Assembly: GCA_021733925.1 (NCBI GenBank)
Contig: JAIPJY010000008.1
Location: forward strand, 1-64,000
DNA from: Prosthecobacter sp.
GTDB lineage: Bacteria; Verrucomicrobiota; Verrucomicrobiia; Verrucomicrobiales; Verrucomicrobiaceae
Length of the DNA: 64,000 nt
Direction of reading: 5' to 3'
Numbering within the stretch: the stretch's first letter is position 1; each line of letters starts with the position of its first letter. This document shows, in pieces, positions 1 through 64,000 of this stretch. The notes below the pieces were generated by a model. That model was not told the DNA's origin. It did not search any database and worked only from the letters and a program-made list of their open reading frames with translations. Both the position numbers and the translations under genes were made by a program.

Positions 1-5
1 CCACC

Positions 6-893
6 ATGATCCGACTTCTCGCCGTCCTCTTCGCCCTCGCCACCACCGCCTCTGCGGCCCATCCGTTCCTTTGCTGCGATTACGGCGGCGGCAAGGTCTG
101 CGTGGTGTCTGCCGAGGGGAAAATCGAATGGCAGTGGGACTGCAAAAGCCCGCAGGATTGCTGGAAGCTGCCCAATGGAAACTACCTCTTCTGCTTTGTC
201 AGCGGCGCCCTGGAAGTGACGCCAGACAAGAAAGTCGTGTGGGAGTACAAGGCTCCGACGGATGTGAAGGTCGAAGTGCATTCCTGCCAGCCGCTGCCAG
301 ACGGCAATGTAATGATCGTGGAGTGTGGCACCAGCCGCATCATTGAAGTTGATCGCGCCGGAAAGATCGCCAAGGAGATCAAGCTGACTGCGGCCCCTGA
401 GATCAAGCTGCACAACCAGTTTCGCGGCACCCGAAAACTCGCCAACGGCCACTACCTCGTCTGCTTCAAGGGCGAAGGCAAAATCGTCGAACTCGATGGC
501 GACGGCAAAGTGCTGCGTGAAATCAAGGTGCCGGGAGATCCGCATGAAGTCGTGCCGCTGCCCGAAGGCCACCTCCTCATCACCTGCGGCGACGGCCATC
601 AGGTGCGTGAGCTGGATGCCAAAGAAAACATCGTGTGGGAACTCGCGGAAAACGACATCCCCGGGTACACGCTGCGCCTCATGGCCGGCTGCCAGCGCCT
701 GCCCAACGGCAACACCGTCTTCTGCGTCTATCTCGGCCACGGCCACATCGGCGAGCAGGCCCAGGTCATCGAAGTGACTCGTGACAAGAAGATCGTCTGG
801 GAAGTGGCCGACCACACCCAGTTCAAGACCATCAATCAGATCATGCTGCTGGATGCGGCTGGGGATGTGACGAAGGGCGAGGTGCTGCGCTGA
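6..893 (+). CDS. Secreted beta-propeller (PQQ-like/NHL-like) protein
   Basis: The 295-residue product starts with a signal peptide (hydrophobic stretch ending in TASAA, residues 1-18). The rest consists of repeated propeller blades with motifs such as LPNGN, LPDGN, LANGH and LPEGH followed by beta strands, ending in EVTRDKKIVWEV. Blades of this type occur in PQQ-like, NHL and arylsulfotransferase-like propellers of exported Verrucomicrobiota and Planctomycetota proteins. I infer an extracytoplasmic binding or scaffold role; no catalytic residues are recognisable. Three cysteines near the start of the mature protein (FLCCDY, GGKVCVV) are unusual. The gene starts 5 bp into the window, so any operon partner upstream is out of view. 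Confidence 0.75.
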   Translation: MIRLLAVLFALATTASAAHPFLCCDYGGGKVCVVSAEGKIEWQWDCKSPQDCWKLPNGNYLFCFVSGALEVTPDKKVVWEYKAPTDVKVEVHSCQPLPDGNVMIVECGTSRIIEVDRAGKIAKEIKLTAAPEIKLHNQFRGTRKLANGHYLVCFKGEGKIVELDGDGKVLREIKVPGDPHEVVPLPEGHLLITCGDGHQVRELDAKENIVWELAENDIPGYTLRLMAGCQRLPNGNTVFCVYLGHGHIGEQAQVIEVTRDKKIVWEVADHTQFKTINQIMLLDAAGDVTKGEVLR

Positions 894-894
894 G

Positions 895-1107
895 GCGTGG
901 TCACGCGGAGACGGCACCCACGTGCGCTTTGCGTTTTGGAGTGCTCCAGTCCTCTGGAGCTTTACGCGCACCCACGGCCTGCGAAAGCGCCGGAGGACCG
1001 GCGCATTGATTAGCTTCGCTCACCCTGCGGGCAGCCTGCGGCTGTCTATCTACGCTGCGCTCCGGTTCCAGGACGCTGCCGCGACTTTTGTCAGCCCTAG
1101 GCCTGCC
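895..1107. repeat. Intergenic palindromic repeat cluster with AGGA/TCCT-loop hairpins
   Basis: There is no gene between the propeller gene and the end of proS. Two near-perfect hairpins sit 26 bp apart. One is GCTCCAG-TCCT-CTGGAGC at 943-960. The other is GCGCCGG-AGGA-CCGGCGC at 987-1004. The loops are reverse complements of each other. Positions 1046-1072 (CTATCTACGCTGCGCTCCGG and following) recur almost unchanged near 14734-14757. This looks like a dispersed REP/MITE-type sequence and not a terminator, as no T-run follows. Confidence 0.6.
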
Positions 1108-2622
1108 TCAATAACTCCGCGCAAACACCACGCGGCGTGAGCTTGGCTTGCCGGTGAAGAAGCACTTGCCTTCCTCGGCAAACTGATCGCCGTGGGGGAT
1201 GCAGCGGATGGTGACCTTCAGGTCTTTGCTGAGGGTGTCCTCATCTTCGCTGCTGCCGGCCCAGTTCATCAGGGCAAATCCGCCTTCGGAATCTTCGGCG
1301 AAGAAGGCTTTAAACTCTTCGAGCGTTTCGAGCTTCTTCATGTTCGCATCACGCAGGGCGGTGGCACGCGCGAGCAGCGCATCCTGAATCTCCTGCAGAC
1401 GCTCCGTCACGGACTGGAGGAAATCCTCCTTGGGGACGAATTCCTTCGCCTTGGGGCCCTGATCGCGGCGGCACACCGCCACGCTTCGGCTGGTGATGTC
1501 ACGGGGGCCCATTTCGAGGCGCATCGGCACGCCTTTCTTGATCCATTCCCAGTTCTTCGCACCACCCTGGAGGTCGCGCTTGTCCACGTGCACGCGCAGC
1601 GGCTCGCCGGCGAAGATTTGCAGGCGCAGCGTCTGCGCCAGCGCCTCGCAGGCGGCGATGACTTCATCCCGAGTGTCCGCCTTCGGTGTGATCGGCAGGA
1701 TGACAATCTGATTGGGTGCCACGCGTGGTGGGATGATGACGCCGTCGTCATCGCCATGGGCCATGATGACGGTGCCGATCATGCGGGTGCTGACGCCCCA
1801 GCTCGTGGTGTGGGCCAGCTGACGCGTGTTGTCACGGCCGAGGAACTGGATGTTCGCAGCCTTGGCGAAGTTTTGACCGAGGTAGTGCGAGGTGCCGGCC
1901 TGAATGGCCTTCTTGTCCTGCACCATGGCTTCGACCGTGAAGGTCTGCACAGCACCGGGGAAGCGCTCGCGCTCGGTTTTCTCGCCCGGGATCACGGGGA
2001 TGGCGAGATGGTCGCGCATGAAGTCCTCATACACTTTGTGCATGGTGCGTGTCTCCACGATGGCCTCCTCGGCAGTTTCATGGGCGGTGTGGCCTTCCTG
2101 CCAGAGGAACTCGGCGGTGCGCAGGAACAGGCGCGGGCGCATCTCCCAGCGCATGACGTTGCACCACTGGTTGATGAGCAGCGGCAGGTCGCGGTAGCTT
2201 TCCACCCAGCGGGCGAAGGCGGCGCCGATGATCGTCTCCGAAGTCGGACGAATCACGAACGGCTCTGCCAGTTCGCCGGTGGGGATCATCTTGACGGTGC
2301 CGTCGGGCTGCTTCTGCGCCTCCAGGCGATGGTGCGTGACCACGGCGCACTCCGTGGCAAAGCCTTCGGCATGCTGCGCTTCTTTTTCGAGGTAGCTCAG
2401 GGGGATCAGCAGCGGGAAATAGGCGTTCACATGGCCGGTTTCCTTGAATTTCACATCGAGCTGGCGCTGGATGTTTTCCCACAGACCATAGCCCCAGGGC
2501 TTGATCACCATGCAGCCGCGCACCTCGGAGTTCTCCGCCATGTCGGCGGCACGAACGACCTGCTGGTACCATTCGGGAAAATCTTGGGCGCGTGTGGGAG
2601 TGATGGCGGTAGCGTTGCTCAT
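1108..2622 (-). CDS. proS: Prolyl-tRNA synthetase, archaeal/eukaryotic (type 3) form
   Basis: The 504-residue product charges tRNA-Pro with proline in the cytoplasm. The class II motifs are visible: a motif-2 segment RWEMRPRLFLRTAEFLWQEGH and the TSWGVSTRMIG/AHGDDDG stretch near motif 3, followed by an anticodon-binding domain beginning PNQIVILPI. The protein ends in the aromatic FARSY tail typical of the archaeal/eukaryotic-type enzyme, and it lacks the INS editing insertion of the E. coli-type enzyme. The length (about 480-505) fits that subfamily. Only two cysteines (RCIP and GKCFF) remain where related enzymes bind zinc. It appears monocistronic and is transcribed towards the repeat-filled gap at 895-1107. 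Confidence 0.95.
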   Translation of the reverse strand: MSNATAITPTRAQDFPEWYQQVVRAADMAENSEVRGCMVIKPWGYGLWENIQRQLDVKFKETGHVNAYFPLLIPLSYLEKEAQHAEGFATECAVVTHHRLEAQKQPDGTVKMIPTGELAEPFVIRPTSETIIGAAFARWVESYRDLPLLINQWCNVMRWEMRPRLFLRTAEFLWQEGHTAHETAEEAIVETRTMHKVYEDFMRDHLAIPVIPGEKTERERFPGAVQTFTVEAMVQDKKAIQAGTSHYLGQNFAKAANIQFLGRDNTRQLAHTTSWGVSTRMIGTVIMAHGDDDGVIIPPRVAPNQIVILPITPKADTRDEVIAACEALAQTLRLQIFAGEPLRVHVDKRDLQGGAKNWEWIKKGVPMRLEMGPRDITSRSVAVCRRDQGPKAKEFVPKEDFLQSVTERLQEIQDALLARATALRDANMKKLETLEEFKAFFAEDSEGGFALMNWAGSSEDEDTLSKDLKVTIRCIPHGDQFAEEGKCFFTGKPSSRRVVFARSY

Positions 2623-2715
2623 GGGGATTGGGGTGCGCAGGATAGAAGCATTCGGCGAGTGGTCAATGATCTGCTGGGCTCACGTGAGGCTCAAACTGGC
2701 GAGGCAGGAGAGCTC

Positions 2716-2744
2716 TTGACCATGCATCCGACTCCCTTTATTCT
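2716..2744 (+). promoter_or_regulatory. Sigma70-like promoter for the toxin-antitoxin pair
   Basis: TTGACC at 2716-2721 and TATTCT at 2739-2744 are separated by 17 bp, close to the sigma70 consensus. The ATG of the antitoxin gene begins only 6 nt after the -10 box, so initiation at the usual distance would give a leaderless mRNA. This is inferred from sequence alone. Confidence 0.5.
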
Positions 2745-2750
2745 CAGACC

Positions 2751-2987
2751 ATGACTGCCGCCTTTGACACCGTCCTGCAAAACGCGCTGCTCCTGCCAGT
2801 GGAAGATCGTTCCCGCATGGCCGCTCGTCTCATTGAGAGTGTGGATGCGGCCGACGATGCGGAACTCAGTCCCGCCTGGTGTGCCGAAATCGACCGCCGC
2901 ATCGAAGCCGCACGCAGCGGCACCAGCCGCCGCATTCCACACGCAGAAGTCATGAGCGAGGCTCGCCAATTGCTCTCGCATCTTTAA
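2751..2987 (+). CDS. Putative addiction-module antitoxin (TIGR02574 type)
   Basis: This small acidic 78-residue protein has the pattern of the addiction-module antitoxin family: an N-terminal helix with LLLPVEDRSRMAARLIESVDA, then AWCAEIDRRIEAARSG and a C-terminal segment near IPHAEVMSEARQLL. Members of this family partner a downstream RelE/ParE-type toxin, and the remains of such a toxin begin 15 bp further on. The start is the first ATG and follows a promoter so closely that translation may be leaderless. Because the toxin reading frame is broken, this antitoxin may now be an orphan. Confidence 0.8.
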   Translation: MTAAFDTVLQNALLLPVEDRSRMAARLIESVDAADDAELSPAWCAEIDRRIEAARSGTSRRIPHAEVMSEARQLLSHL

Positions 2988-3002
2988 GACAGCTTCTCCC
3001 AC

Positions 3003-3312
3003 ATGACGGCGATCACTTGGGACGACGAAGCGAAATGTGAGCTGAACTGCTCCTCCCTTTATTCTTGCTCAACGCGGCGGGCGGGAGCTGGGTGAGCGCT
3101 TCCTCAAGCAAGTCGAAGCCGCCATCTCCAGTGCCAGCAGTGACCCCGCTCGTTATCGGAAATTTCGCAGGGATGCCCGCAAGGTGCGCATTGAACGCTT
3201 CCCTTATAACGTCGTCTATTGGCATGACGAAGCCGACAACAGCATCCACATCGTCGCCATCGCACACACGAGCCGTGAACCCGATTACTGGTGCGAGCGG
3301 GTGCAGGCGTAG
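3003..3312 (+). pseudogene. RelE/ParE-family toxin, frameshifted
   Basis: The frame opens at ATG 3003 with MTAITWDDEAKCEL, as in ParE-type toxins. It shifts by one base around 3078-3087, in the GC-rich run GGCGGGCGGG, and stops at the TGA at 3093. The adjacent frame then continues the family sequence without a break from GELGERFLKQVEAAI through RYRKFRRDARKVRIERFPYN, VVYWHDEADNSIHIVAIAHTS and REPDYWCERV to the TAG at 3312. If joined, the product would be about 102 residues, the normal size. Either the toxin is inactivated or there is a one-base sequencing error in the G-run. It would form an operon with the antitoxin at 2751-2987. Confidence 0.8.
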
Positions 3313-3437
3313 AGCGGATGTGGGCAAAAACTCCCTTTGTGGTGCCATCCATACCCGGCGATTCATAATTCTGAACGCGCAAAAATTCTTCATTGCCCTG
3401 CAAGACTCGCCCCGCATAGACTGACTATCTCGAACCT

Positions 3438-4610
3438 ATGCGCTCTCTTCTCTGCCTCGCCTTCCTCACTTCCGCTGCTTTTGCCGCCGACACGCACAAG
3501 CTGACCCGCGTTTATGAAAAGCTCACCACGGAGCGTCCTATCGCAGTGGTGATTCCGGACGATGGCAGCGGGCGAGAGTTTCTGGCGCTGCAGCGCGGGC
3601 AGATTCTCATCCTGCCGAAGGACGAGCAGGGCGCTGAAGCCAAGACCTTTCTGGATCTCTCACCACGTGGCATGGAGGCGAAGGACGGCTTTTTTGAAGA
3701 AGGGCTCAACGGCCTGGCCTTCCATCCGAAGTTCAAGGACAACGGCCTGTTCTACCTCTGCTACACGATGCAGATGCCGAAGCGTCTCGTGATCTCCGAG
3801 ATGAAGGCCAATGGCGACAAGGCGGACGAAAGCACCGAGCGCACGCTGCTGGAGATCCCGCTGGTGAACTGGAACCACCACGGCGGCAACATCGTCTTCG
3901 GCCCCGACGGCTTCCTCTACATTGGCGTGGGAGACAACTCGAAGCGCAACGGCGAGCTGAAGATGTCCCAGCTCAATGCCACACTCTACGGCAAAATCCT
4001 GCGCATCGACGTCAACAACCGTGACTACGCCAAGGCCTACGGCATCCCCGCCGACAATCCATATGCCAGCGGCGTCAACGCCCTGCCGCAGATCTATGCG
4101 AACGGCATCCGCAATCCCTGGGGCCTGAGCTTTGACGCCAAAGGCCACCTGTGGTGCGCGGACGTGGGCCAGGACATCTGGGAAGAAATCAACTGGATCA
4201 CCAACGGCGGCAACTACGGCTGGAACTTCCGCGAAGGCCCCGCCGCTTTCCCTTTGATGACCGACACACCGCCTGCTGACGCCAAGTTCATCGAGCCCAT
4301 CCATGCCTACAACCACGCCGACGGACTCAGCATCACCGGCGGCATCGTTTACACCGGCAAGGCGCAGCCAGAACTGCAGGGTGCCTACGTCTATGGCGAC
4401 TTCATTCTCGGCAAAGTCTGGGCACTCAAGACCGACGACTCCGGCAAGGAATTGAGCAACGAACTGCTCTACACCAGCCCGCAGACACCTGCGACCGACC
4501 CCAAGAAAAAGCCTGCCGTGCTGGTCAAGCCCACCGCATTCTGCGCCAACGCCGCCGGCGAGATGCTGGTGCTGGATTGGAACGGAGCGATCTACAAGCT
4601 GGGCAAATAG
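3438..4610 (+). CDS. Secreted PQQ-dependent sugar dehydrogenase family protein (GSDH/Yli-type)
   Basis: This 390-residue exported protein has a signal peptide (MRSLLCLAFLTSAAFAA) and a six-bladed GSDH propeller. Diagnostic motifs are GLNGLAFHPKF, NHHGGNIVFGPDGFLYIGVGD, LYGKILRIDV, IYANGIRNPWGLSFD, WCADVGQDIWEEINWI and GGNYGWNFREG, and it ends in AGEMLVLDWNGAIYKL. Characterised relatives are soluble aldose dehydrogenases that oxidise sugars in the periplasm using PQQ and calcium. The substrate here is unknown, and many Verrucomicrobiota paralogues are uncharacterised. A short perfect hairpin overlaps the stop codon. Confidence 0.88.
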   Translation: MRSLLCLAFLTSAAFAADTHKLTRVYEKLTTERPIAVVIPDDGSGREFLALQRGQILILPKDEQGAEAKTFLDLSPRGMEAKDGFFEEGLNGLAFHPKFKDNGLFYLCYTMQMPKRLVISEMKANGDKADESTERTLLEIPLVNWNHHGGNIVFGPDGFLYIGVGDNSKRNGELKMSQLNATLYGKILRIDVNNRDYAKAYGIPADNPYASGVNALPQIYANGIRNPWGLSFDAKGHLWCADVGQDIWEEINWITNGGNYGWNFREGPAAFPLMTDTPPADAKFIEPIHAYNHADGLSITGGIVYTGKAQPELQGAYVYGDFILGKVWALKTDDSGKELSNELLYTSPQTPATDPKKKPAVLVKPTAFCANAAGEMLVLDWNGAIYKLGK

Positions 4611-4625
4611 CGCAAAAATTGCGCT
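4609..4625 (+). terminator. Short hairpin at the end of the sugar dehydrogenase gene
   Basis: AGCGCAA-AAA-TTGCGCT is a perfect 7-bp stem overlapping the TAG stop. No T-run follows, so it may act as an mRNA end stabiliser or a weak terminator. Confidence 0.35.
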
Positions 4626-4690
4626 TCCGGCCGCACGATCAGCGCGAAAGGCTTTGGCTCCAAGGTGCGTAATTCAGGACGTCTTCTTCT

Positions 4691-7600
4691 ATGATGCCCA
4701 AAACCACCCTTTCGCTGACCTGTGCGGCTTTTGCCGCAGTGTCCCTTCATGCCCAGGATGCTGCCGAAAAAATCACCTATCAGGATCACATCCGCCCACT
4801 GCTGGAGAACAAATGCTTCTCCTGCCATAATCCTGATAAAAAGAAGGGCGATCTCGATCTGACCAGTTTCGGCGCCCTCATGAACGGTGGTGGTGGCGGC
4901 TCTATAGTCGATCCCGGCAATGCCGACAGCAGCCGCATCTGGAGCACCTGCGCGAAAAAGGAGGAGCCCTTTATGCCGCCGGAAGGTGCGCCTCTGGGCC
5001 AGAAGGATCTCGATCTCATCGCCGCCTGGATCAAAGGCGGCATCCTCGACACCAAGTCGAGCATCGCCAAAAAATCCGCCAAGCCGAAGGTGGACATGGC
5101 AGTCGCCGTCACCAGCGGCAAACCCGAAGGCCCCATCGCCAAGCCCGAGCACGTGCTGCTGGAGCCCGTCATTGTGACCGAACACACCACCGCTGTCACG
5201 GCCATGGCCGGCAGTCCGTGGACCTCGCTGATGGCGCTCGCGGGGACAAAGCAGATCCTGCTTTACGACACCGACACGAAACAGCTCGTCGGCATCTTCC
5301 CCTACCCCGAAGGCTATGCGCGCAGCCTGCGCTTCAGCGGCAATGGCTCCCTGCTCATCATGGGCGGTGGTCGTGCCGGTAAAAACGGCCACGCCATTGT
5401 GTGGGATGTCAAAACGGGGAAACGCATCACCGAAGTCGGCAAGGAGTTCGATCAGGTCATGTCCGCCGATATCAGCCCCGACCACAAACTCATCGTGATC
5501 GGCAGCCCCTCGAAAAAGGTCAAGGTATACAACACCGCCACCGGCGAGGAAGAGTACGTCATCAACAAGCACACCGAGTGGGTGATGAGCACCGACTTCA
5601 GCCCCGATGGCGTGCTGCTCGCCACCAGCGACCGCAACGGCAACGTGAACGTGTGGGAAGCTGCCAACGGTGGTGAATTCTACCCCCTCGGCCAGCATAA
5701 GGGTTCCTGCGTGGACCTCGCCTGGCGCGCTGACTCGAACATCCTCGCCTCCTGCTCCATGGACGGCACGATCAGCACCTGGGAGATGAGCGAAGGCAAG
5801 CTGGTCAAGAACTGGGCTGCCCACAGCGGTGGCGTACAGTCCGTGTCCTTTACGCCGGATGGCAAAATCGTTTCCTCCGGCAACGACGGCCTTATACGCG
5901 TCTGGGACATCAACGGAACCAAGGTCAGTGAAGCAGCCAGCCAGGGCGATATCGTCACCAAAGTGATCGCACTCTTCGATTCCAAAACTGCCATCTCCGC
6001 CAACTGGCGCGGCGAGATCAAGGTCTGGAACATCGCGGCACCGAAACTTGCAGAGACCGGCCAGCTCACCAGCAATCCTTCGCAGATCGCCCAGCGCATC
6101 GTGCAGACCGAGCAGCGTCTGGCCGAGCTCACCACCAAGCTTCCGGCGCTTCAGGCGGCCATCAAAACCGCCGAGGCCGATGCCAAAGCACGCGATGAAG
6201 CGCTGGCAAAAGTCCGTGCCGAAGTCGCCGCCAACGAGGCTCGCAGCAAGAATCTCCCAGGCGAAATCGCCAATGATGAAAAGGCCCTCGCTGCTCTGAA
6301 AGCAGCGCGCACCAAGGCTGAGCAGGACAAGGCCGCACGCACGGCCGCCATCAAAACCCACGCTGAAAAATCCGCCAAGATCGCCGCGCAGGAAAAAGAG
6401 CTCGCCCCCATCGCCGCCGAAGCCGCCAAACTGACCGCTGCTAACAAGGCCGTGGCCGACACGAATGCTGCGCTCGAAGCCGCCAAAAAGGAACTCGCCG
6501 CAAAAGCCGGTGATGCGGCCCTGACCGCCAAGGTCAAAGACGCCGAAACCAAGCTGGCCGCAGCCAAGGCCGAACAGCAAAAGATTGCTCCAGTCAAAGC
6601 AAAGGCCGATCAGCTCACCGCCGCCCTCGCAAAAGCGAAGGCTGAACTGGGGGCCGCGCCTGCCGCACCGGTGGATCTCGACAAAGTCATCGCTGAAACC
6701 GACGCCAAGATCAAAACCACGACTGATGGCATCGTGGCGAAGAAGGCCGAACTGCCGAAACTGCCCGCGCTGGTGAAAGCCGGACCGGACCGCATCAAAA
6801 ATTCGGAATCCAATGCCGTCACCGGCAAAAACAACCTCGCTGCCGCGCAGACCGCTGCGAAATCCGCGAGCGATGAAATCGGCATTCTGCAGAAAGTTCC
6901 CACCGAACTCAAAGCCGCCCAGTTCAACACCGGCGTGCTCGTCGAGAAGGAAAAACTCGCCAAACTCGAAGGTGACTTCGCCGACTTCACCGAAGCCAAA
7001 AAGGATGCCGAAGCCGCCAAGGTCTCTGCCGCAGCGCGTATTGTGGATTCCAAAAAAGCCATCGCCGAATCCACCGCCGCGCAGCCCGGACTGGAAGCCG
7101 CGTTGAAAAAAGTGCAGGGCGAGCAGGCCGGCATCGAAAACACCATCAAGCCCACTCGAGAGGCCGATGCCGCAGCCGCCGCCAAGGTGAATGAGCAGAA
7201 GGCCATCATCACCACCAAGACGGCTGAAATCGCCGCCGCGACCAAAGCGAAGGACGAAGGCATCGCCGCCGCCAAAAAAGCTGCGGAGGACATTTCCAAG
7301 GCCATCAACGGCCTGAAGAAAAAACTCGCTGAGGTGAACAGCAAGCTTAAGGGGCCCGAAGACCAGGTGGTCGCCAAGAAAGCCAACGTGGCCAAGTATG
7401 AAGGCGTGCTGGCCGCCACCAAGAAAAATGCCGCTGATTTCGCCGCCGCCCTGCCTGCGCAGGAGAAGGCTGTGAAAGACGGTGAGGCCTCCATCCCGAA
7501 ACTTACCGCCGACATCCAGGCTGCTGACAAGGCGCAGGCCGACACCAAAAAAGCCGCGGCCAGTGCCAAGAGCGCCGCAGAAGCCGCGAAGAAGGAACTG

Positions 7601-8323
7601 GCCGCCAAGGCCGGTGATGCCGCCCTGACCGCGAAGGTGGCTGAAGCTGAAAAGGCCGCCGCCACCGCCGCAAACCAGGCCGCCAAGGCCCAGCAGGAAC
7701 TGGATGCCCGCCGTACCGCACGCTCCACCGCAGAGAAAGCTCTCGCTGAGACCAAGCGGAACGCCGGCAAAACCAAAAACGAAATCAACAACGCCGCCAC
7801 TGGTGTTTCCAAGGCGGAGAAGCAGGTCGCTGATGCCCGGCGCGACCTCGCCACCGCTGAGAAAACCGCAGGTCCTGTTCGCGGTCAGCGCGACAGCATC
7901 GCCAAGGAAATCGAAGCCCAGTCCAAGGCCCTCGCTGACAAGCAGGCCATGCCGGCGGCGATTGAAAAGGACTTCGCTGCCAAGATCGCGCCGCTCAACG
8001 CCGCCATCGCCGCTGCCAAAACCGCCCTGCCACCGCTGGAGCAGGCCTACGCCGCCGCCCATGGCAAGCTGGACGCCGAGCAGAAGGTGCTCGACGCCAA
8101 GAAGGCCGAAGTCGCGAAAGCGAACGCCGACTTCGAAGGTGCCAAAAAGAAGAAGACCGACGCCGAAGCCACCATCGCCGCCGCCACCAAGGAAATTCCC
8201 GAGAAGGACAAGATCATCGCCGAAGCCACCGCTGAACTCGCCAAACTCCAGCCGCAGCTCGATCCGATGCGCACCAAGGTGAAGCAGATGAACGAGCAGT
8301 ATCTCACGATGCTGCCGAAGTGA
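4691..8323 (+). CDS. Exported planctomycete-type cytochrome c + WD40 + long coiled-coil protein
   Basis: This 1210-residue exported protein has three parts. Residues 1-22 are a signal peptide. Residues 28-115 form a planctomycete-cytochrome (PSCyt1) domain with the haem motif CFSCH at 42-46 and a likely distal-Met segment EPFMPPEGAPLG. Residues about 160-465 hold six to seven WD40 blades (for example HTEWVMSTDFSPDGVLLATS and HSGGVQSVSFTPDGKIVSSG). From about 470 to 1205 it is an uninterrupted Ala/Lys/Glu-rich coiled coil. The phrase KELAAKAGDAALTAKV occurs twice in the coil, suggesting internal duplication. The PSCyt1/WD40 pairing is known in Planctomycetota and Verrucomicrobiota; the 740-residue coil is the odd part. 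I infer a haem-bearing periplasmic scaffold. A strong terminator follows at 8333-8357. Confidence 0.85.
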   Translation: MMPKTTLSLTCAAFAAVSLHAQDAAEKITYQDHIRPLLENKCFSCHNPDKKKGDLDLTSFGALMNGGGGGSIVDPGNADSSRIWSTCAKKEEPFMPPEGAPLGQKDLDLIAAWIKGGILDTKSSIAKKSAKPKVDMAVAVTSGKPEGPIAKPEHVLLEPVIVTEHTTAVTAMAGSPWTSLMALAGTKQILLYDTDTKQLVGIFPYPEGYARSLRFSGNGSLLIMGGGRAGKNGHAIVWDVKTGKRITEVGKEFDQVMSADISPDHKLIVIGSPSKKVKVYNTATGEEEYVINKHTEWVMSTDFSPDGVLLATSDRNGNVNVWEAANGGEFYPLGQHKGSCVDLAWRADSNILASCSMDGTISTWEMSEGKLVKNWAAHSGGVQSVSFTPDGKIVSSGNDGLIRVWDINGTKVSEAASQGDIVTKVIALFDSKTAISANWRGEIKVWNIAAPKLAETGQLTSNPSQIAQRIVQTEQRLAELTTKLPALQAAIKTAEADAKARDEALAKVRAEVAANEARSKNLPGEIANDEKALAALKAARTKAEQDKAARTAAIKTHAEKSAKIAAQEKELAPIAAEAAKLTAANKAVADTNAALEAAKKELAAKAGDAALTAKVKDAETKLAAAKAEQQKIAPVKAKADQLTAALAKAKAELGAAPAAPVDLDKVIAETDAKIKTTTDGIVAKKAELPKLPALVKAGPDRIKNSESNAVTGKNNLAAAQTAAKSASDEIGILQKVPTELKAAQFNTGVLVEKEKLAKLEGDFADFTEAKKDAEAAKVSAAARIVDSKKAIAESTAAQPGLEAALKKVQGEQAGIENTIKPTREADAAAAAKVNEQKAIITTKTAEIAAATKAKDEGIAAAKKAAEDISKAINGLKKKLAEVNSKLKGPEDQVVAKKANVAKYEGVLAATKKNAADFAAALPAQEKAVKDGEASIPKLTADIQAADKAQADTKKAAASAKSAAEAAKKELAAKAGDAALTAKVAEAEKAAATAANQAAKAQQELDARRTARSTAEKALAETKRNAGKTKNEINNAATGVSKAEKQVADARRDLATAEKTAGPVRGQRDSIAKEIEAQSKALADKQAMPAAIEKDFAAKIAPLNAAIAAAKTALPPLEQAYAAAHGKLDAEQKVLDAKKAEVAKANADFEGAKKKKTDAEATIAAATKEIPEKDKIIAEATAELAKLQPQLDPMRTKVKQMNEQYLTMLPK

Positions 8324-8332
8324 TCCTGGGAC

Positions 8333-8357
8333 TGCGGCATTCCAATGCCGCATTCTT
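8333..8357 (+). terminator. Rho-independent-like terminator after the cytochrome/WD40 gene
   Basis: TGCGGCATT-CC-AATGCCGCA is a perfect 9-bp stem followed by TTCTT, 10 bp after the TGA at 8321-8323. Confidence 0.7.
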
Positions 8358-8395
8358 AGCGCTTGGGCACGGTCACTGCTCAGAGCCCGGCACGT

Positions 8396-9073
8396 ATGAG
8401 CGCCTATTTGGTCACCCGCGAAGGTCAGGAACTTGGAACCTTCAAAACTTCGAAAATTGAAAACGGTCTTCAGACCGGCTTTTTCCTGATGTCAGATCTG
8501 GGCTGGTGCGAAGAGTCGGGCTGGCAGGGAGTGACGGAGATTATCGGCTCCGCCAAAGGCGCTGCTCTCATGAAATCTGCGGGCTTAAATCCAGATGACT
8601 TCAATCCGTATTTCCAGCCTGTTGCCAAAGCTCCAGCGGGTGACAGCGGCGAGGTGTCGCCTACCATCATAGCAGAACTCACCAGCACCCGGCCGTGGGT
8701 GCGGTTCATTTCTGTGGTGATGGGGATCGGCTGCACATTGATGATACTGACCTGCGTTTTCAAGGCCGCAGAAGGAGCGAGTTCGTTGGCCGACAAGCCG
8801 GGTCACCACCTCAGTGGGAGCACCCAGTATCTGATCGCCGCTGCCATTTGCGTGCTCTTCACCTTCCTGATCCTCTACCCGGCACTGAGGCTGAATAATT
8901 ATGCCTCGAATATTGCCCGGCTGGCGAAAACGCAGTCGCTCACCGATCTGGCGGCGGCACTCACGGAGCAGCGTCGCTTCTGGAAATTCTACGGCATCAT
9001 GATGTTCGTCTCCATTGCGATGTTCACCCTGCTGATCGGGGCTGGCAAAGGCTTCAGCAGCATGTCACGCTGA
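8396..9073 (+). CDS. GYF_2-domain membrane protein (DUF5362-like)
   Basis: I choose the ATG at 8396 (MSAYLVTREGQELG, 225 residues) over an upstream alternative start because the GYF_2 fold begins there. The N-terminal 60 residues match GYF_2/DUF4339, a predicted peptide-binding module: YLVTREGQELGTF, then the SDLGWCEESGWQGVTEI turn. Three hydrophobic segments follow: VRFISVVMGIGCTLMILTCVF, YLIAAAICVLFTFLILYPAL and FYGIMMFVSIAMFTLLIGAG. This layout is common in Verrucomicrobiota proteins of unknown function. Its partner and role cannot be told from the sequence. Confidence 0.75.
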   Translation: MSAYLVTREGQELGTFKTSKIENGLQTGFFLMSDLGWCEESGWQGVTEIIGSAKGAALMKSAGLNPDDFNPYFQPVAKAPAGDSGEVSPTIIAELTSTRPWVRFISVVMGIGCTLMILTCVFKAAEGASSLADKPGHHLSGSTQYLIAAAICVLFTFLILYPALRLNNYASNIARLAKTQSLTDLAAALTEQRRFWKFYGIMMFVSIAMFTLLIGAGKGFSSMSR

Positions 9074-9152
9074 TCCCTGCCTCCAGCGGTTTCCTCCGCA
9101 GGAACACTTGAATTGCAGGAGGAAGGGGGGCATGGGAAAGCCGCGCCCAACC

Positions 9153-10724
9153 ATGAAGCCCTACTACATCACCACCGCCATTGACTACACCAACGCGCCG
9201 CCGCACATCGGCCACGCTTATGAGAAGGTGCTGGCGGACGTCATGGCCCGCTTCCAGCGGCTGAACGGGCGGGAGGTGTACTTCCTCACCGGCGTGGATC
9301 AGCATGGCCAGAAGGTGCAGAAAAGCGCCGAGAAGGCAGGGCAGTCGCCGCAGGAGTTTGTCGATGGCGTCACCACACACTTCACCGCGCTCTGGGACAA
9401 ACTGAACGTGCGCTTCGACGGCTGGGCTGCGACCACGGACATCAAGCACAAGCGCGTGGTCCAGGCCATGCTGCAAAAGCTGCATGACGTAGGCCAGCTA
9501 TACAAAAAGAGCTACGGCGGCTTCTACTCCGTGCGTCAGGAGCAGTTCCTCACCGACAAAGAACGCGGCCCTGATGGCAGCTTCGGCGAAGAGTGGGGCG
9601 AGGTCGTCGAACTGCAGGAGGAGAACTGGTATTTCCGCCTCAGCGATCACGTGGAATGGCTCAAAAATTACATTCGCGGCAATCCCGACTTCATCTACCC
9701 GCCGCACCGTGCCAACGACGTGCTCAACTCCCTCGATGGCAACGCGCAGGATCTCTGCATCTCGCGCCCGCTTGAGCGCCTGAGCTGGGGCATTCCCCTG
9801 CCCTTTGACGAGAAATTCGTGAACTACGTGTGGTTTGACGCACTGACGAATTACATCAGCTTCGCCGGCTATCTGGCCGATGAAGTGGGCAACGAAGGCC
9901 TGCCGCAGTTTGAAAAAATCTGGCCTGCGGATGCCGAGATCATTGGCAAGGACATCCTCGTGCCCGCGCATGCCGTTTATTGGCCCATCATGCTGCACGC
10001 CCTGGGATTCCCCGATGACCAGATCCCCAAGCTCGTCGTCCACGGCTGGTGGAACATGAAGGGTGCGAAGATCAGCAAGAGCCTCGGCAACGTGATCGAC
10101 CCGAACGTGCTCTCCGACACCTTCACGCCCGATGGCCTGCGCTACTACCTCATGCGCGACATCGCCACCGGCTACGACGCCGACTTCAGCGATGAGCGCC
10201 TCATCATGTCCTACAACAAGGAACTCGCCGGTGGCCTGGGCAATCTGTTCAACCGCTCCATCAACATGGCGCAGAAGTATCGCGAAGGCGTGCTCAAGCC
10301 GGGTGATTACGATGACGAGATCAATCAGGCGCTGCGCCAGACCGTCGCGGATGCCACCCCGCTCTACCTTGAAAAGATGAATGGCTGGGACATCCACGAA
10401 GGCATCGCCGCCGCATGGAAGATCGTCACGCATGCGAATGCGTTTGTGGACAGCACCAAACCCTTCTCCCTCGCCAAAGACCCTGCGCAGGCCGCCCGCC
10501 TGGACAGCGTGCTCTACCACCTGGCCGAGGCGCTCACGCACGTCAGCGTGCTGCTCAATCCCATCATGCCCACCGCCATGGTCACCGCCCGCGCCCAGAT
10601 CGGCTGGACGCTGCCAGACGGCTTCAAAATCAGCGATTTGAAGTGGGGACTGCTGCCCAGCGGCCACCAGCTCGGTGCGCCCGTGCCGCTGTTCCCGAGG
10701 CTGGAGATTGCGGAGGAGAAGTGA
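9153..10724 (+). CDS. metG: Methionyl-tRNA synthetase
   Basis: This class I synthetase of 523 residues attaches methionine to initiator and elongator tRNA-Met. HIGH is at residues 18-21 (PPHIGHAYEK) and the KMSKS loop is KISKS at 306-310. I choose the ATG at 9153 (MKPYYITTAIDY) because it aligns with the family start; upstream codons add only a low-quality basic leader. The connective region GFYSVRQEQFLTD lacks zinc-knuckle cysteines. The C-terminal EMAP-type tRNA-binding domain is absent, as in shorter MetRS forms. It appears monocistronic. Confidence 0.95.
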   Translation: MKPYYITTAIDYTNAPPHIGHAYEKVLADVMARFQRLNGREVYFLTGVDQHGQKVQKSAEKAGQSPQEFVDGVTTHFTALWDKLNVRFDGWAATTDIKHKRVVQAMLQKLHDVGQLYKKSYGGFYSVRQEQFLTDKERGPDGSFGEEWGEVVELQEENWYFRLSDHVEWLKNYIRGNPDFIYPPHRANDVLNSLDGNAQDLCISRPLERLSWGIPLPFDEKFVNYVWFDALTNYISFAGYLADEVGNEGLPQFEKIWPADAEIIGKDILVPAHAVYWPIMLHALGFPDDQIPKLVVHGWWNMKGAKISKSLGNVIDPNVLSDTFTPDGLRYYLMRDIATGYDADFSDERLIMSYNKELAGGLGNLFNRSINMAQKYREGVLKPGDYDDEINQALRQTVADATPLYLEKMNGWDIHEGIAAAWKIVTHANAFVDSTKPFSLAKDPAQAARLDSVLYHLAEALTHVSVLLNPIMPTAMVTARAQIGWTLPDGFKISDLKWGLLPSGHQLGAPVPLFPRLEIAEEK

Positions 10725-10742
10725 GCGAGTGTGAGCCTCGTT

Positions 10743-11010
10743 CGTAGGCTGGGTGTGTTTGGCGCGCTGCGCTAACCCGCACTTCTCACACTCCCAACAT
10801 TGACATGCGGGGATGTAGCGCGGAGCCGGAGATAAATGATGCGTGCGACACGCTGTTTGCAGATTCCCTGTGAGTGTGAGAAATGCGGGCTAATTCATCG
10901 CCGGGAATTCCCTTCGCCAAACCGCCCGGCTTCTGAGCGGCAGCGAGCCATGGACGTTTTCCACACTCACAGACGGTTGGGCTGTCGCCACACCCGCCCT
11001 ACGACTCGCC
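10743..11010. repeat. Dispersed palindromic intergenic repeat, copy 1
   Basis: The 357-bp gap between metG and the delta-60 gene contains no convincing gene. GTAGGCTGGGTGTGTTTGGC begins at 10745. CTTCGCCAAACCGCCC is at 10912-10927, then GCGGCAGCGAG, and TGTCGCCACACCC is at 10983-10995. The same ordered blocks occur at 14510-14655. TTTGGCG and CGCCAAA form an inverted pair inside the element. A second internal pair is GTGTGAGAAATGCGGG against CCCGCACTTCTCACAC. Confidence 0.6.
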
Positions 11011-11081
11011 AGCACCTTTTTTGCGCCCCCTCTTCGTCATCTCCGCCGTTCACTTGGCATCACCTCCCCTTGTGAGAAGGT

Positions 11082-13067
11082 TCAACGCGTCACGTTGATG
11101 TGCATGAATCGGCGTGGAGCATCGCCGATGTTCAAAACGTCGCGCACCTCCACGGTCTTGATGCCGTTGCCGGCATCTGACTCGCTCACAAAACCGCTGC
11201 CGCTGAAGGCCCCGCCATTCATGCTGCGGGCCACTGAGGTCCATGGGCCTATGAGGTTGTCAGCAGCTTCTACGGAGATCGTGATGTCGTTGCGGGAGGG
11301 GTCTCGCATGAAGACGACGGCGAGCCGCTCACCTTCGGCGTAGGCATGCGCCCCGCCTTTCGGCAGGGAAGCCGCTCCATTCTGCCCGGGCTGCAGCACC
11401 AGCGCATACTTCGTCAGGACTGCGATGCCGTCGCCATCGGGGGTTGCGGTATCCGCTATCGAGGCGTCACCAAAGCCGCTGAGCTTCCAGTTCTGCACGA
11501 GCGTCAGCGTCGTAAAAACTTGGTCCGAGGTGCTGCTGGTCCCTGCGCTGTTGCTGCCGTAAAGCCGGTAATGATACGTCGCACCCGGAGCCAGTCCCGA
11601 GAGGCTGGCAGAGACCACTTGATCGGTCGCACCATCGGACGGCGACAGAGCCACACTGGCGCTGCTGCCATAGCTCGTGGTCGTTCCATACTGAAAGGCG
11701 GCGGTGCTGGAAAGCCCATTAGGATTGCAAGTGCCGTTCAGGGAGGCCGTGGTGGCCGTGATGTTCGTCGCGGCATTGGCCACCCCTGACGGCTGCACCA
11801 GATGCGGATTGAGGTAACGCAGCACGATGATATCAGTGTTGCTGTTGTAGGCAGAACCTGCGACGACGATTCTGCCATCATTCTGGAGCAGCACCCCGCG
11901 GGCATAAGAATCGGAGGTGCCGGCGTCTGTAGTTACGATGCCGCTACTGCCGAAACTGCTGTCCAGCACTCCGCTCGCGGTATAACGGGCGACCGCTACT
12001 TTGTTGAAAGCACTGCCAGCCACAATGATTTGCCCGTCCTGCTGCAGTTCCATGCTGTATAAACTAGCGTCGGTGTAACCAGGAGACGTCACCACCAGGC
12101 CCTCACTGCCGAAACTGCTGTCAAAAGTTCCGTTCGTATTCAAACGCACCAAGGTGAAGCTGTAATTGAACTGCGCGTTTTGGCCGCTGCCACAGGCGAC
12201 GATTTTTCCATCAGCTTGCACCGCCACCGCCTGGAGATTGCCAAAGCCCCCCATGCCGGCCTCCATGAGACCTCCGCTGCCAAAGCCGTTGTCCAGTGCT
12301 CCGTCACTATTGTAACGTGCCACCAAACCCTGGTTGCCAGTGCTGCCCACCACCACAATCTTGCCATCGCTCTGCAGGGTCATGGAACTGCTGCGGGCTC
12401 CGACAAAAAAGCCAAGCAGGGTGAGCACCTTGCCTCCTGTGCCAAAGCTGCTGTCCAGCGTCCCGTTCGCGTTGCAACGCATCACAGCCAGATTAAGACC
12501 ACCGCCGCTCGGCTGCGTGCTGGTGCCTGCCAGCACTATTTTGCCGTCGCCTTGCAGGACGACTGACCGCGCCTGATCCCCGCCACCGCCAAAGTCCACG
12601 ATCAGGACTCCGCCTGCGCCAAAGCTGCTGTCCTGTGTCCCGTCCGTATTGTAGCGCAGTACGGCGAAATCATTGTTGCTACCGTTGTAGGAATAACCCG
12701 CCACGACGATCTTACCGTCTCCCTGCACCGCCACGCTCTGACCTAGGTCGTCGCTGCTGCCAACGGGTGTGACCACTTTACCACCGCTCCCAAAGCTGCT
12801 GTCCAGTGTCCCGTCCGTATTGTAGCGCAGCACGACGAAATCATTGTTGCTGACGTTGGACGAATAACCGGCCACGACGATCTTGCCGTCCGCCTGCTTC
12901 GCCACGCTCTGACCGTAGTCAAAGCTGCTGCCCACCGGCGTGGTTACCACACCACCGCTGCCGAAAGTCGCATCCAGACTGCCCGGCACGGCTGAGCTGG
13001 CGAAAGACGCCATGAGCAAAAAAGCTGTCGCAAGGAGAGTGAAGTTCCGAAAAAGTGAGAAATACAT
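11082..13067 (-). CDS. Secreted delta-60 repeat protein with fibronectin-III-like domain
   Basis: This 661-residue exported protein has a signal peptide (LLATAFLLMASFASSA). About seven delta-60 (TIGR02608) repeats span residues 28 to 420, each with the pattern DGKIVVAGYS, a VLRYN(T)DGTLDSSFG motif and GG(K)VVT. These are predicted to form a beta-propeller. A fibronectin-III-like segment follows (ITATTASLNGTCNPNG, YRLYGSNSAGTSS), then a C-terminal region with NLIGPWTSVARS as seen in many Verrucomicrobiota autotransporter or PEP-CTERM-like proteins. The function of delta-60 proteins is unknown; a cell-surface or extracellular role is inferred. It is divergent from carA across 200 bp. Confidence 0.85.
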   Translation of the reverse strand: MYFSLFRNFTLLATAFLLMASFASSAVPGSLDATFGSGGVVTTPVGSSFDYGQSVAKQADGKIVVAGYSSNVSNNDFVVLRYNTDGTLDSSFGSGGKVVTPVGSSDDLGQSVAVQGDGKIVVAGYSYNGSNNDFAVLRYNTDGTQDSSFGAGGVLIVDFGGGGDQARSVVLQGDGKIVLAGTSTQPSGGGLNLAVMRCNANGTLDSSFGTGGKVLTLLGFFVGARSSSMTLQSDGKIVVVGSTGNQGLVARYNSDGALDNGFGSGGLMEAGMGGFGNLQAVAVQADGKIVACGSGQNAQFNYSFTLVRLNTNGTFDSSFGSEGLVVTSPGYTDASLYSMELQQDGQIIVAGSAFNKVAVARYTASGVLDSSFGSSGIVTTDAGTSDSYARGVLLQNDGRIVVAGSAYNSNTDIIVLRYLNPHLVQPSGVANAATNITATTASLNGTCNPNGLSSTAAFQYGTTTSYGSSASVALSPSDGATDQVVSASLSGLAPGATYHYRLYGSNSAGTSSTSDQVFTTLTLVQNWKLSGFGDASIADTATPDGDGIAVLTKYALVLQPGQNGAASLPKGGAHAYAEGERLAVVFMRDPSRNDITISVEAADNLIGPWTSVARSMNGGAFSGSGFVSESDAGNGIKTVEVRDVLNIGDAPRRFMHINVTR

Positions 13068-13226
13068 GCTTATTACGCCAAAGGTTTTTCCTCACCATGC
13101 GCAAGCGTGCAGATTATGCAATACTCCCGCAGAAATCGCGGAGCATTTTAATTGCTACGAAGGCACGTAAATCGTCTTCGCTTCGAGACTCATTCGCCCT
13201 CATCCCGACAACGCGGAGAACATTCC

Positions 13227-13254
13227 TTGCACCGCCCGTCCTTCTGGCTATGAC
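13227..13254 (+). promoter_or_regulatory. Candidate carA promoter
   Basis: TTGCAC (13227-13232) and TATGAC (13249-13254) are separated by 16 bp. They lie 15 bp before the carA ATG, implying a very short 5' leader. This is a sequence-only prediction. Confidence 0.35.
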
Positions 13255-13269
13255 CAGCGGCGCACCTTG

Positions 13270-14436
13270 ATGAAGAAAGCCCTCCTTGCTCTTGAAGATG
13301 GCCGTGTGTTTGAAGGCACGGCGTTCGGCGCCGATGCCACCCACACCGGCGAAATTTGTTTTAACACCTCCATGAGCGGATATCAGGAGGTCCTCACCGA
13401 TCCCTCCTATCGCGGTCAGATTGTGACCATGACGTATCCCATGATCGGGAACTACGGCGTGAACCCGCTGGACATGGAAAGCGACCAGCCGCACGTGCGC
13501 GGCTTCGTCATCGAAGAACTCTGCGACGTGCCCAGCAACTGGCGCAGCACGCAGAGCCTCGACGCTTTTCTCAAGCAATGGAACATCCCCGGCATCCAAG
13601 GCGTGGACACCCGCGCCCTGACCGCCCACCTGCGCACCCGGGGTGCCATGCGCGCCGTCATCACCACCACAGCCACGGCTGAGGAAGCGGTGAAACAGGC
13701 CGCAGGCAGCCCGACGATGGAAGGCAGCGACTTCGTCAAGGAAGTCACCACCAAAGCCCCCTATCTCTGGGATCCTGAAGGCCTCGAAAGCGGCGACTGG
13801 GACATCCCCAGCCCTTCGCAGAACCGCGAACCCGGCACCGACGGCATCGTGCGTCACCCCCTTCCCGAAGCCAAGCACCACATCGTGGCCTATGACTTCG
13901 GCGTGAAGCGCAACATCCTGCGCCGCCTGCGCCAGCATGGCTTCCGTGTCGATGTCGTCCCTGCGACCACCAGTGCCAAGGACGTACTGGCTAAAAATCC
14001 CGACGGCGTCTTCCTTTCCAACGGCCCCGGCGATCCAGCCGCGCTCGACTACATCCATACGGAAGTGAAACAGCTCATCGGCAAGATGCCCATCTTTGCC
14101 ATCTGCCTCGGCCATCAGATCCTCGGCCACGCCTACGGCGGCAAGACCTTCAAGCTCAAGTTCGGCCATCGCGGCGGCAACCAGCCCGTCAAAGACCTGC
14201 GCAACGGCAAGGTGTCCATCACCAGCCAGAACCACGGCTTCGCCATCGATCCCTCCTCGCTGCCCGGCAACGTCGAGGTCACGCACATCAACCTGAACGA
14301 CGGCACCGTCGAAGGCATGCGCCACCGCGAAGCCCCCGTCCTCAGCGTCCAATACCACCCCGAAGCCGCCCCCGGCCCGCATGACGCGAAGTACTTCTTC
14401 GCCGAGTTTGCCCGGATGATTGAGACAGGACGGTAG
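13270..14436 (+). CDS. carA: Carbamoyl-phosphate synthase small (glutaminase) subunit
   Basis: This 388-residue subunit hydrolyses glutamine and passes ammonia to the CarB subunit, giving carbamoyl phosphate for pyrimidine and arginine synthesis. The N-terminal CPSase domain opens with [11 protein letters not shown] and contains [17 protein letters not shown]. The class I glutamine amidotransferase domain has the nucleophile Cys279 in FAICLGHQ and the His363/Glu365 pair in [10 protein letters not shown]. Length is normal. A TTG immediately upstream could also serve as start. The carB gene is not adjacent in this window. Confidence 0.96.
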
Positions 14437-15604
14437 GATACGGACCGACAAGGCGGACACCGAGAAGGAACAAGCATCGTGCCATGCACGGATGCACGCG
14501 TTGCGTGACGTAGGTTGGGTGTGTTTGGCGCGCCCTGCTTTCTCATGCTCCAACGTGCTCTTCGCCAAACCGCCCGACTTAGGGCGGCACCGAGATTGCG
14601 TGGCGTCATCGAGCGCTGACAGATGGGCGGTCTGTCGCCACACCCCGTCCTTCGTCTGGTACAATGCTCCATCGTTGAGGGCTTGCAGATTCGTACAACA
14701 GGCATTGCCTCACCGCGTTCGCCCTACGTCTGGCTATCTGCGCTCCGCTCCGGTTCCAGCCTGTCGCCCCCCTTCTGCTTCGTTTCCCATTTCCATCCCA
14801 GGGGACTCAAATTTGGAAACGAAGGAAACCCGCCCCAGGGGAGCGCCGCCCAGCACCGGCACACAGCATTTGCATTCAGCCAGCCGTGGCTTAATATACC
14901 ATATCATAGCCTGATCTATTATCAGGTGTACGCCACGCAGGCGCCATCAACAATCTTGAAATCCTGGGATAACCAGGGGGGAGGTGCCTGTACATGCTGG
15001 CCAATGTACGATGGGCTGCCTTCAGTAACACCCTTTGTGGGCCAATGCCTGGTAAGGGTGTGGCACACGACCCTGCGCGTGCAATGCCACTTGTGTGTGC
15101 AGCGATCCGCAAAAGCTCCCCCGCATTTTGCGAAACTGATTTCTGGAAAGCGAGCGTGTAGCCGCTCGGCGGCGCTTGGAGGACCAAGCGCCCTACCTCG
15201 CGCCGGGCGCTTGCATGGACAGTGCTGGTGGGGCTGGCTGCCCTCAGCCACCCGCCGTCGACGTGTCCTTCGTAGCTCGACGCAGTAGAGCGAAGAAGGA
15301 AGCCCACGACCTCCTTGGAAATAATCGGCGTCATGATCTTCCAAGGGGCAATGAGTTTGGCGAACCACCAGATCATTCAAACCACCCACCGCTGAGCCCC
15401 CCCCCCCCTCGTGCCCGGCAGTCCTGCCCTAAGGGCGCTCCCGTCTCATCATTCCCCCCCTGCCCCCTTGGTTTCCACCCAGAGGACCTCTAGGAGTGGA
15501 AACAGGAAACGAATCGCCCTGTCCGGCGCTCGCCCCAGAGAGACTGCGAAAAGCCGACTGAAGCGGGAAACCGAACGCAACGCCACCCACCAGCATTATC
15601 ACCC
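14437..15604. repeat. 1.1-kb gene-free stretch with dispersed repeats
   Basis: No open frame here has convincing codon structure or a recognisable domain. Positions 14510-14655 are copy 2 of the element seen at 10743-11010 (GTAGGTTGGGTGTGTTTGGC, CTTCGCCAAACCGCCC, TGTCGCCACACCCC). Positions 14734-14757 repeat a segment found near 1046-1072. Positions 15171-15192 form the hairpin GGCGCTTGG-AGGA-CCAAGCGCC. Positions 15269-15302 form an imperfect palindrome, TCCTTCGTAGCTC through GAGCGAAGAAGGA. A run of 12 C lies at 15397-15408. The area looks like decayed or repeat-colonised intergenic DNA. Confidence 0.6.
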
Positions 15605-16402
15605 CTACACCGCAATCTCCGCCTTGATGGCCGGATGCGGGTCATACCCTTCCAGCGTGAAGTCTTCGTATTTGAAGGCGTCGATTTCCTTCACCGCAGG
15701 ATTCAGCTTCATCACAGGCAGAGGGCGGGGCTGGCGGGTGAGCTGGAGTTGGGCCTGCTCCAGGTGGTTCTTGTAGAGGTGGAGGTCGCCGAAGGTGTGG
15801 ACGAATTCACCGGGCTGGAGGTCGCAGACCTGCGCGACCATCTGGGTGAGAAGAGCGTAGCTGGCGATGTTGAAGGGCACTCCAAGAAAAAGATCGGCGC
15901 TGCGCTGGTAGAGCTGGCAGCTGAGCCTGCCGCGATCGACAAAGAACTGAAACAGGCAGTGGCAGGGCGGCAGCGCCATCTTTTCAATGTTCGGCACGTT
16001 CCAGGCGCTGACGATGTGGCGGCGGCTGTAGGGATTCGTTTTGATGCCGTGGATGAGACTGGCAATCTGATCATGCGTCTCCGCGCCGGGGGCGCCCTGC
16101 CAGCGGCGCCATTGCGCGCCATAGACGGGGCCGAGGTCGCCGTTTTCGTCCGCCCATTCGTCCCAGATGGTGACTTTGTTGTCGCGCAGGTATTGCACGT
16201 TGGTGTCCCCTTTCAGGAACCACAGCAGCTCATGAATGATGGAGCGCAGGTGCAGCTTCTTGGTGGTGACGAGTGGAAAGGTGGTGCTGAGATCGTAGCG
16301 GCTTTGCTCGCCAAACACTGAGTACGCACCCGTGCCGGTGCGGTCCTCACGGTAGCTTCCGTGTTCGAGCACTTTGCGCAGCAGGCGGTGGTATTCTTCC
16401 AT
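15605..16402 (-). CDS. thyA: Thymidylate synthase
   Basis: This 265-residue enzyme methylates dUMP to dTMP with methylene-tetrahydrofolate. The start at 16402 ([15 protein letters not shown]) matches the family start; the frame extends upstream but without homology. The catalytic Cys147 lies in MALPPCHC. Other conserved stretches are [41 protein letters not shown] and the Arg pair SRRHI. The length equals E. coli ThyA (264). No folA gene is adjacent. Confidence 0.96.
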
Positions 16403-16497
16403 CGCCCAGTCATAGAGGGGCGGGCGGAGAGTGCAATGGTTTCGGCAATGGGGGCTCGAGCAGTATTTCGTGCTCAAGGCAGGAAGATCGCCTCAGG

Positions 16498-16629
16498 AAT
16501 GACTAATGAGTAAATCCGAATCTCTAAAAAAGTGACGAATCTCGAATGACTAGGTCTGTAGCCTGTGGGGCCTTTGAGCTTCGTCATTCGCCATTATTTC
16601 GTCATTCGGATTTACTCATTCGTCATTTG
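16498..16629. repeat. Inverted repeat of AATGACG-type motifs (left)
   Basis: The strand carries ATGAGTAAATCCGAAT near 16506 and its inverted counterpart CATTATTTCGTCATTCGGAT... at 16592-16628. The latter 37-bp block is the exact reverse complement of 17112-17148 on the other side of the GGQ-factor gene. It can form a local hairpin or pair with the right-hand copy. Confidence 0.75.
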
Positions 16630-16701
16630 ACCCAGCCTTCCCTCAATATCTTCAGGTCACGCGCCACTTGCACGGTTCATCCCCTGCCCCGATGCTCTAC
16701 T

Positions 16702-17106
16702 ATGGCCGATCTGCCTGAAGACAACGCGCTGCGCACCCGCATGCAGAAACTCCGCATCCGTGAGGAGGATCTGGAGGAGTCGTTCATTCGCGGTGGCGGC
16801 GCGGGTGGCCAGAAGATCAACAAGACCAGCTCCACCGTGGTGCTGCGGCACGTTCCCAGCGGCCTGGAGGTACGCTGCCAGCGCGAGCGCTCCCAGTCGC
16901 AGAACCGCCTCATCGCCCGTCAGGAGCTGTGCGATCGCCTGGAGGCAGCCTTTCAGGCCGCGAAGCTCGAAATCCAGAACGACCGCGAAAAAATCCGCCG
17001 CCAGACCCGCGCCCGGCCCCGGGGGCTGAAGCGCCGCTACGTCGCGGGCAAACGGCACCGCGCCGGGATCAAAGAAGGGCGTGGCAAGGTGGGCGGGGAC
17101 GACTGA
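16702..17106 (+). CDS. GGQ release-factor-like ribosome rescue protein (MTRFR/C12orf65-like)
   Basis: This 134-residue basic protein carries the peptidyl-tRNA hydrolysis motif GGQ at residues 35-37 (IRGGGAGGQKINKTSS), followed by VLRHVPSGLEVRCQRERSQSQNR and a Lys/Arg-rich C-terminal tail (RGLKRRYVAGKRHRAG). It lacks codon-recognition domains, so it should free peptides from stalled ribosomes without reading a stop codon. The sequence around the motif (NKTSSTVVLRHVPSGLEV) is closer to mitochondrial MTRFR than to ArfB. The ATG at 16702 is preferred because the upstream extension is repeat DNA. It is flanked by a 37-bp perfect inverted repeat. Confidence 0.85.
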   Translation: MADLPEDNALRTRMQKLRIREEDLEESFIRGGGAGGQKINKTSSTVVLRHVPSGLEVRCQRERSQSQNRLIARQELCDRLEAAFQAAKLEIQNDREKIRRQTRARPRGLKRRYVAGKRHRAGIKEGRGKVGGDD

Positions 17107-17111
17107 ACGGA

Positions 17112-17280
17112 AAATGACGAATGAGTAAATCCGAATGACGAAATAATGACGAAGCCCCAATGACGAGGTTTGAAGCCCGGGGCTTAGCGGCAGCCTTTGC
17201 CGCAAGGCGAAGTGTTTGACTCACCCGCGCATTCGGCATTCGGATTTATTTAGTCATTCGGTTTTCGTCATTCGGCATTT
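17112..17280. repeat. Inverted repeat of AATGACG-type motifs (right)
   Basis: Positions 17112-17148 (AAATGACGAATGAGTAAATC...) are the 37-bp reverse complement of 16592-16628. A second half, ATTCGGCATTCGGATTTATT through GTCATTCGGCATTTGA at 17231-17280, can pair with it locally. No gene is seen between 17107 and 17395. Confidence 0.75.
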
Positions 17281-17395
17281 GATCCACCCAGCGCTTCACC
17301 TGCCAGCAGCAGGCGCAGAGACCTCAGAATGCGGACAGCAGAAATCGCGAACGTCCTTGCCTCCGGCCTCACTCGGGGCATGATCCGCGCTCCCC

Positions 17396-18532
17396 ATGAA
17401 AGCGCTCGTCCTCACCGCCCCCTCCGAGTTCCACTACGACCTCGAATTTCCTGAACCCACCGCAGCCGCCGGCGAAGTGCTCGTCAAAATCGCCGCCTGC
17501 GGCATCTGCGGCAGCGACATCCACGGCATGGACGGCCGCAGCGGACGCCGCCAGATGCCCATCGTCATGGGCCATGAAGCCGCCGGTGAAATCGTCGCCG
17601 TGGGCGAAGGCGTGACCGACTGGAATCTCGGCGACCGAGTGACCTTTGACTCCACCGAATACTGCGGCGAGTGCGAAGAGTGCAAGCTGGGCTACGTCAA
17701 TCTCTGCCCGAACCGCAAGGTGCTGGGCGTGTCCCCCGGCGAATACCGCCGCCATGGCTGCTTCGCGGAAAAGATCGCTCTGCCCACCCGCATCCTCTAC
17801 CGCATCCCGGATGACCTTTCCTATGAGAAGGCCGCCTTTGCCGAGCCCGTGTCCATCGCCCTGCATGCAGTGAATCTGGCCGATGGCATCGAAGTGGGGG
17901 AGGCCTTCCAGCACGTCCACACCGAAGGCTGCGGCCATGACTGCGAGCACAACCATGGAGCCGAGGTCGAAGACGACACGGATGAAGCCAATGGCGGCGT
18001 CGCCGTCGTGGTGGGTGCTGGCTTGATCGGTCTGCTGGTCATTCAGGCGCTGAAAGCACGTGGCTGGGAAAAGGTGATCGCCGTGGATCTCGACGACAGC
18101 CGTTTGGAACTCGCCCGCAAGCTGGGCGCGGAAGAAACTTTCAATGCCAAGCAGGAAGGTCTGGCCATGCACATCCGCCAGATCTGCGGCGGCGACGGTG
18201 CTGATGCCAGCTTTGAAGTCGTGGGCGCAGGCGCACCGCTGGATCTCGCGATCCGCAGCGTGCGCAAGGGCGGCCAGGTGGTGCTGATCGGCAACCTCCA
18301 GCCCAACACCCCCTTCCCGCTGCAAGAGGTCGTCACTCGTCAGCTCACCATCAAGGGCTCCTGCTCCTGCGCTGGTGAATATCCTGAAGCCATCCGCCGC
18401 ATTCAGGACGGCAGCATTCAGGTGGAGCCGCTGCTCAGCGCCGTGGTTCCCCTCTCCGAAGGCGCAGGCTGGTTCAAGCGCCTGCATGACAACAAAGAAG
18501 GCCTGCTCAAGGTCGTGCTGCAGCCCGCCTGA
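17396..18532 (+). CDS. Zinc-dependent alcohol/sorbitol dehydrogenase (MDR family) with a His/Asp-rich insert
   Basis: This 378-residue medium-chain dehydrogenase has a GroES-like catalytic domain with Cys38 (CGICGSDIH), His60-Glu61 (MGHEAAG) and the structural zinc set Cys90, 93, 96 and 104. The Rossmann domain carries VVVGAGLIGLL (residues 203-213). Between them, at about residues 170-200, is an insertion rich in His, Cys and acids (HVHTEGCGHDCEHNHGAE) that normal family members lack. It probably forms a metal-binding or flexible loop. The substrate is likely a sugar alcohol or alcohol, not resolvable here. The next gene, lspA, starts 8 bp downstream. Confidence 0.85.
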   Translation: MKALVLTAPSEFHYDLEFPEPTAAAGEVLVKIAACGICGSDIHGMDGRSGRRQMPIVMGHEAAGEIVAVGEGVTDWNLGDRVTFDSTEYCGECEECKLGYVNLCPNRKVLGVSPGEYRRHGCFAEKIALPTRILYRIPDDLSYEKAAFAEPVSIALHAVNLADGIEVGEAFQHVHTEGCGHDCEHNHGAEVEDDTDEANGGVAVVVGAGLIGLLVIQALKARGWEKVIAVDLDDSRLELARKLGAEETFNAKQEGLAMHIRQICGGDGADASFEVVGAGAPLDLAIRSVRKGGQVVLIGNLQPNTPFPLQEVVTRQLTIKGSCSCAGEYPEAIRRIQDGSIQVEPLLSAVVPLSEGAGWFKRLHDNKEGLLKVVLQPA

Positions 18533-18540
18533 ACATCGCT

Positions 18541-19080
18541 ATGATTCGCCTTTTCCTGCTCCTCTCGCTCCCGCTGTACATCCTCGACCAGTTCTCCAAG
18601 AGCTGGATCGTGCAGCATTTCAAACTCTACGATACCGAGCAGGAAGTCATCCCCGGCGTCTTCTGGCTGCACCATGCGTCGAACACCGGCGTGGCCTTTG
18701 GCATGTTCAACGGCACGCAAAATGCCAACTACGTCTTCGCCGCCGTCTCGCTCGCCGCGCTCATCTTCATCTACGTGATGAATGGCAAAGGCCTGTTTCC
18801 CGGCAAGCTGAGCCGCACCGCCGTGGCGCTGCTGGTCTCCGGCGTGTTCGGCAACCTCACCGACCGCCTGTTCCGCAACCACGATGGCGGCAAGCTTTTC
18901 GACGGCACCTTCTTCGACGGCTACGTCGTGGATTTCCTGCGCTTCGACTTCGGCTTCTGGCCCTTCCACCCGTGGCCTTCGTTCAATGTGGCGGATTCCT
19001 GCGTCGTGTGCGCAGCCATTCTGCTGGCCGTGGCATCCTTCGTGGAAACGCCTACGCCGGTGAAAAAGAGTACAAAGTGA
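18541..19080 (+). CDS. lspA: Lipoprotein signal peptidase (signal peptidase II)
   Basis: This 179-residue inner-membrane aspartyl protease cleaves prolipoprotein signal peptides at the lipobox. It has four hydrophobic segments and the family motifs NTGVAFGMF, GNLTDRLF, and the catalytic aspartates Asp131 (DGYVVDFLRF) and Asp152 (SFNVADSC). The loop FGFWPFHPWP between the two is typical of the larger PVC-type enzymes. It lies 8 bp after the alcohol dehydrogenase gene, so the two are probably co-transcribed, without an obvious functional link. A substrate lipoprotein is encoded at 26565. Confidence 0.93.
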   Translation: MIRLFLLLSLPLYILDQFSKSWIVQHFKLYDTEQEVIPGVFWLHHASNTGVAFGMFNGTQNANYVFAAVSLAALIFIYVMNGKGLFPGKLSRTAVALLVSGVFGNLTDRLFRNHDGGKLFDGTFFDGYVVDFLRFDFGFWPFHPWPSFNVADSCVVCAAILLAVASFVETPTPVKKSTK

Positions 19081-19102
19081 AAAGGGCCTAAGGCTTGGGT
19101 CC

Positions 19103-19138
19103 GATCAGACCGATCAGACCGATCCGTCCAATCTGTCC
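19103..19138. repeat. Degenerate 9-bp tandem repeat
   Basis: GATCAGACC occurs twice in tandem (19103-19111 and 19112-19120), followed by the variants GATCCGTCC and AATCTGTCC. It fills the gap between the convergent lspA and 19148-20209 genes. Confidence 0.6.
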
Positions 19139-19147
19139 CATTTCCCA

Positions 19148-20209
19148 TTACTCCACCGGCACCGGCGACCAGCGATAAATACCGTCAAACCAGGACAGGC
19201 TGCCGGGTGGTGAGGCTTTGCGTTTGGTTTCCACCCAGAGGAAGCCGCCTTTACGCTTCAGCATGATGCTGACCTCCTTGGCATCCTCCGGCACGTCAGC
19301 CTCATTGAAGACAGCGGCAGCCGTGTCCTCGTCATTCTTCGATTTCACCGCCTCAGCCGGTATCTGACCCGCCAGGTCAGCACCCTGATTTTCGATCACC
19401 CGTGTGCAATTGAGATTCACGCGGAGCTTGCCGTCCTTCGCACGGCGGATGCTCACGTGCCCGCCAAAGCCATCGTCATACTCGCCGTCCCAGGAGGAGC
19501 TCTTCAGAACGGGCATCTGCTGAATGAAGCCATAGGCCACCGCCCGGGCTTGAGCGAGCTTGAGCCAGTAGTTCACATCCTTCTCTGCTGAGGGCGTCTC
19601 TTTGCCGCCAGTGACCGGCTGGGCTGGCTTCACCTGCTGAGGTTCCAGGGGCTGGTAGCCGATTTTCATCCACCGGCCCAGCAGCACCGGCCAGCGGGCC
19701 TTCCAGTCGGCAGGCACCAGTTTGTCCATCCCTGACCAGGTATGCGCCGATTCTTTTAAGGCCGTGTTCAGACGCTCCTCCGCCGCCTGGGCCTCTTTGC
19801 GGGCCAGTTGCAGGCGCTTTTCATCACTCACCCGGCGATAGATGCCAAGGATGCCGGGGTCCTGCGGCATCTTCTGCCCCGGCTTGAACAGGATCTCCAT
19901 TTTCGACTCGCCACCTTTGGCGATGAAATACGTGCCACGATCCTGCCCCTCCTCCACCACAGCGGCAAAGGTGGTCACATTGTCTTTGCGGTTCCCCTGC
20001 CCTGTCCACATGCCAGTCGATCCCGGTTCCGAAGCCCAGCGCATGGCCACTTCCACACCTGTGGCGGATGTCTGGCGCAAAGTGAGATAGCGCATCGACT
20101 CCTCGTCATAAAAATAGGCCAGCTTCGGCGGCTCAGCGCCCCACACGTGCGCCACAGACAAGAAGAGGGCCAGAACCGGAATCTGGAAGGGCGGCAGCCG
20201 TGAGTTCAT
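19148..20209 (-). CDS. Secreted protein of unknown function
   Basis: I do not recognise this 353-residue protein. It has a signal peptide (IPVLALFLSVAHVWGA) and a mature part beginning EPPKLAYFYDEES. Residues 30-130 look like a small beta-rich domain (GTYFIAKGGESKMEILFKPG). Next comes a helical, charged segment (RRVSDEKRLQLARKEAQAAEERLN). A second beta domain follows, with WDGEYDDGFGGHVSIRRAKDGKLRVNLNCTRV, ending in SWFDGIYRWSPVPVE. The second domain resembles the DGxYxD/GHVSI pattern of lysozyme-inhibitor-like DUFs (MliC/LprI type), but this is only an impression. Codon use matches its neighbours. Confidence 0.7.
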   Translation of the reverse strand: MNSRLPPFQIPVLALFLSVAHVWGAEPPKLAYFYDEESMRYLTLRQTSATGVEVAMRWASEPGSTGMWTGQGNRKDNVTTFAAVVEEGQDRGTYFIAKGGESKMEILFKPGQKMPQDPGILGIYRRVSDEKRLQLARKEAQAAEERLNTALKESAHTWSGMDKLVPADWKARWPVLLGRWMKIGYQPLEPQQVKPAQPVTGGKETPSAEKDVNYWLKLAQARAVAYGFIQQMPVLKSSSWDGEYDDGFGGHVSIRRAKDGKLRVNLNCTRVIENQGADLAGQIPAEAVKSKNDEDTAAAVFNEADVPEDAKEVSIMLKRKGGFLWVETKRKASPPGSLSWFDGIYRWSPVPVE

Positions 20210-20544
20210 GGGCTCACACTCTCAAAGAAGACGCTCCATGTGCAAGAATTAGAAAAAGGTGATTTTCAAGCCCTCTCCATAATGATCGTAATTTACGATT
20301 AGTTCATGGAACGAATGGCGTTTTCTGATCATTTTTGGGTTCTTTGAGAGAATTCGACCCATTTTTATCGATTTTGTCATTCTATTGTCTGTTTTTTAAT
20401 ACATTGATAATGAGACTATTGTCGTGTTTTCACACTCCCATTATTATCATTTTTACAATTTTATGAGTTAAATCTGATATGGTGTTGCATTGATTCTAAT
20501 TTCTGTTATAAATACTAGCAGAATCAAGAACCACTTACGCAGCC
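20210..20544. promoter_or_regulatory. AT-rich upstream region with a palindrome and a sigma70-like promoter
   Basis: This 335-bp stretch is markedly AT-rich compared with the rest of the window and has no gene. ATCGTAA-T-TTACGAT, an odd-centred palindrome, lies at about 20285-20299. TTGCAT at 20485-20490 and TATAAA at 20507-20512, spaced by 16 bp, form a plausible promoter 33 bp before the ATG at 20545. The AT bias suggests binding by a nucleoid protein or an UP-element-rich strong promoter. Confidence 0.55.
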
Positions 20545-21243
20545 ATGAAAACACTCATCCGCCTCGCCCTCACCGTCAGCCTCCTCACAGTCGCTACCGC
20601 CGCGAACGCTCAGAATGGTTACTCTGCCGCCGGCTACTACGCCGCCCCTCAGGCACAGGCTGCCTACGCTCAGGAACAGGCCAACGCGCAGGCCTGGGCC
20701 GCCTACAACGCTCAGCAGCAGGCCAATGCAGCCGACTGGGCTCGCTACTACGCTGACCAAGCCGCAGCCCAGGCAGCCGCCCAGCAGGCTGCAGCTCAGC
20801 GCACCGCCGCTGCCCGCCCTGCCGTTGGCAATTCTCAGATCCGCTTTGACGGCCGCTTCGCTTCCGTCGGTCAGACCGCCCCTCAGGCCCTCCAGTTCGC
20901 CGTTTATGCTGCCAACACCCTCCAGAACAAGCCCTACGTGCTGGGCGGCGGCCATCGGAACATCGAAGACAGCGCTTATGACTGCAGCAGCAGCACTTCT
21001 TACGTCCTCATGAAGGCAGGATTGCTGAACCGCTGCCTGTCCAGCAAGGAGTTCGCCAACTATGGCGAGGCTGGCCAGGGCCGCTTCATCACCATCTGGG
21101 TGAAGCCTGGTGAGCATGTTTTCATCACCATCTGCGGTCTTCGCATGGACACCTCCGGCCAGGTCACTGGCGAAGGTCCCCGCTGGCGCGTCAAGGGCCG
21201 CAACTATGCTGGCTTCTCCCCTCGCCATCCTTCGGGCATGTAA
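20545..21243 (+). CDS. Secreted NlpC/P60-like peptidoglycan hydrolase with Ala/Gln-rich N-terminal region
   Basis: This 232-residue exported protein has a signal peptide with likely cleavage after ANA (residue 22). Residues 23-92 are a low-complexity Ala/Gln/Tyr segment (YAQEQANAQAWAAYNAQQQA). A compact domain follows with LQNKPYVLGGGHRN and candidate catalytic Cys147 (AYDCSSSTSYVL) and His191 (KPGEHVFITI), the spacing expected of NlpC/P60 cysteine endopeptidases. The domain is shorter than classical members. A structural role for the Ala/Gln region in the envelope is possible. It is driven by the AT-rich promoter upstream and followed by a small gene. Confidence 0.75.
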   Translation: MKTLIRLALTVSLLTVATAANAQNGYSAAGYYAAPQAQAAYAQEQANAQAWAAYNAQQQANAADWARYYADQAAAQAAAQQAAAQRTAAARPAVGNSQIRFDGRFASVGQTAPQALQFAVYAANTLQNKPYVLGGGHRNIEDSAYDCSSSTSYVLMKAGLLNRCLSSKEFANYGEAGQGRFITIWVKPGEHVFITICGLRMDTSGQVTGEGPRWRVKGRNYAGFSPRHPSGM

Positions 21244-21347
21244 TTCTCATTTTTGCGACGCCATTCTCACACTCAGTAAACAAAGCTTCATTCAATTCTG
21301 AAACTCACCGCCTAAACCGCCTCAAACCTCTCAAATCTACGACACAT

Positions 21348-21539
21348 ATGAACACCAACACCACCTCCTCCACCGCCTCCAACAAAGAAGTCACCCTCGG
21401 CTGGAACTCGATGCCTGCTTACGGTGAAGTGATGACCCAGGTCATCGGCACCGCTCACACCGACGTGAAGAGCAGCATCAGCCTCGGCAAGACGAGCGTC
21501 CTGAAGACCTTCTGGAGCACCCTGAGCAACCTCAAGTAG
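21348..21539 (+). CDS. Small protein of unknown function (63 aa)
   Basis: The 63-residue Ser/Thr-rich frame MNTNTTSSTASNKEVTLGWN... ends in KTFWSTLSNLK. It begins 105 bp after the NlpC/P60-like gene. I recognise no domain, signal peptide or membrane helix. Support comes from its clean placement between two genes, its composition and the ACACATATG start context; there is no clear Shine-Dalgarno site, which is usual in this window. It may share the upstream transcript. It could also be a chance frame. Confidence 0.5.
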   Translation: MNTNTTSSTASNKEVTLGWNSMPAYGEVMTQVIGTAHTDVKSSISLGKTSVLKTFWSTLSNLK

Positions 21540-21612
21540 TCCCTCCCGGGGCGGGCGCCCTTCGCCTTGCGCTCTGCATGGTCGTTGGTATGGCTTGATT
21601 CTCCATCCACGC

Positions 21613-22524
21613 ATGCAGGTCCTTCGCTCCATCGACGCCCTTTCCACCCTTCCCGGTCCCCTCGCCCTTGCCGTTGGTGTTTTCGACGGCATCCACCTCG
21701 GGCACCAGGAAGTCATCCGCGCAGCACAGGAGCATGCCACGCAGCACCACGGCACGGCAGTCGTCGTGACCTTCGACCCGCACCCGATGCAGGTGCTCCG
21801 GCCCGGCTCCGCCCCCAAGCTGCTCTGCGGCCCGCGCCATCAGCAGCTCATCCTCGCACAAACCGGCATTGCCTGCCTGCTGGCCTGCCCCTTCACCGCA
21901 GAGACGGCCAAGACGCCCGCACGCGATTTCCTCCAGCAGCTCGTGCGCGCCTCACGCCCGCTGGGCTGCATCTCGGTAGGTTACACCTGGAGCTTTGGCC
22001 ACCGGCGCGAAGGCAACATTCACCTGCTCATGGAAATGGGGCAGGAGCACGACTTTGCTGTGTACGGCGTCCCTCCATTGAAAATCGATGGGCAAGTGGT
22101 AAGCAGCACCCTGATCCGTGAGGCGGTCTCGAACGGTGATTTCGTCAAAGCCGCCACGCTGCTTGGTCGGGAATACACCGTCTTTGGCACCGTCGTTGAA
22201 GGTCAGAAACTCGGCCGCCAGCTCGGATTTCCAACCGCGAACGTCGATGTTGAAAATGAACAACTCCCACCGCTCGGCGTTTATGCGGTTGAGGCGCGCA
22301 TCGACACGCAATGGCTCCCCGGCGTGGCCAATCTCGGCCGCCGGCCCACCGTCGCGGCAGACGCCGATCCTTCCCTCGAAGTACACCTGCTCGACTGGAG
22401 CGGTGACCTCTACGGCAAAGACATGGAGGTGCGCTTCACCCGCCACCTGCGCAGCGAGATGAAATTCAGCAGCCTGGACGAACTCAAGGCGCAGATCGCA
22501 CGCGATATAGTGGCAGCAAAGTAG
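21613..22524 (+). CDS. ribF: Bifunctional riboflavin kinase/FAD synthetase
   Basis: This 303-residue enzyme phosphorylates riboflavin to FMN and adenylates FMN to FAD. The N-terminal nucleotidyltransferase domain has VGVFDGIHLGHQEVI and a VVVTFDPHP motif, and contains SSTLIREAVSNGD. The C-terminal riboflavin kinase domain has GTVVEGQKLGRQLGFPTANV and GVANLGRRPTV. I use the ATG at 21613 (MQVLRSIDALS), 18 bp inside the longest frame, because that segment aligns with the family. It converges with the ThuA gene across a terminator. Confidence 0.95.
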   Translation: MQVLRSIDALSTLPGPLALAVGVFDGIHLGHQEVIRAAQEHATQHHGTAVVVTFDPHPMQVLRPGSAPKLLCGPRHQQLILAQTGIACLLACPFTAETAKTPARDFLQQLVRASRPLGCISVGYTWSFGHRREGNIHLLMEMGQEHDFAVYGVPPLKIDGQVVSSTLIREAVSNGDFVKAATLLGREYTVFGTVVEGQKLGRQLGFPTANVDVENEQLPPLGVYAVEARIDTQWLPGVANLGRRPTVAADADPSLEVHLLDWSGDLYGKDMEVRFTRHLRSEMKFSSLDELKAQIARDIVAAK

Positions 22525-22548
22525 CCTTGTTGCAGAGCAACTAGGACT

Positions 22549-22569
22549 CCCTGTTCCGCAGGAACAGGG
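22549..22569. terminator. Bidirectional terminator between ribF and the ThuA gene
   Basis: CCCTGTTCC-GCA-GGAACAGGG is a perfect 9-bp stem. It begins 24 bp after the ribF stop and abuts the stop of the convergent ThuA gene at 22570. It lacks a long T-run on either side, though ACTTCTTCTT follows on the plus strand. Confidence 0.6.
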
Positions 22570-23481
22570 CTACTTCTTCTTCGGCTTCGGCGCTTCCTGC
22601 TTCGGATAACCATCCAGTTTCACCACGCTCACCGCAGTCTCTGTTGGGAAGTCCGCTGGCACTGCCGCCGTGCGCTCCACGTTGCCGGTGGCCGCCCATT
22701 CGGTGCCACGTTGCAGGATCGTGTAAAAGCCGCGATCCAGCATCGAGTAATCCGCATGTCCCAGCGTCGTGTGAAACACGCGGCCCTTGTGGTAGCCTAG
22801 CACCATGTTGTTCGGTTCATTCACTGCGGTGAGGTCGGAGACCGCCGTGGTCAGCACGTCCACATTTTCCGCAGGGCCGCGCAGCTTGCTGTAAAGCTCA
22901 TCCTTCGCGTGCAGCCAGCGCTTGGGCAGTCCCTTCGTGATCGGATGATCTGCATTCTGAATTTCGACGATGAACTCATGCTGTGCACCGTGCGCGCCGC
23001 CGTTCCCCTCCACGGTGTCGCGGAAAAGTTTGCCGTCCTTCACATAGAGCCATGGACCGGACTTTTCGTTACGTCCACCCCAGCCGCCGACGCCGATCAT
23101 GTCGTTGTATTCCTTCCACTCAGGAAAGGAATTGTTCGCCGCATGGATCGATACAAAACCACCGCCGTCAGCCACATACTTCGTGAAGGCATCACGCACG
23201 TTCTGCGGCCAGGGCTCGCCATTGTAGTTGCTCACCACCGCTTGGTAGTCGCTGAACATCGGTTTCCACGCATGCCAGGCTTCAGGTGGCGATCCTTTGG
23301 GCGGCGTGGTGCTGACTTCGACGGTAAACGCACCGCTGCTCTCCAAAATATTGCGCAGCACCGGCGTGGTGATGTCCCATTTGTGATTGTTCTGACCGTC
23401 CACAATGAGGACTTTCAGTTTGTCAGCGGCCTGCAGGCTGGCGGCGGCACACAGGAGGAAGGTAAAGAGGATGGAGCGCAT
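22570..23481 (-). CDS. Secreted ThuA-domain protein
   Basis: This 303-residue exported protein of the ThuA (trehalose-utilisation-like, class I glutaminase-amidotransferase-fold) family has a signal peptide (MRSILFTFLLCAAASLQAA). The mature domain begins KLKVLIVDGQNNHKW. Family stretches are AVVSNYNGEPWPQNVRDAF, GGGFVSIHAANNSFPEW, YNDMIGVGGWG, HEFIVEIQNADHPITKGLP, DELYSKLRG and GRVFHTTLGHADYSM. ThuA proteins lie near sugar-catabolism genes in PVC bacteria, but no reaction is established. The start at 23481 is chosen for the signal peptide. The C-terminus is a Lys/Pro-rich tail (PKQEAPKPKKK). Confidence 0.88.
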   Translation of the reverse strand: MRSILFTFLLCAAASLQAADKLKVLIVDGQNNHKWDITTPVLRNILESSGAFTVEVSTTPPKGSPPEAWHAWKPMFSDYQAVVSNYNGEPWPQNVRDAFTKYVADGGGFVSIHAANNSFPEWKEYNDMIGVGGWGGRNEKSGPWLYVKDGKLFRDTVEGNGGAHGAQHEFIVEIQNADHPITKGLPKRWLHAKDELYSKLRGPAENVDVLTTAVSDLTAVNEPNNMVLGYHKGRVFHTTLGHADYSMLDRGFYTILQRGTEWAATGNVERTAAVPADFPTETAVSVVKLDGYPKQEAPKPKKK

Positions 23482-23594
23482 GGTTGTGACGTTGCTATCA
23501 GTCTGGCGAACTTTTGGCAAGAACGAACCTACGCAACTGTTCGTAATACACCTTGACCCTCGGTGCCGTCACCCACACTGAGCAGCTCCCCTAG

Positions 23595-24854
23595 ATGTCC
23601 CTGTTCGTTGCCTTCCTGCTCTACTTCGCGCTGCTTCTGCTGCTCGCAGTCATTTCCGCTGCGGAAACGGCCATCCATAGCGCACGCGACGTCGAAGCGC
23701 AGCTGCTCGCCGCCGGAGAGGGTGCCGTAGCCCAAAGGCTGCGCGCCATCACGGCCAATCCCTTTGCGCAGTTGCACCACACGCTGCTGCTTTCTTCGGC
23801 GCTGAATCTCGCCCTCGCCGCACTCGGGCTGTGGATCGTGACCGGGCCGCTGCGGGCCTCAGGATGGAATGTGTGGATCACTTCATCCGTCATATTCTTG
23901 GCAACGGTCCTGCTAGGAGATATGGCTCCCAAATTTTTTGCCGCCCGCAATCCCTCGGTGGTTTTGCTCGGCAGCCTGCGTTTGCTTCACCCGCTGCGCA
24001 ACGTGATCGACCCCCTCGCCTTGCTCGTCGATCGCACCACGGATGCGCTGCTGCAAAAATTCGTCACCCGGCATATCAAGACACGCCTGCCCGTGACGCG
24101 GGATGAATTCGAAACCCTCGTGGAAATGCGACAGGAGCAGGGTCTGCTGGACAGCGATGACAGCGCCATGATCCATGAAGCGCTCGACATTGAGGCACTC
24201 ACCGTGCGCGACTGCATGATCCCGCGCGTCGATCTCGCCCTTATGAGCAGCGATGACTCGCCGCAGAAGACCACCGCCATCCTGGAAAAATCCGCCGGTC
24301 GTTTTGTCATCGTTTACGGCGAGACCCCCGACTCCGTCGAGGGCGTGATCGACACCAACGCCTGGAAGCTCGCGAACCGTCCGGATTGGCGCACGCTCAT
24401 GCGCACGCCAGCCTTTGTTCCTGAAACCATGCCTGTGCTCGAAGCTTTGGAACACCATCTGCACAACGACGAGCAGCCGGCGCTCATCGCGGATGAATAC
24501 GGCGGCCTCGAAGGCATGATCACCCGCCGGGAAATCGCCGACTGGCTGCTGTACGAAGCCGCCCCGTGGCATGGCGAAAACTCAGAGATTCGAGATCTCG
24601 GCGGCGGTCGTTTTCTGCTGGATGGCGGCACACGGCTCGATCACCTCAAAGCAGAACTCGGTGTCGATCTGCAGGCTGACGGCATCGACACCATCGGCGG
24701 GCTGGTCTTCAATCAGCTCGCTCATGTGCCCAAGCCAGGCGAACGCATCAGCATCGACACGGCCGACATCAAGGTGCGCCGCATTGTGCGCGCCCGTATT
24801 CAGGAGGTGGAACTCCGCCTCAAACCCAACTCTGCCGCCGCGCCCGAAGTCTAA
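23595..24854 (+). CDS. CNNM/CBS-domain membrane protein (HlyC/CorC family), first of a pair
   Basis: This 419-residue protein has an N-terminal CNNM (DUF21) membrane domain with three to four helices and AAETAIHSARDVEAQ, which resembles the ISAAETA motif of the family. A CBS pair follows (VRDCMIPRVDLALMSSDD, ADEYGGLEGMITRREIADWLL). A C-terminal CorC_HlyC domain has GGGRFLLDGGTRLDHL and DGIDTIGGLVFNQLAHVPKPGE. Family members are linked to Mg2+ or Co2+ efflux and resistance. The next gene, 15 bp downstream, is a second, shorter member, suggesting a heteromeric transporter as in other bacteria with paired CNNM genes. Confidence 0.88.
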   Translation: MSLFVAFLLYFALLLLLAVISAAETAIHSARDVEAQLLAAGEGAVAQRLRAITANPFAQLHHTLLLSSALNLALAALGLWIVTGPLRASGWNVWITSSVIFLATVLLGDMAPKFFAARNPSVVLLGSLRLLHPLRNVIDPLALLVDRTTDALLQKFVTRHIKTRLPVTRDEFETLVEMRQEQGLLDSDDSAMIHEALDIEALTVRDCMIPRVDLALMSSDDSPQKTTAILEKSAGRFVIVYGETPDSVEGVIDTNAWKLANRPDWRTLMRTPAFVPETMPVLEALEHHLHNDEQPALIADEYGGLEGMITRREIADWLLYEAAPWHGENSEIRDLGGGRFLLDGGTRLDHLKAELGVDLQADGIDTIGGLVFNQLAHVPKPGERISIDTADIKVRRIVRARIQEVELRLKPNSAAAPEV

Positions 24855-24869
24855 AGTCCTCTCTCCCGC

Positions 24870-25805
24870 ATGACCTGGCTCCTGCTCATCCTCTGCCTCG
24901 CTCTTTCCTTCATGCTCTCCGGCCTGGAGAGCGCCGTGATGGCAGTCAGCCGTGTGCGCGTGCGTCATGCAGCGACTGCAGGCGACCGCCGCGCGCAAGG
25001 CCTGCTGCCGCTGCTGGAAGATCGCGATGCCCTGATCGGCTGCATCACCGTGGCCAATCACCTCACCAATCTCGCCGCCTTCCTGCTCATCGCCTTTCCC
25101 GTCATCCATCATGCGAGCCTCTGGGGCTATGCGCTCGCCGTCGTCCTCGCGCTGCCCGTTTTTCTCATCGGCCTGGAAGTGATGCCCAAGAAGCTCTTCC
25201 GCAGCTATCCTTTCCGCTCCATGCGCAGCGTCTCGCCGCTCGTTCATCTCGTCGGCATGGCCCGCCCCTTGTTCCGCGCGGTGGCAGGCAAACGCACCGC
25301 CGACACCAGCGAAGCCCCCAGTGAGGCACGTCAGACACGCGGGCGCGATGACTTGAAGTCGCTGGCACAGGAGCTCGCCGCCCAGCATCAGCTTTCCGCC
25401 AATGCCACGCATCTCATCGAACGCGTGCTCGACTACAAAAAGCTGCGCACCGCAGACATCATGCAGCCGCTGGCACGCAGCATGGCCCTCGCCGCTGAGA
25501 TCCCACTCAGCACAGCCTTGATCGTCGCACGGGAACAAAACTGCACCCTGCTCCCCGTGCTCGGTGACAACGGCAGCTTCATCGGTCTTCTCGACACCAC
25601 CGACCTGCCCGCGACCATTCCGCCTGACCGCCTCGTGCGCCACCACATGCGTACTCTGGATGCCGTTCCTGCCAGCCTGCCCGCCCTGCACACGCTGCAG
25701 CGCATGCGCAAATCCGGCCGCCGCCTCGCCATCGTGGTGGATGAACGCCAGCAGCCGCTGGGGCTGATTACGGAGGAGAGGCTGCTTGAACCGTTGATGC
25801 GGTGA
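24870..25805 (+). CDS. CNNM/CBS-domain membrane protein, second of a pair
   Basis: This 311-residue protein has an N-terminal membrane domain with MLSGLESAVMAVSRVRVRHAA, helices such as LWGYALAVVLALPVFLIGLEVMPKKLF, and a degenerate CBS pair (TADIMQPLARSMALAA, LIVAREQNCTLLPVLGDNG, IVVDERQQPLGLITEERLLEPL). It lacks the C-terminal CorC_HlyC domain of its upstream neighbour. It is probably translated from the same mRNA (15-bp gap) and may form a complex with it. Confidence 0.85.
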   Translation: MTWLLLILCLALSFMLSGLESAVMAVSRVRVRHAATAGDRRAQGLLPLLEDRDALIGCITVANHLTNLAAFLLIAFPVIHHASLWGYALAVVLALPVFLIGLEVMPKKLFRSYPFRSMRSVSPLVHLVGMARPLFRAVAGKRTADTSEAPSEARQTRGRDDLKSLAQELAAQHQLSANATHLIERVLDYKKLRTADIMQPLARSMALAAEIPLSTALIVAREQNCTLLPVLGDNGSFIGLLDTTDLPATIPPDRLVRHHMRTLDAVPASLPALHTLQRMRKSGRRLAIVVDERQQPLGLITEERLLEPLMR

Positions 25806-25812
25806 AGGGCGA

Positions 25813-25908
25813 ATTTATGATTTACGATTGATGATTTATGATTTCACGGACGGCCAAGCCGCCTTTCGAAATCGGGCTTCCCCAAATCATAAATCGTAAA
25901 TCATAAAT
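25813..25908. repeat. Perfect inverted repeat of GATTTAT-type motifs
   Basis: ATTTATGATTTACGAT (25813-25828) and its exact complement ATCGTAAATCATAAAT (25893-25908) flank a 64-bp loop, and a second nested pair (ATGATTTATGATT and AATCATAAATC) extends the hairpin. The arms are built from a repeated heptamer-like unit and are much more AT-rich than neighbouring DNA. They lie between the CNNM gene and rdgB. Confidence 0.75.
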
Positions 25909-25963
25909 GGCTTCTCTCCCGCGGTTGAAAACCTCCACCGCCGCCGCCATCCATAGCGCTACC

Positions 25964-26560
25964 ATGCCTCAGCTCGTCTTCGCCACCTCCAACGCCCACA
26001 AAACTGAAGAAGTCGCCGCCATTCTCGGAGAGGCATGGCAGGTCGAAGATCTCCGTGCCCATCCCGGGGTCCTGCTCGATGAAGAAACCGGCGACACCTT
26101 CGAGGCCAATGCCATCATCAAAGCAGTGAGCGGCAGCCGTGGCACCCCCGGCCTGCTGGTGCTTGCGGATGATTCCGGTCTCGAAGTGGATGCTCTCGGC
26201 GGTGCACCTGGAGTGCGCAGCGCCCGCTATGCGGGAGAAACTGCCGATGCCGCTGACAACCGCGCGAAACTGAAAACCGAACTCGCCAAGCTGGGGCAGC
26301 CCACGCCCTTCAGCGGCCGCTTCCAGTGCTGCATGGTCCTCGCACGCGATGGCAAAGTCCTGCACATCACGCATGGCAGCGTCGAAGGCCGGCTCCTTAC
26401 GGAGGAGGTGGGAGCATGCGGCTTCGGTTACGATGCCCTTTTCATTCCCGACGGCTTCACGGAGACTTTCGGTGTACTGCCTGCCGAGACCAAGAACCAG
26501 CTCAGCCATCGTGCCCGTGCCCTCGCGGAAATGAAAGATCAACTAGCCTCATTGACCTGA
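25964..26560 (+). CDS. rdgB: Non-canonical purine NTP pyrophosphatase (Ham1/RdgB)
   Basis: This 198-residue enzyme hydrolyses ITP, dITP and XTP to monophosphates, keeping them out of nucleic acids. Family motifs are FATSNAHKTEEVAAIL, TGDTFEANAIIKA, LADDSGLEVDALGGAPGVRSARYAG, a GRFQCCMVLA strand, EEVGACGFGYDALFIPDG and QLSHRARAL. I use the ATG at 25964 because earlier codons lie in the hairpin region. The next gene starts 4 bp after its stop. Confidence 0.94.
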   Translation: MPQLVFATSNAHKTEEVAAILGEAWQVEDLRAHPGVLLDEETGDTFEANAIIKAVSGSRGTPGLLVLADDSGLEVDALGGAPGVRSARYAGETADAADNRAKLKTELAKLGQPTPFSGRFQCCMVLARDGKVLHITHGSVEGRLLTEEVGACGFGYDALFIPDGFTETFGVLPAETKNQLSHRARALAEMKDQLASLT

Positions 26561-26564
26561 ACCC

Positions 26565-27440
26565 ATGCGCACGCTGATTTTCATCCTTACTTTGGCGCTG
26601 GCAAGCTGCGCCACACCGCCACGGCCTGCGCCTGCCATTGCAGATCCTGAGCCGCCAACGTCCCTCGTCCCAGGCTATCCTTCGGCGGATGAAGTTCCCT
26701 CCCCGGCTCCGGCCAAGCCGTCACCCGCAGGAAATTGGACCGCCATCTCCGATTTCAACGGTCAGCCGCTCTTCGGCAATGCCTCGCTGATCCAGTACAA
26801 GATTGGCCGCGAACACCACTCCTTCCAAGTGCAGGTCGTGGCCTTCGATAGTCGCCAGTTTGATCTCAAAGTCATCGACCAGCCCGAAGACTGGGCCGGC
26901 GGCAGCCGCATCACCGAATGCATGCACGGCGCAGCAGCCGTCGCCGGCGTGAATGGCGGTTTTTTCACACCTGAATTCAAGCCCATGGGCCTCATGATCG
27001 CCAATGGTCAGCGCACCGGCTCCTGGCAGACGGGCCCGCTGCTCACCGGCGCGGTCGTTGTCACGTCGCAACTCCAGTTGCTCTGGAATGCGGAAGTGAA
27101 CCCCGACGTAGCAACTGAACTCGTACAGGCTGGCCCGCGTCTGGTCGATGCCGGTCAGGCCGTGCCCAAGCTCGATAGCCGCAAGCGCAGCAACCGTACC
27201 TTCATCGCCAACGATGGCGGCAATCAATGGCTCATCGGCACCGCGCACGACATCAGCCTGAGTGAGCTCGCCGAGCTCCTCTCCACCCCCGGCCTCATGC
27301 CAGCTTTCACCGTCAACCGTGCGCTCAATCTCGACGGCGGCCGCTCTACCGCCCTCTACTACCGCACCAACGACGGCCGCGAACACACCGATCCCGGCTG
27401 GAGCACAGTGCGGAATTATATCGGCATTGTACCGCGCTGA
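26565..27440 (+). CDS. Lipoprotein with NAGPA/DUF2233 phosphodiester-glycosidase domain
   Basis: The 291-residue product has a lipoprotein signal with the lipobox LASC (Cys15), then a Pro-rich linker (residues 16-55). The NAGPA domain contains HHSFQVQVVAFDSRQFDLKVIDQ, HGAAAVAGVNGGFFTPEFKPMGLMI, QAGPRLVDAG, RSNRTFIAND and ALNLDGGRSTALYYR, typical of phosphodiester glycosidase-type exported proteins. Human NAGPA removes GlcNAc from mannose-6-phosphate. The bacterial substrates are unknown, with exopolysaccharide or cell-wall glycans proposed. It sits 4 bp after rdgB and probably shares its transcript. Confidence 0.85.
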   Translation: MRTLIFILTLALASCATPPRPAPAIADPEPPTSLVPGYPSADEVPSPAPAKPSPAGNWTAISDFNGQPLFGNASLIQYKIGREHHSFQVQVVAFDSRQFDLKVIDQPEDWAGGSRITECMHGAAAVAGVNGGFFTPEFKPMGLMIANGQRTGSWQTGPLLTGAVVVTSQLQLLWNAEVNPDVATELVQAGPRLVDAGQAVPKLDSRKRSNRTFIANDGGNQWLIGTAHDISLSELAELLSTPGLMPAFTVNRALNLDGGRSTALYYRTNDGREHTDPGWSTVRNYIGIVPR

Positions 27441-27454
27441 GAGGGGAAGTTTAC

Positions 27455-27474
27455 CGTGGTTGGGCCAAACCACG
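27455..27474. terminator. Hairpin between convergent NAGPA and CsbD genes
   Basis: CGTGGTT-GGGCCA-AACCACG is a 7-bp stem located 14 bp after the NAGPA gene and 10 bp before the end of the minus-strand CsbD gene. No clear T-run is present. Confidence 0.45.
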
Positions 27475-27484
27475 AACCTTCGTC

Positions 27485-27721
27485 TTATCGCGAGGACAAC
27501 CACTCCGAGCACGGGTCGATCTGCAGCCACAATTTCTCGCACTCACGCTTGGCTCTCTTGATGGCCGCGCGTTTTGCGCCAGCCTTCTTCTGGATGCGTC
27601 CGAGACATACTTCCGCTCTGCCTTCCTGGTAATCCAAAAGGTCGCCTATGATCAGCGCCCAAATCTGTTTGAGCTTGCCCTTGAGGATGTTCCAGTCGCC
27701 TTGGATTAAGATCGTGTTCAT
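27485..27721 (-). CDS. CsbD-like small stress protein
   Basis: This 78-residue basic protein has the CsbD pattern: GDWNILKGKLKQIW, then LLDYQEGRAEVCLGRIQKKAG. In other bacteria CsbD proteins are induced by general stress or phosphate starvation, with unknown biochemical function. The C-terminal extension (AKRAAIKRAKRECEKLWLQIDPCSEWL) is longer than usual and rich in Lys and Arg. It is convergent with the NAGPA lipoprotein. Confidence 0.75.
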   Translation of the reverse strand: MNTILIQGDWNILKGKLKQIWALIIGDLLDYQEGRAEVCLGRIQKKAGAKRAAIKRAKRECEKLWLQIDPCSEWLSSR

Positions 27722-27890
27722 CTGCGTTGGGGGAAGGAATTGAATGAAGCAAATCTCATGGCGCAGCAGGCGTCATGCTTGGTTTCACCCATAGGTTCGT
27801 CCCCACTGCTTCGATTGGATGCCTGAGCGATTCATCAGGGATGACACGGCTCATCATCAAGAACGAAGACACACCTGGCGGCCCGTACGC

Positions 27891-27926
27891 AAAACCGCCT
27901 CCGACGGTTTGCACCGAGGGAGGCGG
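27891..27926 (-). terminator. Rho-independent terminator of the rpoBC operon
   Basis: Read on the minus strand, CCGCCTCC (27926-27919) and GGAGGCGG (27902-27895) form an 8-bp stem with a 16-nt loop, followed by TTTTGCG. It starts 25 bp after the rpoC stop. Confidence 0.7.
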
Positions 27927-27951
27927 GTGAGGTTTGAACGGACGGGCGGGT

Positions 27952-30900
27952 TTACGCCGCGTCTTCTTCCACGATGGCAGGCAGCGCTGGGCGCTCGGTT
28001 TCGTGGAGTTCGAAGTTGCGGTTGGTGATGAAGCCAGTGCCAGCCGGGATGAGGTGACCCATGATGACGTTTTCCTTGAAGCCGCGCAGGAAGTCGGACT
28101 TGGCAAGGGTGGCGGCTTCGGTGAGCACACGGGTGGTGTCCTGGAAGGAAGCAGCCGAGATGAAGGATTCGGTTTCGATGGAAGCCTTGGTGATGCCGAG
28201 GAGGACGGGCTCTGCTTCCGCAGGCTTGCCGCCTTCTTCGGTGACACGGTTGTTTTCCTTCTCGAACTCGCCGCGGTCGATCTGGTCGCCCCAGAGGAAC
28301 TCGGTGTCGCCGGTGTCGGTGACCTTCACCTTGCGCAGCATCTGACGGATGATGATCTCAACGTGCTTGTCATTGATTTCCACACCCTGGGCGCGGTACA
28401 CTTCCTGAACTTCCGTGACCAAATGCTCACGGAGAGCCTGTGGGCCAAGAATTTCGAGGAGGTCATGCGGAACGACTGGACCGTCTGTGATCTGGTCGCC
28501 TTTGCTGACGTGGTCGCCGTTGAACAGCAAGATGTGCTTGCTGCGGGGAATGAGATGTTCTTCCTGCTGGCCGGTCTTGTTGTCGGTGACGATCACGCGA
28601 CGCTTGCCACGGACCAGACCACCGATTTCGACGGTACCGTCGATACGGGCGATTTCGCAGGCGTCCTTTGGCTTACGGGCTTCGAAGAGCTCGGCAACAC
28701 GTGGAAGACCACCGGTAATGTCCTTCGTCTTGGACGCCTTACGTGGCGTCTTGGCGATGGTGGTACCAGCTTCGACTTTCTCGTTGTTCTTCACGCTCAA
28801 GTGAGCGCCGGCTGGAATGGTGTAGCTGGCGAGAACTTCGTGCGTCTTCGGATTCACGACGACGACCTGCGGATGGAGGTCTTCCTTGTGCTCGATGACG
28901 ACGGTTTCTTCGTTGCCGGTGGACTCGTTCTTTTCCTTGGTGATGGTGATGCCAGAGATCATGTCGCGGAACTCCAGCTTACCAGCCTTCTCGGTGATAA
29001 TCGGCACGTTATACGGATCCCAAGTAACGACCTGCTGGCCCTTCTTGACCTTGCCACCGTCTTCAACGGCGATAACGGCACCCGTGACCAGCTTGTGGCT
29101 TTCGAGTTCGCGACCGTCGTCGTCATGGATGGAGAGGATACCGTTTTTGGTAAGGGCAATCCAGGTGCCTTCGATCGTGGTAACCGCACGCATGTCGGTG
29201 TACTTGACCGTACCAGCGTTTTTGACGTTGATGAAGGGCTGCTTGAAGGAGGCCGTAGCAGCACCACCCACGTGGAAGGTACGCATGGTGAGCTGCGTTC
29301 CGGGTTCGCCGATGGACTGAGCAGCGACGATGCCGACGGCTTCGCCGATCTTCGCCATTTTGTGGGTGGCGAGGTGGAGGCCGTAGCACTTCGAGCAGCA
29401 ACCGCGCTTGCTTTCGCAAGTGAGCACGGAGCGGATCTTGAGCTTCTCGACGCCGATCTTCGCAAGGTGAGCGGCTTCCTTTTCAGAAGCGAGCTGACCG
29501 GCCTTGATGACGACGCTCTTGTCCACGGGATCATGGATCGTTTCGCAGGAGACACGGCCATAGACGCGGGTCTTGAGATCGACGATTTCTTCGTCACCCT
29601 GATAGATGGAAGCGAGCGTGATGCCGTTGACCGTGCCGCAATCTTCCTCAGTGACGATGACGTCCTGGGACACATCGACGAGCTTACGGGTCATGTACCC
29701 GGAGTCAGCCGTCTTAAGTGCGGTATCGGCAAGGCCTTTACGAGCACCGTGAGTGGAGATGAAGTATTCGAGCACGCTCAGACCTTCACGGAAGTTCGAG
29801 GTGATCGGACGTTCGATAATTTCACCGGAAGGCTTGGCCATCAGACCGCGCATACCAGCAAGCTGCTTGATCTGCGTACGGTTGCCTCGGGCACCCGAGT
29901 TCACCATGACGTAGAGCGGGTTGTGGTGCTTCTTGCCTTCGTTGTATTCCAGCGTGCGGAAGAGTTCGTCGGCGACGATTTCACCCACCTGCGTCCAGAT
30001 GTCGATGATCTTCTGATAGCGCTCACCATTGGTGATAATACCACGGCGATACTGCTTCTCGATTTCTTCGATCTGCTTGTAGGCGTTCTCAAGACCAGCG
30101 GCCTTGGCGGTCGGGATGACCATGTCGGTGATACCGATGGAACAACCGGAACGAGTCGCTTCGCGGAAGCCGAGCGTCTTAAGACGGTCGAGCGCGTTGA
30201 CGGTTTCCTTCTGGCCCACGGTCTGGAAGCAGCGCCAGATGATGTCAGAGATCTGCTTCTTGCCGACGGTGGTGTTGATGAAGCCGAGGCCTTCAGGCCA
30301 GGTTTCGTTGAAAAGGATACGACCTGCGGTGGTTTCGATCACGGCCTTGCTGCCGTCACCAAACGGACGCTTCGGCATATTCCAGTCAGGATTGCGGAAA
30401 CGCACCTTGTCGTTCACCGTCAAGCCGCCTTCGGAAATGGCGAACTCGACTTCGGAGGCGTCGTTGAAGATCGGCACGCGGCCTTCGACATCACCCTTCT
30501 TCGCCTTGGCGTCCTGGTTCGGGAACTCACGGAGGTAGGTGAGGAAGTAGCAACCCAGAGGAATGTCCTGGGAAGGATTCATCACCGGCTTGCCGCTGGC
30601 AGGGCTGAACAGGTTGTTCGGCGCAAGCATGAGGAGGCGGGCTTCCATCTGAGCTTCGATGGAAAGCGGAACGTGGACGGCCATTTGGTCACCGTCGAAG
30701 TCGGCGTTGTAGGCCGTACAAACGAGGGGATGCACACGAATGGCGTCACCTTCGATGAGCTTCGGCTCGAAAGCCTGGATCGAAAGACGATGGAGGGTCG
30801 GAGCACGGTTGAGGAGGACGGGGTGACCCTTGGTCACTTCGTCCAGGATGTCCCACACTTCAGGCGTGCGGCGTTCGATCATCTTCTTCGCAGAGCGCAC

Positions 30901-32091
30901 GGTGTGCACAAGGCCCATCTCCTTGAGACGGCGGATGATGAAGGGTTCGAACAGCACGAGGGCCATCTTCTTCGGCAGACCGCATTGGTGCAGCAGAAGG
31001 TCAGGTCCGATAACGATGACGGAACGGCCGGAGTAATCGACGCGCTTGCCGAGAAGGTTCTGACGGAAGCGGCCGGACTTGCCCTTGAGCATGTCGGACA
31101 TGGACTTCAGCGGGCGATTGCCTGCGCCAGTCACTGGGCGGCCATGGCGGCCGTTGTCGAACAAGGCGTCCACAGCTTCCTGCAGCATGCGCTTTTCGTT
31201 GCGGATGATGACATCCGGCGTGCGAAGCTGAAGGAGGTTCTTGAGACGGTTGTTGCGGTTGATGACGCGACGATAGAGATCGTTCAAGTCGGAGGTCGCA
31301 AAGCGGCCGCCTTCGAGAGGAACGAGAGGGCGAAGGTCTGGCGGGATGACCGGCAGCACTTCGAGGATCATCCACTCAGGACGGCTGTGGCTTTCGGCGA
31401 AGCCCTGGCAGAGCTTGAGGCGCTTGGCGAGCTTCTTGCGGATCTGCTTGGAGCGCGTCTTGGTCATCGCCTCTTCGAGTTCCTTCGTCACGTCCGCCAG
31501 ATTGAGCTGGGCGAAAATGTCGCGGATGGCCTGAGCACCCATGCCGACGCGGAAGGCGTCTGCACCGTACTGCTCTTCGGCTTCACGAAGGTCGACTTCG
31601 GTCAGGAGCTGGCCGCGCTGAAGCGGGGTGCTGCCTGGATCAATGACCATGTAGTCTTCATAGTAGATCACGCGCTCCAACGAACGGGCGGTCATGTCGA
31701 GCATGAGGCCGATACGGGAAGGCATGCACTTGTAGAACCAGATGTGCGTCACCGGTACAGCGAGCTCGATGTGGCCCATGCGCTCGCGACGAACGCGGGA
31801 CAGGGTCACTTCGACGCCGCAGCGATCACAAACGACACCCTTGTGCTTGATGCGCTTGTACTTGCCGCAGGCGCACTCCCAGTCACGGGTGGGTCCGAAG
31901 ATACGTTCGCAGAACAAGCCGCCTTTTTCGGGCTTGAACGTGCGGTAGTTGATGGTTTCAGGGTTTTTGACTTCACCGGAGGACCAGGAGCGGGTGCGGT
32001 CCGCAGAGGCGATGCAGATCGACACATAGTCGAACTCCTCGCCGTGTTGGGGTTCCCCGAAGATTTCTTTCAAGCTCGCGTCAGCATTCAT
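27952..32091 (-). CDS. rpoC: DNA-directed RNA polymerase subunit beta'
   Basis: This 1379-residue largest core subunit of RNA polymerase has the N-terminal zinc ribbon [20 protein letters not shown], the catalytic Mg2+ motif [16 protein letters not shown], and a second zinc site built from the [11 protein letters not shown] cluster. Bridge-helix and trigger-loop stretches include [25 protein letters not shown]. Length is normal for a bacterium without large inserts. It is the last gene of the tuf-to-rpoC cluster, 54 bp after rpoB, and is followed by a hairpin terminator. Confidence 0.98.
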
Positions 32092-32145
32092 GATGTGTGG
32101 AGATGTGTGGCAGGTTTTTGCGCTGGGTTTCTGGGGGAAGGCGGA

Positions 32146-36006
<3,861 letters not shown>

Positions 36007-36387
36007 AAGGCAGTGATGAGGCGGTTAGGGGGCGATGGGCGGTGGCACGGGATGCGGAAAGTGAGTTCCGCGAAGCAACAAAAGAGCAATGTCAGGCGGC
36101 CAGCCCGGCATTACTTACGATTGTCGCAAAAACGAAGCAGCCGGAATCCAGGTGTGAACCCGAATTCAGGCCATGAAAATTGTCAGAAGCAGGCGGCACG
36201 TCGCGAGGTGCCCCGGAACCGTAGCACTGGCTGCGGAGGTTCTGGCGGGGATCACGGGCGGTTGCGGGCATGCGATGTAACGAAACAAACAGGGGATTGA
36301 AACTAACACTAACTCTGAAGGGCTCCTGACCGCGTGGCGCTGCGGGTTGATGGCAGACGCCACGCGGAAAAGAGCAGGAACGTGAGA
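36007..36387 (-). promoter_or_regulatory. rplL-rpoB intergenic region with strong stem, candidate attenuator
   Basis: This 381-bp gap has no gene. On the minus strand, 20 bp after the rplL stop, CCGCGTGGCG (36367-36358) and CGCCACGCGG (36339-36330) form a perfect 10-bp stem with an 18-nt loop. It lacks a T-run, so partial termination or RNA processing is more likely than full termination. E. coli has an attenuator and an RNase III site at the same place, an analogy rather than proof. Confidence 0.5.
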
Positions 36388-36765
36388 CTACTTGATCGTG
36401 ACTTTGGCGCCAGCGGCTTCCAATTTCTTCTTGATCTCTTCGGCTTCTTCCTTTTTGCAGCCTTCCTTGAGGGTCTGCGGAGCGCTCTCGACGAGCTTCT
36501 TCGCTTCTGCAAGGCCAAGGCCAGGAACAACGCCACGGACTTCTTTGATGACGCCAATTTTGTTGGTGCCAGCTTCGGTCAGGACGACGTCGAACTCGGT
36601 CTTTTCTTCCACAGCGGCTGCAGGAGCAGCACCACCAGCACCAGCGGCGGCGGCAGGAGCAGCGGCGCTAACGCCCCACTTCGTTTCGAGGGATTTCACA
36701 AGTTCGGCAACTTCCAGGACGGTAAGCGTGCTCAGTTCTTCAACGATTTTATTCAGGTCAGCCAT
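36388..36765 (-). CDS. rplL: Ribosomal protein L7/L12
   Basis: This 125-residue acidic stalk protein has an N-terminal dimerisation domain ([27 protein letters not shown]), an Ala/Gly-rich hinge ([18 protein letters not shown]) and a C-terminal factor-binding domain ([22 protein letters not shown] through [18 protein letters not shown]). It recruits EF-Tu, EF-G and IF2 to the ribosome. It follows rplJ by 128 bp. Confidence 0.97.
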
Positions 36766-36893
36766 AGTATTTTGTCGGTGTCGCCGCGTTCCGCAGCTGC
36801 GGATAAATTAAGAGCAAAAGCTTTTGCTCCGGCGAGGAACCATTGGGTGTTGGGGTATTCAGGCCGTGTGACGGGCCATCTAATCAAATGGGG

Positions 36894-37571
36894 TTAAGCA
36901 GCAGGTGCAGCTTCGGCGGCAGGCGCGGCTTCAGCAGCAGCGGGGGCAGCTTCAGCAGCAGGTGCAGCTTCAGCAGCAGGTGCAGCTTCAGCAGCAGGTG
37001 CAGCTTCAGCAGCAGGTGCAGCTTCAGCAGCAGGTGCAGCTTCAGCAGCAGGAGCGGCTTCTTCAGCAGGAGCGGCTTCTTCAGCAGGGGCACCGTCTTT
37101 ATCGGCCTTGGCCTTGAGCACGCGGGCGAGGGCGGAAGCCGGAGCCTGGAGCATACCGAGGAGCTGGGAGAGCAGCACTTCGCGGGAGGGCAGATCGGCA
37201 AGGATCTTGATGGCCGCAGTGTCGAGCAGATTGCCGTCGAGCACGCCGACTTTCATCACCGGCTTTTCGAACTCGGCGTGAAAATTCTTGAGGATTTTGG
37301 CCGCGCCGAAAACGTCCTTGGCACCCGTCACGTAGGCGCTCTGGCCAGTGAGGTGTTCGCCGAGTTCACCTGGATAGCCGGCCTGTTCAGCAGCCTTCTT
37401 CACCAGGTTGTTTTTGAAGACGTGGATCTCCGCTTCGACAGCACCGAGGCGCTTGCGCAGTTCGGCGAATTTCGCGACCTTCAGGCCGGTGTAATCGACG
37501 ACGAACAGGAATGGGGAGGCGTTGACCCGCTTCAGCAGGTCATCAATGAGCAATGTTTTGAGTTCTTTCAT
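36894..37571 (-). CDS. rplJ: Ribosomal protein L10 with long Ala/Glu/Pro repeat tail
   Basis: This 225-residue stalk-base protein starts MKELKTLLIDDLLKRV and contains the L10 core with PFLFVVDYTGLKVAKFAELRKRL, a KNNLVKKAAE segment and a C-terminal L12-binding helix near residues 125-155. After about residue 158 the protein continues for roughly 65 residues as repeats of the AAEAAP type, encoded by an 18-bp DNA minisatellite. E. coli L10 is 165 residues, so the tail is an addition. It may be a flexible extension of the stalk. Repeat number could vary between strains. Confidence 0.93.
   Translation of the reverse strand: MKELKTLLIDDLLKRVNASPFLFVVDYTGLKVAKFAELRKRLGAVEAEIHVFKNNLVKKAAEQAGYPGELGEHLTGQSAYVTGAKDVFGAAKILKNFHAEFEKPVMKVGVLDGNLLDTAAIKILADLPSREVLLSQLLGMLQAPASALARVLKAKADKDGAPAEEAAPAEEAAPAAEAAPAAEAAPAAEAAPAAEAAPAAEAAPAAEAAPAAAEAAPAAEAAPAA
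36930..37082 (-). repeat. 18-bp coding minisatellite in rplJ
   Basis: The plus strand shows about six successive near-identical copies of GCAGCTTCAGCAGCAGGT, flanked by diverged copies (for example the AGGAGCGGCTTCTTCAGC variants at 37050-37085). The repeat encodes six-residue units in the L10 tail. Slippage at such an array would change protein length in steps of six residues without a frameshift. Confidence 0.85.
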
Positions 37572-37590
37572 GGTACAGTGCTTCTATAAA

Positions 37591-38289
37591 TTAGAGTTTG
37601 ATGTACTTCGACACGTCGATGCGGAGCGCAGGCGACATGGTGGCGGCGAGAGTGATGGTTTCGACGTAGCGGCCACGGGCGGAGGCGGGCTTGGCGCGCA
37701 CCACGGCTTCGATCAGCGCGGTAGCGTTTTCAGTGAGCTGCGGCACTTCGAAGGAAGCTTTGCCGACGGAGGAGGCGATGTTGCCGTTCTTGTCGAGCTT
37801 GAAGTCTGCACGGCCTGCTTTGACGGCCTTGACGGCGGCGGCGGTGTCTTCGGTGACGGTGCCGGTACGAGGATTCGGCATCAAACCACGCGGTCCGAGC
37901 TGCTTACCGAGCTTACGCACTTCGGTCATCGCAGCCGGGGTGGCGATGGCGACGTCGAAATCTGTGAAACCATCCTTCACTTTGGCGATGAGGTCTTCGT
38001 TGCCGACGATGTCAGCACCGGCGGCCTTGGCGGCTTCAGCAGCAGCGCCCTGGGCGAAGACGGCGACGCGCACAGTCTTGCCGGAGCCGTGAGGCAGCGG
38101 GCAGGTGCCACGAACCATCTGGTCGCTCTTCTTCGGATCGACACCCATGCGGAACGACAGGGTGACGGTCTGGTTGAATTTGGTGCCAGGGAGTTTGCGC
38201 AGGAGTTCGGCCGCTTCTTCGAGCGTGAATGCCTTGCCTGCCGGAACCATCTCGGCTGCTTTCTTGTAACGTTTGCTTCTCTTTTGCAT
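37591..38289 (-). CDS. rplA: Ribosomal protein L1
   Basis: This 232-residue protein of the L1 stalk near the E site has motifs KFNQTVTLSFRMGVDPKKSDQMVRG, LPHGSGKTVRVAVFA, GFTDFDVAIATPAAMTEVRKLGKQLGPRGLMPNPRTGTV and the C-terminal FEVPQLTENATALIEAVVRAKP. In other bacteria it is also a translational repressor of its own operon. It lies between rplK and rplJ with short gaps. Confidence 0.97.
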   Translation of the reverse strand: MQKRSKRYKKAAEMVPAGKAFTLEEAAELLRKLPGTKFNQTVTLSFRMGVDPKKSDQMVRGTCPLPHGSGKTVRVAVFAQGAAAEAAKAAGADIVGNEDLIAKVKDGFTDFDVAIATPAAMTEVRKLGKQLGPRGLMPNPRTGTVTEDTAAAVKAVKAGRADFKLDKNGNIASSVGKASFEVPQLTENATALIEAVVRAKPASARGRYVETITLAATMSPALRIDVSKYIKL

Positions 38290-38342
38290 GGTGTGTGTGC
38301 AGTGGTGGCGAACTGTGACGTTCTCCTGCTTCGGTTAGGGGA

Positions 38343-38768
38343 TTAGTCGATGATTTCGATGCCCATCTGGCGTGCGGTGCCCGCCATGATGCGGGATGCC
38401 ATCGTGAGATCGGAAGTGTTGAGGTCGGCGATCTTGAGCTTGGTGGCTTCAAGAAGCTGAGCGCGGGTGATCTTGGCGACCTTGATCTTGTTCGCTTCCT
38501 TGGAGCCGCTGGCGATGTTCGCGATCTTCTTCAGGAGGTTGGAAGCAGGTGGCTGCTTGGTGATGAAGGTGAAGCTCTTGTCCTTGTACACCGTGATCAC
38601 GGTTGGAAGGACGTCACCACCTGCCTTGGCAGTAGCGGCGTTGAACTCCTTGCAGAAGGCCATGATGTTCACACCGGCCTGACCGAGAGCAGGGCCGATG
38701 GGCGGTGCGGGGTTGGCGGCACCAGCTTTGATCTGGAGCTTGATGAGTTTGATGATTTCCTTGGCCAT
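38343..38768 (-). CDS. rplK: Ribosomal protein L11
   Basis: This 141-residue protein of the GTPase-associated centre binds 23S rRNA. Motifs include [34 protein letters not shown], then [25 protein letters not shown] and the C-terminal [24 protein letters not shown]. Length is exactly as in E. coli. It starts 54 bp after nusG in the transcript. Confidence 0.97.
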
Positions 38769-38822
38769 GTCTTTGTGTTCCTTGCTTGCTTGAGTTGAGA
38801 TTCAGTGGGGCGGCGGGTCGGC

Positions 38823-39392
38823 TTATGCCTTCTCGACCTGCCAGTATTCGAGATCGACCGGAGTGGAGCGCCCGAAAATATTGACGGACACGCGCAGCAC
38901 GCCGCGTTCCGGATCGATCTCTTCGACGATGCCGTTCTGGCTTTCGAAGGGACCATCGGCCACACGCACGGTGTCGCCGAGGTTGAAGGCGATTTTGGGG
39001 ACGGCGCCTTCGGCCTTGTCGCCCACCTGGGCCAGCATGGCCTCCACTTCCTTGGCGCGCATCGAGATCGGGTGATCCTTGGCGCCGGCGAAGTTGAGGA
39101 CGCCGTCGGTTTCCTTGACGAAATACCAGGTCTTCTCCACCAGACGATTGTGCTCGTCCAGCAGATGGCAGTTGGCGATGACGTAGCCGGGGAAGAACTT
39201 GCGGTTGCTTTCCGAGCGCTTGCCCTTTTTGACTTCGGCCACGCGCTCCATCGGCACGAGAACCTGGAAGACGTAGTCACCCATCTCCTCTTTCTCTATA
39301 CGGCGGAGCATGCTGTCACGGACCTTCTGTTCAAGGCCGGAGCGGACGTGGATGACAAACCACTGGTCGCGAGGTGCGGGGATAGCTCCCAT
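38823..39392 (-). CDS. nusG: Transcription termination/antitermination protein NusG
   Basis: This 189-residue protein binds RNA polymerase and couples it to the ribosome and to Rho. The NGN domain has WFVIHVRSGLEQKVRDSMLRRI and FPGYVIANCHL. A linker precedes the C-terminal KOW domain with FNLGDTVRVADGPFESQNGIVEEIDPERGVLRVSVNIFGRSTPVDLE. It follows secE by 38 bp, as in most bacteria. Confidence 0.95.
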   Translation of the reverse strand: MGAIPAPRDQWFVIHVRSGLEQKVRDSMLRRIEKEEMGDYVFQVLVPMERVAEVKKGKRSESNRKFFPGYVIANCHLLDEHNRLVEKTWYFVKETDGVLNFAGAKDHPISMRAKEVEAMLAQVGDKAEGAVPKIAFNLGDTVRVADGPFESQNGIVEEIDPERGVLRVSVNIFGRSTPVDLEYWQVEKA

Positions 39393-39430
39393 AAGAATTT
39401 AGAAAAAGGGGGTTGGGGGAAAACAGTGAA

Positions 39431-39649
39431 TTATGCACCGAGCTTCTGAGCGGCCTCAAAGGCCCACTTGAAACTGATGTCAAACGCTGCCACGAAGCCT
39501 CCGAGGAGAATCATCGCGACGAAGACCACCACGGTGGATTCAATCAATTCGCGGTATTTGGCGAAGCCCTTTTCTTTGGAATCCCAGGGCCACGTGGCCT
39601 TCTTGAGTTCAAGGATGACTTCGCCGATGTATTTGCGGATGCGACTCAT
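39431..39649 (-). CDS. secE: Protein translocase subunit SecE
   Basis: This 72-residue single-span membrane protein is a core part of the SecYEG channel. It has the cytoplasmic amphipathic segment IGEVILELKKATWPWDSKEKGFAKYRELIESTVVVFVAMILL with the membrane helix at about residues 40-62. Its place between tRNA-Trp and nusG matches the usual bacterial order. It is at the short end of the family. Confidence 0.93.
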   Translation of the reverse strand: MSRIRKYIGEVILELKKATWPWDSKEKGFAKYRELIESTVVVFVAMILLGGFVAAFDISFKWAFEAAQKLGA

Positions 39650-39692
39650 GTGAAGCGTTTCGTTTTCTTGCGGATGTTTCCGGGATTATCGC

Positions 39693-39768
39693 TGGCAGGC
39701 CAGGAGGGACTCGAACCCACAACCAATGGTTTTGGAGACCACTACTCTACCAATTGAGCTACTGACCT
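39693..39768 (-). tRNA. tRNA-Trp (anticodon CCA)
   Basis: Read on the minus strand, the 76-nt gene starts AGGTCAGTAGCTCAATTGGT and has an anticodon loop CTCCAAA with CCA, a T-loop GGGTTCGAGTCCC and an encoded 3' CCA. The acceptor stem AGGTCAG pairs with CTGGCCT, with one T-G pair. It sits between tuf and secE, the common arrangement. Confidence 0.95.
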
Positions 39769-39921
39769 GTGTTAGCGAGAAAAGCTTCCCGGAATGAATA
39801 ACGGATGGAATCAAATTTGCAAGTCCGGCGCCTCTTTTCGACTCCCGGCTGGGAGACGAAATCACCGCCGGGTCTGTGCGCCAGACCCGGCGGGATTCGA
39901 GACAAACGAACTTAAAGCGGA

Positions 39922-41106
39922 CTAGTCGAGGATGTTGGCGACGCGGCCAGCACCCACGGTCTTGCCACCTTCACGGATAGCGAAACGGATGGTCTTTTCC
40001 ATGGCGATCGGGGTGATCAGCTCGACTTCGATCGAGACGTTGTCACCAGGCATCACCATTTCAACACCTTCAGGAAGCTTCACGCTGCCGGTCACGTCCG
40101 TGGTGCGGAAGTAGAACTGCGGGCGGTAGTTGTTGAAGAAAGGAGTGTGGCGGCCGCCTTCGTCCTTGGAAAGAACGTACACCTCAGCGGTGAACTTCTT
40201 GTGGGGAGTGACGGAACCTGGCTTGGCGATGACCTGACCGCGCTCGATGTCGGTCTTCTTCGTGCCGCGAAGCAGAAGGCCGACGTTGTCGCCTGCACGA
40301 CCTTCGTCGAGCAGCTTGCGGAACATTTCGATGTCGGTGACGGTGGTCTTGACGGTCGGACGGATGCCGATGATTTCGACTTCGGACATCTTCTTGACGA
40401 TACCACGCTCAACACGGCCGGTGCAGACGGTACCACGACCTTCGATCGCGAACACGTCTTCGACTGGCATGAGGAAGTCCTTGTCGATCGGACGCTCTGG
40501 CAGCGGGATGTAGCTGTCCACAGCTTCCATGAGCTTGAGGATGTTGGCTTCCTGCTCAGGATCGCCTTCGAGGGCCTTGAGAGCAGAACCCTTGACGATC
40601 GGAATGTCGTCACCTGGGAAGTCATACTTGGAAAGGAGGTCGCGAACTTCCATTTCGACGAGGTCGAGAAGTTCTGGATCGTCAACCATGTCCACCTTGT
40701 TCATGAACACCACGAGGGCAGGAACGCCAACCTGACGGGCAAGCAGGATGTGCTCGCGGGTCTGGGGCATCGGGCCGTCAGCGGCGGAAACGACGAGGAT
40801 ACCACCGTCCATCTGAGCGGCGCCGGTGATCATGTTCTTCACATAGTCAGCGTGTCCGGGACAGTCGACGTGTGCGTAGTGACGCTTTTCGGTCTCATAC
40901 TCCACGTGGGCGGTGTTGATCGTGATACCGCGTTCCTTTTCTTCAGGAGCTGCGTCGATCTGATCGTATGCACGTGCCTGAGCGAAGCCTTTCTTGGAAA
41001 GGACAGTCGTGATGGCGGCGGTCAGGGTGGTTTTGCCGTGGTCAACGTGGCCAATCGTGCCGATGTTGACGTGCGGCTTGTTGCGTTGGAATGCTTCTTT
41101 AGCCAT
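39922..41106 (-). CDS. tuf: Elongation factor Tu
   Basis: This 394-residue GTPase carries aminoacyl-tRNA to the ribosome. It has G1 GHVDHGKT, the switch-I region [16 protein letters not shown]3 [13 protein letters not shown]4 NKVD and G5 SALKALEG. The C-terminal domain II-III region ends [20 protein letters not shown]. The start [16 protein letters not shown] is at 41106; the longer frame runs into the tRNA spacer. It lies between tRNA-Thr and tRNA-Trp and is probably co-transcribed with both. Confidence 0.98.
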
Positions 41107-41182
41107 GGGTGGAGTTAGTTGAGGGGGTGCGCTTGGGACTGGTTCGTTTGTCGTGTTTCGAAAGATCCCCACGGACTGCCAC

Positions 41183-41257
41183 TGGAGCTGTTAGAGGGAC
41201 TTGAACCCTCGACCTCGTCCTTACCAAGGACGTGCTCTACCACTGAGCTATAACAGC
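41183..41257 (-). tRNA. tRNA-Thr (anticodon GGT)
   Basis: Read on the minus strand, the 75-nt gene starts GCTGTTATAGCTCAGTGGTA, with the anticodon stem-loop CGTCC-TTGGTAA-GGACG, T-loop GGGTTCAAGTCCC and an encoded CCA end. The acceptor stem GCTGTTA pairs with TAACAGC. It is the first gene of the tuf-secE-nusG-rpl-rpo cluster. Confidence 0.95.
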
Positions 41258-41380
41258 TTAACCTGCGGCGGCTCTGTGAGAAACCTCCTCCTCTTTCGAC
41301 AAGAAAACCGGGATATGACAACCTCCATGACTGGCGTCAGGAGACAGTACACCCCGGCTTGATTCCGAAAAAGTGGGGCG

Positions 41381-41408
41381 ATACTAGGGCTATTGGGGGC
41401 TCTGTCAA
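41381..41408 (-). promoter_or_regulatory. Strong promoter of the tRNA-Thr/tuf/rpl-rpo cluster
   Basis: On the minus strand a perfect -35 box TTGACA (41408-41403) is followed after 16 bp by TAGTAT (41386-41381). Transcription would start near 41374, about 117 bp before tRNA-Thr. The region 41258-41551 has no gene. Confidence 0.65.
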
Positions 41409-41551
41409 AGACTATTTCGATAGTTTGAGAAAGATCCGGCCTTCTTCAGAAGCTGGTAAAGTCCCCCTGCACTGCCTGCAACGATTTTTGTCTTGGCGGG
41501 GAGGGCTCTGGTTCGTACTCTTCCGTAGAACAATTATCACCACACACACCT

Positions 41552-41998
41552 ATGAAAACCTGGCTGATCTCCACCCTCACCCTTCTCACCATCGCCACAT
41601 CCCTGATGGCCAAAACCGGCTGGGATGATGACTATGAAAAATCTCTCGCCAAAGCGAAGGAGACTAAAAAGATGGTGCTTCTGGACTTCACCGGCTCTGA
41701 CTGGTGCGGCTACTGCATCAAGCTGGATGATGAGGTCTTCTCCAAATCCGCCTTCAAGAAATTCGCCAAGGAAAATCTCGTCCTCGTGGAGCTCGACTTC
41801 CCGCACAACACGCCCCTGTCGAAGAAAACCAAGGCCCAGAACGATGCCCTGGGGAAAAAATACAAGGTGAATGGCTACCCCACGATCGTCCTGCTCGACA
41901 GCGACGGCAAGGAAGTCACCCGCTGGGTGGGCTATGATGCAGAGCTGCTCAGCCAGCTGGAAGCCAAGGTCGGCTCAAACAAATCGGCGGCCAAATAG
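41552..41998 (+). CDS. Exported thioredoxin-fold protein (Thioredoxin_7/DUF255-like)
   Basis: The 148-residue exported protein has a signal peptide (LISTLTLLTIATSLMA) and a thioredoxin fold with the redox site WCGYC (SDWCGYCIKLDDEVFSK) and the cis-Pro loop NGYPTIVLLDSDGKEV. Related proteins are periplasmic disulphide reductases or act in cytochrome maturation. It ends 19 bp before a VWA gene, so the two may be co-transcribed. The preceding tRNA/tuf cluster is divergent. Confidence 0.85.
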   Translation: MKTWLISTLTLLTIATSLMAKTGWDDDYEKSLAKAKETKKMVLLDFTGSDWCGYCIKLDDEVFSKSAFKKFAKENLVLVELDFPHNTPLSKKTKAQNDALGKKYKVNGYPTIVLLDSDGKEVTRWVGYDAELLSQLEAKVGSNKSAAK

Positions 41999-42017
41999 CC
42001 CCTCCCCCCCCCGCGCC

Positions 42018-43373
42018 ATGCACTTTGTCGTTTCATGCTGCATGGTCTTGATTCTCGCGACAACCCTGCCCCTGCATGCAGCGGAGGATGTGGGTGTGTT
42101 GCTCAAAAGCCTCGTCAAAAGCGCACGCAGCGGCAATCAGGAGGCGCTGGCACCGCTGAAGGATCTGCATGCGCAGAAGCTGGCCGGCGAGGCCGTGCTC
42201 TCGCTCGTGGGCGACAAGCGCACGGGCTTCGGCATCAAGCTGCGCCTGGCCAAGATCGTGGCTGGCTGGCCTGAGGGAGAGGGCCGCAAAGCCCTGCTGG
42301 ACTGGCTGGCAAAACACCCCAACTGCGATGACGATGAGCTGCTGTTCTTCTCCGGCATTCACCTGCGGGAGACGCGCACCTTTTTCTGGAACCTGCTCAC
42401 CCAGGTCAAAGGCCCGCTCTCGGCGGTGAAGGAGCCGGAACGCCTCGCCCTCGCGGCCCGGGCGCTCGGCGCGTTTCAGGACAATCCCGACCCCGTGGTG
42501 GCCCGCGTGGCCTTGCTGCTGGACCCCGCGAACGCCCACGTCATGCGCGCCTGCGCGGCGGAGGCTCTGGGCGGCATGCGCAGCGCCCTCGCCCTGCAGT
42601 CCCTTCTGCCCTATCTCAATGATGAAGCCATCGGCGAGAGCGTCCACTGCTCGCTCTACCAGCTCACCGGTCAGGATTTTGCGGACGACCCGGACAAATG
42701 GAAGACCTGGCTCACCGCCCAAGGCGCGAACATCCCCTGGAAAATGCTCGCCCGCAGCGAATATGCGGAATTCCTCAAGCTGCAGAAGCTCCTCAAGCCG
42801 CTGGATGACGACCCCGCCATGAACATGGCCTCGTTTTACGGCCTGGAATTCCGTGGCAAAGGCGCGCTCTTCATTCTCGACGTGAGCGGCAGCATGATCG
42901 CCGACGGCCGCATCAGCAAGCTCAAGGGGCAGATGACCAACCTCCTCACCGCGCTGCAAAACAAATCCAGCAAACTGCGCTACGGCATCCTCACCTTTGG
43001 CGAGGGCGTGGACTCCTGCTTCTCCTCCCGTGGCATGGCGCTGAACGACGAGAAAAATCACAAGCAGGCCGAGCAGTTCGTGGACCGCATCCAGGCCGAT
43101 GGCGGCACGCCCATGTGCGAGGCCTTCAGCCACGCCCTCACCCGCGTCATCCCGGAGGGCAGCATCGACTCCATCTACTTCCTCAGCGACGGCCAGCCCA
43201 GCGACGGCACCCCCGCCATGGTGCTGGATCTCGCCCAGCGCATCCACACCCAGTTCAAAGTCCGCATCCACTGCATCAGCATCGGTGAGGAACCCGCCCA
43301 GGTTCCCGGCGAGCTGTCGCTGCTCAATCAGATCGCCAATGCGTGTGGCGGGACGTTTACGGTGCCGCCGTGA
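42018..43373 (+). CDS. Secreted von Willebrand factor A domain protein
   Basis: The 451-residue product has a signal peptide (SCCMVLILATTLPLHAA). Residues about 30-230 form helical HEAT-like repeats (VMRACAAEALGGMRSALALQSLLPYL). The C-terminal VWA domain has the metal-adhesion motif DVSGSM with Asp288, then GGTPMCEAFSHAL (a Thr site) and YFLSDGQPSDGTPA. HEAT plus VWA exported proteins of this sort are common in Planctomycetota and Verrucomicrobiota, with unknown partners. The ATG at 42018 is chosen for the signal peptide; an upstream in-frame extension overlaps the thioredoxin gene. Confidence 0.85.
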   Translation: MHFVVSCCMVLILATTLPLHAAEDVGVLLKSLVKSARSGNQEALAPLKDLHAQKLAGEAVLSLVGDKRTGFGIKLRLAKIVAGWPEGEGRKALLDWLAKHPNCDDDELLFFSGIHLRETRTFFWNLLTQVKGPLSAVKEPERLALAARALGAFQDNPDPVVARVALLLDPANAHVMRACAAEALGGMRSALALQSLLPYLNDEAIGESVHCSLYQLTGQDFADDPDKWKTWLTAQGANIPWKMLARSEYAEFLKLQKLLKPLDDDPAMNMASFYGLEFRGKGALFILDVSGSMIADGRISKLKGQMTNLLTALQNKSSKLRYGILTFGEGVDSCFSSRGMALNDEKNHKQAEQFVDRIQADGGTPMCEAFSHALTRVIPEGSIDSIYFLSDGQPSDGTPAMVLDLAQRIHTQFKVRIHCISIGEEPAQVPGELSLLNQIANACGGTFTVPP

Positions 43374-43953
43374 GGGGGATTGGGTTCGTCCTCGTCCTCC
43401 TGCTCGAACTCGGCCTGCCCTTCGTAGCTTTAGCGAAGAATGGGTCCTCGATCATGTCGCACCCGCTGGGAACTGCGGGAAAGATGCGCCAAACAATGGC
43501 TGCAAGCCTGCACCCGCGCCGCCCAAAAACCACCGCTCCCCAGTCAAGTTGCCGGTTTCCACGCCTAAGCACGGCAACTCGGCAACTCGACCTTCCCCAC
43601 GCTCAATTGCATGCGCACTGGGATGCATCTTGTGGCACTGAGTGGCAATCCGTGGTATTTCTTGGCAGAATGAGCCGGATTCTGACGGCAACTTTGCACC
43701 CCCTGCTGGTTGCCATGTTTTCCGGGCGCGCAAGCGGTGGGTCCTGCCCGGCGGGCGCGGTGACTTCAACGATTTCAAACATTTCAACGGGGGAGTGTGT
43801 GTATCCGACCCGGCTTCCCTGCCGCTACACCGAACCCGTATGGCCAGACCTAGCCAAGAGCCTTGCCAGCAAAGCTTCGGCTGACTGAGCCACTGAGATT
43901 AAAAACTCACCAGTAGCCAGGAAGGAACGGCTCCATTTTTATAGGTGCATTTT
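43374..43953. repeat. Repeat-filled intergenic region (580 bp)
   Basis: No gene is supported. At 43386-43412 lies a GTCCTCGTCCTCCTGCTCGAA motif, whose reverse complement recurs at 48493-48520 and 56996-57020. At 43410-43462 is GGCCTGCCCTTCGTAGCTT..., which recurs inverted at 46070-46115. From about 43541 to 43805 the segment resembles, in inverted order, the long repeat units found at 44395-45760 (GCCTAAGCACGGCAACTCGG; GACTTCAACGATTTCAAAC; TTCAACGGGGGAGTGTGTG). Confidence 0.6.
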
Positions 43954-44262
43954 TTACACTGGCAGCCTCAACAGGTATTCTCTCATTCGAAGAATCATGG
44001 CTAACGAAGCGTTTTCGAACAGACAGGCATCAGGTGTTTCGCCTTCAAGTGCCGGAACCTCTTCAGCAAGCCAGGATTTTGTCCGTTCAGTGCCAAAGTG
44101 TGAAACCGCCACTTCCAGAATTTCTGACACCTCCGGTCCCATCGGGGGAAGAAATTTGAAATCGGCATGATTGAAAGCATCGCCAGACATGGACCGCTCT
44201 CGGTGTGCCAAGACAAAATGATTCCAAACTGAGTCACCCGCATAATATAATTCAAGTCCCAT
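43954..44262 (-). CDS. Protein with ParS/MbcA/Xre-type toxin-binding domain (DUF2384-like)
   Basis: This 102-residue protein starts at 44262 (MGLELYYAGDSVWNHF) with a clear Shine-Dalgarno, GGAGG, 8 nt before the ATG; the frame extends further upstream without support. The C-terminal half, FGTERTKSWLAEEVPALEGETPDACLF, matches the pattern of the antitoxin toxin-binding domain (F(G)xxxxAxxWLxxxxPALxGxTPxdll). No RES-domain toxin gene is adjacent. The N-terminal 40 residues are unrecognised. It lies between long repeat copies in an accessory-type patch. Confidence 0.6.
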   Translation of the reverse strand: MGLELYYAGDSVWNHFVLAHRERSMSGDAFNHADFKFLPPMGPEVSEILEVAVSHFGTERTKSWLAEEVPALEGETPDACLFENASLAMILRMREYLLRLPV

Positions 44263-44394
44263 TCTAAGATCCTCCGAGTTGCAGCATCTTGACATGATTA
44301 TCCAGACGCTTCCCGATGCAAATGAATGCAGCAATCGCATGCCAGAGAATAATATAGCAAGTAATCCAGCCTTTGGCTAACTGCTGACTCTTCA

Positions 44395-44700
44395 AACCAG
44401 CCCCCGTTGAAACTGTGGAAACTATGGAAGTCACCTTTCGGCAAGCTGTGACCCACCCCCGCTGGTTGCCAGTTGCCGTGCTTAGGGCGGGCAACCGGCA
44501 ACTATGGCACTCACGGCCCGCGCCAGACGCTGCGCAGGAATCCGCAGCGAGAAGCAACTGATGGAATGTTGCGGCAACGTGACGCACGCCATAGAGGACG
44601 CTCAAGGCCATGAGCATCCAAATAGATGGAAATCAGACCGAGTGCGTGAGTTGCCATGGCTTCCCTCACATGCGTCAGCCGCCCGTGGAGCCTGCAGGCG
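44395..44700 (+). repeat. Long degenerate repeat unit A
   Basis: The unit begins CCCCGTTGAAACTGTGGAAA, then AGTTGCCGTGCTTAGGGCGG, ACGCTGCGCAGGAA, GATGGAATGTTGCGGCAACG, GAGGACGCTCAAGGCCATGA and GAGTTGCCATGGCTTCC. The same ordered blocks form units B (45185-45430) and C (45430-45738), with about 70-80% identity by eye. No other gene is seen in 44263-44721. Confidence 0.7.
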
Positions 44701-44721
44701 GAGGATTCAGCAATTGTCCTT

Positions 44722-44976
44722 TCAACTCCCAGGCATTTCAGCGAGCGTTAAATTTCGCACGATCAGATTGCGATCAACAAGGAATCCAGGAGGGCCTCCA
44801 AAACTCTCCCACTGCTCTGGAGGAAGATCATCAACGCACTTGAATGTGTATTCGAAGATCCAGCCTCGCTCAGTCTCCACGGGCTCGCTTTCAATCCACT
44901 CATACGTGGACAAAGGCAGCGGATTTATGGAAAGATGCGCTTTGGCCGCTTGGATAGCTTCTTCACGTGATGTCAT
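44722..44976 (-). CDS. Small Imm35/YrhB-like protein
   Basis: This 84-residue protein, from the ATG at 44976 (a TTG three codons earlier is possible), starts MTSREEAIQAAKAHLSINP. It has a central strand pair around GWIFEYTFKCV and ends PPGFLVDRNLIVRNLTLAEMP. The layout (AIxxAxxhL, then a WxxxY(t/s) strand, then GxPPxxVDr) resembles Immunity protein 35/YrhB-like domains. Such genes act as immunity factors against contact-dependent toxins, but no toxin gene is near, so the role is inferred. Codon use is less GC-rich than in housekeeping genes here. Confidence 0.6.
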   Translation of the reverse strand: MTSREEAIQAAKAHLSINPLPLSTYEWIESEPVETERGWIFEYTFKCVDDLPPEQWESFGGPPGFLVDRNLIVRNLTLAEMPGS

Positions 44977-45023
44977 GTTAAGCAACTTGCGTTTTTTTCA
45001 GAAAAACTTCACCATAGGAACAG

Positions 45024-45164
45024 ATGAGCAAGCTTAAAACCATCCTTCATCACCTGCAAAGGCTGCCATTTGAAATCTTCGTTCTCGTCGTTGTCCTGGC
45101 TACAGCCTTGCTTTCGTCGCCTCTGGTCAAACTGTTGACGCCATTGTTTAAACTGGATGGGTGA
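45024..45164 (+). CDS. Short single-span membrane peptide (46 aa)
   Basis: This frame encodes MSKLKTILHHLQRLPFEIFV, then LVVVLATALLSSPLVKLLTP and LFKLDG. It starts at the ATG at 45024 after a Shine-Dalgarno-like AGGAACAG. A positively charged N-terminus, a 17-residue hydrophobic core and a basic/hydrophobic C-terminus fit a small membrane protein. It is divergent from the Imm35-like gene, with about 47 bp between starts. I do not know its function; a type I toxin-like or accessory peptide is possible. Confidence 0.5.
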   Translation: MSKLKTILHHLQRLPFEIFVLVVVLATALLSSPLVKLLTPLFKLDG

Positions 45165-45184
45165 ACGCATGATGTTTCACCCCT

Positions 45185-45430
45185 TCGTTGCCAGTTGCCG
45201 TGCTTAGGGCGGGCAACCGGCAACCACGGCGCAGAGGAACGCACCAGAACGCTGCGCAGGAAGCTGCATCCAGTGGAACGCTGTGGCATTGATGATGCAC
45301 GCCGAGGAAGACGCTCACGGCCCTGAGCACCTCAAAAGACGGCAACCAGACGGGGCGCTTGGTTTACCATGGTTTCCGGGCATGCTACGGAGCATTCCAT
45401 GGCCCACCCGGCACAGGCTTGTTCATACAC
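45185..45430 (+). repeat. Long degenerate repeat unit B
   Basis: It contains AGTTGCCGTGCTTAGGGCGG, ACGCTGCGCAGGAAGCTGCA, GAGGAAGACGCTCACGGCC, AAAAGACGGCAACC, CCATGGTTTCCGGGCATGCT and GCACAGGCTTGTTCATACAC in the same order as units A and C. The head block (GTTGAAACTGTGG) is missing and the 46-residue peptide gene lies just before. Confidence 0.7.
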
Positions 45431-45800
45431 CACCCCCCGTTGAAACTGTGGAAACTGTGGAAGTCTCCCATCGGCAGGCGAAGCCTCACCGACGCGAGTT
45501 GCCAAGTTGCCGTGCTTAGCACTGGAAACTCGGCAACTTCGGGATGACGACCGCGCTGGCGCTGCGCAGCAGGCGGCAGCCGATGGAACGTTGCTGCAAT
45601 GTGACGCAGGCTGACGAAGACGCTCAGGGCCATGAGAACCTAAAAGACGGCAACTTGAGAGATGTCTGAGTTGCCAGGGGTTCAGGGCATGCTTCGGAGC
45701 ATTCAAGTGCCCACTCTGCACAGGCTTGTTCACACACTCCCCCGTTGAAATGGTTGAAGTCTCAACGGACGGCGCACCTTTTTGAGTGCCTGCGCGCACC
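45430..45800 (+). repeat. Long degenerate repeat unit C with partial next unit
   Basis: The unit begins CCCCGTTGAAACTGTGGAAA, continues AGTTGCCAAGTTGCCGTGCT, GCTGCGCAGCAGGCGGCAGC, GATGGAACGTTGCTGCAATG, GACGAAGACGCTCAGGGCC, GGGCATGCTTCGGAGCATTC and GCACAGGCTTGTTCACACAC, then the head of another unit (CCCCCGTTGAAATGGTTGAA). No gene is supported in the region 45165-46176. Confidence 0.7.
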
Positions 45801-45829
45801 ACAGACCCGAAATCACGGACCCGCACAGC

Positions 45830-46120
45830 GGTTCCCTACCATCCCAAACGCCCCGCGAGGGGCGGGTAGGGACGCGCTGTGCGCGTCCGTAGAATCCTTC
45901 GTCCCAGCGCGGACTGAGGCCCCATCGCACGCCCCCCTTTCTCAATGTGCCCGTGTTTGGCCGCTGGGCCGTGGAGGGATCGAGGAAGAGAACGACCACC
46001 ATTCCGCATTCCGCATTCCGCATTCCGCATTCCGCATTTCAAGACTCAGCGCCGCCTCAGGATCGAGGACCCATTCTTCGCTGAAGCTACGAAGGGCAGG
46101 CCGCGTTCGAGGACAAATCC
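45830..46120. repeat. Palindromes and CATTCCG tandem array
   Basis: GGACGCGC-TGT-GCGCGTCC is a palindrome at about 45869-45887. Five perfect copies of CATTCCG run in tandem at 46000-46034. At 46070-46115 the sequence is an inverted near-identical copy of 43410-43455 (GATCGAGGACCCATTCTTCG, then AGCTACGAAGGGCAGGCCG). No gene is seen. Confidence 0.65.
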
Positions 46121-46176
46121 TGAACACGCCGCTTTTCACTTTTCACTTTCCGCCCTTTGCACTACTTTGCACCACC

Positions 46177-46344
46177 ATGAAAACCATCGCCTCTTTCCTC
46201 ATTGTCGCTGTTTTCTCCCTCGCCTCCTGCCGTGGCAGTGGCGGGCCCATGACCCGCGCAGGCCGCGGCGTGGACCACGCCATCTACAAAACCGGCCAGG
46301 GCATCGAGCACGTCGGTCGCAAGATCGAAGGTTCGGCACGCTGA
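46177..46344 (+). CDS. Small entericidin-like lipoprotein
   Basis: The 55-residue product has a lipoprotein signal MKTIASFLIVAVFSLASC, with a lipobox LASC (Cys18), followed by a short charged helix (RGSGGPMTRAGRGVDHAIYK, ending VGRKIEGSAR). The size and pattern match entericidin/EcnA-EcnB-type lipoproteins of unknown or antidote/toxin function in enterobacteria. It lies 22 bp before miaA and may share its transcript. No toxin-like partner is apparent. Confidence 0.65.
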   Translation: MKTIASFLIVAVFSLASCRGSGGPMTRAGRGVDHAIYKTGQGIEHVGRKIEGSAR

Positions 46345-46365
46345 GCCGCCCTCGGCATCCCGCGC

Positions 46366-47304
46366 ATGCTTCCTGACAGCACCTTCTTCATCACCGGGCC
46401 CACAGCCTCGGGCAAGTCGGCTTTGGCCATCGCCCTGGCGGAGCATGTGGGGGGTGAGATCGTGAATGCGGACGCCTTCCAGCTCTACGCTGGGATGGAC
46501 CTCCTCACGGCCAAGCCTGCCCCGGCGGAGTTGGCACGCGTGCCGCACCACCTCTACGGCGTGATCCCGCTCACGGAGGCCTGCGACGCGCAGCGCTACC
46601 ACGCGCTGGCACTGCCAGCCATCAACGACATCGCCGCGCGTGGCCGCGTGCCCATCGTGGTGGGCGGCTCCGGGCTGTACCTGAAAGCGCTCACGCATGG
46701 GCTCTCTCCCCTGCCCGCCGCCTCGCCGCAGATCAGGGCGCGATTCCAGCAGCTCAGCCCCGGCGAGAAAATCGTGTGGCTGCTGCAGCGCGACCCCGAA
46801 GCCGCCACCACGGTGAACCTGCGCAATCCGCGCTATGTGGAGCGTGCGCTGGAAATCTGCCTGCTCAGCGGACGCCCGCAGTCCGGCCTGCGGCGTTCCT
46901 TTGAGCAGATCGAACCCAAGGTGAACGGTGTCATCCTCACGTGGGACCGCGAGATGCTGTACCGCCGCATCAATCAGCGCACGCTGGACATGTTTGCCGC
47001 CGGGCTCGTCGCGGAGGTCGGTGCCCTGGGCCCGCTCTCCCCCACGGCGGAAAAGGCCATCGGCGTGCGGGAGGTGCGCGAGCATCTGGCCGGGCGCGTA
47101 TCGCAGGCGGACACCCTCGCCGCCATTCAGCAGTCCACACGCCGCTACGCCAAGCGCCAGAACACCTGGTTCCGGCGCGAGCGGTGCTTCCAAACGATTT
47201 GCCTCGATTCCCTTCCGGCGGCAGAGTACGCGCTCTCCCATCTTCTCGAACTTTTTCCATGCCTCCGCCCGTCCAGCCCGTCCGCCCCGTCTTCGTCAAT
47301 CTAG
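46366..47304 (+). CDS. miaA: tRNA dimethylallyltransferase (MiaA)
   Basis: This 312-residue enzyme prenylates A37 of tRNAs reading UNN codons. The P-loop is GPTASGKSA (residues 11-19), followed by GGEIVNADAFQLYAGMDLLTAKP, a VVGGSGLYLKAL motif and NPRYVERALEICLLSG, with the C-terminal RYAKRQNTWFRRE motif. Its last 46 bp overlap the start of aroB in another frame, so the two are translationally linked. Residues after about 300 (PSSPSAPSSSI) are a nonconserved tail encoded in the overlap. Confidence 0.94.
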   Translation: MLPDSTFFITGPTASGKSALAIALAEHVGGEIVNADAFQLYAGMDLLTAKPAPAELARVPHHLYGVIPLTEACDAQRYHALALPAINDIAARGRVPIVVGGSGLYLKALTHGLSPLPAASPQIRARFQQLSPGEKIVWLLQRDPEAATTVNLRNPRYVERALEICLLSGRPQSGLRRSFEQIEPKVNGVILTWDREMLYRRINQRTLDMFAAGLVAEVGALGPLSPTAEKAIGVREVREHLAGRVSQADTLAAIQQSTRRYAKRQNTWFRRERCFQTICLDSLPAAEYALSHLLELFPCLRPSSPSAPSSSI

Positions 47305-48359
47305 GCCCGCGCAGCTACCTCGTGCAGGTCGGCCGGGATCAGCTCAAAACGCTGGGTGAAGAGGTAAACAAGAAGCTGCCGGACCGCACGAACTGCGCCG
47401 TGGTGACGGATTCCAACGTCGGACCGCTTTACGCCGAAACCGTGCTGCAAAGCCTGCGCGATGCCGGCAAGACGCCCCACCTCATCACCGTGCCCGCCGG
47501 GGAGGCCTCCAAATCCCTCGGCTGCAGCGAAACCGTGCTCAGCGAGATGGTCAACGCCGGGCTGGACCGCAAGAGCTTCGTCGTCGCCCTCGGCGGCGGT
47601 GTCATTGGCGATCTCGCGGGCTTCTGCGCCTCCGTTTACCAGCGCGGCATCCCCTACGTGCAGGTGCCCACCACGGTGCTCTCCCAGGTGGACAGCTCCG
47701 TCGGCGGCAAGACCGGCGTGAACCTGCCGAATGCGAAAAACATGGTCGGCTGCTTTCACCAACCCGTTCACGTCATCGCGGATCTCGACACGCTCAACAC
47801 CCTCGCCACCCGCGAGTGGAACGAGGGCTTCGCGGAAATCATCAAGCACGCCTGCATTCGCGATGCCTCGATGTTCAAGGCCATCGAAGACATCGCCGCC
47901 GGCAAAGGAGACATCGTTGGTCTCATCCGCCGCAACATTTCCATCAAGGCCGTCATCGTGGAGGCGGACGAGCACGAAACCATCGGCACCCGTGCGCTGC
48001 TGAACTTCGGTCACACCCTCGGTCATGCCATCGAGGCCGCTGCAGGCTACGGCAGACTGCTGCACGGCGAGGCCATCAGCCTCGGCCTGCGCGCCGCCGC
48101 GTGGCTCTCCACCCAGATCTCCGACCTCAACAGCGATGATTACGAGCGCATCCTCACCCTCCTCCGCCTCTGCGATCTCCCCCTGCGCCTGCCGGACGAT
48201 CTCGACACCGAGGAGATCATGCGTATCACCCGCACCGACAAAAAATACGAGAACGGCAAGATCCGCTTCGTCCTCCTCCGCAAGATCGGCGAAGCCTACG
48301 TGAGCAAAGACGTTCTCGAAGGCCATCTGAAGCAAGCGCTCGACGAACTGAGGAAATGA
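47259..48359 (+). CDS. aroB: 3-dehydroquinate synthase
   Basis: This 366-residue NAD-dependent enzyme converts DAHP to 3-dehydroquinate in the shikimate pathway. Motifs are VPAGEASKSL, LDRKSFVVALGGGVIGDLAGFCAS, VPTTVLSQVDSSVGGKTGVN, KNMVGCFHQP, EWNEGFAEIIKHACI and LLNFGHTLGHAIEA. The true start is the ATG at 47259 (MPPPVQPVRPVFVNLG); the frame also runs far upstream inside miaA. It overlaps miaA by 46 bp. Confidence 0.95.
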   Translation: MPPPVQPVRPVFVNLGPRSYLVQVGRDQLKTLGEEVNKKLPDRTNCAVVTDSNVGPLYAETVLQSLRDAGKTPHLITVPAGEASKSLGCSETVLSEMVNAGLDRKSFVVALGGGVIGDLAGFCASVYQRGIPYVQVPTTVLSQVDSSVGGKTGVNLPNAKNMVGCFHQPVHVIADLDTLNTLATREWNEGFAEIIKHACIRDASMFKAIEDIAAGKGDIVGLIRRNISIKAVIVEADEHETIGTRALLNFGHTLGHAIEAAAGYGRLLHGEAISLGLRAAAWLSTQISDLNSDDYERILTLLRLCDLPLRLPDDLDTEEIMRITRTDKKYENGKIRFVLLRKIGEAYVSKDVLEGHLKQALDELRK

Positions 48360-48601
48360 GGAAGGAGTGCGGAATTCGGAATGTTGAATGCGGAATGAAG
48401 AAATCCCAACCACAACCATAGGCCCCCAGCATCTCTACCTCTGCTATTCCGCATTCCGAACTCCCCATTCCGCATTCAAAGCGCCATGATCGAGGACGAG
48501 TTCGAGTAGGAGGACGAGCACGATCCACCATTCCAACACCCCTTTATTTTTTGCTTCTTTTTGCGCCTCTTTGCGGCCACCCTCCCGTCCGTCACTCCTG
48601 A
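48360..48601. repeat. Inverted repeats of CATTCCG-type and GAGTTCGAGTAGGAG motif
   Basis: AGTGCGGAATTCGGAATG and GAATGCGGAATGA at 48365-48395 pair with CTATTCCGCATTCCGAACTC and CCATTCCGCATTC at 48443-48478. Beyond it, ATCGAGGACGAGTTCGAGTA (from 48489) and GGAGGACGAGCACGATCC match motifs near 43386 (inverted) and 56996. There is no gene in this 242-bp gap. Confidence 0.65.
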
Positions 48602-50437
48602 ATGCGCTTCCTCTCTCCCAGCTACCTGCACCTCCTCTGGCTCGCGCTGATCCCGCTGCTGCTGTGGTTGTTTCGTCGGCAGGCAAAGCGGGTGCCAGTT
48701 TCCACGCTGCTGTTTTTCAAATCGCTCGCGCGGGAGCATCAGGAGTCCGCGTGGCTGCGCCGCATCAAGAAATGGCTCTCCCTGCTGCTGACGCTGCTGG
48801 TGCTGTTCTTCGCCATCCTGGCGCTCGCACGGCCCAGTGGCAATCTTTCCGCCGACGCCATCAGCGCCGTGGTCATGGTGGTCGATTGCTCAGCCTCCAT
48901 GGCAGCCCAGGACCTGCAGGGCCAGACGCGTCTCGATGCCGCCAAGGAACGCGTCAAAGCGCGCATCCGCTCGCTGCCAGACCAGACCGTGGTATCGCTC
49001 ATCGCCTTTGATGCACGCTCCCGGGTGCTGCTTTCCCGCAGCCGCAACCACCGCGAATGCCTGCGCCTGCTCGAAGAGCTCGCACCCGCACCCATCGAGG
49101 GCAAACCCGAAGCCGCATTGACCGTCGCCCAGCGGCTTGCCGATCTCGAAACCCATTCCCGCATCTGGATGGCGAGTGATGAACAACCTCCATCAAGCAC
49201 CGCCGTCGATTGGATTCCTGTGGCCCTCAAGGAGCCGCACAATGTAGGCCTCACCGGCTTTCAGATCCGCCACAGTCCCCTGGCACGTGACCGCTATGAG
49301 GCCTTCGTGAAAGTCAGCGCATCCGCTGGCAACAAGAGCAAGACCACAACCACGCTCGAAGTCTCCATCTCCGGCCGCATCGCGCAGCTTCGTGAGCTGG
49401 ATCTCGCCCCCGGTGAATCCAGCGCATTGATCCTCCCGCTCGAAGGCGTGCGCGGTCAGCAGATGGAAATCCGCCTGAAGACCGCCGGTGACTGCTTCGG
49501 CTGGGACGATGGCCTCGCCGCACCATTGCCCAAAACGAAACCTCTCACCGTCGCGTGGTTTGCCGAGAAGCCCGATCCCTTCACCGAGCTCGCGCTTTCG
49601 GCTCTCATCGAAAACGGCCGCATCGAAATGCGCAAAGGCGCCCCCAAAGCATGGCCGCCGAAAGAACAACCCGACGTGTATGTGTTTGAGCACTGGCTGC
49701 CCAAGGAGTGGCCCACGGACCGCCCGGTGATCGCCCTCACTCCGCAAAGCAGTTCCGGCCCGCTGCAAGCCCGCACCATCAAGAGCGTGCCATATGACGG
49801 CGTGCGCTCCGTGCAGCCAGACCATCCCGTGCTCTTTCGTGCCAGCAGCAGCCGCATCGCCATCACCCAGACCACCCTGCTGACCCTGCCAGCGTCGATT
49901 GAGCCGCTGTGGATCGCCGGGAGTGAAACCGTGCTCGCCGCCGGAGAGTCCAATGGCCAGCGCTTCGTGGTCACCGCGTTCTCGCCTTCGCAGTCCGAGC
50001 AGCTCGCCCTGCTGCCATCATTCCCACTCATCCTCGGCAACGCGCTCTACTGGTGCGCCGAAAACAGCGAAGCCCTCACCGACACACGCACCCTCCACAC
50101 CGGTGAGATGCTGCACGCGGACGCCCTCGTGCAATGGCACGCATGGAATGGCAGCGCCTTCATCGAAGTCTCCGACGATCCCGCGCACGGTCTGCTCGCG
50201 CTCAATCGCATCGGCAGCTGGGAAACCGGCCCCGACCGCAGCGGCGCCTGCGCCCTGATCTCCGCCGCTGAGACGAACCTGCCCGCACTCGCAACCGATG
50301 CCGCGCATTCCATCCAGCCCACCGCCCCCATCATCACCGCCTCCGCCTTCAGCACCTGGCCGAAGCGCCTGATCTGGCTCGCGCTTGCGCTGCTGCTGGC
50401 CGAGAGCTTTCTGTTTCACCGCAAGGCGGTGTATTAG
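48602..50437 (+). CDS. BatA/VWA-type membrane protein
   Basis: The 611-residue product is a membrane protein: an N-terminal BatA-like segment with two helices (LLWLALIPLLLWLF and WLSLLLTLLVLFFAILALARP), then a VWA domain with an altered metal-adhesion motif DCSASM (Asp95, Ser97, Ser99). Residues about 190-560 are a long domain resembling the aerotolerance-type BatA/BatD relatives, with a final helix (LIWLALALLLAESFLF) and a short cytoplasmic end. In other bacteria such proteins pair with MoxR ATPases and DUF58 proteins, which are not in this window. Confidence 0.82.
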   Translation: MRFLSPSYLHLLWLALIPLLLWLFRRQAKRVPVSTLLFFKSLAREHQESAWLRRIKKWLSLLLTLLVLFFAILALARPSGNLSADAISAVVMVVDCSASMAAQDLQGQTRLDAAKERVKARIRSLPDQTVVSLIAFDARSRVLLSRSRNHRECLRLLEELAPAPIEGKPEAALTVAQRLADLETHSRIWMASDEQPPSSTAVDWIPVALKEPHNVGLTGFQIRHSPLARDRYEAFVKVSASAGNKSKTTTTLEVSISGRIAQLRELDLAPGESSALILPLEGVRGQQMEIRLKTAGDCFGWDDGLAAPLPKTKPLTVAWFAEKPDPFTELALSALIENGRIEMRKGAPKAWPPKEQPDVYVFEHWLPKEWPTDRPVIALTPQSSSGPLQARTIKSVPYDGVRSVQPDHPVLFRASSSRIAITQTTLLTLPASIEPLWIAGSETVLAAGESNGQRFVVTAFSPSQSEQLALLPSFPLILGNALYWCAENSEALTDTRTLHTGEMLHADALVQWHAWNGSAFIEVSDDPAHGLLALNRIGSWETGPDRSGACALISAAETNLPALATDAAHSIQPTAPIITASAFSTWPKRLIWLALALLLAESFLFHRKAVY

Positions 50438-50451
50438 ACCCGCTTCCGCAA

Positions 50452-50600
50452 GTTTGAACGAACCGCGAGGATGAGACTTCCGGGCATGGCAACCGCCCCC
50501 TCAGCCCTCGCCTTCACGCGCCTGGGGCCGAAGCGCTGAATGCGAGAAGAATCATGGCAGGTCAATGCTTTGCGACAGGCCTGCTCCACATAATGCCGGC
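50452..50600 (+). repeat. Direct repeat (left) flanking the unknown gene
   Basis: The block from GTTTGAACG (50452) to TCAATGCTTTGCGACAGGC and CACATAATGCC (50600) matches, with about 70-80% identity by eye, the block at 51564-51711 (GTTTGAGTTG through CATGCTTTGCGACAGGC and CCATAATGCC), with GGGCATGGCAAC shared exactly. The two copies flank 50685-51335. Confidence 0.65.
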
Positions 50601-50661
50601 CATTATGCCGGCCATTATGCCGGCCATTATGCCGGCCATTATGCCGGCCATTATGCCGGCC
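50593..50661. repeat. 12-bp tandem array ATGCCGGCCATT
   Basis: Six copies of ATGCCGGCC start at 50593, 50605, 50617, 50629, 50641 and 50653, spaced exactly 12 bp by ATT. Each unit contains the palindrome GCCGGC. The array begins where the direct repeat copy ends. Confidence 0.9.
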
Positions 50662-50684
50662 TCTTTTTCTAGAGTTTCATCTTT

Positions 50685-51335
50685 TCACTTCATCATCCCT
50701 TGGGCAATTGTTCTTTTCCAAGAAGGCAAGGGTACGAACTCCATCAACCATGAGGGCCATTTCCGCTGATCTATGCATTTTTTGATGCGCGTTAATTCAT
50801 GCGGTTCCAGACCATGAATTTGGAGAAGATTTCGCACACCGTTTTCTGCACGACGGCGAAGCAAAATTAAAAGCTGGTGCTTTGGAGAATGGGCAATGTC
50901 CAAAGACGACGTTATTTCAGCCTGGGGTGTAGCCGCCATACGTTGTTGAATGGAATCAGCAACACTCCTAAACAACCCTCGCTTTACCGCAATCCACTTT
51001 GACATCTGTTCATTGATGTCGATACCTTCCTGGATACAGGATTGCTTCACCGATTCCGATATTTCAGCTTGCTCTTTCTTCCATAAATAATGCTGTGCAT
51101 CATCAGCAGCAATACGAAGAAGCCTTTCTACTTCCGCAATGGTTGCATATGAAAAGTCAGCCATGTACAGATAGCTGATCAGCATGGCTTGGGATAAAGC
51201 CTCCTGAAACTTATCATCAAACCGCAATATTGATGATTGAGCCACCTCCTCTTTCAAATAGTCACAAAGAGTTTTAAAGGGCATACCACCAGTGATGCAA
51301 GGCAGCTCGTTTGAAATCTTGATGAGTGAAGACAT
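50685..51335 (-). CDS. Protein of unknown function, low-GC, between direct repeats
   Basis: I do not recognise this 216-residue protein. It is mostly helical and charged: FKTLCDYLKEEVAQSSILRF, then EALSQAMLISYLYMADFSYA, RLLRIAADDAQHYLWKKEQAE, LRRRAENGVRNLLQIHGL and LMEFVPLPSWKRTIAQGMMK. No signal peptide or membrane helix is evident. Its base composition is clearly lower in GC than surrounding genes, suggesting recent acquisition. It lies between two copies of a repeat and 531 bp from a RAYT. The ATG at 51335 lacks a clear Shine-Dalgarno. Confidence 0.65.
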   Translation of the reverse strand: MSSLIKISNELPCITGGMPFKTLCDYLKEEVAQSSILRFDDKFQEALSQAMLISYLYMADFSYATIAEVERLLRIAADDAQHYLWKKEQAEISESVKQSCIQEGIDINEQMSKWIAVKRGLFRSVADSIQQRMAATPQAEITSSLDIAHSPKHQLLILLRRRAENGVRNLLQIHGLEPHELTRIKKCIDQRKWPSWLMEFVPLPSWKRTIAQGMMK

Positions 51336-51563
51336 TTTATTAGTCGATCAAAAATCTGAAATGATAACATATTCTTTGCCATAAATGCGATGAGAAAAAA
51401 GTCGCCATGCATTTTGTAGAGACTCTCTGCGCAAACGTTTCATTTCCCCCCCCTGACTCCGCGTTAGCCAGTGTGACTGAGGCGCGAGTTTTGAGTGGAG
51501 ACTGGGGCAGGTCAGTTGCGGTGGCAGAGCAGAACGGCTGGGCTTGAAGCTGAGCGGCGGAAG

Positions 51564-51711
51564 GTTTGAGTTGAACTACTAGGTTGGAGCTGCCGGGCAT
51601 GGCAACAGCTCCCCTCGCCCCCCGCCACCGAGCGGCTGGGTCCTCTGTGCAGGGTGCGCGAGGACACATTTTAAATCCATGCTTTGCGACAGGCATGTTC
51701 TCCATAATGCC
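51564..51711 (+). repeat. Direct repeat (right) flanking the unknown gene
   Basis: This is the partner of 50452-50600: GTTTGAGTTG, CGGGCATGGCAACAGCTCCC and ATGCTTTGCGACAGGCATGT, ending CCATAATGCC. Here the terminal tandem array is absent (CCATAATGCCCTGC). Nothing else is recognisable in 51336-51563. Confidence 0.65.
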
Positions 51712-51737
51712 CTGCATCTTCTGCGCCCGTCTGCTCG

Positions 51738-52456
51738 CTCCCGGAGGGAGCACGGAAATTAGCCGGTGGTGAAGCGAGGCTTGGCGAGCGAGAACCACAG
51801 GACCTGCGAACATCACCCCACGCATCCGAAGGTTGCACCCCGGCAGGGGCGCGAGAAGTTAGCCCATGCCCTCGACGCATCTCTCGCTGCATTACCATTT
51901 CGTGTTCAGCACAAAGAACCGCGAGCCCTTGCTGGCCCCAACCGCACGGAGACGCGTCCATGAATACATCGGCGGCATCATCCGCAGCATGAACGGGATC
52001 GCGCATGCGGTGGGCGGCACGGGCGATCATATCCAAATCGCAGCAGGGATGCGGGCCACGCATTGCCTCGCGGATGTCATGCGCGAGATCAAGAGCGAGT
52101 CTTCACGATGGATTCACGAAGAATTGCGTCTCGCCGGATTTGCCTGGCAGGAGGGCTATGGCGCTTTCACATTTTCCGCACCAGATTTGGAATCAGTGCG
52201 CGCGTATGTTCTGAACCAGGAAGAGCATCATCGTGTGAAAACCTATCAGGAGGAATACAAGGCGATGTTGCAGCGCGGAATGGTGGAGTACGACGAACGG
52301 TTTTTGTGGTGAACGGGAATGCATCATCGCCCGGACGCTTCTCGCGCCCCTGCCGGGGCGCGCCGAATGTACACGATGGATAATGCGGGGAATCCGGTGG
52401 TTCCCGGTCGCTGCGCTCCCTCCACCACCGGCTAATCTCCATGCTCCCTCCGGGAG
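51738..52456 (+). mobile_element. RAYT/IS200-like element with terminal inverted repeats
   Basis: The element spans two inverted arms of about 120 bp around the transposase gene. The left arm (51738-51858) begins CTCCCGGAGGGAGCACGG, continues ATTAGCCGGTGGTGAAGC and ends CCCCGGCAGGGGCGCGAGAA. The right arm (52338-52456) is its reverse complement: CTTCTCGCGCCCCTGCCGGG through CACCACCGGCTAAT to CCTCCGGGAG. Sub-palindromes CCCCGGCAGGGG and GGTGGT/ACCACC resemble REP hairpins. The arms differ at several positions, so the insertion is not very recent. Confidence 0.8.
51866..52312 (+). CDS. REP-associated tyrosine transposase (RAYT, IS200-like) with degenerate HUH
   Basis: This 148-residue Y1 HUH-type transposase has LSLHYHFVFSTKNREP, then REIKSESSRWIHEE and FAWQEGYGAFTFSAPDLE, with the catalytic Tyr114 in YVLNQEEHHRVKTYQEEY and the terminal EYDERFLW. 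Family members use an HUH pair (usually PDHVHLLV). Here the sequence is GDHIQIAAGM (His55-Ile-Gln57), so the second His is Gln. The rest is intact, which could mean a catalytic loss with domestication or a permissive variant. Terminal inverted repeats flank it. Confidence 0.88.
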   Translation: MPSTHLSLHYHFVFSTKNREPLLAPTARRRVHEYIGGIIRSMNGIAHAVGGTGDHIQIAAGMRATHCLADVMREIKSESSRWIHEELRLAGFAWQEGYGAFTFSAPDLESVRAYVLNQEEHHRVKTYQEEYKAMLQRGMVEYDERFLW

Positions 52457-52530
52457 TGCTTCGCAGGACTTCCAATTTGCATCACTTACGACATGCCCAT
52501 CCCTATGCACGAAATCGCCCCCTTGAAAAC

Positions 52531-52599
52531 TTGTTCACAGCCGCTACGTTTATTCACAGGGAAAACGTCCTGAAAAATCCCACATCTTGTTTAAGATGT
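52531..52599 (+). promoter_or_regulatory. Two DnaA-box-like sites and a palindrome upstream of smc
   Basis: TTGTTCACA at 52531-52539 and TTATTCACA at 52550-52558 match the DnaA-box consensus (one mismatch and none), in the same orientation 10 bp apart. ACATCTT-GTTT-AAGATGT follows at 52582-52599 as a perfect 7-bp stem. The rest of the 52457-52751 gap contains a GTCATTCGTCATTCGG / CATTCGTCATT repeat at 52698-52726, and no gene. Confidence 0.4.
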
Positions 52600-52751
52600 C
52601 TTAATGATCCCCAAGATGGCGTGGATTTTTACGTTCGCTCTTGCGGCCCTATGGCGCGGAATGGTTCACTCCACCTCAGCACGCGCTCTGAAGTCATTCG
52701 TCATTCGGGTTTCTTCATTCGTCATTTTCCATCTCCGCCTCTCCGATCGTC

Positions 52752-55700
52752 ATGTATCTCAAAAGTCTCACCCTTCACGGCTTCAAGTCCTTCGCTGACA
52801 AGACTCACTTTGAGTTTCACAAAGGTGTGACCGGCATCGTGGGTCCGAACGGCTGCGGCAAATCGAACGTCGTCGATGCCATCCGCTGGGTGCTCGGTGA
52901 AACATCTGCCAAAGCTCTGCGCGGTGATGAAATGGCCGACGTCATCTTCAACGGCACCGACAAGCGCAAGCCCGTGGGCCTCGCCGAAGTCACACTGACG
53001 ATGGCTGACTGCGAACAGTCGCTGAACGTGGACTTCAACGAAGTCGCACTGACACGCCGCGTATTCCGTGACGGTCGCAGCGAATACCGCCTCAACAACA
53101 CCGTCTGCCGTCTCAAAGACATCCACGATCTCATCGCGGGCACCGGCATTGGCCGTGCGGCTTACTCCATCATGGCGCAGGGCCAGATCGACATGCTTCT
53201 GAGCTCCAAGCCTGAAGACCGTCGTACCGTTTTCGAAGAAGCCGCAGGCATCACCAAGTTCAAATCGCAGAAGCGGGAAGCACTGCGCAAGCTCGACTAC
53301 ACCGAGGCCAACCTGCTGCGCGTCGCCGACATCGTCGCGGAAGTGAAACGCCAGATGGGCACCCTGCAGCGTCAGGCCGCCAAGGCGCGCCGCTACCAGA
53401 CGCTGCTGGAAGATACCCGCCTGCTGGACACCCACCTCGCGCACAAGCAGTACACCGAATTTGCCGGTGAAAAATCCGAGTCTGAAAACCAGGTGCGCAT
53501 GATGGCGCAGCAGATCGAACAGCTGCAGACCAAACTGCAAATCGCCGAAGCCGAAGCCGCCCAGACACGCGAAGCCTACCACGCACTGGAGTCCCAGATC
53601 AGCCAGGCACGTCAGCAGGCGCAGGAGCTTCGCTCGCAGATGCAGAGCGCTGAAGGCCGTCTGGGCTTCAACCGCGAGCGCAGCGAGGAACTCGAAGGCC
53701 GCATCCGCCAGAACGAAGAGCAGATCGCCGCGAACGAAGAGCTGCTGGATCAAGCACGTCGAGATCTCGCGAATGCCGATGAGCAGCTGCTTGCCATCAC
53801 CGACAACATCCAGACGCGCCAGCTCGCCGTGAACGAGCACGCCGGACAGCACCAGAACATCATCCCAGAGCGCAACCGCCTGGAAAGCGACCGCCGCGCC
53901 ATCCGCGAATCCATCCGCCAGTTTGAAGGCCAGATCGCCTCCAGCGAAGCCCGTGCGCAGTCCCTCACCAATCAAATTTCCGGCGACCGCCAGCGCCATG
54001 AATCGCTCGCGCATGATCGTCAAAACGCGCAGCAGGCACGTGAGACGAGCCAGGTCGAATTCGACGAGCTGCAGCGCAACATCCACGAACTCGAAGAGAC
54101 GCGCAACCAGCTCGACGAAAAGGCCAAGGACTGCGCCCGTGAGATGATCGAACGCCGCCGCCAGCGCGACGCGATGAACAACGAGCTGAACGATCTCCAG
54201 CGCAATCTCACCCAGCGCAAGTCACGCCTCGAAATCATCGAGCAGCTGCTCCAGAAAGGTGAAGGCCTCTCCGCCGGTACGCAGAAGGTCATCAGCGGCC
54301 TGGACAATCCGGAAGTCTATTCCGTTGGTGTACGTGGCCTGCTGGCTTCCAGCATCGAAGTGGAGCCCGACTACATCACCGCCATCGAAGCCGCTCTCAA
54401 AGACCACCTGCAGGCCGTGCTGCTCACCGAGAGCGAACTCGCCGCGCAGATCATCGACCGCCTCACGGATCACAAGATGGGCCGCGCCGCCCTGGTGCCG
54501 CATGATTTCTGCAACCTGCGCCGCGCCTCAGATCGCGAACTCCTGCCCTCGGGTGCCATCGCCTGGGCCACGGACAAAGTGCGCGTGAAAACCGGCGTGC
54601 AGAGCCTCATCGACCACCTATTGCACAACGTCGTCATCGTGGACGATTTGCACACCGCGCTGCGCATGAAGCGCGAGATGCCGCACCTCGCCATCGCCAC
54701 GATGCGCGGTGAACTCATCACGCATGACGGCATCATCACCGGTGGTGCCACCAAGGAGGAAGGCTCCTCCACGCTGCGCCGTGAGGCCGAAGTACGCCAG
54801 TTGCGCACCGAAGTCGAAGCGCTCGAATACCAGTACATGGAGAAGGAAGACGCGGTGAACAACGTCACCGCGCAGCTGGAAGAAATGCAGCGCGAGGAAG
54901 TCTCCCTGCGCGAGCAATCCCAGCGTGCCCGCGAAGGCTTCTCACAGTTCCAGGGCAAGATCAGCGTCGTGCAGCGTGCGCTGCAGCAGGCCACCACCAA
55001 GCTCGAAAGCGTCGAGTGGGACCAGAACCAGATTCAGGAGCGCATCGGCGGCTCTGAAAGCCAGATCCAGCAGCTCCACGAAGCCGTGGCCATCGCCCAG
55101 GAACAACTGGAGACCTCACGCGCCCTCGAAAACGAACTCGAACTCGAAATGGAGTCCTTCCTCCGTCGTGAGCTCGAATCCAGCGAGCGCCTCAATGAGC
55201 TGCGCACCGCGCTGGCCCTGGAGCAGAGCGCACTGCATTCCATCGAACGCCAGAAAGCACCTCTCGGTGTGCGCTTGCAGGAACTTCAGGCCGGCATCAA
55301 TCGCTTCTCCGAAGAGATGAACACCTGGCGCATGCGCATCCAGCAGAGCGAGGCCGAAAACGCCCGCTTTCAGGAGCAGATCGAATCTCAGCGCGATGCC
55401 ATCAGCGGCATTGAAGAACACCTGCAATCCAAGACCGAAGAACGCGCCGCATTGTTTGAGCAGGTCAGCCAGCTCGAAGCCCAGCTCACGCAGCTGCGCC
55501 AGAGCTTCAACGGCCTCAACGAATCCCGCAACCGCGCCGAAGTCACGCTCACCCGTGTGGACCTTCGCCTCGAAAACCTGATCAATCAGGTGCAGGAGCG
55601 TTACAGCTTCCACATCGAAGCCTTTGAGCCTGACTACCACGTGCTGATGGTCACCATCGAAGAGCAGAAGAAGAACCGCAATCGTGGCAAAAAGGGCGCG

Positions 55701-56741
55701 TCCAATGCAGCGGAGTCCAGCACTTCTGCTGAAGGTGTGGAAGCCAGCAACGAAGACGCGGAAGAGCCCGAGCCAGCCGCCGAAGAAACCGAAGTTCCCG
55801 TCATCCGTGCGGTTTCCAATCGTGACGACGACGCCGTGGACATCGACGACGTTGTCATTCCCGGTGAAGAGGCACAGCCCGACTGGGCCTTCGTCATGGA
55901 GGTGGTCTATGAACTGCGCCAGAAGCTCGAAGGCATCGGCCCCGTCAATCTCGACGCCATCCAGGAGTTCGAAGAACTCGAAGAGCGCCACAACTTCCTC
56001 GACACCCAGCACAACGACCTCGTCAAATCCAAGGACGAACTGCTGCAGGTCATCGCCAAGATCAACGAGACCACGAAGATCATGTTTGTGGAAACGTTCA
56101 CGGCGGTGCGCGGCTACTTTAACAACAACTTCCGCGAGCTCTTCGGCCCTGCCGCCAAGGCCGACCTCATGCTGGTGGACGAAAACGATCCGCTTGAAAC
56201 CGGCATCGAAATCATCGCCAAGCCCCCGGGCAAAAAGCTGCAGACCATCAGCCTCCTTTCCGGTGGCGAGCGCAGCATGACCGCCGTGGCGCTGCTCTTC
56301 TCCATCTACCAGGTCAAGCCCAGCCCCTTCTGCGTGCTGGATGAGCTGGACGCCCCGCTGGATGAGACCAACATCGGCCGCTTCCTCAAGATGCTGGACG
56401 CCTTCATCGACAACTCCCAGTTCATCATCGTCACGCACAACAAGCGCACCATGAGCCGCGCGGATGTGATCTACGGCGTCACCATGCAGGAGTTCGGCGT
56501 CAGCAAGCCCGTCGGCGTGCGCATGACCACCGAAGACACCCGCACCATGGACAAAACCGTCCAGGAACTCGCCCTCGAAGCCCCGAACCAGCCCAACCGC
56601 AGGAAGAAGGCTGATGACGACTCCGAAGCCTCTGACGAATCTTCCGATTCAGTCCTCGTCCACGAAGATCTCGATGAAGAGCAGGCCCGCCTGACCGCCA
56701 TTGAAGAGCTGGAGGAGCAGACGCCGGCGGCGCTGGTCTAA
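52752..56741 (+). CDS. smc: Chromosome segregation ATPase SMC
   Basis: This 1329-residue SMC protein condenses and organises the chromosome. The N-terminal head has Walker A GPNGCGKSN (residues 31-39) and the RSEYRLNN motif. Two long coiled-coil arms flank a hinge at about residues 510-650 (AGTQKVISGLDNPEVYSVGV through MRGELITHDGIITGG). The C-terminal head has the signature LSGGERSMTAVALLFS and Walker B CVLDELDAPLD. An acidic low-complexity insert sits just before the C-terminal head (about residues 970-1040, EDAEEPEPAAEETE), and the protein ends in an acidic tail (DDDSEASDESSDS). No scpA or scpB genes are adjacent. Confidence 0.95.
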   Translation: MYLKSLTLHGFKSFADKTHFEFHKGVTGIVGPNGCGKSNVVDAIRWVLGETSAKALRGDEMADVIFNGTDKRKPVGLAEVTLTMADCEQSLNVDFNEVALTRRVFRDGRSEYRLNNTVCRLKDIHDLIAGTGIGRAAYSIMAQGQIDMLLSSKPEDRRTVFEEAAGITKFKSQKREALRKLDYTEANLLRVADIVAEVKRQMGTLQRQAAKARRYQTLLEDTRLLDTHLAHKQYTEFAGEKSESENQVRMMAQQIEQLQTKLQIAEAEAAQTREAYHALESQISQARQQAQELRSQMQSAEGRLGFNRERSEELEGRIRQNEEQIAANEELLDQARRDLANADEQLLAITDNIQTRQLAVNEHAGQHQNIIPERNRLESDRRAIRESIRQFEGQIASSEARAQSLTNQISGDRQRHESLAHDRQNAQQARETSQVEFDELQRNIHELEETRNQLDEKAKDCAREMIERRRQRDAMNNELNDLQRNLTQRKSRLEIIEQLLQKGEGLSAGTQKVISGLDNPEVYSVGVRGLLASSIEVEPDYITAIEAALKDHLQAVLLTESELAAQIIDRLTDHKMGRAALVPHDFCNLRRASDRELLPSGAIAWATDKVRVKTGVQSLIDHLLHNVVIVDDLHTALRMKREMPHLAIATMRGELITHDGIITGGATKEEGSSTLRREAEVRQLRTEVEALEYQYMEKEDAVNNVTAQLEEMQREEVSLREQSQRAREGFSQFQGKISVVQRALQQATTKLESVEWDQNQIQERIGGSESQIQQLHEAVAIAQEQLETSRALENELELEMESFLRRELESSERLNELRTALALEQSALHSIERQKAPLGVRLQELQAGINRFSEEMNTWRMRIQQSEAENARFQEQIESQRDAISGIEEHLQSKTEERAALFEQVSQLEAQLTQLRQSFNGLNESRNRAEVTLTRVDLRLENLINQVQERYSFHIEAFEPDYHVLMVTIEEQKKNRNRGKKGASNAAESSTSAEGVEASNEDAEEPEPAAEETEVPVIRAVSNRDDDAVDIDDVVIPGEEAQPDWAFVMEVVYELRQKLEGIGPVNLDAIQEFEELEERHNFLDTQHNDLVKSKDELLQVIAKINETTKIMFVETFTAVRGYFNNNFRELFGPAAKADLMLVDENDPLETGIEIIAKPPGKKLQTISLLSGGERSMTAVALLFSIYQVKPSPFCVLDELDAPLDETNIGRFLKMLDAFIDNSQFIIVTHNKRTMSRADVIYGVTMQEFGVSKPVGVRMTTEDTRTMDKTVQELALEAPNQPNRRKKADDDSEASDESSDSVLVHEDLDEEQARLTAIEELEEQTPAALV

Positions 56742-57033
56742 GCCGTTAAGAGGTCAAAGCAATCGAGCTGATCGCTTCGTTCACCGAAGCGGTATCCTCT
56801 TCGTCATCGATTCTTCTGCTCCGCATCATCCACAAGTCACGATCCACCCAGCTCTGTTCTGTAGTACCGCTTTTAAGCGGTCTGGAATCTCCGCCTGGAA
56901 TGGCCACTCCGCTTCGGAACAACTTTAAACTTGAAAACACACACTGTGGTCGAGGACAGCCGCAGGCTGCCCGAAGGGTTGGCAAAGCCAGTCAACTTCG
57001 AGTAGGAGAACGAGGACGATTCCCCAGCCCCCA
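56742..57033. repeat. Intergenic region with GAGTAGGAG-type motif
   Basis: AACTTCGAGTAGGAGAACGA at 56996-57015, continuing GGACGATTCCCC, matches motifs near 48493 and (inverted) 43386-43412. The rest of the gap shows no gene or clear hairpin. Confidence 0.5.
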
Positions 57034-58479
57034 ATGACCTTCACCCTCGAGTCCTTCCACTTCCACGTGCTGCCCATGCACACGCGCTTTCCGTTCAAGT
57101 ACGGCATCGCCAGCATGAATGCGCTGCCGCACCTCTTCGTCACGGTGAATCTGGTCGTGGATGGCAAGGCCGTGAGCGGACTCGCCAGCGAAGGCCTGCC
57201 GCCCAAGTGGTTCACGAAGAATCCGGACACGCCCTTTGAGCTCGATCTCGCGGAGATGATCGCCGTGATTCAAAACGCCTCGCGCATCGCCCGACTCGCC
57301 GCAGAAAAGCCCACCGGCTTCTTCGCCTGGTGGCAGAACCTCTACGCCGAACAAAGCAACTGGGCGAAGGTCAAAGAGGTCCCCTCCCTCCTCGCCAATC
57401 TGGGCGTGAGCCTGATCGAGCGCTCCGTGCTCGCCGGCCTGTGCAAAGCACTGGGCCAGCCCCTGCACGCCGTGCTGCGCTCCGACGTGCTCGGCATTGA
57501 CCTCGGTGCTGTGCGCGAAGAACTGCGCGGCATGCGCGTGGCCGATGTCATCGCACCCACCCCCTTGTCACACGTCCATGCACGCCACACCATCGGACTT
57601 GGCGATCCGCTCAGCGCCGCCGATGGCACGCTGGACGACGGCCTGCCATACACGCTGGAAGAAAACATCCGCGCCTACGGCCTGCGCTATTTCAAAATCA
57701 AAGTCTGCGGCAAATCGGAAACCGACCTGCCACGCCTGCGCGAAATCACCCGCATCATCACTGCCAACTGCCCCTCCGGCTTCCACGCCACGCTCGATGG
57801 CAACGAGCAGTTCTACGACCTCGCCTCCTTCCGCGAATTCTACGCCACGCTCAGCGCCGATGCCGCGCTGGCACCGCTCTTCCAAAACCTGCTCCTGATC
57901 GAGCAGCCCCTGCACCGCTCTCAGGCTCTCAACGACGACGTCGCTGCCACGCTCAGCGCATGGACCGAAGGCCCCGGCATGATCATTGATGAAAGCGACG
58001 GCTCACTTGCCGATCTCCCGCGTGCCCTCGACCTCGGTTATCGCGGCACCAGTCACAAGAACTGCAAAGGCATCGTCAAAGGCCTCGCCAACTCTGCCCT
58101 GCTCAAGAAGCGCAGCCCGGTCATTCGCGGCGGCCCCATCCTCAGCGGCGAAGACCTCGCCAACGTCGGCCCAGTGTCCCTGCTCCAAGACCTCAGCGTC
58201 ATGGCCCTGCTCGGCGTCACCCACGTCGAGCGCAACGGCCACCACTACTTCCGCGGCCTCAGCGTGCACTCACAGTCCACACAAGACGCCATGCTCACCA
58301 CGCACGCCGGATTGTACCACCGCCACCCCCAAGGCTTCGCGACTCTGCACATCGAAAACGGCTCACTCAATCTTGAAACTGTGAATGCCGCCCCCTTCGG
58401 CTGCGGCATCACTCTGGACGTTTCGCAGTTTGAGCCTCTGAATGCATGGATCAAACGAGGTGGGATGGGGGAACTGTAA
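57034..58479 (+). CDS. Enolase-superfamily (MR/MLE-type) enzyme
   Basis: The 481-residue protein has an enolase-superfamily barrel. The likely catalytic Lys pair is in FKIKVCG, and metal ligands lie in LDGNEQF (Asp), LLIEQPL (Glu) and IIDESDG (Asp/Glu), with a further SHKNCKG motif as the opposite base. The N-terminal capping domain begins LESFHFHVLPMHTRFPFKYGIA. Members abstract an alpha-proton from carboxylates (racemases, epimerases, dehydratases, cycloisomerases); the substrate is not evident. It is longer than typical MR/MLE proteins (about 370). The 3' end exists in a second copy after the AbrB/VapC cassette. Confidence 0.85.
   Translation: MTFTLESFHFHVLPMHTRFPFKYGIASMNALPHLFVTVNLVVDGKAVSGLASEGLPPKWFTKNPDTPFELDLAEMIAVIQNASRIARLAAEKPTGFFAWWQNLYAEQSNWAKVKEVPSLLANLGVSLIERSVLAGLCKALGQPLHAVLRSDVLGIDLGAVREELRGMRVADVIAPTPLSHVHARHTIGLGDPLSAADGTLDDGLPYTLEENIRAYGLRYFKIKVCGKSETDLPRLREITRIITANCPSGFHATLDGNEQFYDLASFREFYATLSADAALAPLFQNLLLIEQPLHRSQALNDDVAATLSAWTEGPGMIIDESDGSLADLPRALDLGYRGTSHKNCKGIVKGLANSALLKKRSPVIRGGPILSGEDLANVGPVSLLQDLSVMALLGVTHVERNGHHYFRGLSVHSQSTQDAMLTTHAGLYHRHPQGFATLHIENGSLNLETVNAAPFGCGITLDVSQFEPLNAWIKRGGMGEL
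58426..58471 (+). repeat. Direct repeat, left copy (3' end of enolase-superfamily gene)
   Basis: This segment encodes the enolase-superfamily C-terminus FEPLNAWIKRGGMG. It recurs, diverged, at 59193-59237. The core TGGATCAAACGAGGTG (G or A) GATGGGGG (58447-58471 versus 59213-59237) matches at 24 of 25 positions. Confidence 0.7.
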
Positions 58480-58500
58480 ATGAATGGGAATTGACGAAAT

Positions 58501-58524
58501 CAAGGAATTCAGCAAGATTCCTTG
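58501..58524 (+). promoter_or_regulatory. Palindrome upstream of the AbrB gene, candidate operator
   Basis: CAAGGAAT-TCAGCAAG-ATTCCTTG is a perfect 8-bp inverted repeat ending 1 bp before the ATG at 58526. Its position fits an autoregulatory site of an AbrB-type antitoxin. Confidence 0.5.
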
Positions 58525-58525
58525 C

Positions 58526-58792
58526 ATGACTTATTCTTCTACTCTGACCTCCAAAAACCAAACGACCCTGCCCAAGCCCATCGCCGCGCTCCTGGGCGCC
58601 AAGCCCTCCTCGATCCTTGCTTACGAAGTGCTTGAAGACGGAAAGGTTCTGCTAACTGCCAAATCAGCAACCTTCCAGGATATTGCCGATACATTTCCAA
58701 AGAAAAAGCCGATCAAGCCGGTCAGTATCGAGGACATGAAAAAAGCTGTGCTTCAAGGTGCCGTCCAACGTTTCAAGAAGGCGGTGAAATGA
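58526..58792 (+). CDS. AbrB/SpoVT-type antitoxin
   Basis: This 88-residue protein begins MTYSSTLTSKNQTTLPKPIA, an AbrB/SpoVT swapped-hairpin DNA-binding domain (LTSKNQTTLPKPI-LGAKPSS-ILAYEVLEDGKVLL), with a C-terminal tail that should bind the toxin (KPVSIEDMKKAVLQGAVQRF). The start at 58526 is chosen because the domain begins there; 14 extra upstream codons overlap the palindrome. It overlaps the PIN toxin by 4 bp (ATGA), the classical arrangement. Confidence 0.9.
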   Translation: MTYSSTLTSKNQTTLPKPIAALLGAKPSSILAYEVLEDGKVLLTAKSATFQDIADTFPKKKPIKPVSIEDMKKAVLQGAVQRFKKAVK

Positions 58793-59181
58793 CAGGCATC
58801 GACACCAACGTGCTCGTGCGCTATCTCGCGCAGGATGACGAGGCCCAACTTCGGGCCGTACGAACCCTGCTGCTGAAGAAGGGGGCGACGTTCATTGTTC
58901 CTGATCTCGTGCTCGTTGAAGCTGACTGGGTGCTTAGCACACTCTATCAATGGACGGCAGAAGAAATCGCCGAGGCATTTGGCCGGCTCCTGAACGTTCA
59001 CAATCTGGTCTTCGAGGATGAGGGCAGAATTCGTGGGGCCTTGCGTGCACTACGCCAAGGCGCAGATTTGTCCGACGAACTGATCGTTGATCGTTGTCGC
59101 CAGATGGGATGCAAAACGGTGGCGACCTTTGACAAGGGCATCACGAAGCATCATCCAGGATTTGCCGTGATTCCCAAATAA
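58789..59181 (+). CDS. PIN-domain ribonuclease toxin (VapC-like)
   Basis: This 130-residue PIN-domain protein has the acidic active-site residues Asp5 (MTGIDTNVLVRYL), Glu44 (LVEADWVL), Asp96 (LSDELI) and Asp115 (VATFDKG). It should be an RNA endonuclease held by the AbrB-type antitoxin encoded upstream. It starts inside the antitoxin's stop (ATGA) and ends at TAA 59179-59181, immediately before the second copy of the enolase-superfamily 3' end. Host RNA targets are unknown. Confidence 0.9.
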   Translation: MTGIDTNVLVRYLAQDDEAQLRAVRTLLLKKGATFIVPDLVLVEADWVLSTLYQWTAEEIAEAFGRLLNVHNLVFEDEGRIRGALRALRQGADLSDELIVDRCRQMGCKTVATFDKGITKHHPGFAVIPK

Positions 59182-59237
59182 CTCTGAAGTCCCAGTTCGA
59201 CCCGCTGAAGCCTGGATCAAACGAGGTGAGATGGGGG
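59182..59237 (+). repeat. Second, diverged copy of the enolase-superfamily 3' end
   Basis: Read from 59181, ACT CTG AAG TCC CAG TTC GAC CCG CTG AAG codes TLKSQFDPLK, homologous to TLDVSQFEPLN of the upstream gene. A frameshift then follows in CCTGGATCAAACGAGG. Synonymous and conservative differences indicate a related but not identical parental gene end. Confidence 0.6.
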
Positions 59238-59238
59238 G

Positions 59239-60105
59239 CTATAGATCGGTATCAGGAGCCACTGGCTCCTTGGTGGGAGCATTCGCAAAGACAAACCGGT
59301 GAATCCCCGCCAGATCAGGCGCGGTGCTCGAATTCAAATAACCCAGCTCCGTACAACGCTCAGCCACAGGCACACCTTGGTCGTGGCCGACCTCAAGAGC
59401 AATGAGCGCCCCTGAGTTGAGATGCGGCAGCGCATCAGTCAAAAACCGCTCCACGATGCGAAGTCCATCAGGCCCACCATCCAGAGCAAGGATGGGATCG
59501 CGTTTCACTTCAGCGCTAAGGGTCGGGATCTCGGCGCTGGGGATGTAGGGAAGGTTGGCGACGATGACGTCGAAGCTGCCGGTGATCTTTTCGAAGAGGT
59601 CGCTGCGCAGAAGTTTGACGTTGGCGCTGAGGCGCGAGGCATTGAGACGGGCGAGGTCGAGAGCGTCTTCGCTGATGTCGGCGAGGATGACTTCGCTAAG
59701 CGGCCAGGCTTTCGCGAGGCTGAGGCCGATGCAGCCGGAACCGGTGGCCATGTCGAGCACGCGTGCAGGTGCGGTGGCGCATTTTTTGAGCACGAGTTCC
59801 ACGAGCGTTTCCGTTTCCGGCCGCGGGATGAGGGCGCGGTGGTCACTCACAAATTCGTGGCCGCAGAATTCGACGGTGCCGAGCAGATGCTGCAGCGGCT
59901 CCCCTTCCCCGCGACGTTTAAGCAGCTCGCGCAGGTTCACAAGATCCTCCTCAGGCACGGTCTCATTGAAGCGCAGGTAGAGATCAAGCCGACGACACCC
60001 CAGGACGTGCGCAAGAAGATGCTCCATGTTCAGCCGGGCTTCGTCGATCTTGCGTTTCTCCAGATAGGCGGTGCCAGAGCTGACGATTTCGAGGATGAGC
60101 TTCAT
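59239..60105 (-). CDS. prmC: Peptide chain release factor glutamine methyltransferase PrmC
   Basis: This 288-residue SAM-dependent enzyme methylates the Gln of GGQ in RF1 and RF2. The N-terminal domain begins MKLILEIVSSGTAYLEKRKID. The catalytic domain has RVLDMATGSGCIGLSLAKAWP and the glutamine-binding motif NLPYIP (NPPY in many homologues). Ile/Val-rich strands follow (LIALEVGHDQG). The start 60105 is chosen by homology; the frame extends into a repeat. It sits 76 bp after a cyclo-ligase gene, with an AATGACGAATG repeat between. Confidence 0.93.
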   Translation of the reverse strand: MKLILEIVSSGTAYLEKRKIDEARLNMEHLLAHVLGCRRLDLYLRFNETVPEEDLVNLRELLKRRGEGEPLQHLLGTVEFCGHEFVSDHRALIPRPETETLVELVLKKCATAPARVLDMATGSGCIGLSLAKAWPLSEVILADISEDALDLARLNASRLSANVKLLRSDLFEKITGSFDVIVANLPYIPSAEIPTLSAEVKRDPILALDGGPDGLRIVERFLTDALPHLNSGALIALEVGHDQGVPVAERCTELGYLNSSTAPDLAGIHRFVFANAPTKEPVAPDTDL

Positions 60106-60109
60106 GAGG

Positions 60110-60151
60110 GAGAAATGACGAATGCCGAATGTGGAATGACGAATGGCGGAA
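60110..60151. repeat. AATGACG-type motif cluster
   Basis: AAATGACGAATGCCGAATGT, GGAATGACGAATGGCGGA is a short member of the repeat family also seen at 16498-16629 and 17112-17280. It lies between the prmC start and the cyclo-ligase stop. Confidence 0.5.
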
Positions 60152-60181
60152 ACCAGCGTCACTCAACTGATCATCACTCAT

Positions 60182-60757
60182 TCAAGATGCGGACGATTGG
60201 ATCAAGCCGGATTCCGTGATGATTTGATGGATGTGCTCATCGTGAAATTCGACGGTGATGTGATCCACGATCTGGACATCGAAAGCGACTGCGATGCGCT
60301 GGGCCCGGCACTCTGGCTGCGCCAGCAGGCGGTCGTAATAGCCGCCGCCGCGACCGAGGCGTTTGCCATCGTGCGTGAAGGCAAGGCCGGGAACGAGGAT
60401 GATGTCGAGCGCGGCGATGTCGATGTGTGGACATTGAGGATTCGGCTCCCAAACATTCATCTGGCCACGATGCAGATCCTCCATGGAGCGCACCTGCCTC
60501 GGCTGAAGCGCCTGATGTTCGATTTGGAAGAAGCAGGTGCGGACTCCTTGTGCGTGCAGGGCAGGCAGCAGATGCGTCACGAGATCGGGCTCATTTTTCA
60601 AACCACCAAAGAGGGCGACGGTGACACCCGCAGGCCACGTGGCGGCAAGGTGCTTGAGGTGGGTGGCAATGTGCACACTGGCGGCACTGCGCGTGGCTTC
60701 ATCTATGGCACGCAGGCGTTCCCGCATGGCCTGGCGCAGCGTGGGTTTGTCGTGCAT
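60182..60757 (-). CDS. 5-formyltetrahydrofolate cyclo-ligase
   Basis: This 191-residue enzyme converts 5-formyl-THF to methenyl-THF using ATP. Conserved motifs are LRQAMRERLRAID near the N-terminus, GVTVALFGGLKNEPD and the signature LVPGLAFTHDGKRLGRGGGYYDRLL. The start MHDKPTLRQAMRERL at 60757 fits the family; a longer frame overlaps the downstream E2 gene. It may be co-transcribed with the E2 gene, whose stop lies 37 bp upstream of its ATG. Confidence 0.9.
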   Translation of the reverse strand: MHDKPTLRQAMRERLRAIDEATRSAASVHIATHLKHLAATWPAGVTVALFGGLKNEPDLVTHLLPALHAQGVRTCFFQIEHQALQPRQVRSMEDLHRGQMNVWEPNPQCPHIDIAALDIILVPGLAFTHDGKRLGRGGGYYDRLLAQPECRAQRIAVAFDVQIVDHITVEFHDEHIHQIITESGLIQSSAS

Positions 60758-60794
60758 GCCTTCGATGAAGCGGACAGGAGTGTCCGCGCTCCCT

Positions 60795-62033
60795 TCAGAG
60801 CAATTCGGGTTTTTGCAGCAGTTCGGCCACGCGTTTGAGCAGGCGGCCGGCTCCGCCACCATCGAGCACGCGGTGGTCAAAGCTGAGCGTCAGCTCGGCT
60901 TCGGTGACAGGGATGAACATGTTCACTTCGTCGCTCCAATGCGGGACTTTGCTGCCGGCACCGAGGCCAAGAACCAGATTCTGCTCGGGCAGCGGAATGG
61001 GTGTGGCCCAGACGATGCCGAAGGTGCCGAAATTGGTCACGGTGGCGATGCCGGGACGTTTGACGTCGTTCGGAAGGCGGCGCGCACGGGCTTGCTCCAC
61101 GAGCTTGTTGTAGGTGGGCACCAGTTTGACGAGCGGGGTCTTCTCCACTTCGCGCAGCGTGGGCACCATGACGCCGTCATCGACTTCCACAGCGAAGCCG
61201 ATGTCGATGGCCAGCGGATGCACGATGCGATTGCCCACCAAGCGTCCGGCAAAGGCGGTGTTCTCAGCGAGCGCCAAAGCAAGCGCACGAATGACGTAAA
61301 GCGCGGGGCCGGGCTTGGGGTTCGTCTTTTTGCGATGCGCGAGCATGGCATCCAGCATGATGGGACTGCCCACGGTGGCCAGCGGCCGCGTCCAGCTGCG
61401 GCGCATGGAATCCGCCACGGCGATGCGCATCGGCGATGCAGGCGTCATGCGGTGCTGCTCCAGCGCACGCAGGAAGGCTTCGAAATCTTCAACGGTGACC
61501 CGACCACCTGCGCCTGTGCCGGGAACACCCGCAAGGTCAGAGGCGTTCAGGCCCAGCTCCAGCATGCGGGCACGCATGCGCGGGGAGATGTAGCTCGCGC
61601 CAGTGGCACCGGCAGGCACCGGCAGGCCGCCGACCACGGGCTCAACGGTGGGCTGCCGGGTGGAAATGACGTCGTTGTCGCTGATCTTGAAGTGCAGGTT
61701 TTCGACTTCCTCGGCGCCAGTGCGGGCAGCACTCGGGGCAGAGCTCGCAGGCTTGGGTTCATCCACAAGACCAATCGACTGGGCATTTTCCAGGGTGATC
61801 TCAAAAGCAGCAAGCGTGGAGCCGACGGCATAGCTGGTCTGCGTGGTGGCCAAGATCTGCCCAATGGTACCGGCACACGGTGCGGTGACGGCCATGGTGG
61901 CCTTGTTTGTCTCGACTTCAAAGAGATCGCAGCCAGCTTCGACTGCACGACCGGGCTCGACCAAAATACGAATGATGGTGGCTTCGGCGATGGATTCGCC
62001 AAGCTGGGGCATCAAGATGGGAATGGTGCGCAT
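60795..62033 (-). CDS. 2-oxoacid dehydrogenase E2 (dihydrolipoamide acyltransferase)
   Basis: The 412-residue E2 protein has one N-terminal lipoyl domain with the lipoylated Lys44 in EVETNKATM (usually ETDKA). Next is a linker and a peripheral subunit-binding domain (YISPRMRARMLELGLNASDLAGVPGTGAGGRVTVEDFEAFL). The catalytic domain has FAVEVDDGVMVPTLREV and the active-site motif SFDHRVLDGGGAGRLL. It transfers the acyl group from lipoamide to CoA. It lies 30 bp after the E1-beta gene. The substrate (pyruvate, acetoin or branched-chain 2-oxoacids) is not certain. No E3 gene is seen in the window. Confidence 0.92.
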   Translation of the reverse strand: MRTIPILMPQLGESIAEATIIRILVEPGRAVEAGCDLFEVETNKATMAVTAPCAGTIGQILATTQTSYAVGSTLAAFEITLENAQSIGLVDEPKPASSAPSAARTGAEEVENLHFKISDNDVISTRQPTVEPVVGGLPVPAGATGASYISPRMRARMLELGLNASDLAGVPGTGAGGRVTVEDFEAFLRALEQHRMTPASPMRIAVADSMRRSWTRPLATVGSPIMLDAMLAHRKKTNPKPGPALYVIRALALALAENTAFAGRLVGNRIVHPLAIDIGFAVEVDDGVMVPTLREVEKTPLVKLVPTYNKLVEQARARRLPNDVKRPGIATVTNFGTFGIVWATPIPLPEQNLVLGLGAGSKVPHWSDEVNMFIPVTEAELTLSFDHRVLDGGGAGRLLKRVAELLQKPELL

Positions 62034-62063
62034 GAATTGGATGCTAAAACGGGAATGCAGAGT

Positions 62064-63029
62064 TTAATTACGCAGCAGACGACGGAGTGCTGCAGCGATG
62101 GTGGAGGTGGTGGGCCGATGCGACTTCCAGAGATTCGGATGGTAAGGGATCGGCGTGTCCTTGGAGTTCAGCCGCATTGGCGGGGCATCCAGCAAATGGA
62201 AGCCATCCGTGGTGACGCGGGCGATAATTTCCGCCGTGACCCCGCCCCAGGGGAAGGCCTCGCCGAGGGCGAGCAAACGCCCCGTACGCGCGACGGAGGC
62301 AAGGATGGTGTCCGTGTCCATGGGCTTCACGGAGCGAAGATCGACGACTTCGATCTGATAACCATCGAGCTGGAGTTCCTCTGCGGCACGCAGGGCCTCA
62401 TGCACCATGGCGCTGTACGTCACGATGGTGGCGTGGCGCCCCGGGCGTGCGATACGCGCCTTGCCAATGGGCAGCTCGCGGTCGCCGATCTGGTCGGCTT
62501 TGAGATGGTAGTAGAGGAACTTGTGCTCGCAGAAAATGACGGGATCATTCAGCTTCACGCTGTCCAGCAGCATCCAGTACGCATCCTCCACGGTGGCGGG
62601 GGTCACGATGACCAGGCCGGGATAGTGCGCGTAGATGGCCTCCATCGACTGGCTGTGAAACGGGCCGCTGCCAGCCGTGCCGCCGGAGGGCAGGCGGATG
62701 GTGATGGGGCACGGCACATTCGTGCGCCAGTACAGTGTGGCCGCCTGATTGACGATCTGATTGAACCCGATGGAGGAAAAATCAGCGAACTGCATCTCAA
62801 TGATGGGTCGCGCGCCCTCCACCGCAGCACCAATGGCCATGCCGACCATAGCGTCCTCGCTGATGGGGGCATCGAAAACGCGATTGGGAAACTCCTTGCT
62901 GAGGTTCTTCGTGGCTTTGAACGCGCCGCCAAAGGTGGCGATGTCCTGGCCGTAGAGGAACACAGATGGGTCTTCGCGTAGGGCCTCGTACTGAGCCTCC
63001 CGAATGGCTTCGAGATAGGTGATGCTCAT
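62064..63029 (-). CDS. 2-oxoacid dehydrogenase E1 component, beta subunit
   Basis: This 321-residue beta subunit pairs with the alpha subunit encoded just upstream. It has MSITYLEAIREAQYEALREDPSVFLYGQD, the pyrimidine-binding stretch VFDAPISEDAMVGMAIGAAVEGARPIIEMQFADF, VIVTPATVEDAYWMLL and the C-terminal transketolase fold (EVVDLRSVKPMDTDTILASV, GEAFPWGGVTAEIIA). It overlaps the alpha gene by 4 bp (ATGA), a translationally coupled pair. Confidence 0.92.
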   Translation of the reverse strand: MSITYLEAIREAQYEALREDPSVFLYGQDIATFGGAFKATKNLSKEFPNRVFDAPISEDAMVGMAIGAAVEGARPIIEMQFADFSSIGFNQIVNQAATLYWRTNVPCPITIRLPSGGTAGSGPFHSQSMEAIYAHYPGLVIVTPATVEDAYWMLLDSVKLNDPVIFCEHKFLYYHLKADQIGDRELPIGKARIARPGRHATIVTYSAMVHEALRAAEELQLDGYQIEVVDLRSVKPMDTDTILASVARTGRLLALGEAFPWGGVTAEIIARVTTDGFHLLDAPPMRLNSKDTPIPYHPNLWKSHRPTTSTIAAALRRLLRN

Positions 63030-64000
63030 GCCTCGTGCTGTCCCTCCACCAGCTCAGCACAGGACAGGGCCTGCCAGTTTTCTTTAAAGGGATCAGGTGC
63101 GGGTTCTTTGGACACTTTGGAAACGGTTTGATCGACGTTGCGGCGCACCTCTTCGTTGAGTTCACGCAGTTCGGCGGAGGAAAGCCAGCCGTGATCACGG
63201 GCGAAATCTTCGGCCACCTGGAGGCAGTCCCGCGCTGAGGGGTCCTGCCGCTTGGTATCAGGAATGTAGGAGGCGTCATCGTGCTCGCCATGCCCGGCCA
63301 GCCGCAGCAGCGTGCCCACGATCATCTGCGGACCACTGCCTGCGCGCGCTTTGGCGGCCGCCATTCGGAAGGCCTTCAGGCAGGAGGCTAGATCCGTGGC
63401 ATCCACCGTCATGCCTTCGATGCCGTAGCCCGCAGCGCGATCCACCAGATTCTCACAGGCATACTGGCGGGTGTTCGGCGTGGAGTAGGCGTATTGATTG
63501 TTCGCGATGCTCACGATGATGGGCAGCTTTTCCACCGCCGCCATGTTCAGGCCTTCATGAAAGGCTCCGGTGGATGTACCGCCATCACCAATGCTGGTGG
63601 CACCAATACTGTCCGCCAAAGTGCCCGCCAGACGCCGGGCGAAGAGCCCGCCTGCCACCACCGAGAGCAGGCTGCCGAGGTGGCTGATCATGGCCATGTG
63701 TCCCTCTTTCGGACGCCCACGGTGAATATTGCCATCCCGGCCGCGCATGGGGCCTGTGACCGCCCCCAGATAGGTGCGCACCGTATCGATGATCGGCTCG
63801 CCAAAAGCTATACGGCCTGCCTGATCGCGGATCAGAGGGCCATAGATGTCCCTGCCCTTCCGCAACTGCACCCCTAGAGCGGCGCTGAAGGCCTCCTGGC
63901 CTTTCCCAAGATAAACCCCGCCGACGATACGCCCGCCCGCCCGATAGAGCGAACCAAGCTTCTCCTCCAACACCCGGGACAGCAACATGTGCTGGTAGGT
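63026..64000 (-). CDS. 2-oxoacid dehydrogenase E1 component, alpha subunit (partial at window edge)
   Basis: This is the alpha subunit of a thiamine-pyrophosphate-dependent dehydrogenase. It has GGRIVGGVYLGKGQEA at the N-terminus, then the TPP-binding motif SIGDGGTSTGAFHEGLNMAAVEKLPIIVSIANNQYA (GDG-x-NN pattern) and MTVDATDLASCLKAFRMA. The frame continues past the internal Met at 63988 as TYQH up to base 64000, so the true start is outside the window. It overlaps the beta subunit gene by 4 bp. The NNQYAYST stretch resembles acetoin- or pyruvate-type enzymes more than E. coli AceE. Confidence 0.9.
   Translation of the reverse strand, partial: TYQHMLLSRVLEEKLGSLYRAGGRIVGGVYLGKGQEAFSAALGVQLRKGRDIYGPLIRDQAGRIAFGEPIIDTVRTYLGAVTGPMRGRDGNIHRGRPKEGHMAMISHLGSLLSVVAGGLFARRLAGTLADSIGATSIGDGGTSTGAFHEGLNMAAVEKLPIIVSIANNQYAYSTPNTRQYACENLVDRAAGYGIEGMTVDATDLASCLKAFRMAAAKARAGSGPQMIVGTLLRLAGHGEHDDASYIPDTKRQDPSARDCLQVAEDFARDHGWLSSAELRELNEEVRRNVDQTVSKVSKEPAPDPFKENWQALSCAELVEGQHEA

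Follow-up and report, generated by a model that had tools for sequence, protein, structure and literature searches.

Nobusato et al. in 2000 (Gene 259:99) reportedly described the insertion of restriction-modification genes with long target duplication. Long and variable target duplications accompany the insertion of such genes according to the relevant passages of PMC3874152, PMC3031569 and PMC1643837 and as cited in PMC2654758. The locus analysed here lies in a stretch of 64,000 nt of Prosthecobacter sp. DNA (the window) and resembles these insertions as those passages present them, with an addictive unit, variable direct repeats of the order of 100 bp and no known mobile element. It differs from what the passages describe in that the unit is a toxin-antitoxin (TA) pair, in that the repeat is the 3' end of a gene and spans or nearly reaches its stop codon, and in that the copies, judging from pooled differences, seem to have diverged as functional genes prior to insertion.

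The minimal mobile element concept, developed in Neisseria, is said to go back to Saunders and Snyder in 2002. Term and citation are both found in an excerpt of PMC1538595. As in that concept, differing inserts occur between the same conserved genes, here an enolase-superfamily-like gene (ENOL) and prmC in 12 genomes, but exchange through both flanking genes would leave no copy of a gene end on the far side, where one is present here. Integrative elements at gene 3' ends rebuild the gene end after insertion. A rebuilt gene end is common to these elements and the present locus, whereas the insert has the size of a TA operon and the repeats are variable, with no common core recognizable by eye. 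In E. coli, chromosomal TA insertion loci such as relA-mazG and folA-apaH have been listed, in which the TA pair sits between conserved genes, and these are undisturbed where a strain lacks the pair, as is also seen here; gene-end copies are unmentioned for these two loci in the sections concerned, which also state that the mechanisms of TA integration had not been elucidated by 2020 (PMC7167474 (review)). Literature on TA target duplications, gene-end copies and insertion loci yielded no report of such a layout, which does not prove its absence in print.

A TA pair between two copies of a gene end

Below, G000 denotes the window genome, other G numbers relatives in the genus and L numbers loci (L047 is the window locus). 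The genus sample consists of Prosthecobacter-like Verrucomicrobiaceae, mostly draft metagenome assemblies. The features of the window locus are as follows.

57034..58479, + strand: ENOL, enolase-superfamily-like (label unconfirmed by any profile), intact ORF of 481 aa
58411..58471, + strand: near copy, the repeated 3' part of ENOL (gapped alignment; ungapped core 58444-58471)
58480..58525, + strand: short stretch from the ENOL stop to the probable antitoxin start (sequence reading)
58526..58792, + strand: AbrB/MazE/PrlF-type antitoxin gene, 88 aa counted from the probable start
58789..59181, + strand: PIN-domain toxin gene (VapC-like), 130 aa, Pfam PF01850
59181..59245, + strand: frameshifted far copy of the ENOL 3' end (59181-59237 by alignment, remainder by eye against G060)
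59239..60162, - strand: prmC, convergent with ENOL, Pfam PrmC_N PF17827

The two genes of the insert are predicted to form a type II TA pair with a PIN toxin (VapBC-like). A first-pass annotation had named them an AbrB/VapC cassette. The toxin half of that name is borne out by Pfam PF01850 (43.9 bits, cut-off 23.6), while the antitoxin scores best as a PrlF/MazE-type protein (PF15937, 30.6 bits, cut-off 32) and second with PF04014 (23.5 bits, cut-off 24.7), slightly under the cut-off in both cases. The antitoxin gene lies directly upstream of the toxin gene, with an overlap of 4 nt between the ORFs (58484/58526-58792 and 58789-59181). Its start, placed at 58484 in the first reading, is corrected to the probable ATG at 58526, because a stop directly follows the upstream ATG in G022. 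A TTGAC motif within the preceding short stretch is kept, by eye, at other sites of the window's TA family. According to ORFs and Pfam, the two TA genes are the sole content of the insert and no recombinase gene is present in it. A tRNA as target was rejected, the two tRNAs of the window being located at 39.7 and 41.2 kb. The label 'enolase superfamily' could not be confirmed, as the 481-aa protein had zero matches in Pfam, NCBIfam and a PDB sequence search. At E<=0.001, 46 of 48 genus genomes have an ENOL orthologue, although some of these matches are weak or partial. The protein has at least 80 relatives across Verrucomicrobia, Latescibacterota, Planctomycetes and others.

The recurrence of the ENOL 3' end after the VapC stop, noticed in the first-pass annotation, is real. 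The top-ranked direct repeat of the window in a repeat search is a 28-nt match of 93 % (58444-58471 / 59210-59237), which gapped alignment extends to 58411-58471 / 59181-59237, about 60 bp. The score of this alignment is 73 and the best of 2,000 dinucleotide shuffles reaches 38; a chance resemblance of short extent, the doubt raised at the outset, is not what is seen. The far copy begins with the final base of the VapC stop codon, which nearly agrees with the original claim that it starts at that stop. The region 58426-58471/59182-59237 is indeed repeated, but its end had been set too early. By eye, the continuation of the far copy ..GGGGGGCTATAG resembles the ENOL end of G060 ..GGGGGAACTATAG, and the copy therefore seems to reach the ENOL stop at about 59245. 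Comparison with G060 also places the prmC stop within the far copy's final bases.

The insertion sites in relatives

ENOL and its downstream DNA were taken from 19 genomes. The first-pass annotation had called for comparison with relatives lacking the TA genes, which might already carry the downstream segment. G060 is such a relative; it has no insert, ENOL and prmC are convergent with an overlap of 29 nt, and there is no second ENOL end beside ENOL. In G008, DUF433 and DUF5615 genes separate ENOL from a second ENOL end (alignment of 115 bp, 87 %), whose overlap with prmC is 29 nt. The far copy marks the original junction, because the far copy of G008 and the single ENOL of G060 overlap prmC by the same 29 nt. 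In the window, the gene end is present twice, the gene is intact, and the far copy lies where the ENOL end lies in the pair-less relative.

The same TA pair occupies the same place in G022, G046 and G051, and a C-terminal remnant of the antitoxin alone is found at the site in G001, G002, G012, G020 and G039 (L075-L079). These remnants lack a toxin; they are open as short ORFs of 52 and 57 aa in G002 and G012 and carry an in-frame stop in G001, and they could either reflect decay or have been kept as toxin-binding tails. At the corresponding position, G022 has a decayed far copy (p=0.001, shuffles); in G046 and G051 none was detected behind the PIN stop (p=0.70 and 0.64, shuffles). In an ENOL tree, G000 and G042 form one clade with these eight genomes, and TA genes or an antitoxin remnant are present at the site in 9 of its 10 members, with no TA found at the ENOL site of G042. 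Within this clade, TA identities (0.77-0.86) are below those of ENOL (0.83-0.89) and roughly track them, so that the window pair is read as one old insertion that would have been inherited mostly vertically. As the insertion is old, only its architecture, not import, is readable there. The codon CGA in the repeat occurs in both copies of G000 and in the ENOL end of none of the nine other clade members (by eye), which hints at a later exchange between the repeats.

Across 12 genomes the ENOL-prmC interval ranges from -29 to 1915 nt, with differing contents. In G046 (L080), the tail of a second antitoxin can be seen by eye at about 2730-2780, between the intact TA pair and prmC. In G057 (L084), two other ORFs, one of 139 aa and one of 211 aa that looks PIN-like by eye, follow ENOL at 1945-2999.

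Relatives also have empty sites at a second locus, a cytochrome gene of G000 (L059), for which 12 loci, that of G000 included, were read from 22 genomes with a match. Its far copy abuts a TPR gene, like the single gene end in G002, G014 and G016, and is clearly the resident junction. A homologous PIN gene lies beside the cytochrome gene in G000 and G010 only; the toxin has 28 matches in 17 genomes, with the cytochrome gene beside two only (flanks of about 1.5 kb). A single copy at an empty site is thus seen in relatives for two loci, ENOL and the cytochrome gene.

Gene-end copies at other PIN-toxin loci

The search for other pairs between a gene end and its copy, also proposed in the first-pass annotation, covered 127 PIN loci, namely all 19 of G000 and 108 of 131 listed for 15 other genomes; the 23 left out were 6 long-frame PIN proteins, 4 partial ones, 2 already in hand (G022 ENOL and G010 cytochrome) and 11 lower-scoring loci. 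Ten loci were flagged by a gene-end criterion that had been defined with the first cases already known. On manual review L051 was dropped (an AT-rich, tandem-like repeat without a convincing gene) and L215 was added (the stop of the gene lies 4 bp outside the copy). A gene 3' end and its second copy then flank the pair at 10 of the 127 loci, in seven genomes: L047 (window), L048, L059, L156, L157, L167, L200, L207, L215 and L243. The remaining 117 have no clear gene-end copy, including L166 and L185, where repeats are not tied to a gene end and were not counted. Shared flanks of homologous PIN loci were likewise left uncounted, because one-sided matches of 200-250 bp were taken as antitoxin genes.

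The copies measure 43-388 bp, with 680-924 bp between them, and the genes concerned include pabB (trpE-like), dnaA, purL, hrpA and a heme-binding protein (NCBIfam; some partial or under cut-offs). In L048 and L059 the TA genes have the opposite orientation to the gene. In L207, L156, L167, L059, L157, L215 and C14:77153 (see below), similarity between near and far copy stops no more than 4 bp from the stop codon; it continues 15 bp beyond this codon in L048 and ends 10-13 bp short of it in L243 and L200. No sequence or motif shared among the repeats of different loci was apparent by eye. Homologous PIN genes (88 %) lie behind dnaA in G022 (L167) and G039 (L191), with a far dnaA copy in G022 only. 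At G000:C14:77153-78302 (L128), the 3' end of a biotin-carboxylase-like gene is present in two 124-bp copies (92 %) that enclose a GNAT-like ORF of 222 aa and a basic ORF of 60 aa (by-eye labels); this may be a further such unit that lacks PIN.

In a cross-locus control, the maximum score in 506 pairs was 47, versus 63, 139 and 101 for three clean cases of G000. The gene-end criterion yielded seven pairs in 781,839 bp of G000, on contigs that were picked after the first cases and include the three holding known cases. By eye, three of the pairs surround PIN pairs and a fourth encloses a GNAT-like gene plus a small ORF; the others are one between paralogous genes, one terminator pair and one gene fragment. 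The resulting '3 of 6 PIN loci' in the scanned contigs is biased, since the contigs were chosen afterwards with known cases included. A fairer count sets 3 of 19 whole-genome PIN loci against 4 of 500-700 other genes, an assumed number for the scanned part of G000 (p=0.0013 to 0.0005). Raw repeats of at least 50 bits occur at 12 of 127 PIN loci and at 46 of 1083 control positions, which include the three TA loci and within-gene repeats; such raw counts are weak evidence.

Origin of the two copies and proposed route of entry

A third-position test was performed with ten pairs of at least 85 % identity, comprising eight PIN loci, G008 ENOL and C14:77153. Pooled, third codon positions hold 81 of 106 coding differences (p=2e-8 versus one half, a rough expectation if one copy is under selection and the other is free), and 48 of 70 when L207 is omitted (p=0.0013). 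Singly, only L207 (33/36) and L215 exceed one half at 0.05; L048 (0/1) and L059 (1/3) show no excess, with too few differences, and two older pairs have 45 % at third positions. Given the pooled excess, near and far copies probably diverged while both were functional. In a pabB tree of 19 orthologous loci, near and far copy are sisters with weak support (72/67), and those of dnaA are 94 % identical to each other and at most 86 % to any other species. Both patterns would also be expected from plain duplication. As the copies are nearest each other, either any donor was closely related or the pairs arose in place. Orthologue identities were not decisive for a foreign copy in G008 ENOL, dnaA or pabB, and neither was the pabB tree; the pabB identity comparison covered 12 of 18 orthologues and used the gene-end values, since indels distort those for the remainder of the gene.

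A common block of 2.2 kb (86-90 %), holding a DUF1501-like gene (by eye) and TA genes, is present in G006, G058 and G059 (L347, L348 and L349). Its TA genes are close relatives of the window pair (toxin 81 %) and unrelated sequence follows directly after the toxin gene. G006 and G059 have no other common stretch of at least 60 bp in the 10-14 kb compared; the other two comparisons share further stretches. This block lends support to joint travel of a gene and TA genes.

The reading favoured here, with a probability of roughly 0.55, is that the window pair is a laterally acquired TA unit that inserted at the ENOL/prmC junction and arrived joined to the gene end of a relative. The TA unit would come from a close relative, bringing along the 3' end of that relative's gene, and would enter by homologous recombination in the shared gene end, either by a single crossover of a circle or by one-sided homologous joining combined with illegitimate joining on the other side. 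Recombination would rebuild the gene end and the resident end would be left behind as the far copy. Later, the pair could be lost by deletion between the flanking direct repeats; toxin addiction would disfavour such a loss and help repeats survive around pairs. Natural DNA uptake is a possible form of entry, with one ComEC-family match in G000, a family that also occurs in genomes such as E. coli. The initial suggestion of an insertion at a gene end regenerated with a related sequence thus gains from the empty site of G060, the second locus, the recurrence and the codon-position test, all but its attachment-site mode.

The main rival is a plain long target duplication, in which a staggered break led to copying of 43-388 resident bp, the copies were identical at birth, and the survivors are those that span the stop codon. 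It may hold for short, nearly identical pairs, and L157 (1 difference), L059 and L048 (3 each) have the appearance of recent duplications. The resident junction found in the far copy at the cytochrome gene counts in its favour, as does the precedent of restriction-modification genes, as far as the passages cited above describe it. The third-position excess, above all in L207, does not fit copies identical at birth, and the abrupt loss of similarity near the stop in seven pairs is expected for two homologous genes, not for a random segment. Taken together, strict duplication is considered rather unlikely.

Tandem duplication of a gene end with its TA genes, or recombination between paralogues, followed by loss of the second unit, was raised by the second antitoxin tail before prmC in G046. 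It is disfavoured by the inverted pairs of L048 and L059 and by the sites without insert. The paralogue version, offered in the first-pass annotation, is unlikely at the window because a second full ENOL gene was sought in G000 and only one full match was found, which leaves this account improbable.

That a recombinase supplied in trans integrated the pair site-specifically, with the gene end as attachment site, would be in line with gene 3' ends being classic integration targets and with one gene end holding different pairs (ENOL in G000 and G008). The repeats of very variable length at unrelated genes, without a shared core by eye, argue against it, and the inserts hold little besides the pair, being too short for an integrase gene beside it; integration as at attachment sites, the mode first proposed, is therefore very improbable. 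Chance similarity or assembly error, which the draft state of most genomes might suggest, is scarcely credible given that 0 of 2,000 shuffles reach the window score, that the cross-locus maximum stays at 47, and that the layout recurs in seven genomes, one of which, G015, is assembled into 6 contigs.

To return to the reading of a laterally acquired unit, a TA pair with an imported gene end looks like a variant of long target duplication that is apparently new. Long, variable direct repeats around the inserts are common to both; as to identity of the copies at birth, the pooled excess speaks against it, the short pairs are compatible with it and the pabB tree support is weak. As a tentative extension, stand-alone TA pairs of the genus may spread as gene-end-addressed cassettes, in which the 3' end of a neighbouring gene serves as homology arm, host recombination inserts the pair downstream of the corresponding gene in related species and rebuilds that gene, and addiction retains the pair despite the repeats left on either side. 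The layout suggests how TA pairs may enter chromosomes without breaking genes, and would explain their landing behind tightly packed convergent genes, or behind dnaA and purL, without breakage. The insertion scars, consisting of near and far ends and, for two loci, empty sites, make TA entry testable by comparative genomics and by excision and transformation assays.
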